NCBI GenBank assembly: GCA_003557385.1
Contig: PWON01000196.1
Coordinates: 1-64,000, forward strand
Direction of reading: 5' to 3'
Source: Bacteroidales bacterium
GTDB lineage: Bacteria > Bacteroidota > Bacteroidia > Bacteroidales > UBA7960
DNA length: 64,000 nucleotides
Part shown: in pieces, positions 1-64,000 of the stretch
Position numbering within the stretch: the stretch's first letter is position 1
How the letters are laid out: every line of letters starts with the position of its first letter
Program-made: the position numbers and the translations under genes
Notes under the pieces: generated by a model
Databases searched by the model: none
Told to the model about the DNA's origin: nothing
Seen by the model: the letters and a program-made list of their open reading frames with translations, nothing else

Positions 1-1
1 C

Positions 2-2968
2 ATGTACCTCAACTGCCACACATACTACAGCCTGCGCTACGGCACATTGTCGCCGAAACAACTGGTAGAGGCCGCCGTGCGCTGCGGTGTAAGGCAAATG
101 GCTCTGACCGACATCAACAATTGCACAGCCATGCCTGAATTTGTACAACGATGCCGGCAACAGGGGATCAAGCCGGTAGCCGGCATGGAGTTCCGGCAAA
201 ATGGCCGCCTGCTGTATATTGCCCTGGCACACAACAACGAAGGCTTCCGGCATATCAATGCCTTCCGGAGCAAACACAACATCGAAAAAAAACCCTTGCC
301 CCCGCGTTTCCCTGTATGTGCACACAGTGTTGCGATCTACCCCTTTCACGGCAACAGGCCGCTGAATCCGGGACCCCACGAATATACCGGGATCCGGCCA
401 TCGGAACTGCACCACCTGCGCAACAGATCGCCACGGCACGATCCAGGCAAAATGGTCATGCTGCACCCGGTATCGTTCGGCGACGATGCAGGCCATCAAC
501 TGCACCGCCACCTGCGCGCCATTGATCACAACAGCTTGCTCAGCCGGCCGGCAAGCCACAACACGGCACCACCCGACCAGGTGATGATCCGACCCAAAAA
601 CTTAAAACAAGCCTATAAGGGGTTCCCGCACATTATCCGAAACACTGCCATGCTCCTTGAACAATGCGACATTGGATTCGATTTCCATACATTCAAAAAC
701 AAAAAAACCTTCACCGGCCATCCGGCCGACGACAAGTCCTTGCTCGAAAAACTGTCCACAGACGGGCTAATCCGCCGCTATGGCAAACAAAACAGGGAGG
801 CCCTGAGCCGTGTTCAGAATGAACTGGAGATCATTCATAAACTGGGGTTTTCCGCATATTTTCTGATCACCTGGGACATCATCCGTTATTCCATGTCGCG
901 CGGGTTTCACCATGTGGGGCGTGGCAGCGGGGCCAACAGCATTGTGGCATACTGCCTGCATATCACCGACGTGGACCCCATTGAACTCGACCTGTACTTC
1001 GAACGTTTTATCAATCCAAAACGATCGACCCCACCTGATTTTGACATCGATTATTCCTGGCAGGAGCGCGACCAGGTACTCGATTACATATTCAAACGTT
1101 ACGGCCAGGCCCATACTGCCCTGTTGGGAACCATCTCCACCTTTCACCGCCGTTCGGCCCTCCGGGAACTGGGAAAGGTATACGGATTGACCAAGGCGGA
1201 AATTGATGCGCTGACAGAGGGAGGGCACACGGCAAGGTGCATAACCGATCGTGTCACCACACAGGTCCTTGATGTTGCACAGCAACTGACCGGGTACCCC
1301 AACCTGCGAAGCATTCACGCCGGCGGGGTACTGGTGTCCGAAAAACCGATTTGTTACTATTCGGCCCTGGACATGCCACCCAAGGGCATGCCTGTCGTAC
1401 AGTGGGACATGTACGTTGCTGAAGAGCTTGGGTTTGAGAAAATCGATATCCTCAGCCAGCGGGGCATTGGCCACATCAACGAATGTATCCGGCTGGTGCG
1501 AGAAAACCAGGGCAAAGACACAGACATTCACCGGATGGCACACATCAAAGAAGACCGCCAGACAAAAGCTTTGCTGCGCAAGGGCGAAACAACCGGTTGT
1601 TTTTATGTGGAGAGTCCGGCCATGCGCGGACTGATTAAAAAACTGGGATGCAACGATTACCTGGGACTGGTCGCGGCCAGTTCCATTATCCGGCCGGGGG
1701 TATCCCGTTCCGGGATGATGCAGGAATACATCCGCCGCACCCATCAACCGGAAAAAACAACATACCTGCACCCGGTGATGGAAGCCCAGCTAAAGGAAAC
1801 CCACGGGGTGATGGTATACCAGGAAGACGTAATCAAGGTATGCCATCATTTTGCCGGACTGGACCTGGCCGACGCAGATGTACTCAGGCGTGCCATGAGT
1901 GGCAAATACCGGTCAACAAAAGAAATGCAGCGCCTGACCGGACGTTTCTTTGAAGGTTGCCGGGCCAAAGGTCACCCCGACAGCCTTGCCGCGGAAGTAT
2001 GGCGGCAAATCGAATCCTTCGCAGGCTATTCATTTTCCAAAGCCCACTCCGCTTCCTTCGCTGCAGAGAGTTTCCAGAGCCTTTACCTGAAAGCACACTA
2101 CCCCCTGGAGTTTATGACAGCCGTGATCAATAACTTTGGCGGCTTTTACCGGAGCGAGATATACTTTCATGAAGCACAACGCCATGGCGCCCGCATCGAA
2201 CTGCCATGCATCAACCACAGCCGTTACCTCAACCGGATCTGCGGAAAAACCATATATATCGGTTTTATACATATCCGGCACCTTGAACACAAAACAGCGG
2301 AAAAAATATGCTTTGAACGTCAAGAAAACGGGCCTTATTCCGGGCTGGATGATTTTATCCGCCGGACCGGCCCCGGACTTGAACAGCTCATTATTCTCAT
2401 CAGGGCCATGGCATTCCGGTTCACAGACATCTCAAAATCAAAACTGCTTTGGCAGGCCCACCTGCTGGCAGGGAAAGAAAAAAACAACAACCCGCGGCTC
2501 TTTACCATCACCACACGGTCTTTTACCCTGCCCGAGCCGGAAACAGCTCCTTTGCTGGATGCCTATGATGAGATGGAATTGCTTGGCTTTGTAGTATCCA
2601 TGGACCCCTTCGACCTGTTGCAAACCTCATTCCGCGGTGAAATATTTGCACACAATATGCGGGCACATACAGGTCGCACGGTGCGGATGCTGGGCCGGCT
2701 GGTTGCCACCAAATATGTGCGTACCATCAAAAACGAGGTGATGTTTTTTGGCTGCTTTATTGACTGCAAGGGCCGGTTTTTCGACACGGTACATTTTCCG
2801 GATGTGTGCCGGGCATACCCTTTCCGTGGCAACGGGATCTATCTGCTGAAGGGGGAAATCACCTGTGAATTCTCACAGGCATCCATGCTCGTACAAAAAA
2901 TGGCCCGGCTTGCCATAAAGCCTGATCCAAGAGGACCAGGGGGATCAGCACAACATAGAGCGAAATAA
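2..2968 (+). CDS. dnaE: DNA polymerase III alpha subunit, short DnaE/ImuC-like type (988 aa)
   Basis: ORF with N-terminal PHP-like domain (MYLNCHTYYSLRYG), catalytic motif PDFDIDYSWQERD and GRGSGANSIVAY; about 990 aa, as in the second Bacteroidetes DnaE. Confidence 0.85.
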   Translation: MYLNCHTYYSLRYGTLSPKQLVEAAVRCGVRQMALTDINNCTAMPEFVQRCRQQGIKPVAGMEFRQNGRLLYIALAHNNEGFRHINAFRSKHNIEKKPLPPRFPVCAHSVAIYPFHGNRPLNPGPHEYTGIRPSELHHLRNRSPRHDPGKMVMLHPVSFGDDAGHQLHRHLRAIDHNSLLSRPASHNTAPPDQVMIRPKNLKQAYKGFPHIIRNTAMLLEQCDIGFDFHTFKNKKTFTGHPADDKSLLEKLSTDGLIRRYGKQNREALSRVQNELEIIHKLGFSAYFLITWDIIRYSMSRGFHHVGRGSGANSIVAYCLHITDVDPIELDLYFERFINPKRSTPPDFDIDYSWQERDQVLDYIFKRYGQAHTALLGTISTFHRRSALRELGKVYGLTKAEIDALTEGGHTARCITDRVTTQVLDVAQQLTGYPNLRSIHAGGVLVSEKPICYYSALDMPPKGMPVVQWDMYVAEELGFEKIDILSQRGIGHINECIRLVRENQGKDTDIHRMAHIKEDRQTKALLRKGETTGCFYVESPAMRGLIKKLGCNDYLGLVAASSIIRPGVSRSGMMQEYIRRTHQPEKTTYLHPVMEAQLKETHGVMVYQEDVIKVCHHFAGLDLADADVLRRAMSGKYRSTKEMQRLTGRFFEGCRAKGHPDSLAAEVWRQIESFAGYSFSKAHSASFAAESFQSLYLKAHYPLEFMTAVINNFGGFYRSEIYFHEAQRHGARIELPCINHSRYLNRICGKTIYIGFIHIRHLEHKTAEKICFERQENGPYSGLDDFIRRTGPGLEQLIILIRAMAFRFTDISKSKLLWQAHLLAGKEKNNNPRLFTITTRSFTLPEPETAPLLDAYDEMELLGFVVSMDPFDLLQTSFRGEIFAHNMRAHTGRTVRMLGRLVATKYVRTIKNEVMFFGCFIDCKGRFFDTVHFPDVCRAYPFRGNGIYLLKGEITCEFSQASMLVQKMARLAIKPDPRGPGGSAQHRAK

Positions 2969-3003
2969 AAAAAGGCAGGGGCTGCGTTGTACACACAGCC
3001 CCT
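2969..3003 (-). terminator. Rho-independent terminator of the rpoBC-DUF3467 operon
   Basis: Inverted repeat aggggctg (2977-2984)/cagcccct (2996-3003); on the minus strand it is followed by GCC and an 8-T run. Confidence 0.7.
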
Positions 3004-3030
3004 AAAAGGACTCAGCCCTGCAAAAAGTGG

Positions 3031-3345
3031 TCAGGCTTGTGCGGTCGGTCCACCGAGGTTCATGGGCAAACCGGGCCCTTCAATTTCCTTGATGGGGCCA
3101 TGCATCGACTCATACTTGGCAATATTGTCAGCCAAAGCCTTCATGAGCCGTTTGGCATGTTGGGGGGTAAGCACTATACGTGACTTAACTTTTGCCTTGG
3201 GCACGCCTGGCATCAGGCGCACAAAGTCCACAACAAATTCCGTATTGGAATGGGTGATGATGGCCAGGTTCGAATAAACCCCTTCTGCCACCTCTTCGCC
3301 CAACTCTATGTTGATCTGTTTTTCAGGTTTTTTTTGTTCAGCCAT
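3031..3345 (-). CDS. DUF3467 family protein
   Basis: 104-aa ORF (INIELGEEVAEGVYSNLAIITHSNTEFVVDFVRLMPG) directly downstream of rpoC, a typical Bacteroidetes arrangement. Confidence 0.85.
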   Translation of the reverse strand: MAEQKKPEKQINIELGEEVAEGVYSNLAIITHSNTEFVVDFVRLMPGVPKAKVKSRIVLTPQHAKRLMKALADNIAKYESMHGPIKEIEGPGLPMNLGGPTAQA

Positions 3346-3352
3346 GATTTGT

Positions 3353-6300
3353 CTATTTTTTGGATAATTCGGTTTCAGCTTCCGTTTCGGGTTCGGTTTC
3401 AGCTTCAGCCCCCACTTTGCTTTTCGAAGCCATCAGTAGATCGTATTCCTCCTGGGAACCCACAATAATGTTGTCGTAATCACGCAAACCGGTTCCGGCC
3501 GGGATCAGGTGCCCGACAATTACATTTTCCTTCAGGCCTTTGAGCCGATCGGTTTTGGCATTGACCGCCGCATCGGTAAGCACTTTGGTGGTTTCCTGGA
3601 ATGAAGCCGCAGAAATAAAACTCTGTGTCTGCAACGAAGCCTTGGTAATGCCCTGCAGCTGCTGTCGTGCAGTGGCTCCATTGGCATCGCGGGCAACCAC
3701 CAGTTGTTTGTCCTTGCGCTTGAGCAGGGAGTTCTCATCCCTGAGCTTCCGGGCAGTAATGATCTGGCCAGGTTTCAGGGCCGAGTCACCGGGATCTTCA
3801 ACCACCTTCTTTCCGAAGAGGCCATCATTTTCTTCCATGAATTCAATCTTGTTGACCACTTCATTCTCAAGGAAACGGGTATCGCCCGGATCTTCGATGA
3901 TCACCTTCCGCATCATCTGTCTTACAATGATCTCAAAGTGTTTGTCGTTGATCTTCACACCCTGCAGCCGGTAAACCTCCTGCACCTCGTTGACAATATA
4001 TTCCTGCACGGCAGTGGGTCCTTTGATGGCAAGAATGTCAGCCGGTGTAATCGGCCCGTCCGACAATGGTGTGCCTGCTTTGACAAAGTCATTTTCCTGC
4101 GCAAGGATCTGCTTGGTCAATGGTACCAGGTAATGTTTTTCATCTCCTGTTTTTGAGGTGATGATTACTTCCCGGTTGCCCCGCTTGATTTTCTTGCCAA
4201 AAGAAACAACTCCGTCAATTTCAGATACCACGGCAGGATCAGAAGGGTTGCGTGCTTCGAACAGCTCAGTGATGCGCGGGAGACCACCGGTAATGTCACC
4301 GGATTTTCCAACAGCGCGCGGGATCTTCGCAATAATAGTCCCCGGCTTCACCTGCCTGTCTTCCGTGACCACCACATGGGCCCCCACCGGCATGTCATAG
4401 ACACGTTCTGTCTTGCCGTCTTTTCCGACAATGCTGATGGAGGGGTTTCGGGTTTTGTCTTTTGAATCGATAATCACTTTTTCGTAATAACCGGTCTGTT
4501 CATCAGAATCTGTCCGGTATGTGGTACCCTCTTTCATGTTTTTGAATACCACCTTACCCGGCTGGTCGGATATAATGACCGCATTGTAAGGATCCCATTC
4601 GCAGATCAAATCCCCGCTTTGTAACTCATCTCCATGTTTGAAATACAGGTTGGCACCATAAGGGATATTCTGGCTTGTAAGCACCATCTGGGTGTTTTTG
4701 TCAATGATACGCATCTCTGCTGAACGGCCAATAACCACATGGTATTGGGTTCCGTCATCACTGCTGAATGGCACTGAACGGAGTTCATCGATCTCCAGCA
4801 CACCACCGTATTTTGCATTGATCTTCGATGCGGTGGCAATATTTGAGGCGGTACCGCCCACATGGAAAGTACGCAGGGTAAGCTGCGTACCGGGTTCCCC
4901 GATCGATTGCGCGGCAATAACCCCCACCGATTCACCTTTCTGTACCATGCGTCCTGAAGCCAGGTTGCGCCCGTAACATTTTGAACAAATCCCAACTTTA
5001 GACTCACATGTGAGCACCGACCTGATTTCCACCGCTTCGATGGGTGATTCCTCAATCACCGAAGATATTTCCTCTGTCAACTCTTCCCCTGCCTTCACTA
5101 TGATGTCTCCCGAAGTGGGATGATAGATGTCGTGCAGGGTATTCCTGCCAAGGATACGGTCATACAGGCTCTCTACGGTTTCTTCATTATTCTTGAGCGC
5201 TGTGGCGGTAAGCCCTCTGAGGGTGCCACAATCAGTTTCCGTAACGATCACATCCTGAGCCACATCTACCAGGCGCCGGGTCAGATATCCGGCATCGGCT
5301 GTTTTCAGCGCGGTATCAGCCAGACCTTTACGAGCACCGTGTGTGGAAATAAAATACTCCAACACCGACAATCCCTCCTTAAAGTTTGAAAGGATCGGGT
5401 TTTCAATGATCTCACCACCCTTGGCCCCGGATTTTTGTGGTTTTGCCATCAGTCCACGCATGCCTGATAACTGACGGATTTGTTCCTTGGAGCCCCTGGC
5501 CCCGGAATCAAGCATCATATAAACCGGGTTGAATCCCTGATTATCTGCAGTGGTTTTGTCAATCAGCACCTTGGTAAGCCTGGCATTGGTATGCGTCCAG
5601 ATATCAATGATCTGATTGTACCGCTCATTATTGGTAATAAAGCCCATGCTGTAGTTGCCGCGGACTTCCTCCACCTGTTCGTCTGCCTGATTGATAAGGA
5701 TCTGTTTTTCCTCAGGTACAATGATGTCACCCAGATTAAACGATAGGCCGCCACGAAAGGCCAGATCAAACCCAAGGTCTTTGATGTCATCCAGGAACTG
5801 AGATGTACGTGATATCCCGGTTTCCTTCATGATGCCACCAATGATATCACGAAGGGCCTTTTTGGTAAGCAGCTGGTTAATAAACCCGTAGCCTTCAGGG
5901 ATCACGCGGTTAAACAGCACCCGGCCAACGGTTGTTTCAAGCAGCCTGGTGACCAGTTCTCCCTTTTCCTTTACCGGAACACGTGCCTTGATGATGGCAT
6001 GCAGGTCGGCTGCGCCTTCATTGTGCGCAATGATCACTTCTTCAGGCCCGTAAAAAGTGAGCCCCTCCCCTTTTACCGGATATTCCGGGGTATTCTTGCG
6101 GGCTTTGGTCATGTAATACAACCCCAGGACCATGTCCTGCGATGGCACGGCAATGGGGGCCCCGTTGGCGGGATTGAGAATATTGTGCGATGCCAGCATC
6201 AGAAGCTGTGCCTCCAGGATGGCGGCATTACCAAGTGGCAGGTGCACGGCCATCTGGTCGCCATCGAAGTCGGCATTAAAGGCCGTACACACCAGGGGGT

Positions 6301-7687
6301 GCAACTGAATGGCCTTGCCTTCAATCAACTTTGGTTGAAATGCCTGGATGCCAAGACGGTGCAGCGTAGGTGCACTGTTAAGCAACACAGGATGACCTTT
6401 CAACACATTCTCCAGGATGTCCCAAACAACCGGGTCTTTCCTGTCCACAATTTTTTTGGCCGACTTGACCGTTTTAACAATGCCACGCTCAAGCATCTTC
6501 CGTATAATGAAGGGCTTGAATATCTCCGATGCCATTTCTTTTGGGATACCGCATTCGTGCAGGCCCAGTTCAGGACCAACCACAATGACCGAACGGGCAG
6601 AATAGTCTACACGCTTACCCAGCAGGTTCTGGCGGAAACGGCCCTGTTTGCCTTTTAAACTATCAGACAAGGACTTCAATGGCCTGTTGGATTCCGTTTT
6701 TACCGCATTGGTTTTGCGGGAATTATCAAACAATGAATCCACAGCTTCCTGCAACATGCGTTTTTCATTGCGTAAAATGACATCGGGTGCCTTGATCTCT
6801 ATCAGCCGTTTGAGCCGGTTGTTGCGAATGATCACACGGCGATACAAATCGTTCAGGTCGCTGGTGGCAAAACGCCCACCATCCAGCGGTACCAGCGGAC
6901 GCAATTCGGGAGGAATGACCGGAACTACATCCACAATCATCCAGTCGGGCCGGTTTTCAATGGTGCGCTGTGCATCGCGGAATGCTTCCACCACCTGCAG
7001 GCGTTTCAGGGCATCGGCCTTACGCTGTTGCGAAGTTTCTGTATTTGCCTTGTGGCGCAAATCATAGGAGAGTTTATCAAGGTCAAGCTTGGACAACAAT
7101 TCCTTCAGGGCTTCTGCACCCATCCTGGCCACGAATTTGTTCGGGTCTTCGTCGTCAAGCATCTGGTTATCAATGGGAATAGATTCCAGTACATTGAAGT
7201 ATTCTTCTTCTGTAAGGAAATCCATGTAGCTCAACTCATCTGATTTGACGCCGGGATTAATCACCACATAGCGTTCATAATAGATGATCTGGTCCAGTTT
7301 CTTTGATGGCAGGCCCAATAAATAACCAATCTTGTTGGGAAGGGTACGGAAAAACCAGATATGTGCCACCGGCACCACCAGTTTGATATGGCCCATCCGC
7401 TCCCTTCGCACTTTTTTCTCTGTAACCTCCACGCCACAGCGGTCACATACAATACCCTTATACCGTATCCGTTTGTATTTGCCACAATGACATTCCCAGT
7501 CCTTTACCGGGCCGAAAATCCTTTCGCAGAACAGCCCGTCTCTTTCGGGCTTGTATGTCCGGTAATTAATGGTTTCAGGCTTCAACACCTCCCCGTGTGA
7601 CCGCTCCAGCACGGACTCTGGAGAGGCCAGGCTGATAGTAATACTGGAGAAATTACTTTTTACGTTGGATTCTTTTCTGAAAGCCAT
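3353..7687 (-). CDS. rpoC: DNA-directed RNA polymerase subunit beta'
   Basis: 1444 aa; [12 protein letters not shown] active site and zinc-binding [23 protein letters not shown]. Confidence 0.99.
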
Positions 7688-7745
7688 ATAAAATGTTTGT
7701 TAAGGACGTTTGTTCTTTAATTGCATTTCACCGTACAACGGCCGG

Positions 7746-10700
7746 TTAATCAAAGCTGATGTTAAGGCCCAGACCCCTGAGCTCATGTACCAGCACATTG
7801 AATGATTCGGGAACACCGGCAATGGGCATATTGTCTCCTTTTACCAGTGCCTCATATGTTTTTGCACGACCTATTACATCATCCGATTTCACGGTGAGGA
7901 TTTCCTGCAATACATTGGCTGCGCCAAAAGCTTCCAGCGCCCAAACCTCCATCTCACCAAACCGCTGGCCACCAAATTGGGCCTTGCCGCCCAGGGGTTG
8001 CTGGGTGATCAGTGAATAAGGTCCGATTGAACGGGCATGCATCTTGTCATCCACCATATGTCCCAGTTTCAGCATGTAGATCACCCCCACGGTGGCAGGC
8101 TGGTCAAAACGTTTACCGGTGCCGCCATCATACAGGTAGACCTTGCCGTTTTCAGGAAGACCGGCAGTTCTCATGTATTCATTGATCTGATCGATATGCG
8201 CACCGTCAAAGATCGGGCTCGCAAATGTCATTCCGAGCTTCTGACCGGCCCATCCAAGCACGGTCTCATAAATCTGCCCGAGGTTCATACGCGAAGGCAC
8301 CCCCAACGGGTTGAGCACAATATCAACCGGCGTGCCATCTTCCAGGAAAGGCATGTCCTCCTGGCGAACGATTTTGGCAACAATCCCCTTGTTGCCATGG
8401 CGACCAGCCATCTTGTCGCCCACCTTGAGTTTGCGTTTTTTGGCCAGATATACCTTGGCCAGTTGGACAATCCCTGTCGGCAACTCATCCCCAACGGTTG
8501 CGGTGAATTTGCGACGGTTGTAGTTGCCCAGCAGGTCTTTGTACTGTATGGAATAATTGTGCAACAACTCTTTGATGAGCTGGTTTTTCTTCTTGTCGGT
8601 AGTCCAGTTGTTCGGATTGACCGTGGCGTAATCGAGATTATGCAAAATCTTCTGGGTAAACTTGGTCCCCTTTGGTACCACAGACTCTTTAAGGCTGTTG
8701 GAAACACCCTGCGATGTTTTACCGGATACCAGTACGATCAGTTTATCCACCAGTTTGGAACGCAATTCACCCGCCTTTTGCTTGAATTCCGCATCCAGCT
8801 TATCAACAAAAGCTTTTTCCTTAGTCTTGGCCTTTCTGTCTTTAATGATCCTGGAAAACAGTTTTTTGTCAACAATAACCCCCTTTGTGGCCGGCGGGGC
8901 CTTCAGGGAGGCATCCTTTACATCACCTGCTTTGTCACCGAAAATGGCTCGCAGTAGTTTTTCTTCCGGTGTGGGATCCGTTTCGCCCTTTGGGGTGATC
9001 TTACCGATCAGTATGTCTCCCTCATTGACCTCGGCACCAATCCGGATGAGGCCGTTTTCATCAAGGTCCTTGATGGCATCTGCACTCACATTCGGGATAT
9101 CGCTGGTAAGTTCTTCGGCACCGCGTTTGGTGTCACGGACATCAAGCGAAAACTCCTCTATGTGGATGGATGTGAAAATATCGTCGCGGACGATCTTTTC
9201 GGATACCACGATGGCATCCTCAAAATTGTAGCCTTTCCATGGCATGAAAGCCACTTTCAGGTTGCGGCCCAATGCCAGTTCCCCGTTCTTGGTAGCATAC
9301 CCCTCACAAAGCAACTGGCCTTTTTTCACATGCTGGCCTTTTTTGACTATGGGTTTAAGGCTCAGACAGGTATTTTGATTTGTTTTGCTGAACTTGGTCA
9401 GTGTATAGGTTTTCAGATCATCCTCAAAACTGACCAGGCGTTCGTCTTCGCTTCGTGAATACCTGATTACGATAGCGTCGGCATCTACATATTCAACCAC
9501 CCCTGAACCTTCGGCATGCAACAACACCCTTGAGTCGTTGGCCACCCTTTTTTCAAGTCCTGTGCCAACAATCGGTATTTCGGGGTTAATCAATGGTACG
9601 GCCTGGCGCATCATGTTGCTTCCCATGAGTGCACGGTTGGCATCGTCATGTTCCAGAAACGGGATCAGTGAAGCGGCAATGGAGGCAATCTGGTTTGGCG
9701 CCACATCCATGAGCTTGATCTGCGAAGGATCAACAATCGGGTAATCGGCCTGATACCTGACCTTGAGCCGCTCGTCTACGAAGTTCCCGTCCCCTTTCAG
9801 AGCCACATTGGCCTGGCTGATTATCTCGGTCTCCTCTTCTTCGGCCGACAGGTACACGGCCGGTTTGTCAAACCGTACACTTCCCTTTTCAACCTCGAAA
9901 TAAGGTGTTTCAATAAATCCGAGTTCGTTCACTTTGGCATATACGCATAGCGAAGAGATCAGCCCGATATTGGGTCCTTCAGGGGTTTCAATCGTGCACA
10001 AACGCCCATAATGGGTAAAATGGACGTCCCTGACCTCAAACCCTGCACGCTCCCGCGAGAGGCCTCCCGGACCAAGTGCCGACATGCGCCGCTTGTGTGT
10101 GATCTCCGCCAGCGGGTTTGTCTGATCCATGAACTGTGACAATTGGTTGGTGCCAAAGAAGGAGTTTATGACCGAAGACAGGGTCTTGGCATTGATCAGG
10201 TCGGTAGGTGCAAACACCTCATTGTCACGAACATTCATTCGTTCACGGATGGTTCTGGCCATACGGGCCAACCCCACGCCAAACTGGGTATACAATTGTT
10301 CACCCACCGTACGCACACGGCGATTGCTCAAATGGTCGATGTCATCCACATCTGCCTTGGCATTCACCAGCTCGATGAGGTACTTCACGATGCAAATGAT
10401 GTCTTCCTTGGTGAGGACCTTCACGTCCATGGGTGTGTTGAGATTCAGCTTTCTGTTGATGCGGTAACGGCCCACATCACCAAGGTCATAGCGCTTGTCA
10501 GAAAAGAAGAGTTTTTCAATCATGCTGCGCGCTGTTTCATCATCCGGCGGATCAGCATTGCGCAACAGACGGTAAATAAATTCAACCGCTTCTTTTTCAG
10601 AGTTCGTCGTGTCTTTCTGCAAGGTGTTGTAAACCAAAATATAATCGTTTACATTCAAGCCCTCCCTGTGCAGAATGATGGTTTTAACCCCGGCATCGAT

Positions 10701-11558
10701 GATCTGGTCAATGTGTTCTTTCTCCAGAATTGTTTCGCGGTCAATGATGACTTCCGTCCGCTCAATCGACACCACTTCCCCTGTATCTTCATCCACAAAA
10801 TCCTCCACCCATGATCTAAGTACCCTGGCCGCCAGCTTTCGCCCAATATATTTCTTCAACCCGGTTTTGGTGACCTTGATCTCATCGGCCAGGTTGAATA
10901 TCTCCAGGATATCCTTGTCCGTTTCAAAACCAATGGCACGCAACAAGGTAGTCACCGGCAGTTTCTTTTTGCGGTCGATGTAAGCATACATCACGCTGTT
11001 GATGTCGGTGGCAAATTCTATCCAGGAGCCCTTAAAGGGAATGATCCGGGCACTGTAAAGTTGTGTGCCGTTTGCATGGACACTGGTTCCGAAAAACACA
11101 CCGGGCGAACGGTGCAGTTGCGACACCACCACACGCTCTGCCCCATTGATCAGGAACGTTCCACGTGGTGTCATGTATGGGATGGTACCCAGGTAAACAT
11201 CCTGAATAATGGTTTCAAAATCTTCGTGCTCGGGATCCGTACAATACAGTTTTAATTTCGCTTTGAGCGGCACACTGTAAGTGAGCCCCCTGTCTATACA
11301 TTCGCGAATAGAATACTTGGGCGGATCAATAAAATAGTCCAGAAACTCCAGCACAAAATTGTTTCTGGCATCTGATATGGGGAAATTTTCGCTGAACACC
11401 TTGAAAAGCCCTTCATTTTTCCTGTTTTCAGGGGTGGTCTCAAGCTGGAAAAAGTCCTGGAAGGACTTTATCTGAATCTCGAGAAAATCAGGATAATCAA
11501 AATGAGCGGTAACGGTTCCGAAATTTACCCTTTCTGCGGATTTTTGTTTTGCTGCCAA
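7746..11558 (-). CDS. rpoB: DNA-directed RNA polymerase subunit beta
   Basis: 1270 aa; canonical RpoB motifs ([29 protein letters not shown]). Confidence 0.99.
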
Positions 11559-11616
11559 GGTATATAGGTTTGAAGTTAAAAAAGCTAAAAATTGAAGAAC
11601 AGGATAACCAGCAATA

Positions 11617-11665
11617 AAGATCAGACCTTTACAGCGAATGCGTCATTCGGCAAAAGTCTGATCTT
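11617..11665 (-). promoter_or_regulatory. Intergenic RNA structure between rplL and rpoB
   Basis: Perfect 10-bp inverted repeat aagatcagac/gtctgatctt enclosing a second 6-bp hairpin cgaatg-cgt-cattcg. Confidence 0.6.
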
Positions 11666-11680
11666 ATTTTAATTGCGGGT

Positions 11681-12061
11681 TTACTTAATCTCAACCTCTG
11701 CTCCGGCTTCGTCAAGTTGTTTTTTGAGTGACTCAGCCTCGTCCTTCGAAACTCCTTCCTTAATGGCTTTGGGTGCGCCATCAACCAACTCTTTCGATTC
11801 TTTCAGACCGAGGCTGGTGAGTTCTTTAACAAGTTTTACCACAGCAAGTTTTGACGGACCTGCTGCGTTCAGAATAACATCAAATTGCGTTTTTTCTTCG
11901 GCGGCCTCGCCTGCTGCTTCACCACCTGCGGCTGCAACAGCTACCGGAGCAGCCGCGGCCGGTTCAATTCCATATTCATCTTTCAAAATAGTTGCCAATT
12001 CATTAACCTCTTTAACCGTAAGATTAACCAATTGTTCTGCAAAAGCTTTCAAATCTGCCAT
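11681..12061 (-). CDS. rplL: 50S ribosomal protein L7/L12
   Basis: 126 aa; typical Ala-rich hinge and [28 protein letters not shown]. Confidence 0.98.
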
Positions 12062-12108
12062 TTTCTTATTGTTTTAATTGGGTTTTACTTTGTTGATTTT
12101 TTGTTTTA

Positions 12109-12636
12109 TCAGCCTTCTTCTCGTTCAGAAAGCGTTTTGATCACACCGCCAATGGTATTGCCTCCCGACTGGAGCGCAGAAATCACATGTTTAGCGGGCG
12201 ATTGCAATAATCCGATCAGATCTCCGATCAATTCTTCTCTCGACTTGATCTTTGTAAGCATATCCAGCTGATCATCACCGATAAAAAACGCCTCTTCAAT
12301 GTAAGCCCCTTTAAGCCTGGGTTTGTCGCTTTTCTTGCGAAAATCCTTGATCAGCCTTGCGGGGACATTTCCTGTCTCAGAAATCATGATAGAGGTGGAC
12401 CCCACCAGAACCTCATACAAAGGCTCAAGGTTCTTCTCGCTCTGCTCCATGGCTTTTTTCAACAGGGTGTTTTTTACCACCTCCATGGTAACATTCCGCC
12501 TGAAGCATAACCTGCGAAGGTTATTGATGGTCTCCACGTTCAAATCAGAAGTATCGGCCAGATAAATGATATCGCTGTTTTTGAGTTTCTCCGTCAGCGA
12601 CTCAATGATCTGATATTTTTCTTCTCTGTTTTTCAT
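12109..12636 (-). CDS. rplJ: 50S ribosomal protein L10
   Basis: 175 aa; L10 family sequence and operon position. Confidence 0.97.
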   Translation of the reverse strand: MKNREEKYQIIESLTEKLKNSDIIYLADTSDLNVETINNLRRLCFRRNVTMEVVKNTLLKKAMEQSEKNLEPLYEVLVGSTSIMISETGNVPARLIKDFRKKSDKPRLKGAYIEEAFFIGDDQLDMLTKIKSREELIGDLIGLLQSPAKHVISALQSGGNTIGGVIKTLSEREEG

Positions 12637-12670
12637 GTGTTCATATTTACAGGTGAACCACCTTTTTTGT

Positions 12671-13366
12671 TTATAATGCAGCCGTTTTGGTATCTACCTG
12701 TATGCCCGGGCTCATGGTGCTCGACATATAAATGCTTCGCATATAAGTGCCCTTGGCGGCAGCAGGTTTCAACCGCATGATTGTCTGGATGAGCTCTTTG
12801 GCATTTTCCACGATTTTTTCTTTTTCAAAAGAGACCTTTCCGATCCCCGCATGAACAATGCCAAATTTATCCACCTTAAAATCGATCTTGCCCCCTTTTA
12901 CATCAGATACGGCTTTGCCAATATCCATGGTAACAGTTCCGGCTTTTGGATTGGGCATGAGCCCACGCGGGCCGAGGACACGTCCGAGGGCACCAACTTT
13001 GGGCATCACATTGGGCGTGGTGATCACTACATCCACATCCGTCCAGCCACCTTTGATCTTATCTACGTATTCATCCAGTCCAACGTAATCTGCTCCGGCC
13101 TCTTTTGCTTCGTCTTCCTTTTCAGGACCACAAAGTACCAGTACGCGCACTGTTTTTCCTGTTCCGTGCGGCAGGGTAACCACCCCCCGAACCATTTGAT
13201 TGGCTTTCCGGGGGTCTACACCCAGCCTGATGTCCAGGTCAACGGATGCATCAAACTTTGCAAAGCTGATCTTCTTCACGATTTCTGCTGCGTCAGATAA
13301 GGAATACACTGCGCTCCTGTCGAACTTTTCCAAAGCTTCTTTTTGATTTTTAGATATTTTAGCCAT
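12671..13366 (-). CDS. rplA: 50S ribosomal protein L1
   Basis: 231 aa; [19 protein letters not shown]. Confidence 0.98.
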
Positions 13367-13426
13367 GTTTAGATTGCGTTAAGCTTTAATTAATTCATAG
13401 CCCATACCTGCGTTGTTCCGCCGGCA

Positions 13427-13864
13427 TTACACGGGGCGCTCCCCTTTGATACGAATACCCATACTGCGTGCGGTACCGGCAACCATGTTCATGGCCGATT
13501 CCACAGTAAAACAGTTGAGGTCTGGCATCTTCTCTTCAGCGATCGCCCGCACCTTGTCCCAGGTAATGGTTGCTACTTTTGTTCTGTTGGGTTCTGCTGA
13601 ACCTGACTTTATCTTTGCTGCTTCGCGCAACTGAACGGCCACAGGCGGGGTCTTGATGATAAAATTAAAGGACTTGTCCCTGAATACCGTAATGATCACG
13701 GGAATCACCTTCCCGGCCTTGTCTTGTGTACGCGCATTGAACTGCTTGCAAAACTCCATAATATTCACACCCTTGGCACCCAAAGCAGGGCCTACGGGCG
13801 GAGAGGGGTTTGCAGCACCTCCTCTGATTTGCAGCTTAATGATTCCACTTACTTCTTTTGCCAT
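13427..13864 (-). CDS. rplK: 50S ribosomal protein L11
   Basis: 145 aa; [28 protein letters not shown]. Confidence 0.98.
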
Positions 13865-13958
13865 TTTTTGATTTTTTTTTCAAATAAGGGGATTGACATT
13901 TTCAGCAAGCCTGAAAAAATAGCCGGGCATGCGACCGTAACATCGCGTCACCAGGTGG

Positions 13959-14501
13959 CTACTCTTTTTCAACCTGCATGAAACTCAACTCCAAAGGTGT
14001 TTTTCGTCCGAAAATCTTGACCATCACTTTTAACTTCTTCTTCTCCTCGTTGATTTCTTCGATCACACCTGAGAAACTGTTGAACGGCCCGTCTGTAACT
14101 TTCACGGTTTCCCCAACAATATAAGGAACGTTCAGTTCTTCCTCTTTGCCCGACAGTTCATCAACCTTGCCTAAAATGCGATTGACTTCTGCCGGCCGCA
14201 AGGGTACCGGGTCGCCACCAGAGCCCAAAAAACCCAATACACCAGGCACATTCCTGATAATATGCGGAATCTCCCCCACCAAAGCAACTTCTATCAGCAC
14301 ATATCCGGGAAAATAATTGCGCTCGGCACTAATTTTCTTTCCCTTGCGAACCTGATAGACCTTTTCCGTCGGGATCAGTACTTGCGACACATAATCCTCC
14401 AGACCCAGCCTGGCGATTTCATTTTCAAGGTATTGCTTGACTTTTTTCTCACCTCCGCTGACTGCCCGGACTACGTACCATTTTTTTACTTGTTCGCTCA
14501 T
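13959..14501 (-). CDS. nusG: Transcription termination/antitermination protein NusG
   Basis: 180 aa; WYVVRAVSGGEKKV, NYFPGYVLIE and C-terminal KOW domain. Confidence 0.97.
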   Translation of the reverse strand: MSEQVKKWYVVRAVSGGEKKVKQYLENEIARLGLEDYVSQVLIPTEKVYQVRKGKKISAERNYFPGYVLIEVALVGEIPHIIRNVPGVLGFLGSGGDPVPLRPAEVNRILGKVDELSGKEEELNVPYIVGETVKVTDGPFNSFSGVIEEINEEKKKLKVMVKIFGRKTPLELSFMQVEKE

Positions 14502-14598
14502 ACCAATTTACAATGTCAGAATTCCGCGATTTGTTTTTGCCCATTGCTGAAAACCATAAAATATCAGAATGTCCCCCGCCGGGGCAAAAACGGAATGT

Positions 14599-14793
14599 TT
14601 ACAAAAAGAGACGGTAAAACTGTTCAAGAACGGAGCTGAATGAAATATCCATCAGATAAACGATCAATGCGATTATCAGGGAAGCAATGGATACAACAAC
14701 TGCGCTGTTCTGCAGATCACTCCAAGAGGGCCAGGAAACCTTATTGATCAACTCATCATAAGATTCTCTGAAATAGGCTCTGATTTTCTTCAT
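14599..14793 (-). CDS. secE: Preprotein translocase subunit SecE
   Basis: 64 aa; ESYDELINKVSWPSWSDLQNSAVVV, upstream of nusG. Confidence 0.93.
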   Translation of the reverse strand: MKKIRAYFRESYDELINKVSWPSWSDLQNSAVVVSIASLIIALIVYLMDISFSSVLEQFYRLFL

Positions 14794-14818
14794 AATTCGG
14801 GATTATTCTAATATTTTG

Positions 14819-14891
14819 CACGGGTGGAAGGAATCGAACCCTCAACCAACGGTTTTGGAGACCGCTACTCTACCAATTGAGCTACACCCGT
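14819..14891 (-). tRNA. trnW: tRNA-Trp (CCA)
   Basis: Reverse complement folds as a cloverleaf: ACGGGTG acceptor, CCA anticodon, GGTTCGATTCC T-arm. Confidence 0.95.
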
Positions 14892-14944
14892 GTAAAAGAC
14901 CCCGGATGGTGGAAGCGTTCCGGCCATCCGAAGCTTTAACGGTC

Positions 14945-16132
14945 TTAGTCAACAATCTCGGTTACCTGTCCGGCACCTACTGTGCGGCCACCTTCACGGA
15001 TCGCAAAACGAAGGCCTTTGTCCATGGCCACATCGGCGATCAGTTCCACGTTAATGGTCAGGTTATCACCGGGCATGACCATTTCATGTCCTTCAGGAAG
15101 CATGATCTCACCGGTAACATCAGTGGTGCGGAAGAAGAACTGCGGACGGTATTTGTTGCCAAATGGCGTATGGCGGCCACCTTCTTCTTTCTTCAAAACA
15201 TACACCTCGGCCTTGAACTTCCTGTGTGGTTTCACAGAACCCGGCTTGCAAACAACCATCCCGCGCGTAATGGCATCTTTGTCAATGCCCCGGAGCAACA
15301 AACCAACGTTGTCACCCGCTTCGCCGCGGTCAAGGATCTTGCGGAACATTTCCACACCGGTTACCACTGATTTGAGTTTTTCAGCACCCATACCAATGAT
15401 GTCAACCGAATCGCCACTGTTGATCACACCGGTTTCGATACGACCTGTTGCAACCGTTCCACGTCCTGTAATAGAGAACACGTCTTCAACAGGCATCAGG
15501 AAATCTTTATCAATATCGCGCTGTGGCAGTGGAATAAAGTTATCGACTGCGTCCATCAGTTCAACAATTTTTTCAACCCACTTTGGCTCGTTGTTAAGTC
15601 CGCCGAGGGCTGATCCCTGTACTACGGGGATATTGTCGCCATCAAACTTATAAAAGGAAAGCAGTTCACGGATCTCCATTTCCACCAGCTCCAGAAGTTC
15701 TTCATCGTCCACAAGGTCCACCTTGTTCATAAAGACCACGAGCTGCGGAACACCAACCTGGCGGGCCAACAGAATATGCTCGCGTGTCTGGGGCATGGGG
15801 CCGTCTGTCGCGGCAACCACCAGGATTGCACCGTCCATCTTGGCGGCACCTGTTACCATGTTCTTCACATAGTCGGCATGACCGGGACAGTCAACGTGTG
15901 CATAGTGCCTTGCATCTGTTTGATATTCTACGTGCGCAGTATTGATCGTAATCCCTCTTTCTTTTTCCTCCGGCGCATTGTCAATCGAATCAAATGATCT
16001 GATCTCCGACAAGCCTTTTTCTGCCAATACTTGTGTAATCGCAGCGGTGAGCGTGGTTTTTCCATGGTCAATATGTCCAATGGTACCAACGTTCACATGC
16101 GGTTTTGTACGTTGAAATTTTTCTTTTGCCAT
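14945..16132 (-). CDS. tuf: Elongation factor Tu
   Basis: 395 aa; [31 protein letters not shown]. Confidence 0.99.
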
Positions 16133-16192
16133 GTCTACTGGTGTTTAAGTTTAATTAAAAGGATTCAACAAATGATGTTCAATTTTACGTAG

Positions 16193-16264
16193 AGCCGATG
16201 ACGGGAATTGAACCCGTGGCCTCTTCCTTACCAAGGAAACGCTCTACCCCTGAGCTACATCGGC
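16193..16264 (-). tRNA. trnT: tRNA-Thr (GGT)
   Basis: Acceptor GCCGATG/CATCGGC; anticodon loop TTGGTAA. Confidence 0.94.
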
Positions 16265-16279
16265 AGGGACAAACATTTG

Positions 16280-16352
16280 AGCGGAAAACGGGACTCGAAC
16301 CCGCCACCTACAGCTTGGAAGGCTGTCGCTCTACCAGATGAGCTATTTCCGC
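16280..16352 (-). tRNA. trnG: tRNA-Gly (TCC)
   Basis: Acceptor GCGGAAA; anticodon loop CTTCCAA. Confidence 0.94.
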
Positions 16353-16361
16353 TTAACAATG

Positions 16362-16444
16362 TGGGGGGGGAAGGATTCGAACCTCCGAAGGCGAAAGCCA
16401 ACAGATTTACAGTCTGCCCCATTTGACCGCTCTGGAACCCCCCC
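16362..16444 (-). tRNA. trnY: tRNA-Tyr (GTA)
   Basis: Acceptor GGGGGGG/CCCCCCC; anticodon loop CTGTAAA; long variable arm. Confidence 0.94.
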
Positions 16445-16468
16445 AAGGATTCTCAAAATCTTTTTCAG

Positions 16469-16542
16469 AGCCGATGGAGGGATTCGAACCCCCGGCCAGC
16501 TGATTACAAATCAGCTGCTCTGACCAACTGAGCTACATCGGC
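16469..16542 (-). tRNA. trnT: tRNA-Thr (TGT)
   Basis: Acceptor GCCGATG/CATCGGC; anticodon loop TTTGTAA. Confidence 0.94.
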
Positions 16543-16583
16543 ATCAGTGCTTTAACAAAAAAAGAGCCCTGCAAAAATGTCTG

Positions 16584-16614
16584 CAAATGTACAAAAGATT
16601 TATTACCTACCAAA
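16584..16614 (-). promoter_or_regulatory. Bacteroidetes-type promoter of the tRNA-tuf cluster
   Basis: Minus strand: TTTG-N19-TACATTTG, matching -33 TTTG / -7 TAnnTTTG. Confidence 0.7.
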
Positions 16615-16644
16615 AAATATGCAGTTTTTTTTGTCTCAATAGTA

Positions 16645-16944
16645 TTATAGGCCACGTAATTTTTGCTTGTATTTCTTTACCTGACGTTTCAATGCGTCGA
16701 CCGAGTTGTCGACAGCTTCTTCGAACGTTTTGGCCTGCTTTTTTGCGAACAGATCATTCCCGGGAATCACCACGCGGATTTCAGCAATCTTATTTTCATT
16801 GTTGGTGGCTGCATCCAGTTTTAAAGTCACATCACATCCGATTACACCGTCAAACAGATTGGCCAGCTTGGCGGTTTTCTCCCTGATAAAATCCTCCAAC
16901 TTTACGTCTGCTTTGAAATGAATTGAACTGATCGTTACTTCCAT
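16645..16944 (-). CDS. hpf: Ribosome hibernation promoting factor (HPF/RaiA family, short form)
   Basis: 99 aa; MEVTISSIHFKADVKLEDFIREKTAKLANLFDGV. Confidence 0.92.
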   Translation of the reverse strand: MEVTISSIHFKADVKLEDFIREKTAKLANLFDGVIGCDVTLKLDAATNNENKIAEIRVVIPGNDLFAKKQAKTFEEAVDNSVDALKRQVKKYKQKLRGL

Positions 16945-16964
16945 GATTGTTATTCCTCCTTTGT

Positions 16965-17855
16965 TTACGCCTTTGGGTGGGCTTGTTTATAAACTTGTTT
17001 GATCTTTTCGATGGTATTGTGTGTATACACCTGGGTGGCAGAAAGATTTGAATGCCCGAGCAATTCCTTGATGGCGTTCAGGTCGGCACCGTGATTCAGC
17101 ATGTGGGTTGCAAATGAATGCCGTATGACGTGCGGACTTTTTTTTGACCTGGTGGTAACCTTCCCCAGGTAGTGGTTCACCCGCCGTTGCACAAAAACCG
17201 GATAAAGCTTTTCTCCTTTGTCGGTAACAAACACCCATTGTGCGGCGTCCTTGTCAAATTTTTTGGCTTTTTCCAGACAATAGGCCTGAAAGATGCCGGC
17301 AACCCGGCCAAGCATCGGAATGATGCGCTCTTTGTTTCCTTTGCCGGTGATCTTCAATTGAAGGCCCTGTGTGTCCACATCCCCGTGCTTCATATTGATC
17401 AACTCCGATAAACGCATTCCTGTGGTGTAAAACATTTCCAGCATCAGCAAATCGCGCAGATCTTTAAAATCCTGGCCAAAAGCCGTCTGCTCAAACAAAG
17501 CGCTGATTTTATCTTCCTCAACAAAAACAGGTAAACGCCTGTCCTTTTTCAGGGAGTTGATCTTCAGCATGGGACTTGCTTCAATCACGCCCGATTTCTC
17601 GAGGTATTTATAATATGACCTGAGCGTGGAAGCCTTCCTGTTGAATGTGCTGCGTGCAACCCCCCGGCGGCTGAGCTCTGCCAGCCAGGAACGTATCATG
17701 GCCGGGCCGGCCTGATGGCCGTCCTGCATCCCGAAATGTACTTTCAAAAATAGTTCAAACTGATTCAGGTCGTTCTTGTAGGAAAGTACCGTATGCGAAG
17801 CATAACGCCTGACCTGGCTGATGTGTTCCAAAAACTTCTCCGAATATTGCCCCAT
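16965..17855 (-). CDS. Tyrosine recombinase XerC/XerD-like
   Basis: 296 aa; N-terminal SAM-like domain, catalytic HVIRHSFATHMLNHGADLNAIKELLGHSNLSATQVYTH. Confidence 0.93.
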   Translation of the reverse strand: MGQYSEKFLEHISQVRRYASHTVLSYKNDLNQFELFLKVHFGMQDGHQAGPAMIRSWLAELSRRGVARSTFNRKASTLRSYYKYLEKSGVIEASPMLKINSLKKDRRLPVFVEEDKISALFEQTAFGQDFKDLRDLLMLEMFYTTGMRLSELINMKHGDVDTQGLQLKITGKGNKERIIPMLGRVAGIFQAYCLEKAKKFDKDAAQWVFVTDKGEKLYPVFVQRRVNHYLGKVTTRSKKSPHVIRHSFATHMLNHGADLNAIKELLGHSNLSATQVYTHNTIEKIKQVYKQAHPKA

Positions 17856-17960
17856 ATGGAAATGAAAAGAAGAAACCTTTGCCTTAAAGTTATGCTAAAA
17901 AAACAGCAACTGCAAAAATTTCTTCCAAAAAACGAATACGTTTGTTGTGTAAAAGCCTGT

Positions 17961-18155
17961 TTACCCTTCCTGCTTGTCTTTTAGTTGTTGGATATAAATG
18001 GCTTTTAGTTTCTCTTCGCGTTTTTTCACCGAAGGCTTGGTGAATTTCTGACGCTCTCTCAGTTCTCTGAGCACTCCGGTCTTCTCAAATTTCCGCTTCA
18101 TTTTCTTCAATACCCTGTCGATATTTTCACCTTCTTTTATGGGAACAATGATCAT
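17961..18155 (-). CDS. rpsU: 30S ribosomal protein S21
   Basis: 64 aa; MIIVPIKEGENIDRVLKKMKRKFEKTGVLRELRERQ. Confidence 0.96.
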   Translation of the reverse strand: MIIVPIKEGENIDRVLKKMKRKFEKTGVLRELRERQKFTKPSVKKREEKLKAIYIQQLKDKQEG

Positions 18156-18217
18156 GCCTGCCTCTTTCTTTTTGATTTTAAAATAAATGGTACAATTCCA
18201 TGTGTAAAAAGCGGTGG

Positions 18218-18248
18218 CAAAATTACAAATAGTTTTTAAATAAACAAA
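18218..18248 (-). promoter_or_regulatory. Bacteroidetes-type promoter of rpsU
   Basis: Minus strand: TTTG-N19-TAATTTTG. Confidence 0.7.
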
Positions 18249-18260
18249 ATGTTTTTTTGG

Positions 18261-20453
18261 CTAATGCCCTATGCTGCGGTCCAGAAAATCGGTCATCAGG
18301 CGGTATAAATGAAGGCGTGCCTTACCGGAAAAAATCGCATGGCCATGGTCCGGGTATATCATCAGCTCAAAATCCACCCCGGCATCAATCAGTGCATCTG
18401 CCATCGCCATGGTATTCTGATAATGGACGTTGTCATCGGCTGATCCGTGTACAAGCAAATACCGGCCCCGGATCTTATCCACATGGTTGATTGGTGAATT
18501 GTCATCATAACCATCGGGGTTTTCCTGCGGGGTGCGCATATAACGCTCCGTATAAATGGTATCGTAAAAGCGCCAGCTGGTCACCGGGGCTATGGCAATG
18601 GCCGCACGAAAGTAGTCAGCGCCCCTGGCCAGACAAAGCGAAGACAAATATCCGCCATAGCTCCAGCCGAAAATGGCGATCCGGCCTGCATCGACATAAT
18701 CGAGCGAACCCAGGTACCTGGCCGCTTCTATCTGGTCAATGGTTTCATATTTCCCCAGCTGGAGGTAGGTCATCTTTCTGAACTCCTCTCCCCTGCCTCC
18801 GGTTCCCCGGTTATCGACCGTTACAACGAGATATCCTTTCCGGGCCAGTTTCTGGAACCAGACCCCGTTGAATGTATTCCAGCTGTCAACTACCGCCTGG
18901 TGCCCGGGGCCACCATACACGTACATCAGCAAGGGGTACTCCTTGCCCGGATCAAAATCGGGCGGCCGGATGATCTGAGCATTCAGGGATACCCCCTCGC
19001 CGGTGGTGAAACTGAAAAACTCCGGGGTGGTGAACCCTTGGGCATCCACCCGTTCTTTGAGCTCGCTGTTGTCTTCCAGCACCTCAACCAGGCTGCCATC
19101 ACTGCGGTGTATGGTGTATACCGGCGGTTCAGATGCCCTCGAAAACCTGTTTATAAAATAATGAAACCCTTTACCAAAAGAGGGTGCATGCGTTCCGCTT
19201 CCCTTACTCAACCTGGTTTTTCCCCGGCCATCCAGTTGAATTGAATACAGGTGGTTGGTCAGGGGGGGCACTTCCCGGGCCAGGTAATAGACCAGGCCCC
19301 TTTCTTCGTCAACGCCCAAGAAGTTCTGCAGGTCAAACTCCCCGCCGGTGACCGGGGAAAGTTCCTTTGTCTGCATGTCAAATAAATACAAATGATTAAA
19401 CCCGCTGCGTTCGCTTGAAATAATGAAATGACGTCCATTCTCAAGAAATGTCAGGTCATCTGTAATGTCTATAAACCAGGGGTTGGTTTCTTCGTAAATC
19501 ACTTCCGTTTGCCCGCTTTCGGCATCGGCCAGCAAAATTTCAAGATGATTCTGAAGGCGATTCATGCGCTGGATAGAAAGCAGTTCCGGATCCCGTGTCC
19601 ACTGCATTCGCGGAATGTATTGGTCTTTTTCTTCTCCAATGTCTGCGGCAATGGTCTGTCCGGTTTCCAGGTTATATATATGGAGGCTTACCACTGCATT
19701 TTCCTCGCCGGCTTTCGGATACTTAAAACGGTATTCTTCGGGGTACAGCTGCCCGTATTTCATCATTACAAATTCTTTCACATGGCTCTCATCAAACCGC
19801 ATATAAGCGATGCGCCGCCCGTCGGGCGACCATTCAAAGCCTTTGGTCAGGTAAAACTCCTCTTCATAAACCCAGTCGGTGGTTCCATTGATGATATGGT
19901 TATAACGACCGTCTGTGGTTACCGCATACTCCTTTCCCGAGTCCAGCTCCTTGACATACAAGTTGTTTTGCCTCACAAAAGCGACCTTGCTGCCGTCAGG
20001 TGAAAAATCCGGAAGCCGTTGGGTGGTTCCCGCCGACAGGGCTTGCAAAACCCGCGCATCCCTGTCCCACACGTAATATTCGGCGCGACGAGAACGGCGG
20101 TAAATTGATTCCTGGCGGACCCCAATCAGGAGCATGCTTTCTTCAGGACAGAACACGTAGGCATCGATTCTGAGGGGGTTGTCCTGGTCATCCGTCAGCA
20201 ACCCATCGGTGGTGAAAACCGTTTCGACATATTCGCCGGTGTCATACCGGTGAATATCGATGCTGGTGTGGTCGCTGATCAGGGTATAATGCTGACCATC
20301 CTGCATCGACAGGCCCCTGGTGATGGTTTTGGGCGTAAAATACCCGTCAAGCCAGAGTTTTTCAAGGGTGATCCGCTCTGTTTGCGCAAATACACCGGGT
20401 ACAATCAGGCAAGAAACCAACAAAAACAGAATGGAGTGTCGTAATTTTTGCAT
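18261..20453 (-). CDS. Dipeptidyl-peptidase IV-like S9 serine peptidase
   Basis: 730 aa; signal peptide, beta-propeller and catalytic GWSYGGY with C-terminal HG..D...H. Confidence 0.93.
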   Translation of the reverse strand: MQKLRHSILFLLVSCLIVPGVFAQTERITLEKLWLDGYFTPKTITRGLSMQDGQHYTLISDHTSIDIHRYDTGEYVETVFTTDGLLTDDQDNPLRIDAYVFCPEESMLLIGVRQESIYRRSRRAEYYVWDRDARVLQALSAGTTQRLPDFSPDGSKVAFVRQNNLYVKELDSGKEYAVTTDGRYNHIINGTTDWVYEEEFYLTKGFEWSPDGRRIAYMRFDESHVKEFVMMKYGQLYPEEYRFKYPKAGEENAVVSLHIYNLETGQTIAADIGEEKDQYIPRMQWTRDPELLSIQRMNRLQNHLEILLADAESGQTEVIYEETNPWFIDITDDLTFLENGRHFIISSERSGFNHLYLFDMQTKELSPVTGGEFDLQNFLGVDEERGLVYYLAREVPPLTNHLYSIQLDGRGKTRLSKGSGTHAPSFGKGFHYFINRFSRASEPPVYTIHRSDGSLVEVLEDNSELKERVDAQGFTTPEFFSFTTGEGVSLNAQIIRPPDFDPGKEYPLLMYVYGGPGHQAVVDSWNTFNGVWFQKLARKGYLVVTVDNRGTGGRGEEFRKMTYLQLGKYETIDQIEAARYLGSLDYVDAGRIAIFGWSYGGYLSSLCLARGADYFRAAIAIAPVTSWRFYDTIYTERYMRTPQENPDGYDDNSPINHVDKIRGRYLLVHGSADDNVHYQNTMAMADALIDAGVDFELMIYPDHGHAIFSGKARLHLYRLMTDFLDRSIGH

Positions 20454-20586
20454 CTATGGAAGTGTTTTTATGAAAAGAATGATTTTTGCGGGCTAATTTC
20501 GACAATATTTTTGAGTTTGTCAAAAATCCCTAATTTAGCATACCGGGGTTATTGCGAAACGATCACATGGCTTATCCATCAAAATA

Positions 20587-21333
20587 ATGAAACATATTCC
20601 GAATCTTGTTACCATGCTGAACCTGTTTCTGGGTTGTGCCGCCGTGGTGCTGATCTTTGAATACCATCCGGCCGCGGCATCCATATTGATCGGAATTTGT
20701 GCCATGCTGGACTTTCTTGACGGGAGCCTTGCCAGATGGCTCAATGCAGGGTCTGCCCTGGGCAGGCAGCTCGATTCTCTTGCCGACCTGATCAGCTTTG
20801 GTCTGGCACCGGCAACCATCATGTATCATTTCATGAAACATTCTCTCACCGTCACCGGCCCGGAAAGTGGTTTTACAATCTGGCCGCTGGCTGCATTCCT
20901 GATCGCAGTCTTTTCTGCATTGCGCCTTGCCATTTTCAACACAGACGACAAACAGGAAACTTCTTTCAGGGGGCTGCCAACCCCTGCCAATGCCCTGTTG
21001 ATAGCCTCCCTGCCATTTGTGCTGGCTTTCGCCACAACCGGCAGTACAATCCACCACACCATTGCCCACCTGACCGGCAGTTTCACGGTCAACCTGGCCA
21101 TAACCCTTGCATTGTCTTTTTTGCTTATCAGCCCGGTACGGATGTTTTCACTCAAGGTACAATCATTGCGCTGGAAAGAAAACCGCATCCGTTATATCTT
21201 TCTGGCCGGATGCCTGATCATGCTCATTCGATTTGGCCTGGCCGCCATGCCTTTGTTTCTTATATTTTACATACTTTTGTCGCTCACAGATCATATTATA
21301 TTTGCCGCAAAACACAGTCCTGATGGATCATGA
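20587..21333 (+). CDS. pssA: CDP-diacylglycerol-serine O-phosphatidyltransferase
   Basis: 248 aa; CDP-alcohol phosphatase motif DFLDGSLARWLNAGSALGRQLDSLAD. Confidence 0.92.
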   Translation: MKHIPNLVTMLNLFLGCAAVVLIFEYHPAAASILIGICAMLDFLDGSLARWLNAGSALGRQLDSLADLISFGLAPATIMYHFMKHSLTVTGPESGFTIWPLAAFLIAVFSALRLAIFNTDDKQETSFRGLPTPANALLIASLPFVLAFATTGSTIHHTIAHLTGSFTVNLAITLALSFLLISPVRMFSLKVQSLRWKENRIRYIFLAGCLIMLIRFGLAAMPLFLIFYILLSLTDHIIFAAKHSPDGS

Positions 21334-21374
21334 CCCGATGCCGGCAACCCAATGAAGCAACAAATTGATACCAC

Positions 21375-21626
21375 ATGAAATACCGTGCCGAAATCAACAT
21401 AATGCCTTTAAAAGCACTGTTAGACCCGCAGGGGAAGGCCATAACGGCCAGCATGAAAAACCTGAACCTGCCCGAAATCACGAATGTGCGTTTGGGCAAG
21501 CATATAACCCTGGAAGTGGAAGCAGCCGATACAGCCGCTGCCCGGCAAAAAGTAGAAACCGCCTGCAAGAAATTGCTGGCCAACCCCATTATGGAGTATT
21601 ACGAGTTTGAGATTTTTGACCTGTAA
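21375..21626 (+). CDS. purS: Phosphoribosylformylglycinamidine synthase PurS subunit
   Basis: 83 aa; LLDPQGKAITASMKNLNLPEITNVRLGKHITLEVEA...KLLANPIMEYYEFEI. Confidence 0.85.
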   Translation: MKYRAEINIMPLKALLDPQGKAITASMKNLNLPEITNVRLGKHITLEVEAADTAAARQKVETACKKLLANPIMEYYEFEIFDL

Positions 21627-21628
21627 CC

Positions 21629-21991
21629 ATGTCAGAACCTTACCGCAAGGGCAAAAAAGGGGAGGCCATTGCCGCCAGATACCTGGAACAATGTGGCCAT
21701 GCAATTCTTGAAACCAATTGGCGTTCGAACCACCAGGAACTTGATATTGTTGCGCGTAAAGACGACCTGCTGCTCATTGTAGAAGTGAAAACACGCAGCA
21801 GCAGCCGGCACGGCGAACCCGAACTTTCAGTCAACAAGACCAAACAGCGCATGCTTGTCAAGGCCGCCAATCATTATCTGGCCATGCACAAACTGGACCT
21901 GGAGGTCCGCTTCGACATCATATCGATTCTGCTCGAAGACCCTACACCACGTATCAACCACATCAAAAACGCCTTCTACCCCACGCTCTGA
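21629..21991 (+). CDS. yraN: UPF0102 (YraN) family endonuclease-like protein
   Basis: 120 aa; GKKGEAIAARYLEQCGHAILETNWRSNHQELDIVARKDDLLLIVEVKTR. Confidence 0.92.
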   Translation: MSEPYRKGKKGEAIAARYLEQCGHAILETNWRSNHQELDIVARKDDLLLIVEVKTRSSSRHGEPELSVNKTKQRMLVKAANHYLAMHKLDLEVRFDIISILLEDPTPRINHIKNAFYPTL

Positions 21992-21998
21992 ATACTTG

Positions 21999-24900
21999 CT
22001 AATTCGCGCGGTTACGGTCCGGATACGGAGGGATAGGATGGATCTTCTGGTCGTACTCTTCCATTTGTTTAAGTGCTTCCTCTATGGCCCGGTTGAGTTG
22101 TTCATCTATGCCCTCAAACTCCAGGGCCGGATCATTCTCTACATATATATCCGGTTCCACCCCAATTCCTTCGATGATCCAGTCCTCACCACGTATGTCA
22201 TAGGGCGCAAACTCCGGTTTGGACAATGTGCCCCCATCGATAAACGGAAGGGATCCCCGGATACCCACCACACCACCCCATGAGGTGGTACCGATCAGTG
22301 GGCCGAGCCCCAGCTTTTTAAACTGGTAAGGAAAGAGGTCGCCATCAGATGCAGAATATTTGTCAATCAGGCAAATTTTCGGGCCAAGATGAATTTGTCC
22401 CGGCCTGGTGCCCGGTGCGGTATTTCGCGACATCGACAGTCCGGTTAGCTCCCGTGATAACCGTTCAATAAGCATGGGCGATACGTTGCCGCCTCCATTG
22501 CCACGTACATCAATGATCAGTGCCTCTTTGCGCAACTGCGGATAAAAATGCTTGACAAACTCATTCAGTCCGCCCGGCCCCATGTCGGGAATATGAATAT
22601 AACCCACGCGTCCATCGGTAGCATCATTCACCTTGCGGATATTGTCCTGGACCCAATTATAATAATACAGGCCTGACTCATCAGCAATGGGAATGACGAT
22701 CACATCGCGCGCCCCGGCTGAAACCGGCCTGCTGTTTACGGTCAGTTCCACCTGCTGGCCGGCGGTACCTGTCAGAGAGGCATATATATTGTCCATATCC
22801 CGGGTGGATTGACCATTTATGGCAATGATGTAATCTCCCTGGCTGACATCCACACCCAGTTCCGTGAGCGGCGAACGGCGCGCCCTGTTCCAGTTTTCAC
22901 CCTGCAGGATCCTGTCAATGCGGTAAAAACCAGATTCATGATGGCTGATCTCAGCGCCTAGCAAACCCATGGGGATCCGTTCCACTTCAGGCACATCCCC
23001 ACCACCCACGTAGGCATGACCAACATTGAGTTCTCCAACAAGTTCTCCAAGTATGTACGTAAGATCCAGGCGGTTATTCACATGCCGAAGCAAAGGATAG
23101 TATTTTTCCCGCATGGCTGTCCAGTCCACACCATGCATGTTGGGTGCGTAAAAGAAATCGCGCATTTGGCGCCAGGTCTCATGGTATATCTGCTCCCATT
23201 CTTCCCTGAGGTTGACCCAAACTTTCATATTTGACACATCTACGAAATCATTTACCGAAAATGAAGCACGCGGCAAGTCAATGACCGCATAACGGCCCCG
23301 CTGGGCCACCAACATTTTTTTTCCGTCGGCGCTTATCTGGTATCCATTGATTTCAGCCAGGCTGGTTTCGCGGCGGTTTTCCATATTATACATCATCAGG
23401 CTTGAGCGACTGTCGCCAAAGGACCGTTTCATATAATACATGTTGTTCCCTGCGGTATGGATGTTCCAATAAGTGGATACGTCAATGGGCAGGGCGGCTA
23501 TCCGGTGCTTGATGTTTTCCCGGTCGATGGCGATATGCTTTGCAGCATCATCGTTTTGGCCGGAATTTCCGCGCTCATCGCCATTGTCTTCATTGTCAAT
23601 TTTGACCTCATCATTTTGCGGCTCTAAAAAAGAGGGTATATCCTTCCTGAGCGTAACAAAATACACACGGCTCATATCCGTGTAAGCGTGATTCCATTCG
23701 GTACGGCTGTAAATGGGATTAAAATCGCGATTGGAAGCAAAGAAAAGGTATTTGCCTTTTTCGCAGAAATTCGGAGACGAAGATGCGTACCATCCGCTGG
23801 TCACCGGAAAACCTTCCAGTTCATCCAGGCCATAAATAAAAATTCTTGAGTAGTGTTCTGTTTCGGGCCGGGTGTAGGTTATCCAGCGGCTGTCGGGCGA
23901 CCAGTTGTACTGGGTGATTTCCCCGGCCTCGGCCTGGTCCACGATGGTCACCTCCCTGGTTTCAATATCGACAAACTGAAGCCGCAACATTTTGTCAGAC
24001 CACATGATCTTTTGGGCATCCGGCGACCAGCTCAAACTGTATTTATAGGTATCGGCCCCTGTGGTGACCTGAATCGCTTCGCTGCGTCCGTCCTGCGGGA
24101 TGATGTATATTTCATCCTCACCGGTGGCATCGGATATGTATGCAATATACCGGCCATCGGGTGACCAGGTTGCATTGCGCTCATGAATTCCGGAGGAGGC
24201 AGTCAGGTTGCGCGTAATGCCGCTTTTTGCCGGCACACTCCAAACATCGCCCCTGGCGCCAAAGGCAATGCGGTTCCCGTCAGGAGCCAGGGAAGCAGTC
24301 CTGATCATGTCGGATGCATCCTTCCGTTGTTCCCGTCCCATGGCAAGGTCTTCCGCAATAAAAACAGAAATCTTTTGTACCGCCTCACTTTCCAGGTCAA
24401 ACAGGTACAGATGACCTCCGTTTTCAAATATTATTTCATCAACGCCCAGGGAAGGGAATTTAATGTCGAATCGTTCAAAGTGGGTGAGCTTGCGGGTTTG
24501 CCCGGTAGCCATATTATAGACAAACAGGTTCATACGGCCGTCGCGGTCCGAAACGAAATAGACATTGTCATCCACCCACATCGGAAAGATATCCTGCGAT
24601 TCGCTGTTTGTAAGATTTATGGTTGTCCGCTCCATCAGATCATGCAACCACACATCGTCAATCATGCCACCTGCATAATATTTCCAGGTCCGGAATTCAC
24701 GAAACACACGGTTGTAGACAAACCGCTGGCCATCCTCCGAGAAACTGATCCATCCACCTTCCGGTACGGGAATTTGTTCGGGCAACCCCCCATGGATACT
24801 GACTGTATACAAAGACCCCTTGAATGCGTTAAAAGACCGCTTGCGCGAACGGAACACAATGTTCTCTGCATCTTTCCACCCCATGACAATATTATTGGGG

Positions 24901-25256
24901 CCCATGCGGTCTGAAAGGTCGTCGCGACCCAGTGTGGCTGTATAGGTTAATCGTTCAGGTGCCCCGCCTTGTGCGGGCATCAGATATACTTCGGTATTGC
25001 CGTCGTACTGGGCGGTAAAGGCAATATGCCTGCCATCCGGACTGAACCGGGCAAACATTTTGTATCCCGGGTGGTTGGTCAGCTTGCGGGCAATACCTCC
25101 GGCACGGGTTACCGTATAAAGGTCACCGGCATAGGAAAACACCACCTGGTCTTCATGTACGGCAGGAAAGCGAAGCAACCTGGCCTCTTCCGCATTCAAA
25201 TACACATGCATGGCCGGCAGCAGGAAAAGCAAAAACAAGACAAATGATTTTTTCAT
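21999..25256 (-). CDS. Tricorn protease homolog (S41 family peptidase)
   Basis: 1085 aa; WD-like propellers, PDZ and S41 domain (IIDVRGNGGGNVSPMLIERLSRE). Confidence 0.93.
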   Translation of the reverse strand: MKKSFVLFLLFLLPAMHVYLNAEEARLLRFPAVHEDQVVFSYAGDLYTVTRAGGIARKLTNHPGYKMFARFSPDGRHIAFTAQYDGNTEVYLMPAQGGAPERLTYTATLGRDDLSDRMGPNNIVMGWKDAENIVFRSRKRSFNAFKGSLYTVSIHGGLPEQIPVPEGGWISFSEDGQRFVYNRVFREFRTWKYYAGGMIDDVWLHDLMERTTINLTNSESQDIFPMWVDDNVYFVSDRDGRMNLFVYNMATGQTRKLTHFERFDIKFPSLGVDEIIFENGGHLYLFDLESEAVQKISVFIAEDLAMGREQRKDASDMIRTASLAPDGNRIAFGARGDVWSVPAKSGITRNLTASSGIHERNATWSPDGRYIAYISDATGEDEIYIIPQDGRSEAIQVTTGADTYKYSLSWSPDAQKIMWSDKMLRLQFVDIETREVTIVDQAEAGEITQYNWSPDSRWITYTRPETEHYSRIFIYGLDELEGFPVTSGWYASSSPNFCEKGKYLFFASNRDFNPIYSRTEWNHAYTDMSRVYFVTLRKDIPSFLEPQNDEVKIDNEDNGDERGNSGQNDDAAKHIAIDRENIKHRIAALPIDVSTYWNIHTAGNNMYYMKRSFGDSRSSLMMYNMENRRETSLAEINGYQISADGKKMLVAQRGRYAVIDLPRASFSVNDFVDVSNMKVWVNLREEWEQIYHETWRQMRDFFYAPNMHGVDWTAMREKYYPLLRHVNNRLDLTYILGELVGELNVGHAYVGGGDVPEVERIPMGLLGAEISHHESGFYRIDRILQGENWNRARRSPLTELGVDVSQGDYIIAINGQSTRDMDNIYASLTGTAGQQVELTVNSRPVSAGARDVIVIPIADESGLYYYNWVQDNIRKVNDATDGRVGYIHIPDMGPGGLNEFVKHFYPQLRKEALIIDVRGNGGGNVSPMLIERLSRELTGLSMSRNTAPGTRPGQIHLGPKICLIDKYSASDGDLFPYQFKKLGLGPLIGTTSWGGVVGIRGSLPFIDGGTLSKPEFAPYDIRGEDWIIEGIGVEPDIYVENDPALEFEGIDEQLNRAIEEALKQMEEYDQKIHPIPPYPDRNRAN

Positions 25257-25298
25257 GATAGGGCATTATTTTGTGGGACATTAATTTGGCTTTGTCAA

Positions 25299-25328
25299 CA
25301 AAAATAATGGATTATATAATTCGCCAAA
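25299..25328 (-). promoter_or_regulatory. Putative Bacteroidetes promoter of the tricorn-like gene
   Basis: Minus strand: TTTG-N18-TATTTTTG. Confidence 0.55.
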
Positions 25329-25410
25329 AAAAATTAAGCAGATTAAACAATATGAATCATAGAAGCGTTAGCTGATTAACATCATGTATAAATCCAAAAA
25401 TTACAATACT

Positions 25411-26106
25411 ATGGAAGAAAACAAATCAAAACCGGAAGAAGTAGTAAGATTGCCATTGATTGGAGATCCAGCACCCGGTTTTCATGCCAAAACCACCATG
25501 GGACCCCTGAATTTCCCCGAAGACTATAAGGGCAAATGGGTTATATTGTTTAGCCATCCGGCCGACTTCACCCCTGTGTGTACCACGGAGTTCATGACCT
25601 TTGCCACCATGCAGGAAGAATTCCGCAAGCTCAACACCGAACTCATCGGATTGTCGATCGACAGCATTTACGCACACATTGCCTGGCTGCGCACGATAAA
25701 GGAAAAGATCGAATTTAACGGCATGAAGAATGTGGAGGTTAACTTCCCGGTCATCGAAGATTTGAAAATGGATGTTTCCAGGAAGTTTGGCATGGTTCAA
25801 CCCAACGCTTCCACCACACAGGCCGTTCGGGCGGTATTCATCATGGACCCGGATTCCAAAGTACGGGCCATCCTCTATTATCCTTTGAGCACCGGCCGCA
25901 ACATGGATGAGATCAAGCGCATGATCATCGCCATGCAAAAAGCCGACAAGGAACAAATAGCCACACCTGCAAACTGGCAACCCGGTGATGACGTAATCAT
26001 CCCTCCTCCCGGATCTTGCGGCGTGGCAAAAGACAGGGTGGAAAGCCAGGAAGATGACAAATACTGTCTTGACTGGTTTATGTGTTTCAAAAAAGAGAAG
26101 AAGTAG
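25411..26106 (+). CDS. Peroxiredoxin (Prx6/AhpC-like)
   Basis: PADFTPVCTTEF catalytic motif; ORF opens at 25384, more likely start is MEENKSKPEE. Confidence 0.93.
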   Translation: MEENKSKPEEVVRLPLIGDPAPGFHAKTTMGPLNFPEDYKGKWVILFSHPADFTPVCTTEFMTFATMQEEFRKLNTELIGLSIDSIYAHIAWLRTIKEKIEFNGMKNVEVNFPVIEDLKMDVSRKFGMVQPNASTTQAVRAVFIMDPDSKVRAILYYPLSTGRNMDEIKRMIIAMQKADKEQIATPANWQPGDDVIIPPPGSCGVAKDRVESQEDDKYCLDWFMCFKKEKK

Positions 26107-26128
26107 CAAGCTTCTTTGACAAAAATCC

Positions 26129-26164
26129 AAAGAAGGCTGCCCGTGAAAACAGGCAGCCTTCTTT
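26129..26164. terminator. Strong terminator after the peroxiredoxin gene
   Basis: Perfect 13-bp inverted repeat aaagaaggctgcc/ggcagccttcttt with a 10-nt loop. Confidence 0.85.
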
Positions 26165-26250
26165 ATACAATGGCCACTACACAAGATTTGTCATGCCGGC
26201 AGCCCGGAATGGGCGAGGATGGTATTTTTTTTAACAACGGGTTCAAATTA

Positions 26251-26281
26251 TTTGCAAATTATAAATAATGATTTATATTTG
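26251..26281 (+). promoter_or_regulatory. Bacteroidetes-type promoter of the Bor-like lipoprotein gene
   Basis: TTTG-N19-TATATTTG, about 45 nt before the ATG. Confidence 0.7.
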
Positions 26282-26325
26282 CTACACATATAAAACCAAT
26301 ACTAACCTAAACAACCATTGTCATT

Positions 26326-26616
26326 ATGAAAAAAATGAGGAACATCATTCTTGCCATTGGCTTAGCCATTGTGATGACTTCTTGTTACACCTACACCTTT
26401 AACGTGGGCGATGGCCCGCAGACAGGTGTTGTTCTGACCGAACGGAATCACTATGTACTTTACGGGCTGGCTGCAATTTCAATTTCCAACCCTGCGGAAA
26501 TGGCCGGGGGCGCAGAACATTATTCTGTAACCATTGAGCATACCATTATGGATGGCATATTGAATGCCCTCACAGGTGGGCTCTACACCCCCACAACCAC
26601 CACGGTCAGAAGGTAA
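26326..26616 (+). CDS. Bor-family-like lipoprotein
   Basis: 96 aa; lipobox MTSC; C-terminal GGAEHYSVTIEHTIMDGILNALTGGLYTPTT resembles the lambda Bor signature (GGAE...GLL...LGIYTP). Confidence 0.65.
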   Translation: MKKMRNIILAIGLAIVMTSCYTYTFNVGDGPQTGVVLTERNHYVLYGLAAISISNPAEMAGGAEHYSVTIEHTIMDGILNALTGGLYTPTTTTVRR

Positions 26617-26638
26617 AGAAATATTTCAATATGTACAG

Positions 26639-26674
26639 GACAGGGATCATTTTCTGATGCATCCCTGTCTTTTT
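26639..26674 (+). terminator. Rho-independent terminator
   Basis: gacagggat/atccctgtc stem followed by TTTTT. Confidence 0.8.
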
Positions 26675-26685
26675 ATTGACCGGCA

Positions 26686-26901
26686 ATGAAAAAATTCTTT
26701 TTGATCCTGGGCGTGGTCATCGTGCTTGTTGCCCTCTCACGCGGAATCATGTATCTTCATGATTATTACGCATTGAATGAAGCGCAAAAGGAGTTGGTTT
26801 ACGAACTATTCATGGGCAACATCATTGGCAGCATCCTGCTGCTGGCTTTGGGCGGTGCGGCAATATTCTTCGGGCTGAGAAAAAAGAAGACCGGCAAGTG
26901 A
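26686..26901 (+). CDS. Small two-TM membrane protein of unknown function
   Basis: 71-aa ORF with two hydrophobic segments and a KKKTGK tail. Confidence 0.5.
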   Translation: MKKFFLILGVVIVLVALSRGIMYLHDYYALNEAQKELVYELFMGNIIGSILLLALGGAAIFFGLRKKKTGK

Positions 26902-26935
26902 CCCCCAACATTTTTACACTTTGGAAGCAATGAAA

Positions 26936-28507
26936 TTATTTCCGCAAAACGATGCGGAAGGTGGTGCCGTTATTGATTGAAGAATGCTTTACAAAAAGCT
27001 TCCCACCGTGGTAGTTTTCCACAATGCGCTTACTCAGCGAAAGGCCCAGTCCCCAACCGCTTTTTTTGCTGGTAAATCCAGGGCTGAAAATGGCCTTGTG
27101 CTTTGATTGGGGAATCCCTTTCCCGTCGTCGGAGATATCAATGACCACCTGGTCGGTCTGATCGTCGAGGGTGATGTAAATGCTCCCCGCTCCATGCATC
27201 GCATCAATGGCATTTTTGATGATGTTCTCAACGACCCATCCGAACAGGTGCGGGTTGTGCGGCACCATGATTTCTTTGGCAGGAAGCGCCAGTTTATAAG
27301 ACACCTTGCGGGGGGTGCGCCGTTTCATATATTCCACCACGTCGTTGACAGAATCAACGATATTGATCGACAACAGCTGGGGAGGTGACCCGATCTTTGA
27401 AAACCGTTCGGTTATATTCTCCAGCCGTTTTACGTCTTTAGAAATTTCTCCTATGGTATCTTCATCCACCCCTTTCGACTTCAATAACTCCAGCCATGCC
27501 ATCAGCGACGACAAAGGGGTGCCAAGCTGGTGTGCCGTTTCTTTCGACATGCCCACCCAAACCTGGTTCTGTTCGGCATTTCGCGCAATACTGAACAACA
27601 CATAGGCCACAAACAGAAAAATGCCGATGGCAAGAAATTGAGCCAGGGGATAATACCGGAGCTGGGTAAGCAAGAATGAATTCGTGTAATACACATAACA
27701 CTGCCCGTATGTTGGCAGGTTCACCGAAAGATAACGGTTTGAATCCGCCATGGAACTGACCAATTCCCTTACCTGCGCCTCATCACCGAAATCAACCCCC
27801 TGAATGTTCCCGTGGGCAATCAGTTCAGAGCCCCTGCTGTCCACAACGATCACGGGTACATTGGCTGCATTGATCACCATATCCGAAATAAAGGTATCAA
27901 TCAAATCATGCAGCAAGTTCCGGAGTTCGGTAAAGACCCTGGAATCCTGATAGTAAACATAACGGTACCCCCCATTTATGGGAAATGAGATGGGGGCATA
28001 TTTTGAGAAATAACCGGCCAGCTCGCCGGTCAGTTCCTGGTAGTCAGAAAACCGGCCTTCAAGGTTGGCCAGGGTGATGACTTCGCCTTGCTCGTCAGTC
28101 AGCGCCAGCGGAATGGTGGTATTGCTCTGCAAAATATTCAGGTAAAAGGTAAGGGCGTCCGGATCCAGTTCATGCTCAAGCCGCCCGTATACTTCTGTGA
28201 GCAATTGTACACGCTTTTCTTCTTCATGTTGTATGAGGGCAAACAGATACTCACTGTCGCGCAACAGGGTTTCCCTTTTCCGGATGGCATCGACCCACAA
28301 TTCAACCCGCTGACGTTCATCATGTGCGATCTTACGAACCATCACATCTGTATAGTACAATGAGGCCAGCACAATCAGTGCAGCGAAACCAAGCAGGTAG
28401 AGTTTCCATTGCTGCTTGCGGGAGTAGAGCTCAAGCCCGGCAATTTTTTTTAATAAGCCCAAATAAACCCTCCGTTCAAATGACACAAAAAAACCAATTC
28501 CCTTCAA
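26936..28507 (-). CDS. Membrane sensor histidine kinase
   Basis: 523 aa; H-box GMSKETAHQLGTPLSSL, N-box ENIIKNAIDAM, G-boxes DDGKGIP and GWGLGLSLSKRI. Confidence 0.92.
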   Translation of the reverse strand: MKGIGFFVSFERRVYLGLLKKIAGLELYSRKQQWKLYLLGFAALIVLASLYYTDVMVRKIAHDERQRVELWVDAIRKRETLLRDSEYLFALIQHEEEKRVQLLTEVYGRLEHELDPDALTFYLNILQSNTTIPLALTDEQGEVITLANLEGRFSDYQELTGELAGYFSKYAPISFPINGGYRYVYYQDSRVFTELRNLLHDLIDTFISDMVINAANVPVIVVDSRGSELIAHGNIQGVDFGDEAQVRELVSSMADSNRYLSVNLPTYGQCYVYYTNSFLLTQLRYYPLAQFLAIGIFLFVAYVLFSIARNAEQNQVWVGMSKETAHQLGTPLSSLMAWLELLKSKGVDEDTIGEISKDVKRLENITERFSKIGSPPQLLSINIVDSVNDVVEYMKRRTPRKVSYKLALPAKEIMVPHNPHLFGWVVENIIKNAIDAMHGAGSIYITLDDQTDQVVIDISDDGKGIPQSKHKAIFSPGFTSKKSGWGLGLSLSKRIVENYHGGKLFVKHSSINNGTTFRIVLRK

Positions 28508-28605
28508 AAATAAAACTTTTAAACCATATGTTTATGAAATAAAGCTGATCGACATCCACTGAGTTTTTATACTTTTGTGTCGAGAATTACTGAAAAAACC
28601 GAACA

Positions 28606-30126
28606 ATGTCCTTTATAAACAATGTAGTTTCGTGGTTTCTTAAGAAACGCATTTCGCAGATTGAATATTTCAAAAAGCATCCCGTCGAGGCCCAGAATAA
28701 TACCCTGATGGAACTTATCAGGGTTGCCAGGTACACCGAATGGGGGAAAAAGCACGGTTTTGCAAACCTTACTTCTTATCAAATGTTTCGCGACCGTGTC
28801 CCCTTACAGGATTACGAAGACGTTAAACCATATATAGACCGCCTGCTTAAGGGCGAGCAAAATATTTTATGGCCCACCGATATCCAATGGTTTGCCAAAT
28901 CATCCGGCACCACCAGCGACCGCAGTAAATTCATCCCAATCAGCCAGGAAGCCCTTTCCAATTGTCATTACAAGGCAAGCAAGGATGTATTGTCCATATA
29001 CTGCAACAACAATCCGGCTTCGAGGATCTTCGACGGCAAAGGCCTGATTATGGGAGGAAGCCACAAAGTCAGTGAATTCAACAACCGGGCTTATTTTGGT
29101 GATCTGTCTGCGGTTTTATTACAAAACGCCCCACCCCTGGGTGAATTTTTCCGTACCCCTGACCTTTCCCTGGCTTTGCTTGATAACTGGGAAGAAAAAC
29201 TGGACAAAATTGCGCATGCGACCTACCCGAAAAATGTAACAAGCATCAGCGGAGTGCCATCATTGAACCTGGTGTTACTTAAAAGGGTATTGGAAATCAC
29301 CGGCCGGAACAACATCCTGGAGGTTTGGCCAAAACTGGAGCTTTTCATTCATGGAGGTGTTAGTTTTAGCCCCTATCGCAATCAGTTCGAAAAAATTATT
29401 CCCAGCCCCGATATGCATTACATGGAAACCTACAACGCATCCGAAGGTTTTTTTGGCATCCAGGACGAACCGGGGGCTGACGAAATGTTGCTGATGCTTG
29501 ATTATGGAATTTTTTATGAGTTTATCCCCATGGATGAATATGACCGGCCAGAACCCAGGGCAATCCCTTTGGCAGAAGTGGATACAGACACCAATTATGC
29601 CATGGTCATCAGTACCAACGCAGGCCTTTGGCGCTACCTGATTGGCGACACCATCCGTTTTACCGGTACATCCCCATACCGGATCAAGATTTCGGGACGT
29701 ACCAAAAGCTTCATCAATGCCTTTGGAGAAGAGGTGATTGTGGATAATACCGACAGCGCCCTGCAAACAGCAAGCCAGGAAACCGGCGCCATCATCAGCG
29801 AATACACGGCCGCCCCCATATACCTCGGCGACAAGCAATCTGCTGCGCACCAATATATTATTGAGTTTGAGAAAGAACCCAGTGATCTGGAACGATTCAC
29901 CAATATCCTTGATGAGCGCATGAAAGCACTGAATTCCGACTACGAAGCCAAACGCAGTGCCAACCTGATGCTGAAAAAACCCAGGATCACCATGGTGCCG
30001 CAGCAAACATTTTTTAAATGGATGAAGTCGAAAGGCAAAATCGGCGGACAACACAAAGTGCCGCGGCTTTTCAATGACAGAAAATATGTGGACGACATCC
30101 TCTCTTTCCTGAAAAAGAACAGCTGA
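28606..30126 (+). CDS. GH3 auxin-responsive promoter family protein
   Basis: 506 aa; FAKSSGTTSDRSKFIPIS, YNASEGFFGIQD, YRIKISGRTKSFINAFGEE. Confidence 0.92.
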   Translation: MSFINNVVSWFLKKRISQIEYFKKHPVEAQNNTLMELIRVARYTEWGKKHGFANLTSYQMFRDRVPLQDYEDVKPYIDRLLKGEQNILWPTDIQWFAKSSGTTSDRSKFIPISQEALSNCHYKASKDVLSIYCNNNPASRIFDGKGLIMGGSHKVSEFNNRAYFGDLSAVLLQNAPPLGEFFRTPDLSLALLDNWEEKLDKIAHATYPKNVTSISGVPSLNLVLLKRVLEITGRNNILEVWPKLELFIHGGVSFSPYRNQFEKIIPSPDMHYMETYNASEGFFGIQDEPGADEMLLMLDYGIFYEFIPMDEYDRPEPRAIPLAEVDTDTNYAMVISTNAGLWRYLIGDTIRFTGTSPYRIKISGRTKSFINAFGEEVIVDNTDSALQTASQETGAIISEYTAAPIYLGDKQSAAHQYIIEFEKEPSDLERFTNILDERMKALNSDYEAKRSANLMLKKPRITMVPQQTFFKWMKSKGKIGGQHKVPRLFNDRKYVDDILSFLKKNS

Positions 30127-30153
30127 TTTGTCGCGGGCAAATCGCACCGGCCG

Positions 30154-30184
30154 TTGGTTTAAATAAAAAGAAAGTGTATTTTTG
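30154..30184 (+). promoter_or_regulatory. Bacteroidetes-type promoter of the deoxynucleoside kinase gene
   Basis: TTGG-N19-TATTTTTG just upstream of the ATG at 30209. Confidence 0.65.
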
Positions 30185-30208
30185 CTTCAACCACTAAGCC
30201 AAAACAAC

Positions 30209-30823
30209 ATGCATATTGCCATTGCCGGGAATATCGGTTCCGGAAAGACCACCCTCGCCGGACTGCTCTCAAAACATTACGGGTGGCAAGCCCACTACGA
30301 AGATGTAGACACCAACCCCTACCTGAATAATTTTTATGAAGACATGAAACGTTGGTCGTTCAACCTTCAGATCTATTTTCTGAACAGCCGCTTCCGTCAG
30401 GTGGTGGAAATACGCAAAAAAAACAAAAATGTTATTCAGGACCGGACCATTTATGAGGACGCGTATATTTTTGCGCCCAACCTGCATGCCATGGGCCTGA
30501 TGGAATCGCGCGATTTCAACAACTATTCAAGCCTGTTTGAACTGATGAGTTCGTTCATTCAGCCACCCGATCTGCTTATTTACTTAAAGGCAAGCGTCCC
30601 CACGCTGGTCAACCAGATACAGAAAAGAGGCCGGGAATATGAAAACACCATTCGCCTCGATTACCTGAAAAAGCTGAATGAGCGTTACGAAGAATGGATC
30701 ACTGGCTATGACCTGGGCAAACTGTTGATTGTTAATGTGGATAAAATTAAGTTCAGTGAGCGGCAGGAAGACCTGGCGGAGGTGGTCCAAAGAATCGACG
30801 CTGAAATACACGGCCTGTTTTAA
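30209..30823 (+). CDS. Deoxynucleoside kinase
   Basis: MHIAIAGNIGSGKTTLAGLLSKHYGW P-loop; DRTIYEDAYIFA. Confidence 0.9.
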   Translation: MHIAIAGNIGSGKTTLAGLLSKHYGWQAHYEDVDTNPYLNNFYEDMKRWSFNLQIYFLNSRFRQVVEIRKKNKNVIQDRTIYEDAYIFAPNLHAMGLMESRDFNNYSSLFELMSSFIQPPDLLIYLKASVPTLVNQIQKRGREYENTIRLDYLKKLNERYEEWITGYDLGKLLIVNVDKIKFSERQEDLAEVVQRIDAEIHGLF

Positions 30824-30865
30824 TGTATGCACATCCCTGCCGATCGCTGATAACAACCTTATTGT

Positions 30866-31636
30866 ATGCATTTCATCGGAATCATTCCCGCACGTTTCGC
30901 ATCCACCAGATTCCCGGGCAAACCCCTGGCGATGATCCATGGCAAATCCATGATCCGGCGGGTTTATGAGCAAGCTGTTTCATGCAAAACACTCAACACT
31001 GTGGTGGTCGCTACCGACGACCAACGCATTTACGATCACGTATCCGGGTTCGGGAGGGTGGTTATGACCAGGGCAGACCACGCCAGTGGAACAGCCAGGT
31101 GTCTCGAAGCGTTCCAAAAAATCAACACAGAAAATATGTATGGACCGGAAGATGGCATTGTCAACATCCAGGGAGACGAGCCATTTATTGACCCCGGACA
31201 GATTGACCAGGTCGTTGCTTGCCTGAAAGATCCCCGCAAACATATTGTCACCCTGGCCAAAAGGATAACGCATGAATTAGAAATCCATGACCCCAATGTG
31301 GTCAAAGTGGTATTCAGCCAGTCAGGAAACGCGATGTATTTCAGCAGGGGATGCATCCCTTTTGTCCTGGCTGACGGGAATGAGAAAGGTTACGCAGGGC
31401 TTGGGATCCATTACAAGCACATTGGCATTTACGGATACCGGGCCGTGATTCTTAAACGCATTGTTTCACTGAAGGAAAGCAGCCTGGAGGCCGCAGAAAA
31501 ACTGGAGCAATTGCGATGGATGCAACAAGATTTCAAAATTTTCGTAGAAGAAACATATAAGGAAGGCTTTGCCATTGATACGCCGGAAGACCTCAAAAAG
31601 GTGCTGAAACATTCCGGAGGACCCGTTGGCACCTGA
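30866..31636 (+). CDS. kdsB: 3-deoxy-manno-octulosonate cytidylyltransferase
   Basis: 256 aa; IIPARFASTRFPGKPLAMIHGKSMIRRVYEQA, NIQGDEPFI, SLEAAEKLEQLRW. Confidence 0.96.
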   Translation: MHFIGIIPARFASTRFPGKPLAMIHGKSMIRRVYEQAVSCKTLNTVVVATDDQRIYDHVSGFGRVVMTRADHASGTARCLEAFQKINTENMYGPEDGIVNIQGDEPFIDPGQIDQVVACLKDPRKHIVTLAKRITHELEIHDPNVVKVVFSQSGNAMYFSRGCIPFVLADGNEKGYAGLGIHYKHIGIYGYRAVILKRIVSLKESSLEAAEKLEQLRWMQQDFKIFVEETYKEGFAIDTPEDLKKVLKHSGGPVGT

Positions 31637-31738
31637 TATATACAAGGAAATGATTGGTTTGTAAGCTTTTTTTTCTAATTTAGTACATTATTCACAACAC
31701 AAACCGTCGAATATTCAGACAATAATTGTAAAGACACC

Positions 31739-32842
31739 ATGCAACTTGGGAAGTACATCAGCGATCTGCTTTATCATCACGACCAGGTGATTTTGCCGGG
31801 CTTCGGGGCATTTTCGACCCGCTATGTTCCGGCAAAATTCATTCCGGAGAAAAAAATCGTGGAATCGCCCACCAAGGTCGCTGAATTCAGTCCTGAGCCA
31901 TCCACCGGAAGCACACCGCTCATTGCCTATATGGCGGAAAAAGAAGGAAGATCCATTGACTGGATCAATGATTTTTTAAAGAAACTGGTCAAAGAAATCG
32001 TTACTTCCATTGAGTCAGGCAACAAGGTGGAATTTGAATACCTTGGCGTATTCCAGCTGGATGCAGATGGCCTGCTGCAATTTATCCCCGACCCAAAAGT
32101 CAATTACCTCAAGGAAGATACGGGTTTGTCGCAGGTAAAGGCACCGGAGCAAAAGGAGATGGAAGCAGACATCAAACCACCACCCGTTTCCCCGGCCAAA
32201 GAAAAAGCAACAATACCTGAAGCAGAACCACCTGCGGCAGCGAAAAAAACCATTAAAAAACAAAAAGAAAAAACCGAATATACGCACACCAATACCCCTG
32301 ATCCGATGAAAATAACAATGCCCAAATTGCCCCCGGCCCTCAAGTGGCTGGCGTATGTCATCATTCCCCTGTTGGTGATCCTGATCATCCTGTTTCTGAA
32401 TTTTAACTTCTTCTTTGGAGAAGGCGGCCTGTTCAGGACAGGCGAACGCCCTGTGGTTGAATTACCCCCGGCCGAGCCCACGCCTCCGGCAATCACTGAA
32501 ACACCGGTTGAGCCACCGGCCGAAGTGGTGGAAACTGAACCGGTCGAAGTGGCGAACCCCTTACCGGCAGAACCGGAACCTGTGGCCGCACCTGCCAAAC
32601 CCGAACCAGGAAGAAAAACCTATTACATTGTTGTAGGGAGCTTCCGCAATGAGCGCAACGCAATAAGGCTGGCAGAAAATCTCCGCAACCAGGGAGCACA
32701 CCAGGCGCAGGTGTTTATGCGAACCCCGTCTGATTTCCACCGGGTATGCTATGCCTTTTACTATGACCTGGCAGAAGCCGAGGCAGCCAAAGCAAGGATA
32801 CCGGCAGAATTCCGGGAGATCGCCTGGATCCTGCACAGGTAA
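31739..32842 (+). CDS. HU-CCDC81 and SPOR domain-containing protein
   Basis: 367 aa; N-terminal HU-like domain (YISDLLYHHDQVILPGFGAF), one TM, Pro/Glu-rich linker, C-terminal SPOR (YYIVVGSFRNERNAIRLAENLRNQG). Confidence 0.88.
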   Translation: MQLGKYISDLLYHHDQVILPGFGAFSTRYVPAKFIPEKKIVESPTKVAEFSPEPSTGSTPLIAYMAEKEGRSIDWINDFLKKLVKEIVTSIESGNKVEFEYLGVFQLDADGLLQFIPDPKVNYLKEDTGLSQVKAPEQKEMEADIKPPPVSPAKEKATIPEAEPPAAAKKTIKKQKEKTEYTHTNTPDPMKITMPKLPPALKWLAYVIIPLLVILIILFLNFNFFFGEGGLFRTGERPVVELPPAEPTPPAITETPVEPPAEVVETEPVEVANPLPAEPEPVAAPAKPEPGRKTYYIVVGSFRNERNAIRLAENLRNQGAHQAQVFMRTPSDFHRVCYAFYYDLAEAEAAKARIPAEFREIAWILHR

Positions 32843-32871
32843 ACAGATGCTCGTATTCTGAAAGACAAACC

Positions 32872-33879
32872 GTGGGAAAGAATAAGTTACGGAAATTCGC
32901 GGAGATCAACAGCTTTTCCAACGTTATCCAGCCTCAATCGGAGTTTACCACCACCCATTTCCAATATAAGGGGAAATGGAACGAGGCCTATTTTGGCAAC
33001 AACAATCCCATCATCCTTGAGATCGGGTGCGGGAAGGGGGAGTACACTACAGGCCTTGCCAGGGCCTTTCCGGAAAAGAATTTTATTGGCATTGACATCA
33101 AGGGCGACAGGATCTGGAAGGGGGCAAGCGATGCATTGAACCAGGGGTTACACAATGTGGCTTTTTTGCGGATCCAGGCCCAGCACATCGAATCATTCTT
33201 TCAACAGAAAGAGGTGGCAGGCATATGGCTGACCTTCCCTGACCCGCAGTCCGGAAAAGCGCGTGAAAAAAAAAGGCTGACATCGCCGTGGTTTTTGGAC
33301 AAATACAGGAGTATCCTCATTCCCGGCAGCGCCATTCACCTTAAAACCGATAATGCCGGATTGTTTGAATACACGCTGGCCGTTATTGAGGAAGGCAAAC
33401 ATACGGTTATATGCCGCAGCACCGACCTTTATTCCGACACACGCATCAGTGAGCCTTATGTAAAATCCATCCAAACCTTTTATGAAAAACAATTCCTGGA
33501 CGAAGGCAAGGCCATACATTACCTGAAATTTTTCTTGCATGACAGGCCTAACGAACACATGTCATTTTTTCAGAAAGTGTATTCGTTGGTGCACAAAATC
33601 CCTTTTGGACGCGTAAGCACATACGGGGCAATCGCAGCCTGTCTGGGCAGTAAAGGAAGCAGCCGCATGGTTGGGTGGGCCATGAACCAGTCCCATCAGG
33701 CAGACCCCGGTCTGCCGGCCCACCGTGTGGTGAACAGGCAGGGCATGCTTACCGGCAAACACCACTTCGGGGGCAGCCATGTCATGCAACAATTGCTCGA
33801 GAACGAAGGCATAAAAATCAAAGACGACCAGGTACTGGACTTTCATAAAAAATTTTGGGACCCGGGCAGGGAGGTATAA
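32872..33879 (+). CDS. trmB: Fusion: tRNA (guanine-N7-)-methyltransferase TrmB + MGMT-like/ATL domain
   Basis: 335 aa; residues 1-229 TrmB (ILEIGCGKGEYTTGLA, LTFPDPQ), residues 230-335 ATL (IPFGRVSTYGAIA, PAHRVVNRQGMLTG). Confidence 0.88.
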   Translation: MGKNKLRKFAEINSFSNVIQPQSEFTTTHFQYKGKWNEAYFGNNNPIILEIGCGKGEYTTGLARAFPEKNFIGIDIKGDRIWKGASDALNQGLHNVAFLRIQAQHIESFFQQKEVAGIWLTFPDPQSGKAREKKRLTSPWFLDKYRSILIPGSAIHLKTDNAGLFEYTLAVIEEGKHTVICRSTDLYSDTRISEPYVKSIQTFYEKQFLDEGKAIHYLKFFLHDRPNEHMSFFQKVYSLVHKIPFGRVSTYGAIAACLGSKGSSRMVGWAMNQSHQADPGLPAHRVVNRQGMLTGKHHFGGSHVMQQLLENEGIKIKDDQVLDFHKKFWDPGREV

Positions 33880-33936
33880 AAAAATGTGTTATTTTTACAA
33901 AAACTAAATTAAAATAATCACCAATACTTAGTATAT

Positions 33937-34179
33937 ATGTCCAAGAATGCAGCGTTAATAAAAAAAGTAGAAAACGTCATAGATCAAATCCGGCCATACC
34001 TCGAAGCAGACGGTGGAAACATCCGTTTTGTGGAACTTACCGACGACATGGTGGTGAATGTGGAATTGCTTGGAGCATGCGGATCATGCCCAATGAGCCA
34101 GATGACATTGAAGGCCGGGGTTGAACAGGCAGTAAAAAAGGCCATCCCTGAAATCAAATCCGTAGAATCAATCAATTAA
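33937..34179 (+). CDS. NifU C-terminal domain Fe-S scaffold protein
   Basis: 80 aa; IRPYLEADGGNIRFVEL...LLGACGSCPMSQMTLKAGVEQAV. Confidence 0.93.
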   Translation: MSKNAALIKKVENVIDQIRPYLEADGGNIRFVELTDDMVVNVELLGACGSCPMSQMTLKAGVEQAVKKAIPEIKSVESIN

Positions 34180-35829
34180 ATCAAGTGTGCCATAGGCTGC
34201 GTCAAGCGGCATTTCCCTTCCTGCGCCAAGGCATTTTGAAGACACCCTCAGGATGGGTGGTGTCTGGTGACGTTTGTATTCACTACCATATACCATATTG
34301 AGCACCTTGCGCACCAGTATGCGGTCATGGCCTTCACCGACAATGGCATTGCCATCCATCTGTTTTTCAAATAAACAGTGCAAAATACCATCCAGCACCG
34401 GATATTCAGGCAGTGAATCGGTGTCTTTCTGATCCGGTTTTAACTCAGCAGACGGGGGTTTGTTGATGGTATTTTCGGGAATAACCTCCCCGTTGGCGTT
34501 GATCAAGCGGGCCAAGCTGTAAACATCTGTTTTATAAACATCCCCGAGTACAGACAAACCACCGCACATATCCCCGTAAAGGGTGCTGTATCCCACGGCT
34601 GCCTCACTTTTATTGGAAGTGTTGAGCAACAGGTAGCCGAATTTATTCGAAAGCCCCATGAGCAGCACAGCCCTGGCCCTTGCCTGTATGTTTTCTTCGG
34701 CAATACCCGGACGTGTTCCCTGGAATTGAACGGCAAGACTGTTTTCCATACTTGATACGGCATCGTTGATCGATATGGTATCGTGGCGGATATCAAGATT
34801 CCTCGCCAGGGCCAGGGCATCGGTTATGGAATGTTCTGTGCTGTATGGCCCGGGAAGCAAAACCGCCCAAACATTCTCCTTTCCGAGGGCTTCTGCGGCA
34901 ATCACCAGGGTCACTGCCGAATCGATGCCTCCTGACAGGCCAATGATCGCTTTTTTCTGACCTGTTTTGCGGAAATAATCACGGACACCCAGCACCAGTG
35001 CGTCATAAATAAGCCGGGATTTTTCTTCCGCTCCGGGCTTTCCGGGAAAAGCCTTTGTTTTGGCCGTTTCAAGGGTGGTCAGATCATACGTGCGCAAATC
35101 CTCCCCAAACATGGGCAACATATCCACCAATTGCCCGGAGGAATTGAATACAGATGACGCCCCGTCGAATATCAAATCGGTTTGGCCACCCACCAGGTTT
35201 GCCGTAAACAGAGGCACCCGGTATTTGAGGGCATTCTCCGACATGATCTGCATTCTTCCGGGTACATGGCTCCATGCAAAAGGAGAAGCAGATATATTAA
35301 TCATCAGGGAAGGGTTTTCTTTGTTTAATATATCCGGCGGATTAACCGGATAAATTCCCTGGCCATCCAGATTCCATATGTCCTCACATACCGTGAGTGC
35401 AATGCGTTCGCCCCCATACACTATGGTACGGAAGGTCCTGGCCGGTTCAAAATACCTGTATTCATTGAACACATCGTAAGTGGGTAAAAGTCCTTTGTGG
35501 TATACCTGTTGCACCTGGCCACCATACAAAAGAAATGCAGCATTGTACAGCGACTTGCCCCCCCTCCGGGCGTTTGGATCCGGGCCGCCCACAATGGCTG
35601 CGATGTCTGTACATCCGGCAGCCACCTGGCTTACTGCTGCCTGACATTGTTCAATGAATGCTGCAGAAAGCAAAAGGTCGCGTGGCGGGTAACCACACAC
35701 CGACAATTCAGAAAACACCACCATGTCGGCACCCTGTCGACGGGCATTGTCGATGGCAGCAAGCATGCGGCCAACATTGTAGTCGAAATTGCCTACGTGA
35801 AAATTGATCTGTGCCAGGGCAATGCGCAT
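34168..35829 (-). CDS. nadE: Glutamine-dependent NAD+ synthetase
   Basis: 553 aa; N-terminal nitrilase domain, C-terminal IGLSGGIDSAVTLVIAAEALG. Confidence 0.95.
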   Translation of the reverse strand: MRIALAQINFHVGNFDYNVGRMLAAIDNARRQGADMVVFSELSVCGYPPRDLLLSAAFIEQCQAAVSQVAAGCTDIAAIVGGPDPNARRGGKSLYNAAFLLYGGQVQQVYHKGLLPTYDVFNEYRYFEPARTFRTIVYGGERIALTVCEDIWNLDGQGIYPVNPPDILNKENPSLMINISASPFAWSHVPGRMQIMSENALKYRVPLFTANLVGGQTDLIFDGASSVFNSSGQLVDMLPMFGEDLRTYDLTTLETAKTKAFPGKPGAEEKSRLIYDALVLGVRDYFRKTGQKKAIIGLSGGIDSAVTLVIAAEALGKENVWAVLLPGPYSTEHSITDALALARNLDIRHDTISINDAVSSMENSLAVQFQGTRPGIAEENIQARARAVLLMGLSNKFGYLLLNTSNKSEAAVGYSTLYGDMCGGLSVLGDVYKTDVYSLARLINANGEVIPENTINKPPSAELKPDQKDTDSLPEYPVLDGILHCLFEKQMDGNAIVGEGHDRILVRKVLNMVYGSEYKRHQTPPILRVSSKCLGAGREMPLDAAYGTLDLID

Positions 35830-35877
35830 AAGAACTTGGGTTTTGGCCTAATGTCCCTTGAGGGCCCGCCGGAGCAC

Positions 35878-36573
35878 CTAAAACATGACCCCGAGCGTCA
35901 GCTCAAAATAATTGTTCAGGGCACTGGGCGAAGGGCTTGCGGGATCAAAAGGATTGTCTTTATTCAACACATTCGAAAACCCGTTGTGAAACGTGAGCCC
36001 GGCCAGCAAGGAAGTTAGGCCTCCAAGGTTGTATTCGAGGCCTGCCCCAATGATCAGGGCGGCACGGAAAAAACGGGTGTCGTCCGAAATATCCAGGTCT
36101 TTTGTGCGCAATGTGCTGTCCTGCGCCAGATAAATACGGTCATCGGCCTTTGCCTGGATATTAAAACCCAGACCAAGGCCAAACTTGCCAAAATAGGTGA
36201 GGTACCCCATCTCCTCGGTGCTCAACTTAAGGGCCAGCGGGATCTCCACATAGCGCAGGTAATGATCGCGGCGTTTTTCCGTGTCGAGGTTTTCTCCACC
36301 GGGGTCAAAAGTATAGCGGTATCTCATAGTGCCGCCTGTCCGGAGTATGTTCAGGCCGGTAGATATTGAATAGTTTTCAGTAAACCCGTAATCTACGATC
36401 AGGCCATAGGAGAAGCCGGGGTCAAGGCCATCATTCGAAAATCCACGGGTTTCCGTACGGAACCATGACACATTCGGAGAGGCCTTTAATCCAAAGCGAA
36501 ACCCAAAGTCATCGCCGGCCAGCAATGGGCCGGCCATACACAAAAATACAAGCAGGGCAACGGTCTTTTTCAT
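35878..36573 (-). CDS. PorT-family outer-membrane beta-barrel protein
   Basis: 231 aa; signal peptide and alternating beta-barrel pattern resembling Bacteroidetes PorT/OMP_b-brl proteins. Confidence 0.75.
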   Translation of the reverse strand: MKKTVALLVFLCMAGPLLAGDDFGFRFGLKASPNVSWFRTETRGFSNDGLDPGFSYGLIVDYGFTENYSISTGLNILRTGGTMRYRYTFDPGGENLDTEKRRDHYLRYVEIPLALKLSTEEMGYLTYFGKFGLGLGFNIQAKADDRIYLAQDSTLRTKDLDISDDTRFFRAALIIGAGLEYNLGGLTSLLAGLTFHNGFSNVLNKDNPFDPASPSPSALNNYFELTLGVMF

Positions 36574-36645
36574 ACTTTTCGAATGGTAATTGCGTTAATA
36601 TAATCAATCATTCAATGAACCAAAGATACATAAAGAATCCTCAAT

Positions 36646-37671
36646 ATGGTCAAACAAATCACCAGGAAGCATTGTTTTTTTTGTTTGTCGATTGCATTGT
36701 CCGTGGCCTTTTTTGCCTGTTCCACCCGGGAACGGAAGCCTTTTTATGAGGCCGATGTTTCGGGGATCCATTTAAATAAGATACTGGTCAGCCAATACGA
36801 AGAAATTCTATTCAATGCCAACCCCTTCATTTTGTCTGAAGAACTGGAACCCCACAGGGAAGCGTTCAGTATATTTTTGGGAGATGAGCCGGTCGGGCCG
36901 GAGGGCCAGCAACAGCTGTATGATTTTGTTACCGACCCGTTTCTGATAGAACTTTACCTTGACAGCAGGGAACGGTGGGAATCGCTGGACGAACTAAGTA
37001 AAACGCTGACCGGGGCTTTCCGTTTTTATATATATCATTTCCCGGACGAAACAGTTCCCAGGGTGTATTCCTATGTCAGCGGCATCGATTACATCATGCC
37101 TGTGAAATACCACAACGGGCATATGGTGATCGCACTGGACGCTTACCTGGGACCCGGGTATGCAAATTACGACAACATTGGCCTGCCAAGGTACAAGTCT
37201 CAGCAGATGCGACCAGAAAAAGCCCCGGTGGATGCCATGCGCATGCTGGCGGAGCAACATCTGGCGGAAGCACCGCATGTGCCTGAGAACCTGCTGGAGC
37301 ATATGATATACCAGGGGAAAAAACAATTTTTCCTGGATTGCATGCTGCCCCGCATACCAGACTCTCTGAAAATATCTTATACCACAAGACAACTTTCGTG
37401 GATGCAGGATAACGAAGGAGCGGTATGGGCATACAAGCTTGATAACGAGTTGCTGTATTCAACAGAACACGGGGTGATACAACAATTTTTACGTGATGCC
37501 CCTTTTACTTCTGTTTTTTCCAGACAATCGGCCCCGCGTACAGGCGTTTACCTTGGCTGGCAGATTGTACGGGAATATATGCGGCGCAATCCTGATGTGA
37601 GCCTTCAGGAGCTGATCCATGAAGGGGATGCACGCAAGATCCTGGCCGGGGCACGCTACAGGCCCCGTTAA
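36646..37671 (+). CDS. GldB-like gliding/T9SS-associated lipoprotein
   Basis: 341 aa; lipobox FFACS; GldB-like GIDYIMPVKYHNGHMVIALDAYLGPGYANYDNIGLPRYKSQQM. Confidence 0.8.
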   Translation: MVKQITRKHCFFCLSIALSVAFFACSTRERKPFYEADVSGIHLNKILVSQYEEILFNANPFILSEELEPHREAFSIFLGDEPVGPEGQQQLYDFVTDPFLIELYLDSRERWESLDELSKTLTGAFRFYIYHFPDETVPRVYSYVSGIDYIMPVKYHNGHMVIALDAYLGPGYANYDNIGLPRYKSQQMRPEKAPVDAMRMLAEQHLAEAPHVPENLLEHMIYQGKKQFFLDCMLPRIPDSLKISYTTRQLSWMQDNEGAVWAYKLDNELLYSTEHGVIQQFLRDAPFTSVFSRQSAPRTGVYLGWQIVREYMRRNPDVSLQELIHEGDARKILAGARYRPR

Positions 37672-38285
37672 GGTATCACCGGGGGTATAAAATCTTTGTT
37701 ACACCTTTCAATAAGCCCAAGGATCTCTTCCCTGCCCTCTCCGGTATTGCTGCTGCTGATTATGATGGGCGGAAGGGGCTCCCACTGTGCTGACAATCCT
37801 TTCTTGTACTCGGCAAGATGCCGGTTAAGAAGTCTGCGCGACAATTTATCAGATTTTGTAAATACCAGGCAAAACGGCAGCCGGTTCTCCCCTATCCACT
37901 GAAGAAAGGAGATGTCGTTTTTCATTGGTCCATGACGAATATCCAGCAAAATAAAAGAACAGAGCAGGTAGGGGCGTTTGGTCAGATAATCCCGGATCGT
38001 TTTTTCCCATTTTTTTTTCACCGCCACCGGGACCTTTGCAAAACCATATCCCGGAAGATCTGTCAGAAACCAGGAATCATTGATCAAAAAATGATTGATC
38101 AAGCGGGTTTTGCCAGGCGAGGCCGACGTCTTGGCCAGCTTTCCATGCCCCGTGATCATGTTGATCAACGATGATTTCCCAACGTTGGAGCGTCCTAAAA
38201 AGGCATATTCCGGATACTTTTCCCCGGGACAGCCCTTATGGTTTGCGGAACTTTTTACAAAGGTCGCCGACCTGATTACCATCAC
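37668..38285 (-). CDS. engB: Ribosome biogenesis GTP-binding protein YihA/YsxC (EngB)
   Basis: 205 aa; AFLGRSNVGKSSLINMITG, TDLPGYGFAKV, TKSDK. Confidence 0.96.
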   Translation of the reverse strand: MMVIRSATFVKSSANHKGCPGEKYPEYAFLGRSNVGKSSLINMITGHGKLAKTSASPGKTRLINHFLINDSWFLTDLPGYGFAKVPVAVKKKWEKTIRDYLTKRPYLLCSFILLDIRHGPMKNDISFLQWIGENRLPFCLVFTKSDKLSRRLLNRHLAEYKKGLSAQWEPLPPIIISSSNTGEGREEILGLIERCNKDFIPPVIP

Positions 38286-39232
38286 TTGCTTGGCTTATAG
38301 GTATTTACATGCCGTTTGGCTTTGTCTTGGTATATGTCTTTTACGGTAACCATGATGCCGGTCTCTTCCACCCCGCCAAAACCCTCATTAAATGCCGTGC
38401 CAAAGGTTTTCATCGTAGGACTTAGCCCCATATACGAATTAAACAGCGGAGGTATGTTCTCATCGCGCTGCCTGACTTTTTGCGACAATATCTTGTAATT
38501 CTCTTCAAACGAATTGCCCGTAAACTCTTTCTCCAACTGATCAAACGGCGTGTGAATTTGTAAAGGTTCATGTGGCCACAGAAGCTGGTCTTTATCCGGG
38601 AAAAAGCGATGCATGAAAAACAGGATGAGGTCGCGGGCAAATGGGTCAAACTGCCTGAACATGGTCACTTTTCCAAGAAAATATGCCAGTCGGGGATAAT
38701 CGACTGCCAGGCCACCCAAACCGTCCCAAAGATTGTCAAGCGAATAAATACTTTTGCGGTTCTCGCGCGAGGGTTGATAAGCCGGTTGAACAAAAGAGCG
38801 TCCCAGTTCAATGGTGTAGGGCAAATAGTCGTCAAGAAAATGCCTGGAGAACCCGAATAATTGGGCCGTAGCCATACGAGGGGTCCCGTCATTTTCCCTG
38901 GGCACTTCCCAGCAACACATATAGCGGTATCCGCCAACAATCTCTTCTGCGGCCGGATCCCATACGATTAACTGGTTATAAGGCACGGCAGCATAATCAT
39001 AATCATCCAGGTCCAGTGCTTTGCCTGTTCCCCCACCAGCCTTTCTGAACGAAAGCTCACGCAGGCGTCCTACTTCGCGAATGGCATTTGGCGAATCGTG
39101 GGCAGTGATAATATAAATCTCATTGCCCGCTTTATTTGTTGTTCTGAAAAATCTGTCTTTATTTAATTCTTCTTTTAGCAACGCCCGGTCGACCGGGGAT
39201 ATAATCTCCATTTCCTTATTTGCCTCTGTCAT
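38282..39232 (-). CDS. GNAT-family N-acyltransferase (OlsB/GlsB-like, hemolysin-type annotation)
   Basis: 316 aa; VGRLRELSFRKAGGGTGKALDLDDYD...YTIELGRSFVQPAYQ; adjacent to a PlsC-type acyltransferase. Confidence 0.85.
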   Translation of the reverse strand: MTEANKEMEIISPVDRALLKEELNKDRFFRTTNKAGNEIYIITAHDSPNAIREVGRLRELSFRKAGGGTGKALDLDDYDYAAVPYNQLIVWDPAAEEIVGGYRYMCCWEVPRENDGTPRMATAQLFGFSRHFLDDYLPYTIELGRSFVQPAYQPSRENRKSIYSLDNLWDGLGGLAVDYPRLAYFLGKVTMFRQFDPFARDLILFFMHRFFPDKDQLLWPHEPLQIHTPFDQLEKEFTGNSFEENYKILSQKVRQRDENIPPLFNSYMGLSPTMKTFGTAFNEGFGGVEETGIMVTVKDIYQDKAKRHVNTYKPSK

Positions 39233-39243
39233 TCGATTCGGTA

Positions 39244-40089
39244 TTAAGCATTAAACGAAAGCTTACCTTCAGGCAAACCATACACATGTTCTTTTACTTT
39301 TTGTGCCCATTCCCGGTGACTGTATGCTTTTGTAAATGTTTGATGGGGAATGGGTTCGCCAATGATGATCCGGAGCCTCTTGTTTTGTTGTTTAAACATC
39401 TCATCGGGCAAAAACAGCATTTCCACATTAAACTTAATGCCCAGCCGCTTTCGCCACAGGGCTAAATTATAGAAAAAACCGGAATTCTTGCCTTCTATGT
39501 ATACCGGAATCACATCCCGTTTGTGTTGAACCGCCTTGGCAACAAAGGTTTTTTTCCATTCCAGGTCGCGGATCTCTGAACCCTGCCGCCTCGATACCAG
39601 TCCTGCAGGAAAGATCAGGATCAACCCCTCGGAGGCAAAATACGATTCCAGTATCTGCACCATCTCGGCGGTGTTGCGCCCGTGTTTATTTACCGGGATG
39701 AACAATTCACGCAAATTATGCAATTCAAGCAAGAGGTCATTGGACAGGAACTTTAAGTCAGGCCTTTTTTTGCCGACCACATGCATCAGGGCCATGCCAT
39801 CGAGCCCGCCCAGGGGGTGATTGGCTACAAGTATGTGACGGCCACCGGCAGGGAGGTTTTCGGAAAGTTCAAGCTCGATGTCCATTTCAAATCGTTCGAT
39901 CAGGGCCTTCTCAATAAATTCAAGCCCCCTGAAGTCTTTCAGGTACGCCAACTCTTCATTAATCTGGTCCTGACATACGATTCGTTGCAGATACCGGATT
40001 AAAAAGCCGGGGATAAACCGGTACATTTTCCCGGCATTTGCCCTGAGAACTTTGTCCAAATCTACACGTTCAAGTTTTTTTGGTTCCAT
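39244..40089 (-). CDS. 1-acyl-glycerol-3-phosphate-acyltransferase-like O-acyltransferase (GlsA-like)
   Basis: PlsC-type motif VANHPLGGLDGMAL, IFPAGLVSRRQ; ORF opens at 40254 but the likely start is MEPKKLERVD. Confidence 0.83.
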   Translation of the reverse strand: MEPKKLERVDLDKVLRANAGKMYRFIPGFLIRYLQRIVCQDQINEELAYLKDFRGLEFIEKALIERFEMDIELELSENLPAGGRHILVANHPLGGLDGMALMHVVGKKRPDLKFLSNDLLLELHNLRELFIPVNKHGRNTAEMVQILESYFASEGLILIFPAGLVSRRQGSEIRDLEWKKTFVAKAVQHKRDVIPVYIEGKNSGFFYNLALWRKRLGIKFNVEMLFLPDEMFKQQNKRLRIIIGEPIPHQTFTKAYSHREWAQKVKEHVYGLPEGKLSFNA

Positions 40090-40337
40090 GACAAGACGAT
40101 CTGATATGCTGCTTTGCCACATGCGGGGACCCATAATGAATCCCTGCGTGGATTTCAACCTATGCAAAAATAAAAAAAACATGGGAACTATGTCACAGGT
40201 CAAATTCCGGTGGTCAAAAGCACAAAAAAGAAGAAAAACAAAGGCGCAACACAAGTTGTCATATTTCGCTGTTTTTCAATACCTTAAAGAGCAATATGAG
40301 TTCTTAACTTTTGTATGGGCATAAAAAAGTTATCAAC

Positions 40338-40364
40338 AATGTGGTAAAAAGTGGGGAAAAGTGG
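40338..40364 (+). promoter_or_regulatory. Putative MraZ operator (triple direct repeat)
   Basis: AATGTGG-taa-AAAGTGG-gga-AAAGTGG, exact 10-bp period, 47 nt before mraZ. Confidence 0.75.
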
Positions 40365-40410
40365 TAATTTTATTCATATATTTACACATCCAAAACAATA
40401 TGATGTAAAC

Positions 40411-40887
40411 ATGACAAAGCAACTGCTTGGCGAATTTGAATGCAAAATCGATGCAAAAGGGCGCTTCATGCTTCCTTCGGGTCTAAAAAAACAACTGGGT
40501 GCCAGCGACCAGGAACGTTTTGTCATAAACCGCGGTTTTGAAAACAACCTCACGCTTTATCCCGAAAGCGAATGGTTGAAAATATCCCGTGAAGTTAACA
40601 CATTAAACCTCTATAACAAAAAAAACAGGGAGTTCGTGCGCTACTTTTTCCGTGGCGCCAGCGAACTCAGACTGGACTCAGCCGGAAGGCTGTTGCTGCC
40701 AAAACCGTTGATTGAGTATGGTGGTATAGGCAGGGAGATCGTTCTTTTTGCTTACGGACAACGCATTGAATTGTGGGCCAAAGAAGCTTATGAGGGAATG
40801 CTGGCCAGTGAACCTGATGATTTTTCCGCACTCGCCGAGGAAGTGATGGGTAAAATAAACCAAGAGTCCGGAGGTGATGATGCATGA
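40411..40887 (+). CDS. mraZ: Transcriptional regulator MraZ
   Basis: MTKQLLGEFECKIDAKGRFMLPSGLKKQLG; first gene of the dcw cluster; start chosen at 40411. Confidence 0.95.
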   Translation: MTKQLLGEFECKIDAKGRFMLPSGLKKQLGASDQERFVINRGFENNLTLYPESEWLKISREVNTLNLYNKKNREFVRYFFRGASELRLDSAGRLLLPKPLIEYGGIGREIVLFAYGQRIELWAKEAYEGMLASEPDDFSALAEEVMGKINQESGGDDA

Positions 40888-41803
40888 TTATCACAAGCCA
40901 GTGATGATTCGGGAAGCCATCGAGGGCCTTCATGTGGTTCGCGGGGGCACATATGTAGACGCTACTTTTGGCGGAGGCGGACACGCCCTGGCCATCCTGG
41001 AACGTCTTGGAGACGGACGGCTGATCGCCTTTGACCAGGACGATGATGCCACCCGGAACATTCCCGAAGACCAGAGACTTCTTTTTGTAAACCACAACTT
41101 CAGGTATATGAAAAATTTCCTGAAGCTGCACGGATATATACCTGTTGACGGCATTCTCGCCGATTTGGGTGTGTCATCGCATCAGTTTGACCAGGCATCC
41201 CGTGGGTTCTCGGCACGATATGATGGTCCGCTGGACATGCGAATGAACAAGATGGCAAAAACGACGGCCAGGGAAGTACTCAATACATACGAGCCCGACA
41301 AACTGGCCGGCATGTTTCGCATGTATGGTGAACTGAGGAATGCTGCCGGAATAGCCTCGGCTATTGTGGGCTTCAGGGAACAACAAGCGCTGGAAACCAC
41401 CGGACAGCTTGCCGGCCTGCTGAAACCGATGGCACCAAGAGGCAGGGAGAACAAGTATCTGGCACAGGTATTCCAGGCCATACGGATAGAAGTGAACAAT
41501 GAACTGGAAGCCCTGAAGGAGCTTTTACTGCAAAGCGACAAGCTGTTGAAAGCAGGTGGGCGGCTGGTGGTGATTTCCTATCATTCGCTTGAAGACAGGC
41601 TCGTTAAACATTTTATGAAGACCGGGAATTTTGAGGGAAAAGCAAAAAAAAATTTTTACGGCAGCTTGCTAAGCCCATTCAGGCCGGTCTCAAAATTGCA
41701 AACCGCAGGCAAAGCAGAGCTCAACACAAATCCCAGGGCCAGAAGCGCCAAGCTAAGGATTGCTGAAAAAAACCCTTTTCCGAATGACAACGAACCAATA
41801 TAA
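40874..41803 (+). CDS. rsmH: 16S rRNA (cytosine(1402)-N(4))-methyltransferase
   Basis: 309 aa; HKPVMIREAIEGL, DATFGGGGHA, DGILADLGVSSHQFD. Confidence 0.97.
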   Translation: MMMHDYHKPVMIREAIEGLHVVRGGTYVDATFGGGGHALAILERLGDGRLIAFDQDDDATRNIPEDQRLLFVNHNFRYMKNFLKLHGYIPVDGILADLGVSSHQFDQASRGFSARYDGPLDMRMNKMAKTTAREVLNTYEPDKLAGMFRMYGELRNAAGIASAIVGFREQQALETTGQLAGLLKPMAPRGRENKYLAQVFQAIRIEVNNELEALKELLLQSDKLLKAGGRLVVISYHSLEDRLVKHFMKTGNFEGKAKKNFYGSLLSPFRPVSKLQTAGKAELNTNPRARSAKLRIAEKNPFPNDNEPI

Positions 41804-42194
41804 ACAACAGGAAAAACCAAAGTCATCCAATCAGAAAGCCGGGCTGGGCCGTTTTTTTTTCGACATGCTGGACGGAAGCATGCTGACCAAAAACACCAAC
41901 AGTGCGGTAATGCCATTCATCCTTTACCTGTCGGGCCTGGCCCTCTTCCTGATATTCAACACCTATTATGCGGAAGGAAAAGCCAGGGAAGCCGATCAAC
42001 TCAGGCGCGAAATGACGCAACTGCGCATCAGGTACATCCACACAAAATCGGAATACATGTACCTGACACAGCAATCGGAAATTGCACGGCAGCTGAGGCC
42101 GGAGGGTTTTGTAGAATCGCTTGAGCCACCAAGGCCCATAAGCCAAAAAGGACATGACAAGGGTCTGATTGGAAGATTGTTTTCAAACCAGTAA
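41784..42194 (+). CDS. FtsL-like cell division protein
   Basis: One TM plus coiled-coil, between rsmH and ftsI; ORF opens at 41760. Confidence 0.8.
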   Translation: MTTNQYKQQEKPKSSNQKAGLGRFFFDMLDGSMLTKNTNSAVMPFILYLSGLALFLIFNTYYAEGKAREADQLRREMTQLRIRYIHTKSEYMYLTQQSEIARQLRPEGFVESLEPPRPISQKGHDKGLIGRLFSNQ

Positions 42195-42208
42195 ATCAAC
42201 CGAAGCGC

Positions 42209-44311
42209 GTGGAGCAAAATAGTGACATATTGTGGCGAATGCAGCTGATCTACCTCCTGATGGTCCTATTTGGGATATTGATCTTCGGAAAAGTGCTCTA
42301 CATTCAATTTGTTGAAGGAGATCACTGGAGGGAGCAGGCCCGGAAAACCACCATGCGTTATGAAAATATTGATGCGGCAAGGGGGGATATTTTTTCGGAC
42401 GACGGCATGTTGCTTGCCACCAGCTTGCCTATATATGAGATAAGGATGGATCTCAGCAAAGAGATCACGTCTGATGATTTGTTTTACAAGGAGGTGGATG
42501 CCCTTTCGTTGCAGTTGTCACGGCTTTTTGACGACCGGAGTGCCGCCCGTTACCGTGCCGACCTTGTGCGGGCCCGGCAGAACCAGGAGCGGTATTACCT
42601 GTTGAAACGGAATGTCAGCTGGACACAACTGGCACAACTCAGGACTTTCCCTTTGCTTCGATTGGGGCAATATCGCGGCGGATTGATTGTGATTGAACGC
42701 GCAAGACGCGAAATGCCATACAAAACACTAGCGGCCAGAACCATCGGTTATGAGCGCGAAGGGATATATGTAGGCCTGGAGGGTGCCTACCGGGAATACC
42801 TTGAGGGGATCCAGGGAAAAAGACTCATGCAGCGTATCAGTGGGGGCAACTGGATGCCCATCAGTGACCAGAATGAGATTCATCCGCAAAACGGCATGGA
42901 CCTGGTCACCACCATCAACGTACACATACAGGACATCACCGAGAAAGCACTGCTCAGGCAACTCGAACGTTTCAGGGCCGACTTCGGAACGGTTGTGGTC
43001 ATGGAAGTATCCACAGGAAAGATAAAAGCCATTTCCAACCTGTCGGCAAACCCCGGCAGCAACAGATATGAAGAGTCTTACAATTTTGCCATCGGATATG
43101 GGACTGAACCCGGTTCTACCTTTAAATTGCCGGTACTGATGGCTGTCCTTGAAGATGGCCGGGTCAGTCCGTATGATTCCGTGGATACAAAAGACGGGCG
43201 TATCGCCTATGCTGACCGGATCATGCGTGATGTCAATGAAGAGGGGCACGGTGTCATTACCCTGCACGAAGCCTTTGAGGTATCTTCCAATGTAGGCATT
43301 TCGAAGGTCATTGTCGAACATTACCAGGATGACCCCCAACGTTTCATCAACCGGCTCAGGCGCATGCACATAGACAAACCGCTGGAAGTTGAAATAGCCG
43401 GAGAAGCACAACCGGTGATCCGGAACGCCGGAGACCCGGGCTGGTCAAGTGTTTCCCTTCCATGGATGTCTATCGGCTATGAAGTATCCCTCACCCCTTT
43501 GCAAACCCTGGCATTCTACAATGCTGTGGCCAATAACGGCCGCATGATGAAACCTATGTTTGTAAGTGAGATCAGGCAATCGGGACGTACTGTCAAACGG
43601 TTCTCCCCAGTAGTGATCGACAGCTCCATTGCCGGCTCATCCACCATCAGGCAAGTCCGGCAGATGCTCGAAGGGGTGGTGAAAAACGGCACGGCACGCA
43701 ATATTCGCACAGAGGCTTATCCCATTGCCGGAAAAACCGGGACAGCCCAGGTGGCTCAAACCGCCAGGGGGTATCAAACATCTTCCGGGGTAAATTACCA
43801 GGCCACTTTCGTGGGCTATTTCCCGGCCGACAACCCCGTATATAGCTGTATTGTGATGATCCACAATCCAAAAGGCTGGATTTATACCGGCAGCCAGGTG
43901 GCAGCACCGGTATTCAGGCAAATTGCAGACCGATTGTATGCCGCCCGGCTTTTCATTCCGGAAGCCACACCCGAAACGGATGCACGTGCCCATTTGCCAG
44001 GCTTCAGAAATGGCCACCTGGGCGACATGCAAACAATTTACAGTGAATTGGGTGCGCACATGACGGGCGAACCCAGCACATATTGGGGCGGGGCAAGGGC
44101 ATCTGCCGATACGGTTGTGTTCAGCGAGCGGCAGGTTATTGAGAACCTGGTGCCCGAAGTAGTGGGGATGGGGCTTAAAGACGCCTTTTTTGTCCTTGAA
44201 AATGCGGGTATGCGGGTAAGGTTCAGCGGAAGGGGTACGGTACGAAGACAGAGCCTGCGGCCGGGCACAAGGATACAACCGGGAAGTGTGATATACATTG
44301 AACTATGGTAA
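42209..44311 (+). CDS. ftsI: Penicillin-binding protein (FtsI/PBP3-like) with PASTA domain
   Basis: 700 aa; EPGSTFKLPV, SSNVG, AGKTGTAQ; C-terminal PASTA. Confidence 0.95.
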   Translation: MEQNSDILWRMQLIYLLMVLFGILIFGKVLYIQFVEGDHWREQARKTTMRYENIDAARGDIFSDDGMLLATSLPIYEIRMDLSKEITSDDLFYKEVDALSLQLSRLFDDRSAARYRADLVRARQNQERYYLLKRNVSWTQLAQLRTFPLLRLGQYRGGLIVIERARREMPYKTLAARTIGYEREGIYVGLEGAYREYLEGIQGKRLMQRISGGNWMPISDQNEIHPQNGMDLVTTINVHIQDITEKALLRQLERFRADFGTVVVMEVSTGKIKAISNLSANPGSNRYEESYNFAIGYGTEPGSTFKLPVLMAVLEDGRVSPYDSVDTKDGRIAYADRIMRDVNEEGHGVITLHEAFEVSSNVGISKVIVEHYQDDPQRFINRLRRMHIDKPLEVEIAGEAQPVIRNAGDPGWSSVSLPWMSIGYEVSLTPLQTLAFYNAVANNGRMMKPMFVSEIRQSGRTVKRFSPVVIDSSIAGSSTIRQVRQMLEGVVKNGTARNIRTEAYPIAGKTGTAQVAQTARGYQTSSGVNYQATFVGYFPADNPVYSCIVMIHNPKGWIYTGSQVAAPVFRQIADRLYAARLFIPEATPETDARAHLPGFRNGHLGDMQTIYSELGAHMTGEPSTYWGGARASADTVVFSERQVIENLVPEVVGMGLKDAFFVLENAGMRVRFSGRGTVRRQSLRPGTRIQPGSVIYIELW

Positions 44312-45785
44312 TATGCAGAAAGCTTACAAATATCTTGCGGACATCATTTACAGGACAGGGATTGTCGAGACCATCGGAACCACCCAGCGTGAGATCACCA
44401 TGGTGGTGTCAGATTCACGAAAAGTAAGCGACGGAGCATTGTTTGTTGCCGTGAAGGGTTTGACCACAGATGGGCATCAATACATAGACCAGGCAATAAC
44501 CGGCGGGGCAAAAGCCATTTTATGCGAAAGCATGCCCGGGTCGCAGGCAGAGGATATCAGCTACATCAGGGTCAATGATACCAGCAAGGCCCTGGGAATT
44601 GCCGCCGCCAATTTTTATGACCATCCTTCGCAAAAACTAAAGCTTATCGGGGTAACCGGAACAAACGGAAAAACCACCGTGGTACGTATGCTTCATGAGG
44701 TGTTTGCCCGGCTCGGCCACCGGTGCGGGCTCATGTCCACCATCAGCAATGTGATTGTTGACCGTGAAATGGCCACCAGCTATACAACACCTGATGCATT
44801 AACCACAAATCGCTTGCTGGCACAAATGGTGGAAGCAAAATGTACGCTTGCTTTTATGGAAGTCAGTTCTCATGCCCTGGCACAATCCCGAACAGAAGGA
44901 CTTCAGTTTGCAGGCGCCGTTTTTACCAACCTGAGTCATGACCACCTCGATTACCATAAAACCTTCAAGGAATATTTAAAAAGCAAACAGTTGCTGTTCA
45001 ACAAGCTGGGCGCATCATCCTTTGTGTTGACCAACCTTGACGACAAAAACGGGATGATCGTAGTGCAAAATACGGCCGCCAATGTAAAAACATACAGCCT
45101 TAAAGCCATGGCCGATTTTAAGGGCAAGCTTTTGGAAAACAGTTTTTCAGGCATGCACATCCATATCAGGCATACCGGGCTCTGGTGCAAGCTGACGGGA
45201 ACATTCAACGCCTACAATATCCTGGCGGTATACGGCACAGGGATAATCCTCGGCAAACAGGAGGATGAACTGCTCACTGCGATCAGCACCTGCACGCCCC
45301 CGGAGGGCCGTTTTGATTATTTTGTCGGGAAGAACAAGGTGATCGGCCTTGTAGATTATGCCCATACCCCCGATGCCATTAAAAATGTACTTGAAACCAT
45401 CAACGAATTACGCACAGGCAACGAGAAACTGATTACGGTGATCGGATGTGGAGGCAACCGGGACAAAAAGAAGCGGGGTCCGATGGCAGCCATTTCCGCA
45501 AGCTACAGCGACAAAGTGATTTTTACAAGTGACAATCCCCGCGACGAAAATCCGGAAGATATCATTGGGGACATGGTCGATGGCCTGGAACTAAACCCAA
45601 GCCTGAAATCAAAACACATCGTCATTACAAAGAGGGAGGAGGCAATCAATATTGCCTGCATTATGGCAGCTGCCGGGGACATTGTGCTGGTGGCAGGCAA
45701 GGGGCATGAGAAGTACCAGGAAATCGGAGGAAAGAAATACCCATTTGATGACAAAGCGATCTTGCAAAAGCTATTAAACAGATAA
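44298..45785 (+). CDS. murE: UDP-N-acetylmuramoyl-L-alanyl-D-glutamate-2,6-diaminopimelate ligase
   Basis: 495 aa; [31 protein letters not shown]. Confidence 0.96.
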
Positions 45786-45787
45786 GG

Positions 45788-47044
45788 ATGCTGTACACAT
45801 TATTTGAATTTCTTGATCAGAATTTTGACATTCCCGGGACCGGGGTATTTCAGTATATATCCTTCAGGGCAGGCATGGCCCTGATATTCTCACTGTTTAT
45901 CACCATGATTTCAGGCAAACGGATTATTGACTTCCTGCACCAGAAACAAGTGGGGGAACCAGTGAGGGATTTGGGCCTCGAAGGACAAATGAAAAAACAA
46001 GGAACCCCGACCATGGGCGGGCTTATCATTATTGCCGCCATTGTGATTCCAACCCTGCTTTTTGCCCGGCTCAACAACATATACATCCTGCTGATGCTCA
46101 TATCTACCCTCTGGCTCGGAGCCATTGGTTTTTTAGATGACTATATCAAGGTATTCCGCAAAGACAAACAGGGCTTACAGGGTAAATTCAAAATATTGGG
46201 GCAAATCCCCCTGGGTATCATTGTCGGGGCCACCCTGTATTTTCACGACGGCGTGGTGATTAGGGAAAAGACCGATATACCGCTTGAATTCATCAGCACC
46301 ACAGAAATTCTTGAACTGGAGGGGGTTTCAAGGGCAGACTCCCCATTCCCGATAGAATCAGTCAAGTCAACCAAGACCACCATACCCTTTTTCAAGGACA
46401 ATGAATTTGATTATTCTGTCTTGCTGGCTTTTCTTGGTCCTGGATATGAAAGATGGGTCTTTTTGATTTTCATCCCGATTGTAATACTGATCATCACCGC
46501 AGTATCGAACGGAACCAATATCACCGACGGACTGGACGGGCTGGCCACCGGGACATCGGCCATTATCGGGGTGACTCTCGGCATCCTTGCTTATGTTTCA
46601 GGAAACATGGTATTTGCCGATTACCTGAACATTATGTACATACCCAACACCGGCGAACTGGTTATTTTCATTGCAGCCATGGTGGGGGCATGCATCGGTT
46701 TTCTGTGGTATAATTCCTATCCGGCGCAGGTGTTCATGGGAGATACGGGCAGTCTTTCGCTGGGCGGTATCGTTGCCGTGTTTGCCATTGTGATCAGGAA
46801 AGAACTGCTGATCCCCATATTGTGCGGGATATTTTTCATAGAAAGCTTGTCTGTGATCTTGCAGGTTAGCTGGTTTAAATTCACCAAAAATCGTTTTGGT
46901 GCCGGCCGGCGGATTTTCCGGATGGCACCCCTGCATCACCACTACCAGATGAAAGGACTGCACGAAGCCAAAATTGTCCAACGCTTTTTTATCGCAGGCA
47001 TTATTCTGGCAGTATTTGCTGTCATCACGTTAAAACTAAGATAG
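45788..47044 (+). CDS. mraY: Phospho-N-acetylmuramoyl-pentapeptide-transferase
   Basis: 418 aa; [45 protein letters not shown]. Confidence 0.97.
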
Positions 47045-47072
47045 TCAATTTATTATCAGAAGAAGTGAACAT

Positions 47073-47621
47073 ATGAATACCCTTGAACAAACTTTAACAG
47101 AAAGGAAAAACATCTGCAATGGCATGGCAGGGACGATTGCGGGCCGCCTGATTGATGTCCGCAAACAAGGAATCAAGGAAAGCCTCGACGGATTTCAGAA
47201 TATTCCACACCGTCTTGAAGACGTGGCGACAGTCAGGGGGATCCAATTCATAAATGACAGCAAGGCAACCAACCTGAACGCCCTCTGGTATGCCCTGGAG
47301 AGCATGCGCAGCCCGGTAATCTGGCTTGCCGGAGGACAGGACCCGGGAAATGACTATTCCATTGTGGCACCGCTCGTTAAGGAAAAAGTCAAGGCCATGA
47401 TTTGTTTAGGGGTCGACAATGCCAATGTAGTCAGGTTTTTCCGTGACATCACCCAGCCCATTTTTGAAACAAGGGAGATGCACGTGGCGGTAAACATCGC
47501 ATATGAACTCGGAGACCCGGGCGACGTGGTTTTGCTTTCACCGGCCTGTGCAAGCTTTGACCTTTACGACAACTACGCCGACAGGGGATCACAGTTTAAA
47601 AAAGCAATCTATGAACTGTAA
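47073..47621 (+). pseudogene. murD: MurD C-terminal fragment (UDP-N-acetylmuramoylalanine-D-glutamate ligase, N-terminal part missing)
   Basis: 182 aa only; GFQNIPHRLEDVATVRGIQFINDSKATNLNALWYALESM matches the MurD C-terminal part; no GT(N/K)GKT ATP-binding region upstream. Confidence 0.85.
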
Positions 47622-47653
47622 GCACTCAAACAAGATGTAACAAACATCAATCT

Positions 47654-48811
47654 ATGCTGGCTATCCCAAAACATATCAAAGGAGACCGGACCATCTGGGT
47701 GGTGGTGTTCTTTTTATACATCGTTTCCATTCTTGCGGTTTACAGTTCCACAGGAACCCTGGCCTACCGTTTCAGGGCCGGGAACACCGAATACTATCTG
47801 ATCAAACATTTGGTCATCACTGCTTTTGGGCTTGGCTTGATGTTTCTGGCACATCAAATAAGGTACACCTATTATTCCAGAGTCTCGCAACTGGCACTGT
47901 TTGTGGCCATCCCCCTGCTGTTATTCACCCTGGTGAAGGGTACAAGCATTCATGAGGCCCAACGCTGGATCACGTTGCCCATTGTAAATCTCAGTTTCCA
48001 GAGTTCCGATTTTGCCAAACTGGCCCTCATCATGTATCTGGCCAGAATGCTGACCCGCAAGCAGAGAGTGATCAAAGACCTGCATCAATCATTCATTCCA
48101 ATGGTGCTGCCTGTTGTGCTGGTTTGCGGCCTGATACTCCCGGCCAACTTCTCGACCGCAGCCATTCTGTTTATCAGTTGCATTGTCCTGATGTTTATTG
48201 GCCGTGTCAAAACAGGTCATATCATGGCATTGACCGGGATAGCTATTGCCGGGGCAGCCATTTTTATAACCATATTGACTGTGATGCCGGAAAGTGGCAG
48301 GGTCCGCACCTGGCAAAGCAGGGTAAACACCTACCTTGACAAAGAAAACAGCGATACATACCAGGCGGACCAGGCAAAAATTGCCATCGCCAGCGGAGGC
48401 ATTGTCGGAAAACTTCCAGGCAACTCCACCCAGCGGAATTTCCTGCCACAGGCATACTCCGACTTTATTTATGCCATCATCATAGAGGAATATGGTTTGA
48501 CCGGAGGCTTCCTGATCTTGTTGTTTTACCTGATATTATTATACCGTGGGATCAGGATTGCGCACAAAAGCCCCGGCACATACGGTGCATTGCTGGCCGT
48601 TGGATTGAGTTTCAGCCTTGTGTTCCAAGCCATTATTAACATGGCTGTGGCGGTAAACCTATTGCCTGTTACCGGCCAGCCTTTGCCACTTGTTAGCATG
48701 GGGGGTACATCCCTTTGGTTTACAAGCCTGGCCATTGGCATTATTTTAAGTGTAAGCAGATCCATTGAACAAAAAGAAACGGTGCATGACAACACCTATA
48801 CGAACGGATAG
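47654..48811 (+). CDS. ftsW: Cell division protein FtsW (SEDS glycosyltransferase)
   Basis: 385 aa; polytopic; SDFIYAIIIEEYGLTGG, LPLVSMGGTSL. Confidence 0.95.
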   Translation: MLAIPKHIKGDRTIWVVVFFLYIVSILAVYSSTGTLAYRFRAGNTEYYLIKHLVITAFGLGLMFLAHQIRYTYYSRVSQLALFVAIPLLLFTLVKGTSIHEAQRWITLPIVNLSFQSSDFAKLALIMYLARMLTRKQRVIKDLHQSFIPMVLPVVLVCGLILPANFSTAAILFISCIVLMFIGRVKTGHIMALTGIAIAGAAIFITILTVMPESGRVRTWQSRVNTYLDKENSDTYQADQAKIAIASGGIVGKLPGNSTQRNFLPQAYSDFIYAIIIEEYGLTGGFLILLFYLILLYRGIRIAHKSPGTYGALLAVGLSFSLVFQAIINMAVAVNLLPVTGQPLPLVSMGGTSLWFTSLAIGIILSVSRSIEQKETVHDNTYTNG

Positions 48812-49913
48812 GCCGCTCAGGGCCATTATTGCCGGAGGAGGTACGGGAGGGCATGTCTTTCCGGCCATTGCCATTGCACTGGCCTTGAAGAAGAAGACAA
48901 CTCATGCCCGGATTCTTTTTGTGGGGGCTAAAGGCCGTATGGAAATGCAAAAAGTACCCAAGGCAGGATTTCATATCATCGGCTTGGATATAGCCGGGTT
49001 ACAGCGCCGCTTCAGCTGGCAGAATTTTCTGTTGCCCTGGAAAATCGTTAAAAGCCTGGCAGGAGCAAGACAGATTGTCAGACGGTTTAAACCGGACATT
49101 GTGATTGGCGTGGGCGGATACGCCAGTGGGCCGGTGCTTTGGGCGGCTGCCAGACTAAAGATCCCCATCGTGATACAGGAACAGAATTCTTTTCCCGGAA
49201 TCACCAACAGGATGTTTGGCAAAAAGGCTGACAAGATCTGTGTGGCCTATGAAGGAATGGATAAATTTTTCCCAAAGCAGAAACTGTTCCTGACAGGTAA
49301 CCCTGTAAGGAATGACGTGGTAAATACAGCAGGCAAAAAGAAAAAAGCACTGAAACATTTTGGCATGTCCTCCGAATATCCCGTGTTGTTCGTCACAGGT
49401 GGAAGCCTTGGTGCTCGAACCATCAACGAAAGTGTAAAAACCCACATCAATCTGCTGGCGAAAAAAAACATACAACTGATCTGGCAGACAGGGACCGCAT
49501 TTTACCAGGAAGCCCTGGCATCGGTTCCGCGAAAGTCAAGGAACTTCAGGGCCCATATCAGTGCTTTCATAGACCGGATGGATTATGCTTATGCAGCCGC
49601 CGACCTGGTGGTAAGCCGTGCCGGTGCCATTGCCGTGTCGGAGATATGCACGGTGGGCAAACCTGCCATACTCATCCCCTCTCCGAATGTGGCCGAGGAC
49701 CACCAAACAAAGAATGCCATGGCTTTGGTCAACCATCATGCGGCCGTTTTAATCAGGGATGATGAAGCACAAGAAAAACTCGGGCCGGAGGCAAGCCGGC
49801 TCATATTTGACGAAAATAAAAAACAACGCCTGAGGGAGAAAATAGCAGGCATGTCGTACCGGAATGCCGCGGAGGTGATTGCGGAAAGTGTTTTAGAGGT
49901 AATTAGTAGATAG
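48786..49913 (+). CDS. murG: UDP-N-acetylglucosamine-N-acetylmuramyl-(pentapeptide) transferase
   Basis: AIIAGGGTGGHVFPAIAIA, SRAGAIAVSEICTVGKPAILIPSP; overlaps the ftsW end. Confidence 0.96.
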   Translation: MTTPIRTDRPLRAIIAGGGTGGHVFPAIAIALALKKKTTHARILFVGAKGRMEMQKVPKAGFHIIGLDIAGLQRRFSWQNFLLPWKIVKSLAGARQIVRRFKPDIVIGVGGYASGPVLWAAARLKIPIVIQEQNSFPGITNRMFGKKADKICVAYEGMDKFFPKQKLFLTGNPVRNDVVNTAGKKKKALKHFGMSSEYPVLFVTGGSLGARTINESVKTHINLLAKKNIQLIWQTGTAFYQEALASVPRKSRNFRAHISAFIDRMDYAYAAADLVVSRAGAIAVSEICTVGKPAILIPSPNVAEDHQTKNAMALVNHHAAVLIRDDEAQEKLGPEASRLIFDENKKQRLREKIAGMSYRNAAEVIAESVLEVISR

Positions 49914-49956
49914 TATTAAGTATTTAGTAATTAGTATTTGGTTTTTAGTAGTTAAT
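49901..49956 (+). repeat. Heptanucleotide-period degenerate repeat array A (8 units)
   Basis: aattagt agatagt attaagt atttagt aattagt atttggt ttttagt agttaat; ends 11 nt before the murC ATG. Confidence 0.8.
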
Positions 49957-49967
49957 TTTAACGAAAA

Positions 49968-51338
49968 ATGTGCATGAAGGGTATTGATCATATAACAAAC
50001 ATGTATTTCCTGGGGATCGGGGGCATCGGAATGAGTGCGCTTGCCCGGTATTTCTATACCCGGGGGGTGCATGTGAGTGGTTATGACAAGACACCCTCGG
50101 CAATGACCCGTGCCCTTCAGTCGGAAGGCATCGTGGTAAGCCATTCGGACGACCCGGCCTGTCTTGCCTCAGAACCGGAACTGGTGGTTCGCACCCCAGC
50201 TGTGCCGACCAGTACAAAACTATACAGGCATTTTCAGAAACACGGGGTTCCCATGATGAAACGGGCCGAAGTTCTGGGCAATCTGTCGGCATCCTTGCCT
50301 ACCATTGCGATTGCAGGCACCCACGGCAAAACAACCATCAGTGCCATGCTCACACATATCCTAAAAACCGCAGGCATCCCGTGCATCGCTTTCCTGGGAG
50401 GCATCAGCACCAATTACAACACCAACTATATCGGGGAACCCAACCCTCATTGGCTGGTGGCCGAAGCGGATGAGTACGACCGCTCATTTTTGCATTTATC
50501 GCCTCAGCTGGCGTTAATCACTGCCATCGACCCCGACCACCTGGATGTTTATGGCAACAAAGAGGGCCTGCTGGAGTCCTTCTCGATTTTTGCAAAGCGC
50601 CTGCCTCCAGGAGGCACCCTGATCACCGGAAAAGGCATTGAGGGCATGATATTTCATCAAGGCAAACAATTACAATATCATCCGGAAGCACCGGCCGACT
50701 ACTACATGGGGAAGATCGCTGTGCACGAAGGGATTTATCATACAAGTTTCCATGGAAAACTGGAGATTGGACATGTGCGCAGCGGACATCCCGGCCGCCA
50801 TAACCTGGAAAACGCATTGGCGGCAGCTGCACTGGCCCACCAGGCAGGTGTGCCGGCCTACGCCATAAAAAGTGCACTCAAAAGCTTCCGGGGTGTCAAA
50901 CGCAGATTTGAAATATGCCTGCAAACAGAAGACACTATTTATATAGATGATTACGCCCACCATCCCGAAGAGATCAGCAGATGCATCGCTTCGGCCCGGG
51001 AGATGTGGCCCGGGAAAAAGATCACAGGTGTGTTTCAGCCGCACCTGTATTCCAGGACCAAAGACCTTGCCGGAGATTTTGCAGAAAGCCTGGCACAACT
51101 GGACGAACTCATTTTACTCGACATATACCCTGCCCGCGAAACCCCGATTGAAGGGGTTGATGCCCATATGCTGCTCAAAAAAATCAACATGGACCATGCC
51201 GCCTATTGCCCGCGCAACGAACTGCTTGACCGGTTAAATGCAAGGGAAACGGAGGTTTTGATCAGCATGGGGGCAGGAGACATTGACCGTTTTGCCGAAC
51301 CAATCACGCAACTGTTAAAAAACAAGGCGCTCAAATGA
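49968..51338 (+). CDS. murC: UDP-N-acetylmuramate-L-alanine ligase
   Basis: 456 aa; YFLGIGGIGMSALARYF, IAGTHGKTTISAML. Confidence 0.96.
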   Translation: MCMKGIDHITNMYFLGIGGIGMSALARYFYTRGVHVSGYDKTPSAMTRALQSEGIVVSHSDDPACLASEPELVVRTPAVPTSTKLYRHFQKHGVPMMKRAEVLGNLSASLPTIAIAGTHGKTTISAMLTHILKTAGIPCIAFLGGISTNYNTNYIGEPNPHWLVAEADEYDRSFLHLSPQLALITAIDPDHLDVYGNKEGLLESFSIFAKRLPPGGTLITGKGIEGMIFHQGKQLQYHPEAPADYYMGKIAVHEGIYHTSFHGKLEIGHVRSGHPGRHNLENALAAAALAHQAGVPAYAIKSALKSFRGVKRRFEICLQTEDTIYIDDYAHHPEEISRCIASAREMWPGKKITGVFQPHLYSRTKDLAGDFAESLAQLDELILLDIYPARETPIEGVDAHMLLKKINMDHAAYCPRNELLDRLNARETEVLISMGAGDIDRFAEPITQLLKNKALK

Positions 51339-52117
51339 TTAAAAAGATCATATATGTGTTGCTTTCACTGGCATTGTTTGCCGGGCTGGTCCTGCTCCTT
51401 GGCTTTACAAGGGGAAACAATATGCAAAACCCCGTGCTTCAGATGGACATAAAGGTGCAGAGCCGGAGCGGAAACCATTTTATTGGCCCCGGGCATATCA
51501 GGGATCTGGTCATCGAGCATTTCGACACCCTTGAGGGCAGGCACCTGGACCCCGCATTGCTGCGAGAGCTCCACGGCATTATAGTCAACATCGACCATAT
51601 TGACCATGCAAAAGTTTATCGCACCATCAATGGGCAACTTAAGCTGGACATCACGCTGCGGGATCCAATGATACGGATCATTAACCGGGACAACCAAAGT
51701 TTTTACCTGGACACACATGGCAATATGTTTCCGCTCGCAAGCGGTTATTCCGCCAGGGTTTTGCTTGCAACCGGAAGCATCCCGGCTGCCTATTCACCAG
51801 GGCAACACATATTGTCGGCAACAGACGGGGAACCGGAGAAACAGGTTTTGCAGGGCCTGTTCAAACTGGCCACCTACATTTATGAGGATTCTTTCTGGAA
51901 TGCTTTTATAGATCACATCATGGTTCTGCCAAACGGAAAGTTTGAACTGATCCCCAAAAACGGGGTGCACACAATCCAGTTCGGGGATGCCACATACATG
52001 GAATCCAAATTCGACAGGCTCCGTGCCTTCTATATTCATGGCTTGTCGACCCTGGGTTGGTACCAGTACAGCAGGATCAATGTGGAATTTAATCAACAAA
52101 TCATTTGTTCAAAATAA
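51335..52117 (+). CDS. ftsQ: Cell division protein FtsQ-like
   Basis: 260 aa; single N-terminal TM, POTRA-like region, between murC and ftsA. Confidence 0.87.
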   Translation: MIKKIIYVLLSLALFAGLVLLLGFTRGNNMQNPVLQMDIKVQSRSGNHFIGPGHIRDLVIEHFDTLEGRHLDPALLRELHGIIVNIDHIDHAKVYRTINGQLKLDITLRDPMIRIINRDNQSFYLDTHGNMFPLASGYSARVLLATGSIPAAYSPGQHILSATDGEPEKQVLQGLFKLATYIYEDSFWNAFIDHIMVLPNGKFELIPKNGVHTIQFGDATYMESKFDRLRAFYIHGLSTLGWYQYSRINVEFNQQIICSK

Positions 52118-52125
52118 TAAAGAAT

Positions 52126-53397
52126 ATGGAATCATCTGAAATCATTGTAGGATTGGATATTGGCTCAACAAAGATCGCCTGCATCGTGGGACGCAGGAAC
52201 GAATACGGGAAAGTGGAAATTCTGGGTCTTGGACGGGCGGACTCTTTGGGTGTGAACAGGGTTGTGGTGGAAAACATCCAGCATACGGTCAATTCTATTG
52301 AAAAAGCTGTGTCTGAAGCAAGCCAAAACTCAGGAGTGGAAATCAAGGTCGTCAATGTGGGTATCGCCGGACAACATGTCCGCAGTCTGCAGCACAGGGG
52401 GAATATCATGCGCAATAGCATTGAAGAAGAGATCTCTCAAAACGACATCGACAACCTTGTGGAAAACATGTACAAGCTGGCCTTGCCCCCCGGCGAAGAC
52501 ATCATTGATGTGATTCCGCAGGAATTCATTATCGACGGCCAGCAGGGGATCCGTGAACCCATCGGCATGTCTGGCAATTGCCTGGAAGCCAATTTTCATA
52601 TCATCACCGGAAAGGTTGCCGCGGCAAAAAACATAAAAAAATGTGTAACCAAAGCAGGCCTTGAGGCTTCAGATATGATCCTCGAACCCCTGGCCTCTTC
52701 AGAAGCAGTGCTCAGTGAACAGGAAAAAGAAGCCGGAGTGGTGCTGGTGGATATTGGCGGTGGTACGACCGATATGGCCATCTTCCAGGAAGAGATTATC
52801 CGCCATACGGCAGTAATCCCGTTGGGAGGGAATGTGATCACCGAAGACATCAAGGAAGGCTGTTCTATTATCAAGAACCAGGCCGAGGCCCTGAAAAAAA
52901 GTTTCGGCTCAGCGCTTGCCAGCGAAAACAAGGACGAAGAGATAGTCTCCATACCCGGATTAAAAGGGCGCGAACCAAAGGAAATTTCACTGAAGAACCT
53001 TGCGCATATCATCCAGGCACGCATGGAAGAGATCATCGAACATGTGTATTATGAAATCAAGGCCTCGGGCTATGAAAAAAAGCTTATCGCCGGCATTGTC
53101 CTCACCGGGGGCGGCAGCCAGCTAAAACACGCAGCACAGCTTACCGAATTTATTACCGGTATGGACACCCGCATCGGGTATCCCAACGAACACCTTGCCA
53201 AATCTCCTTCGGGAGAGGTGGGAAGTCCAATGCATGCAACCGGCGTGGGGTTGGTCATCAAAGGGTTTCAAAAAACAGAATACAAGAAAATACAGCAAAA
53301 AAAATCACCAGGGAAAGCCAAACCGCCAAAGGATAGCTTTTTCGACAGGATATTCATCAAAGGAAAGGAATTTTTTGAAAAAGATGCGGAAGCCTGA
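52126..53397 (+). CDS. ftsA: Cell division protein FtsA
   Basis: IVGLDIGSTKIACIVGRRN, VLVDIGGGTTDMAIF, GIVLTGGGSQLKH. Confidence 0.96.
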   Translation: MESSEIIVGLDIGSTKIACIVGRRNEYGKVEILGLGRADSLGVNRVVVENIQHTVNSIEKAVSEASQNSGVEIKVVNVGIAGQHVRSLQHRGNIMRNSIEEEISQNDIDNLVENMYKLALPPGEDIIDVIPQEFIIDGQQGIREPIGMSGNCLEANFHIITGKVAAAKNIKKCVTKAGLEASDMILEPLASSEAVLSEQEKEAGVVLVDIGGGTTDMAIFQEEIIRHTAVIPLGGNVITEDIKEGCSIIKNQAEALKKSFGSALASENKDEEIVSIPGLKGREPKEISLKNLAHIIQARMEEIIEHVYYEIKASGYEKKLIAGIVLTGGGSQLKHAAQLTEFITGMDTRIGYPNEHLAKSPSGEVGSPMHATGVGLVIKGFQKTEYKKIQQKKSPGKAKPPKDSFFDRIFIKGKEFFEKDAEA

Positions 53398-53429
53398 AAA
53401 AAAAAGAAAAACATATACCAGAAAATTTT

Positions 53430-54968
53430 ATGACTATGACCAAAGACATGATTAAATTCGATTTGCCAAAAAACCAGAGCTCAATCATCAAGGTGATTGG
53501 TGTTGGCGGCGGAGGCTCCAATGCAGTAAACCATATGTTCCGCCAGGGCATTGAGGGGGTGGACTTCTATGTTTGCAATACCGATGCCCAGGCGTTGGAT
53601 CAAAGCCCCGTCCCGAACAAAATCCAATTGGGTGTCAGCCTGACAGAAGGAAGGGGTGCGGGCAGCATACCGGAAGTGGGCCGCAACGCTGCCATTGAAG
53701 ACCTGGACCGTATCAAGGATGCCCTGGGCAACAGCACAAAAATGTTGTTCATCACTGCCGGAATGGGTGGGGGAACCGGAACAGGTGCTGCACCCGTTAT
53801 AGCAAAAGCATCCAAAGAGATGGGAATCCTGACCGTGGCCATTGTCACCATCCCTTTCTCTTTTGAGGGACGCAAACGGCGGCAACAAGCAGAGTCCGGG
53901 ATCAGGGAACTCTCTGAAGGAGTAGACACCCTGTTGATCATTTGCAATGACAGGTTGCGCGAACTCTACGGCAACCTCAGTGTAAGTGAAGCTTTTGCCA
54001 AAGCCGACAACGTTCTTACCACCGGAGCCAAAGGCATTGCCGAAATCATTACCCTGACCGGCAACATCAATGTTGACTTCGCTGATGTCCGCACCGTGAT
54101 GTCGGGCAGCGGTGTGGCCATCATGGGCAGCGGAACCGCCGAAGGAGAAAACCGGGCCATTCAGGCCGTTGAAACCGCATTGGCATCGCCGCTTTTGAAT
54201 GACAACCAGATCACCGGCGCCAAGAATATTCTGCTGAATATTACAAGTGGCGCTGAGGAGGTCCTGATGGACGAAATAAGCGAGATCACCGATTACATCC
54301 AGGACGAAGCCGGATTAACCGCAGAGATCATATGGGGTCTGGGAAAAGATGAATCCCTGGAAGCAAAGATCTGCGTGACGCTTGTGGCTACAGGTTTTGG
54401 ATCCGGTGAAGCAATTGAAACAGACAGGAAAAAGGAGAACAAAAAGGTAATGCCCCTGGAGGAAGCGGAAAAAGAAGACACCAAACAGCAGGTGATCGAA
54501 TGGGATGGGCCGTTTGATGAGGACCCGCCTGAAGCGGAGCAAAAAATGACCCTGAAAATAAAACCGGCAAAAGACCCTGAAGGCCGCCGCAACCTGAAAA
54601 CCCAGAAAACCGGGACCAATACGGTTATTGAACAAAAGCTTGAACAGTTTAAAAACCAACTCGCCAGCCGCAAAACCACTGCACCTGACTTAACGCCCGC
54701 TGATAGCAGCCAAATTTCACACGGGGATCTGCACCTGCGCATCAAGGAGAGGGAAGAGCGTCTGAAACATCTCAGCATCCAGATAAAAACCCCGGAAGGA
54801 TTGGCTGACCTGGAAAACCAACCGGCCTATATCAGAAGGAAAGTGAACCTAAACCCGGTGCCTGCCAGTCACGAGTCAAATGTTTCACGCTTTACACTCA
54901 ATGAGTCGGAAGACAAAAAATCACAAATCAAATCGAATAATTCTTTTTTGCACGACAATGTAGATTGA
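53430..54968 (+). CDS. ftsZ: Cell division protein FtsZ
   Basis: 512 aa; GVGGGGSNAVNHM, GMGGGTGTGAAPVIA; C-terminal NSFLHDNVD. Confidence 0.98.
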   Translation: MTMTKDMIKFDLPKNQSSIIKVIGVGGGGSNAVNHMFRQGIEGVDFYVCNTDAQALDQSPVPNKIQLGVSLTEGRGAGSIPEVGRNAAIEDLDRIKDALGNSTKMLFITAGMGGGTGTGAAPVIAKASKEMGILTVAIVTIPFSFEGRKRRQQAESGIRELSEGVDTLLIICNDRLRELYGNLSVSEAFAKADNVLTTGAKGIAEIITLTGNINVDFADVRTVMSGSGVAIMGSGTAEGENRAIQAVETALASPLLNDNQITGAKNILLNITSGAEEVLMDEISEITDYIQDEAGLTAEIIWGLGKDESLEAKICVTLVATGFGSGEAIETDRKKENKKVMPLEEAEKEDTKQQVIEWDGPFDEDPPEAEQKMTLKIKPAKDPEGRRNLKTQKTGTNTVIEQKLEQFKNQLASRKTTAPDLTPADSSQISHGDLHLRIKEREERLKHLSIQIKTPEGLADLENQPAYIRRKVNLNPVPASHESNVSRFTLNESEDKKSQIKSNNSFLHDNVD

Positions 54969-55074
54969 ATATTGCCAGCAAATTCACATTAAACACATTG
55001 AAGCAGGCAAACAATACAAAAACTTTAACAGTTGGCTTTAATTTATTACTTTTGTCCCGGAAAGATTACTGCAC

Positions 55075-55557
55075 ATGTTTATCAGACAAACCATGAAATT
55101 TTCGGGAAATTACCTGTATCTGTCTGGCCTGCTTGCCCTTGTCATGGCGTTCACAGCCTGTGACACGGATGACCCCGAGGCCAGGGCCGCAAAAGACAGG
55201 AAAAAGATCCTTGACTACATAGAGGAGCACAACCTGGACGCTTACGAGGTTGAAGGAGGGGTCTTTATTGTGATCGAGGTGGAGGGGAGCGGATCGCACC
55301 CCCACGAAGGAAGTACGGTAAGAATGAACTATCAGGGGTACCTGCTTGATGACACCCTGTTTGATTCAGCCAACAATGCAAATATCTATCTTCCCAATAC
55401 CGTGAGGGGGTTCAGGATAGGGGTGATGGAGTTCCGCCGCGGCGGCAAGGGGATGATTCTGATCCCTTCGGGCATGGGTTATGGCGAAACCGGCACCGCA
55501 AGCATCCCCCGAAACGCTGTACTGATTTTCCATGTTGAGATCATAGACTTTTATTAA
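55075..55557 (+). CDS. FKBP-type peptidyl-prolyl isomerase, lipoprotein
   Basis: 160 aa; lipobox AFTAC; FKBP signature (GSTVRMNYQGYLLDDTLFDSA...IPSGMGYGETGTASIPRNAVLIFHVEIIDF). Confidence 0.88.
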   Translation: MFIRQTMKFSGNYLYLSGLLALVMAFTACDTDDPEARAAKDRKKILDYIEEHNLDAYEVEGGVFIVIEVEGSGSHPHEGSTVRMNYQGYLLDDTLFDSANNANIYLPNTVRGFRIGVMEFRRGGKGMILIPSGMGYGETGTASIPRNAVLIFHVEIIDFY

Positions 55558-55577
55558 ACCATTCTATCATTTGAGCC

Positions 55578-55865
55578 ATGGCAAGCAAAAAGAACCTTAA
55601 AAAAGACATCAATTACCTTGTTGATGAAGTGATTGGAACATGCATGATGCATGAGGCACTTAATCAGAAAAAAACCGGGGATCAGATGGATAAGATCATC
55701 CTGGACATGATGGAATTCAGAGAAAAAATGCTGGATAAGGTAAACAATCCGAACATTGAAGGGGACGAAAAAAAGGCCCTGAAAAAATATTACAAGGACT
55801 TATACACCGAATTGCTTGATAAGGTAAACGGCGTATTTGAAAAACTAGAAGTCACCACAGAATGA
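55578..55865 (+). CDS. Conserved hypothetical protein
   Basis: 95-aa helical ORF, closely spaced between neighbours. Confidence 0.65.
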   Translation: MASKKNLKKDINYLVDEVIGTCMMHEALNQKKTGDQMDKIILDMMEFREKMLDKVNNPNIEGDEKKALKKYYKDLYTELLDKVNGVFEKLEVTTE

Positions 55866-55889
55866 GGTGAAGCCCTGTTTGGCGGTATG

Positions 55890-55911
55890 AAGGCGCAAAA
55901 GCGCCTTTTTT
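55890..55911 (+). terminator. Rho-independent terminator
   Basis: aaggcgc-aaaa-gcgcctt followed by a T run. Confidence 0.8.
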
Positions 55912-55952
55912 AGTACATACAGGATCGACACAACGGAGTAAAACAGGCCATC

Positions 55953-56753
55953 ATGAGAAACAAAAAAAGGGCCCCCTCAAAAAGTTTTGGCCAAAAACCC
56001 AGGCCACGGTCAAGGGGTTTGCGGAAAACCCAGGATACGGAACCCCAGATAAGACTGAACAAGTATATAGCCAATGCGGGCATATGTTCCAGGCGCGAGG
56101 CCGATGTGCTGATCAGGAAGGGAGCCATCAGGGTAAACGGACAAGTCGTCACAGAACTTGGCACAAAGGTAATGCCCGGCGACAAGGTCACATATGGGGA
56201 GAAAACACTCAATCATGAGAAAAAAATCTATGTGCTGCTAAATAAACCCAAAGACTATATCAGCACCGTTGATGACCCCCGGGAACGAAAAACTGTCCTG
56301 GACCTGCTTGGAAAAACATTCAAAGAACGCCTGTATCCTGTTGGCCGCCTCGACAGGAACACCACGGGGGTTTTGCTGCTGACAAACGACGGGAATCTGA
56401 CCAAACGGCTGACTCATCCATCGCACCGGGTAAAAAAAATGTATCATGTGCATCTCGACAAAGCCCTGAAAAAGGGTGACATGCTCCGCATCGCCCAGGG
56501 ATTGGAGCTCGGTGGAGAAAAGGTGATCCCGGACCAGATTGCCTATGCCAACCCTGACAACAAAAAAGAAGCAGGCATCGAACTGCATTCAGGGCAAAAC
56601 AGGATCGTTCGCAGGGTCTTTTAACACCTCGGCTATAAAGTGACGAAACTCGACCGTGTCATGTTTTCGGGCCTGACGAAAAAAAACCTGCCCCGTGGCA
56701 AATGGAGGCAGCTATCTGAAAAAGAGGTCAATATCCTTCAACTTATTTCCTGA
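55953..56753 (+). pseudogene. rluB: RluB/RsuA-family pseudouridine synthase with internal in-frame stop
   Basis: S4 domain and PVGRLDRNTTGVLLLTNDG; ORF ends at TAA 56622-56624, same frame continues HLGYKVTKLDRVMFSGLTKKNLPRGKWRQLSEKEVNILQLIS to TGA 56751-56753. Confidence 0.85.
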
Positions 56754-56759
56754 CCGGGC

Positions 56760-57623
56760 ATGATTGCATTTCCACATGCCAAGATCAACCTGGGCCTGCA
56801 TGTAGTCAAGCGAAGACAGGACGGATACCATGAGGTGGAAACTGTATTGGTTCCGGTAGGCCTCTGGGATATTCTGGAAGTGATCCCCGCTCCGGATGGC
56901 ACAACCCGTATGCATGCCACCGGCCTGGAAATCCCCCCGGATGGCAAGCCCAATCTTTGTCTGCGTGCGTATGCATTGCTTTGCGAGGAAATGACCGGAA
57001 CCGGGGCCGGCCATAAAAAACAACCATTGCCGCCGGTACACATACACCTGCACAAAAACATCCCGCCCGGTTCGGGCCTTGGCGGCGGCAGTTCCGACGC
57101 GGCCTTTACCCTTGGGCTACTGAATAAGGTCTTTGACCTGAAAATATCCCCTGAACGGCTTGCAGGACTGGCTGCCCGCCTCGGCAGCGATTGCACATTC
57201 TTTTTACAAGACAAAACCATGCTGGCCACCGGCCGGGGAGAAATACTCCGGCCCCTGCCACCATTGTCCCTTAAGCCATACTCCATTGTGATCGTTGTGC
57301 CACCCGTTCACATTGATACAGGCAAGGCCTATGCGCAGATTTCCCAAAAGTATCCTTCAGTTTCCCTGCGCAAAGCCATCAGGAGGCCGTTAAAAGAATG
57401 GGGCCAGGCTGTGACAAATGACTTTGAATCGGTCGTCTGCAAAAAACATCCCAGGATTGCTAAAATCAAAAGCACTCTGATCCGGGCGGGTGCCCATTAC
57501 GCATCCCTAAGTGGCAGCGGTTCGGCCATTTACGGCTTATACCATGCGCCTCCCCCCGTACGCGAACTGAAGGCACTTTTCCCCGACTGCATGGTGTTTT
57601 GTGCCGAAACAGCTTTTTCCTAA
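56760..57623 (+). CDS. ispE: 4-diphosphocytidyl-2-C-methyl-D-erythritol kinase
   Basis: 287 aa; HAKINLGLHVVKRRQDGYHEVETV, PPGSGLGGGSSDAAF. Confidence 0.95.
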   Translation: MIAFPHAKINLGLHVVKRRQDGYHEVETVLVPVGLWDILEVIPAPDGTTRMHATGLEIPPDGKPNLCLRAYALLCEEMTGTGAGHKKQPLPPVHIHLHKNIPPGSGLGGGSSDAAFTLGLLNKVFDLKISPERLAGLAARLGSDCTFFLQDKTMLATGRGEILRPLPPLSLKPYSIVIVVPPVHIDTGKAYAQISQKYPSVSLRKAIRRPLKEWGQAVTNDFESVVCKKHPRIAKIKSTLIRAGAHYASLSGSGSAIYGLYHAPPPVRELKALFPDCMVFCAETAFS

Positions 57624-57691
57624 AAATCATTATTTTTGTGGGCATCACAATGCCATAGTAGACCTGAATTACACACCAAAACCCATATGCC

Positions 57692-59737
57692 ATGCGTAAA
57701 TTTACTATGATCACCGCCCTGATCTGGCTAATACTTCCTGTTACAAAAGCCAGCGATGTAATGACCACCCACAACATCTTTGACTTAAAAACGGTGGTTG
57801 AAGTTTCCATGTCGCCCGATGAGCGATACATTGCCTTCACAGTAAATGTACCCCGGCCATTCACCCATTCTGCCGGTACCGATTACCGGGAACTTTATGT
57901 CTATGACCTGGAAACCGGTGAAATCATCCCTTTTATGACTGGTAACCGCCAGATCTTCAGTTTGGGATGGACTCCTGCAGGGGATGCCGTTACGTTCCGT
58001 GCAAATTTGCCCGACATTCCGTACGTTCAGGTATACGCCATGAGCCTCCGTGGGGGAGAACCGCGTCCACTTACCGAACATACTGCCAGCGTGTTGGATT
58101 ATGCTTTCATGGATGATGAAACCCTGGCCTTTGTGTCCATGGGCCAAAGGGATCCCATGCTCCAGGAATTTCGCAGCAAGGGGATTGAGATTGAGGTGTA
58201 CGAAGAAGAATGGGTTCACCGCAACCTCTATGTGTACAAAATGAATACCGGTGAACTCAGGCAAGTCACCGAAGGGGTAACCGTCTTTGATTTTGTCCTG
58301 AGCCCGGATGGCCGCCATGCTGCTGCAGCCATTGCACCCCGGAACCTGGTGGACGACAGTTATATGTTTAAGCGCATCCACCTGGTTGACCTGCAAACCG
58401 GCGCCATTGACATGATCATGGAAAATCCCGGCAAACTGGCCAACATGGCTTTTAGCCCAGACGGAAGCAAACTGGCTTTCCGTGCGGCAAGCAAACTGGA
58501 AGATTCTGTGGAAGGAAGTCTTTTTGTCATTGACCTGGATTCCCTTGTGACATTTGAGGAACTCCGGAACTATGCCGAAGGGCTGGAATTATCAGTAATA
58601 GACTTTGCATGGAAAAACGACAGCACGCTGCTGTTTGCAGCCGAAGAAAGTGTGGACATTGTGTTGAGCCAGCAAAAACTCGATGAAGAAGAGCGGTCCA
58701 TATTGATTGAAGCCGGTCATGTGGTATTCCGCAGATTCCATTACAACGACGGCAAGGTGATCTTTTCGGGAAACACCTGGGAACATCCCAATGAACTTTA
58801 TGTATACGACCTGGATGGTGACCTGCTATTGCGCCAGACCGATCACAACCCATGGCTGTCAGATGTCCGGTTGGCCCAACAGCGCAAATTGACCTATTAC
58901 GCACGCGACGGACACGACATCGAAGGCGTTTTACTCTATCCCATTGATTATGATGAAGAAAAGACTTATCCCCTGATCGTTTACATACATGGCGGTCCGG
59001 AAGCAGCCGTTCAGAATGGATGGGTTACCGGTTACGGTACCTGGGGACAGGTTGCCGCGGCCCGCGGTTATTTTTTATTCATGCCCAACTACCGTGCAAG
59101 CTCAGGCCGGGGGGTTGATTTCACCATGGCTGGTTATGGCGACCTTGTCGGCGTGGAATACGATGACGTCATTGACGGCATTGACCATCTCATAGAAACC
59201 GGCTATGTTGATATTGACAGGGTTGGTATCGGCGGGGGGTCTTACGGAGGATATTTTTCGGCCTGGTCGGCAACACGCCACACCGACAGGTTTGCCGCAT
59301 CGGTGATGTTTGTCGGAATTTCCAACCAGATATCCAAACGCAATACCACCGACATTCCATGGGAGGATTATTACGTGCACTGGGGTTACTGGACCTACGA
59401 AGACTGGGAGGATGTATACAGCCGCAGCCCGGTCAAGTATGCCCACCAAAGCCTTACCCCCACCCTGATCCTGCACGGTGATGCCGACCCGCGTGTGCAT
59501 CCATCGCAAAGCCTCGAGATGTACAGGGCATTGAAATTACACGGATGTGCGCCCGTCCGGCTGATCTGGTATCAGGGCGAAGGCCACGGCAACCGGCGAA
59601 ATGTGCACCGGCTTGATTATATTGTACGTACCATGGAGTGGTTCGATTATTTTCTTAACCTGGAAAACCCGCGGGATCAGATGCCGGAGAAGTATCCGGA
59701 GGCGGTGTTGCAGAAAGAAGAAGGAAGAAGTAATTAG
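57692..59737 (+). CDS. S9-family prolyl oligopeptidase/acylaminoacyl-peptidase
   Basis: 681 aa; signal peptide, propeller, GGGSYGGYFSAW, LHGDADPRVHPSQS. Confidence 0.93.
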   Translation: MRKFTMITALIWLILPVTKASDVMTTHNIFDLKTVVEVSMSPDERYIAFTVNVPRPFTHSAGTDYRELYVYDLETGEIIPFMTGNRQIFSLGWTPAGDAVTFRANLPDIPYVQVYAMSLRGGEPRPLTEHTASVLDYAFMDDETLAFVSMGQRDPMLQEFRSKGIEIEVYEEEWVHRNLYVYKMNTGELRQVTEGVTVFDFVLSPDGRHAAAAIAPRNLVDDSYMFKRIHLVDLQTGAIDMIMENPGKLANMAFSPDGSKLAFRAASKLEDSVEGSLFVIDLDSLVTFEELRNYAEGLELSVIDFAWKNDSTLLFAAEESVDIVLSQQKLDEEERSILIEAGHVVFRRFHYNDGKVIFSGNTWEHPNELYVYDLDGDLLLRQTDHNPWLSDVRLAQQRKLTYYARDGHDIEGVLLYPIDYDEEKTYPLIVYIHGGPEAAVQNGWVTGYGTWGQVAAARGYFLFMPNYRASSGRGVDFTMAGYGDLVGVEYDDVIDGIDHLIETGYVDIDRVGIGGGSYGGYFSAWSATRHTDRFAASVMFVGISNQISKRNTTDIPWEDYYVHWGYWTYEDWEDVYSRSPVKYAHQSLTPTLILHGDADPRVHPSQSLEMYRALKLHGCAPVRLIWYQGEGHGNRRNVHRLDYIVRTMEWFDYFLNLENPRDQMPEKYPEAVLQKEEGRSN

Positions 59738-59787
59738 TAAGAAGTAATTAGTAATTAGTATTATATAAATAGTTATTAGTAGATAAT
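59718..59787 (+). repeat. Heptanucleotide-period degenerate repeat array B (10 units)
   Basis: aagaagg aagaagt aattagt aagaagt aattagt aattagt attatat aaatagt tattagt agataat; ends 8 nt before the next ATG. Confidence 0.8.
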
Positions 59788-59795
59788 TTGTGTTT

Positions 59796-61340
59796 ATGGC
59801 TGTTTCGAAATTAAAGAGGTTTTCCAGGAAGGTTTTTGGGAAATCACTAGACTATATTGAAATCGTGGGCAACCGCCTTCCGCATCCGGCCACAATTTTT
59901 GCATTGCTGGCCGGTATCGTGATCCTGATCTCCACCATCAGTTACTGGCTTGGGGTATCGGCGGTTCATCCCGTGGATGGCGAGGTGATTCACGTCAAAA
60001 ACCTGTTAAGCGCAGACGGCATCCGGTGGATATATACCAATATCCTCCACAATTTCCTTCGTTTTCCCCCACTGGGTTATGTGCTGGTGGTCATGGTGGG
60101 CATCGGGTTGGCCGAAGGCACTGGCCTTTTTGCCATCATGATCCGGGCACTGGTACTGGGAGCTCCACCCAAGCTCATTACAGGGGCCGTTGTGCTGGCA
60201 GGCATTATTTCGGGACTGGCCGTTGAGGCAGGCTATGTTATCCTGATTCCATTGGGTGCCATGATCTTCCATGGCATTGGCCGGCACCCCATGGCGGGAC
60301 TTGCTGCTGCGTTTTGTGGCGTAAGCGGGGGATTTGGTGCCAACTTCTTTATCGGTTCCATTGATCCGATCCTGGCCGGTATTTCCACTTCGGCAGCACA
60401 ACTCATCATTCCCGACATGGTTGTAAATCCGGCCGTGAATTATTACTTCATGATCGCGTCAAGTTTTGTGGTATTGCTTGTCGGGGTTTGGGTAACCGAA
60501 CGGGTTGTAGAACCCAGGCTCGGCAAATATGAAGGCTCCACCGAACGATTTGCCATTGAACAATTGACCGCACGCGAAAAAAAGGGGCTTCGATGGGCCG
60601 GCATTTCAGCCATTGCCTTCTTGATTTTGCTTGCGCTGACTGTTGTACCAGGCAATGGCCTGTTGCGCAATCCTGAAACGGGTTCCGTGTTGCATTCCCC
60701 GTTTTTCGACGGCATCATCATCGGCATTATGCTGTTCTTTTTTATTCCCGCCCTGGTGTACGGATACATTGTTGGCACCATCCGGAACGACAAGGACATG
60801 ATGAAGCACATCATCAAGTCGATGAGTGGCATGGGTTCATACATCGTGCTTGTATTCTTTGCGGCACAATTCGTTTATTTCTTCAATGAGTCGAACCTTG
60901 GCCTGATCATTGCCATCAAGGGGGCAGCCGGCCTGCGCGACATTGGTTTTACCGGCCCGGTGCTGATCGCTTCCTTTGTGCTGCTGTCGGCATTTATCAA
61001 CCTGTTTATGGGCAGTGCCTCGGCCAAATGGGCCATCATCGCACCGGTCTTTATTCCCATGCTGATGCTGCTCGACAATGCCTACCACCCGGGCATCACA
61101 CAGGCCGCATTCCGCATTGGCGACAGCCTCACCAACCTGGTCACCCCGATGATGAGTTATTTTGCCCTGATTGTAACTTTTGCACAGAAATACGATGAGC
61201 GCTATGGCATTGGCACCATTATTTCGACCATGCTTCCCTATACGGTATTTCTGGCTATTGTATGGATCGCAACCCTGATGTTGTGGGTCTGGCTGGGCAT
61301 CCCGCTGGGGCCCGACGGACCTATTTATATCAATGGGTAG
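59796..61340 (+). CDS. AbgT-family transporter
   Basis: Polytopic; VGNRLPHPATIFALLAGIVIL, NLFMGSASAKWAIIAPVFIPMLM; ORF also opens with GTG at 59790. Confidence 0.9.
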   Translation: MAVSKLKRFSRKVFGKSLDYIEIVGNRLPHPATIFALLAGIVILISTISYWLGVSAVHPVDGEVIHVKNLLSADGIRWIYTNILHNFLRFPPLGYVLVVMVGIGLAEGTGLFAIMIRALVLGAPPKLITGAVVLAGIISGLAVEAGYVILIPLGAMIFHGIGRHPMAGLAAAFCGVSGGFGANFFIGSIDPILAGISTSAAQLIIPDMVVNPAVNYYFMIASSFVVLLVGVWVTERVVEPRLGKYEGSTERFAIEQLTAREKKGLRWAGISAIAFLILLALTVVPGNGLLRNPETGSVLHSPFFDGIIIGIMLFFFIPALVYGYIVGTIRNDKDMMKHIIKSMSGMGSYIVLVFFAAQFVYFFNESNLGLIIAIKGAAGLRDIGFTGPVLIASFVLLSAFINLFMGSASAKWAIIAPVFIPMLMLLDNAYHPGITQAAFRIGDSLTNLVTPMMSYFALIVTFAQKYDERYGIGTIISTMLPYTVFLAIVWIATLMLWVWLGIPLGPDGPIYING

Positions 61341-61386
61341 TCTGGCTGGGAGAGCATGTCCCATTATCATTTACTGGCTGAACTCC

Positions 61387-63207
61387 TTACATTCGTTCCG
61401 GCACATCGATGCCGAGCAAAGCCATCCCATTGCGGATGGTGGTGACAGTAAGTTGCGAAAGCAAGAGGCGGAAATCACTGATCCCCTGATCGGGTTCATT
61501 CAGGATGGAATAGTCGTGGTAAAACTGGTTGAACTCCCTGGCCACTTCATACACATAATTCGCCACCCTGGCAGGGCTTAGTTCATGGGCAGCCTCCAGG
61601 ACCACCCCGGGAAATTCATGTAGCCTTTTCAGCAATTCTTTTTCTTTCCCGTTTGGTGAAATGCCTTCCAAAGAACCATATGCATGCTTCAGGCGTCCAG
61701 GGCTTGCTTTGCGCAACACAGAACAAATGCGGGCATGGGTATATTGAATGAAGGGACCGGTATTGCCGTTGAAGTCAATCGATTCTTCCGGGTTGAACAA
61801 CATATTTTTCTGTGGATCCACTTTGAGTATAAAATATTTCAGGGCACCCAACCCGATCACGCGATAAAGTTCCTGTTTATCCGCTTCACTTAAACCCTGT
61901 GTTTTGCCCAGTTCTTCAGTGGTTTTACGAGCTGTTGCCACCATTTCATCCATCAGGTCGTCGGCATCAACCACTGTGCCTTCACGCGATTTCATCCTGC
62001 CCTGGGGCAATTCAACCATCCCGTAACTCAAGTGGTGGATGGCAGCGGCATAGGGTTTGCCCAATGTATCAAGAACCTTTTTCAGCACGTCAAAATGGTG
62101 ATTCTGTTCATTGCCCACCACATATATCATTTTTCGGGGTAAAAAATCATCATAGCGCAGCTGGGCGGTACCGATATCCTGGGTCATATACACCGATGTT
62201 CCATCGGCCCGGAGCAAAAGCTTTTCATTCAGCTCGTATTCGCTCAGGTCGGCCCATACCGATCCGTCTTCTTTTTCATAAAATGCCCCGGCACGAAGGC
62301 CCTCCGAAACAATTTCGCGGCCCAAAAGGTATGTTTCAGATTCGTAATATGTTTTGTCAAATGCCACACCCATTCGCTTGTACGTAACATCAAACCCCTG
62401 GTATACCCACTCATTCATTTGCTTCCAAACGGCAAGCACCTCCGGATCACGCGCCTCCCAACGGCGCAATAAGGACCGGGCTTCCTGCATCAGGGGGGCT
62501 TCCTTGCGGGCTTCCTCTTCGCTGATCCCCTTGTCTTTCATGAGGGCGTCTACCTGTTGTCGCAGTTTTGTTTCAAAAACCACGTAGTAATCTCCCACCA
62601 GTTTATCACCCTTCTTTTCACTACTTTCCGGGGTTTCACCCTGGCCAAACCTGATCCACGCCAACATCGATTTGCATATATGTATTCCCCGGTCGTTGAC
62701 CAGGTTCACCTTGACCACCTGGTTGCCTGTTCCTTCCAGGAGCAGCGATACGGCATACCCCAGAAGATTGTTGCGGATGTGCCCCAGGTGCAGCGGTTTG
62801 TTTGTATTCGGGGAAGAAAACTCCACCACCACAGGCTTTTTCGCTTGCGATGATCTGCCGGGGTCTTCATGCTTCGCAGAGGCGTACCCAAACCGTTCAT
62901 TGCCCGCTTCCCTGCCCAAAAAATCCAACCAGAACCCGGGCGTGAGTACCATGTTGAGGAATCCTTTGACCACATTATACCCCTCTATTTGTGGAATTTG
63001 CCTGAGCAATGTTTGCCCCAGAAGTTCAGCAACTTGTTCCGGGGAACGTTTCAAACATTTTACGAAAGGAAAAACCACCAGGGTCAGGTCGCCGGCAAAT
63101 TCCTTGCGGGTTTTCTGGAGCAAAATGGTTGTGGGATCAACTTGCTGACCCGATTCCTGCAAAATGCTTTCCGCAACCACTGCAGCAATGTTCTCCTCAA
63201 TCTTCAT
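61387..63207 (-). CDS. argS: Arginyl-tRNA synthetase
   Basis: 606 aa; EFSSPNTNKPLHLGHIRNN. Confidence 0.97.
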   Translation of the reverse strand: MKIEENIAAVVAESILQESGQQVDPTTILLQKTRKEFAGDLTLVVFPFVKCLKRSPEQVAELLGQTLLRQIPQIEGYNVVKGFLNMVLTPGFWLDFLGREAGNERFGYASAKHEDPGRSSQAKKPVVVEFSSPNTNKPLHLGHIRNNLLGYAVSLLLEGTGNQVVKVNLVNDRGIHICKSMLAWIRFGQGETPESSEKKGDKLVGDYYVVFETKLRQQVDALMKDKGISEEEARKEAPLMQEARSLLRRWEARDPEVLAVWKQMNEWVYQGFDVTYKRMGVAFDKTYYESETYLLGREIVSEGLRAGAFYEKEDGSVWADLSEYELNEKLLLRADGTSVYMTQDIGTAQLRYDDFLPRKMIYVVGNEQNHHFDVLKKVLDTLGKPYAAAIHHLSYGMVELPQGRMKSREGTVVDADDLMDEMVATARKTTEELGKTQGLSEADKQELYRVIGLGALKYFILKVDPQKNMLFNPEESIDFNGNTGPFIQYTHARICSVLRKASPGRLKHAYGSLEGISPNGKEKELLKRLHEFPGVVLEAAHELSPARVANYVYEVAREFNQFYHDYSILNEPDQGISDFRLLLSQLTVTTIRNGMALLGIDVPERM

Positions 63208-63240
63208 ATCTTCGGGATTTTAACGGGCCAAAGATACAAT

Positions 63241-63993
63241 TTAAAAGAATAAAACCACCGCGATGCCGAAATAGATCAGCAATCCGGTAATATCCACCAT
63301 GGTGGTAATGGCCGGGCTGGCAGCCACAGCGGGGTCTCCGCCCAAACGTTTTACAATGAGTGGCAGTGAGGCCCCAATGAGTGTGGCCGATATTACCTGA
63401 AGGCTCAGGGCCAGTGAAATTCCAAAGGCGATAAAAAACAAACTGTATTGATCGGGCACATCGGTTTCCCAGGAAAGGAAAAGTATTTTCCCAAAAGCAA
63501 TAAGGCCGAGAACCACCGACAACAACAAAGCGATGCGGGCCTCCTTAAAAAGGATCATCAGCCAGTTTTTCAGGGTGATCTGTCCAAGTGCCAGGGCACG
63601 TATTACCACGGTAGCTGACTGTGAACCGACATTGCCACCAGAGTCTGCCACCATGGGCATATACAATGCCAGAATGATGAGTACCGACATCGCCTCCTCA
63701 TACCGGTGAATGATCATACCGGAAATTACCCCGATTATGGCCAGGCTTGCCACCCAGGTGATGCGCTTGCGGAAATGGGAAAAGACACTGGTTTCAGGAT
63801 AGTCCAGGCCATCTTCGTCCGGAACGATCCCCATGAACTTCTCCATGTCTTCGGTCTGCTCGGCCTGGATTACCTCCAGGGCATCATCGTGCCGGACAAT
63901 CCCGGCCAACTGTCCGTATTTGTTTATGACCGGGATGGCCACCAGGTCGTACTTTTCAATTTTAACGGCCACCGATTCCCTGTCTTCATCCAC
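63241..63993 (-). CDS. mgtE: Magnesium transporter MgtE (5' end beyond window)
   Basis: C-terminal MgtE membrane domain (PMVADSGGNVGSQSATVVIRALALGQ) with part of the CBS domains; N-terminus lies outside the window. Confidence 0.92.
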   Translation of the reverse strand: MDEDRESVAVKIEKYDLVAIPVINKYGQLAGIVRHDDALEVIQAEQTEDMEKFMGIVPDEDGLDYPETSVFSHFRKRITWVASLAIIGVISGMIIHRYEEAMSVLIILALYMPMVADSGGNVGSQSATVVIRALALGQITLKNWLMILFKEARIALLLSVVLGLIAFGKILFLSWETDVPDQYSLFFIAFGISLALSLQVISATLIGASLPLIVKRLGGDPAVAASPAITTMVDITGLLIYFGIAVVLFF

Positions 63994-64000
63994 TTCGGCC

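Follow-up and report, generated by a model that had tools for sequence, protein, structure and literature searches.

Cyanobacteria are known for STRRs, degenerate tandem repeats of 7 bp scattered through intergenic DNA, whose usual description, to our knowledge, includes no single polarity anchored at stop codons. REP elements, which are dispersed short palindromic hairpins, lie directly after stop codons. Among other heptamers, the GGGAATC repeats of Xanthomonas and the GGGGA(T/C)T repeats of Nostoc contain G-runs and form G4 structures, and those of Xanthomonas are located on the sense strand, proximal to stop codons (PMC4692102). In marine Beggiatoaceae, 169 sets of the stop-containing direct repeat TAACTGA are spread genome-wide in a strand-oriented manner, mostly pointing at, and ending beside, start codons, and the repeat recurs patchily over phyla, cyanobacteria and Bacteroidetes included (PMC4679880). 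Such families raise the question of why 7-bp tandem repeats spread in some bacterial genomes and do so only between genes.

The window, i.e., the whole stretch of DNA that was analyzed, comprises 64,000 nucleotides of a Bacteroidales bacterium (contig PWON01000196.1) whose 2.13-Mb assembly we call G000. Its relevant features are as follows.

48786 to 49913, forward strand: murG, whose final codons and TAG stop are contributed by Array A.
49899 to 49956, forward strand: Array A, about eight units of 7 bp with the consensus AATTAGT (mRNA-sense TAATTAG), from within which the murG stop codon comes.
49957 to 49973, forward strand: the rest of the murG-murC spacer up to the likelier murC ATG at 49974 (11 nt with the ATG at 49968).
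49974 to 51338, forward strand, from that probable start: murC (Mur ligase), 3′ of Array A.
57692 to 59737, forward strand: a gene of the S9 (prolyl oligopeptidase) family, which terminates in the second array; its orthologue in the genome G013 terminates without an array.
59729 to 59785, forward strand: another array of this family, headed by GGAAGA; the S9 peptidase gene takes its stop from it.
59796 to 61340, forward strand: an AbgT-family transporter gene, 3′ of the second array.

The eight 7-mers that the original prediction had read from position 49901 are exactly present and end at 49956, but the period-7 signal begins 2 nt earlier, at 49899, and TAG is found in five of the eight units, not in all as had been implied. 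Tandem Repeats Finder (TRF) reported 8.0 copies of period 7 at 49899 to 49954 and scored a period of 21 higher. The identity of Array A to itself at lag 7 was 0.61, with further peaks at lags 14 and 21, and none of 2,000 dinucleotide shuffles reached this value (mean, 0.35; maximum, 0.60). Array A is thus a real repeat and not a product of chance. As predicted, the MurG protein ends in ...VLEVISR*, with the TAG at 49911 to 49913 inside the array. The predicted distance of 11 nt to the murC start holds for the earliest in-frame ATG, at 49968; it becomes 17 nt for the second ATG, at 49974, which is probably the start codon because MurC proteins of congeners align from it. At the junction there was no Rfam match and no hairpin in the array, and a search for intrinsic terminators (a GC stem-loop with a T-run) gave two hits, both upstream, inside murG. 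The second array, which TRF also detected, lies between the S9 peptidase and AbgT transporter genes and begins at the stop codon.

The original prediction was to stand or fall by a genome-wide excess over chance, and the excess is large. A two-unit pattern allowing up to two mismatches had 235 matches in the whole of G000, compared with 5 for the reversed control. We then scored arrays, with a cutoff of at least 28, in samples of about 646 kb of G000 (the window included) and 306 kb of the sister species, G018, with genes called by a custom hexamer ORF model. Many of the sampled contigs had been picked because they contained matches, which biases densities upward but leaves orientations unbiased. 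There were at least 40 arrays in the G000 sample and 24 in the G018 sample; the reversed sequences yielded none, their top scores being 25 (G000) and 24 (G018). The commonest units were AATTAGT (162), ATTTAGT (49), and AGTTAGT (43). Position 2 of the unit was A, G, or T and never C, and C was nearly absent from the units altogether; at their variable T positions, T-to-C changes were scarcer than T-to-A or T-to-G, although transitions should favor C.

The arrays show a consistent position and polarity. When an array was assigned to a gene end lying within 50 nt, all 60 assignable arrays (36 in G000 and 24 in G018) ran in the sense direction of the upstream gene, which bears out the predicted strand bias, and they began between about 20 nt before and about 20 nt after the stop codon, with a single exception at +44 in G018. 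The four unassigned arrays of G000 were at contig edges or adjoined uncalled genes. The stop codon was TAG in 47 of the 60 array genes, compared with about 15% elsewhere, and was often supplied by the array itself. A GAAGA or GGAAG head preceded the first unit in 29 of 63 arrays, whereas about 6% of gene ends in the control set had one. The following start codon lay anywhere from 0 to more than 120 nt away, and arrays were also found between convergent genes with no start codon near; the arrays are therefore anchored to the upstream stop codon and not to the downstream start, and the claim that Array A sits exactly between stop and start does not describe the family. The same genome-wide distribution removes the suggested link to the dcw operon: the murG-murC junction is not a special site for heptamer arrays. 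Each gene of a convergent pair may bear its own array, the two being opposed, so that polarity tracks transcription and not replication. Polarity and stop anchoring together speak for some process or function linked to gene ends and not for random repeat growth. Predicted RNA folding was weaker at the arrays of G000 (median, −12.5 versus −18.5 kcal/mol per 100 nt), and promoter-like TANNTTTG was scarcer in array spacers than in control spacers (6/37 versus 62/165; P = 0.013), which weakly hints that the arrays occupy intra-operon junctions.

G018 is very probably PXAA01, "Bacteroidales bacterium T3Sed10_192R1," a soda-lake MAG; the sample label T3Sed10 belongs to a study of Kulunda soda-lake sediments (PMC6146748). 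It was the only array-loaded genome among 20 congeners examined, the other 19 having no arrays, the murG-murC junction included, where their spacers are ordinary. In G018, this junction carries an array at the same place as Array A. Among 92 reciprocal-best gene pairs of G000 and G018, an array followed both genes in 10 pairs, one gene in 1 pair, and neither in 81 (Fisher P = 1.5e-12), with about 35% of same-amino-acid third positions differing between the two species. No arrays were found at those orthologues of array genes that could be found in G013. Unit number and order differ between G000 and G018, a variation between relatives that had been anticipated, and the units remain close to the consensus; the sites are therefore inherited, and the units maintained or homogenized. 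Within arrays, the central units are the purest and the 3′ units decay. The suggestion of a decaying mobile repeat accordingly fits the 3′ units only, as central units are near perfect and sites are conserved between the sister species. In both species, MurG takes its C terminus and stop codon from the array (window 49890 to 49913; L158), and MurG of array-free congeners has its own tail and its own stop. We also noticed an array with a conserved 3′ flank (ATTTATTACTTGTTGGnCGTTGGTTACACAGGTGT) common to both species (L061 1747 to 1835; L206 18688 to 18776, i.e., G000:C107 58688 to 58776).

Around the arrays, the coding (sense) strand is depleted of C and enriched in G, a shift that other gene ends lack. 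Toward the array, the upstream gene end shows a fall in the C fraction of NNY codons from 0.47-0.49 to 0.15 and a rise in the G fraction of NNR codons from 0.38 to 0.75. The same synonymous trend is present at the start of the downstream gene and absent at array-free ends; it fades over 30 to 50 codons and reaches about 100 nt into both neighboring genes. GC skew was 0.30 in array flanks, compared with 0.03 for control ends (P = 6e-23), and array flanks had twice as many G-runs. Compared with G013 orthologues, and with small numbers throughout, A-to-G changes at fourfold sites amounted to 0.52 near arrays and 0.20 far from them, and G-to-A changes to 0.06 and 0.14, respectively. G was gained from C as well at fourfold sites, so deamination alone is an insufficient explanation. 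Synonymous divergence between G000 and G018 was not raised near arrays (0.32 versus 0.37), which argues against these zones having been mutational hot spots since the sister species split, and we discarded that idea.

Array A is therefore one copy of a lineage-specific, sense-polar (TAATTAG)n family at gene 3′ ends, often headed by GGAAGA. The likeness to cyanobacterial STRRs noted in the original prediction holds for the format, degenerate 7-bp tandem units at many dispersed intergenic sites, but not for the host, which is a Bacteroidales bacterium, as is its sister MAG, or for the STRR unit sequences, the unit here being AATTAGT. REP elements are likewise dispersed short repeats just past stops, but only they are palindromic hairpins. 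Like the Xanthomonas and Nostoc heptamers, which occupy sense-strand positions no more than 50 bp from a stop, all 60 assignable arrays are sense and stop proximal. However, the Xanthomonas and Nostoc heptamers also occur antisense upstream of ORFs, whereas the TAATTAG arrays are stop anchored without exception among those assignable; moreover, the former are G-rich with quadruplex-capable G-runs, whereas AATTAGT has a single G and the arrays are AT-rich within a synonymously C-depleted, G-enriched zone. TAACTGA (PMC4679880) and TAATTAG are both genome-wide, strand-oriented heptamers of the stop-N-stop type. The TAACTGA unit is not that of G000 and G018, whose commonest unit is AATTAGT, and TAACTGA arrays end a few nucleotides from the downstream start, unlike the TAATTAG arrays with their upstream-stop anchor. 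The composition skew present around TAATTAG arrays is not known to be described for TAACTGA. The family thus shares features with the Xanthomonas and Beggiatoaceae heptamers, the nearest described ones, and lacks a defining feature of each; the skew zone and the exceptionless polarity among assignable arrays are new relative to both.

The same heptamer or a related one has been amplified in other phyla as well. An exact four-unit pattern occurred in many phyla among the matches listed, and several of the 14 such genomes that were counted held dozens to more than 150 matches. Across 299 Bacteroidota genomes, a three-unit pattern matched 110 times in G000, 28 times in the next-highest genome, and not at all in 275. 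Pooled across phyla, AATTAGT arrays favor stops, with 52 sense and 42 antisense near them; AATTAGT arrays are therefore not sense as a general rule, and sense polarity holds only within some genomes. Arrays were 16 sense to 0 antisense in UBA1219, 8:1 in Prevotella, and 10:3 in Terriglobales, and the Ignavibacteria genome CoA_1_bin.73 (G062) had 0 sense and 10 antisense (2:13 with a cruder gene call). Polarity thus tends to be fixed within a genome, the single-genome case being convincing only for UBA1219 and Ignavibacteria. In the latter, the coding strand reads TAATTAC at gene ends, the opposite polarity (L058, L071, L072, L075, L088, L112, L121, L126, and L148). None of these four groups of array genomes had a clear codon skew, so skew is unnecessary for polarity. 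The GGAAGA head was not enriched in the arrays of other genomes either, and we rejected it as a general array feature. In a Prevotella MAG, CAMNII (L354 to L363), the arrays lie inside a longer dispersed repeat ending in ...AATTATGATTAGCCCTGCCGGACTG, whereas those of G000 are bare. Another Bacteroidota genome, G246, was loaded with TGATTAA, the heptamer in reverse, at 139 exact-pattern matches; its arrays often formed facing pairs about 130 to 180 nt apart (L368 to L397), which may represent an element with inverted array arms. Where assignable, these were sense at stops (22:0) by a loose detection that returned 47 runs from the reversed sequence as well, so that we trust the exact-pattern excess alone.

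Sense polarity, the stop anchor, the C-poor, purine-rich RNA, and the coding-strand footprint fit a transcription process at gene ends. We tentatively favor the possibility that such a process makes and keeps the arrays, with an R-loop-like version as the leading guess. Just past the stop codon, where the ribosome would already be gone, the nascent RNA, C-poor, weakly folded, and with a purine-rich head, could re-hybridize to the template and leave the non-template strand exposed. AT-rich heptamers on the exposed strand might then expand and homogenize through slippage or recombination, and that strand, unlike the protected template, would drift to G and T. The repeats also place a stop codon in each of the three frames and yield a C-poor, weakly folded intercistronic RNA, possible reasons why gene ends tolerate or favor them. 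Against the established position, polarity, site conservation, unit turnover, and local G-over-C skew of the arrays, we infer the hybrid formation, the slippage on the exposed strand, and any benefit. Several candidate causes were set aside. RNase HII and UDG were found in both G000 and G018, which speaks against a loss of R-loop or uracil repair (RNase HI is patchy across the genus and uninformative); Rho was likewise found in both, ruling out its loss; and spread by reverse transcriptase was rejected, as RVT_1 was present in G000 and none was found in G018.

A possible but on balance doubtful alternative is that the array RNA, in 3′-UTRs or between cistrons, is a regulatory or processing site recognized by a protein or nuclease, and that array gene ends form a post-transcriptional regulon. 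It would account for sense polarity, stop anchoring, conserved sites, and units that stay near constant while copy number shifts; the C-poor, weakly folded surroundings would leave the array accessible, and the same role was proposed for TAACTGA by MacGregor 2015 (PMC4679880). However, a skew reaching about 100 nt into neighboring genes exceeds the needs of a binding site, and the RRM proteins considered as candidates (Musashi-like UAG binders) were not found in G000 or G018, whose genomes are 74 to 80% complete. Rather improbable is a selfish or neutral repeat, in which one seed with its GGAAGA head spread between gene ends by slippage and recombination, orientation being retained through head or stop homology of donor and target and selection merely removing copies elsewhere. 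The common head, the unit turnover with 3′ decay, and the 19 congeners without arrays agree with such a spread, but the 10:1 conservation of sites despite the third-position difference does not, and neutral spread alone predicts no synonymous skew in adjoining codons. It is quite unlikely that the arrays serve as translational insulators, in which a period of 7 with TAA and TAG would place stops in every frame and catch read-through or frameshifted ribosomes. Many genes do take their actual stop from the array, with TAG in strong excess, and TAATTAG, TGATTAA, and TAACTGA are, on inspection, all stop-N-stop heptamers; yet an antisense array would also have stops in every frame, which leaves the strand polarity unexplained, the arrays of G062 run in the opposite polarity, and the skew is not accounted for. 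Accidental periodicity, to which a short, AT-rich spacer might be prone, is refuted by the shuffles and the 235-to-5 excess and is next to impossible.

Repeat amplification coupled to transcription at gene 3′ ends might arise repeatedly in unrelated bacteria, with stop-containing heptamers, one polarity per genome, and a non-template synonymous footprint in one lineage, a generalization that we regard as speculative and improbable as it stands. With two sister species, an array-free closest outgroup, the anchoring, the polarity, and the codon footprint, the origin, spread, and function of the arrays are directly testable. The arrays also alter protein C termini, such as that of MurG, and are thus relevant to annotation. 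The findings suggest that gene ends have a mutational or regulatory regime of their own.
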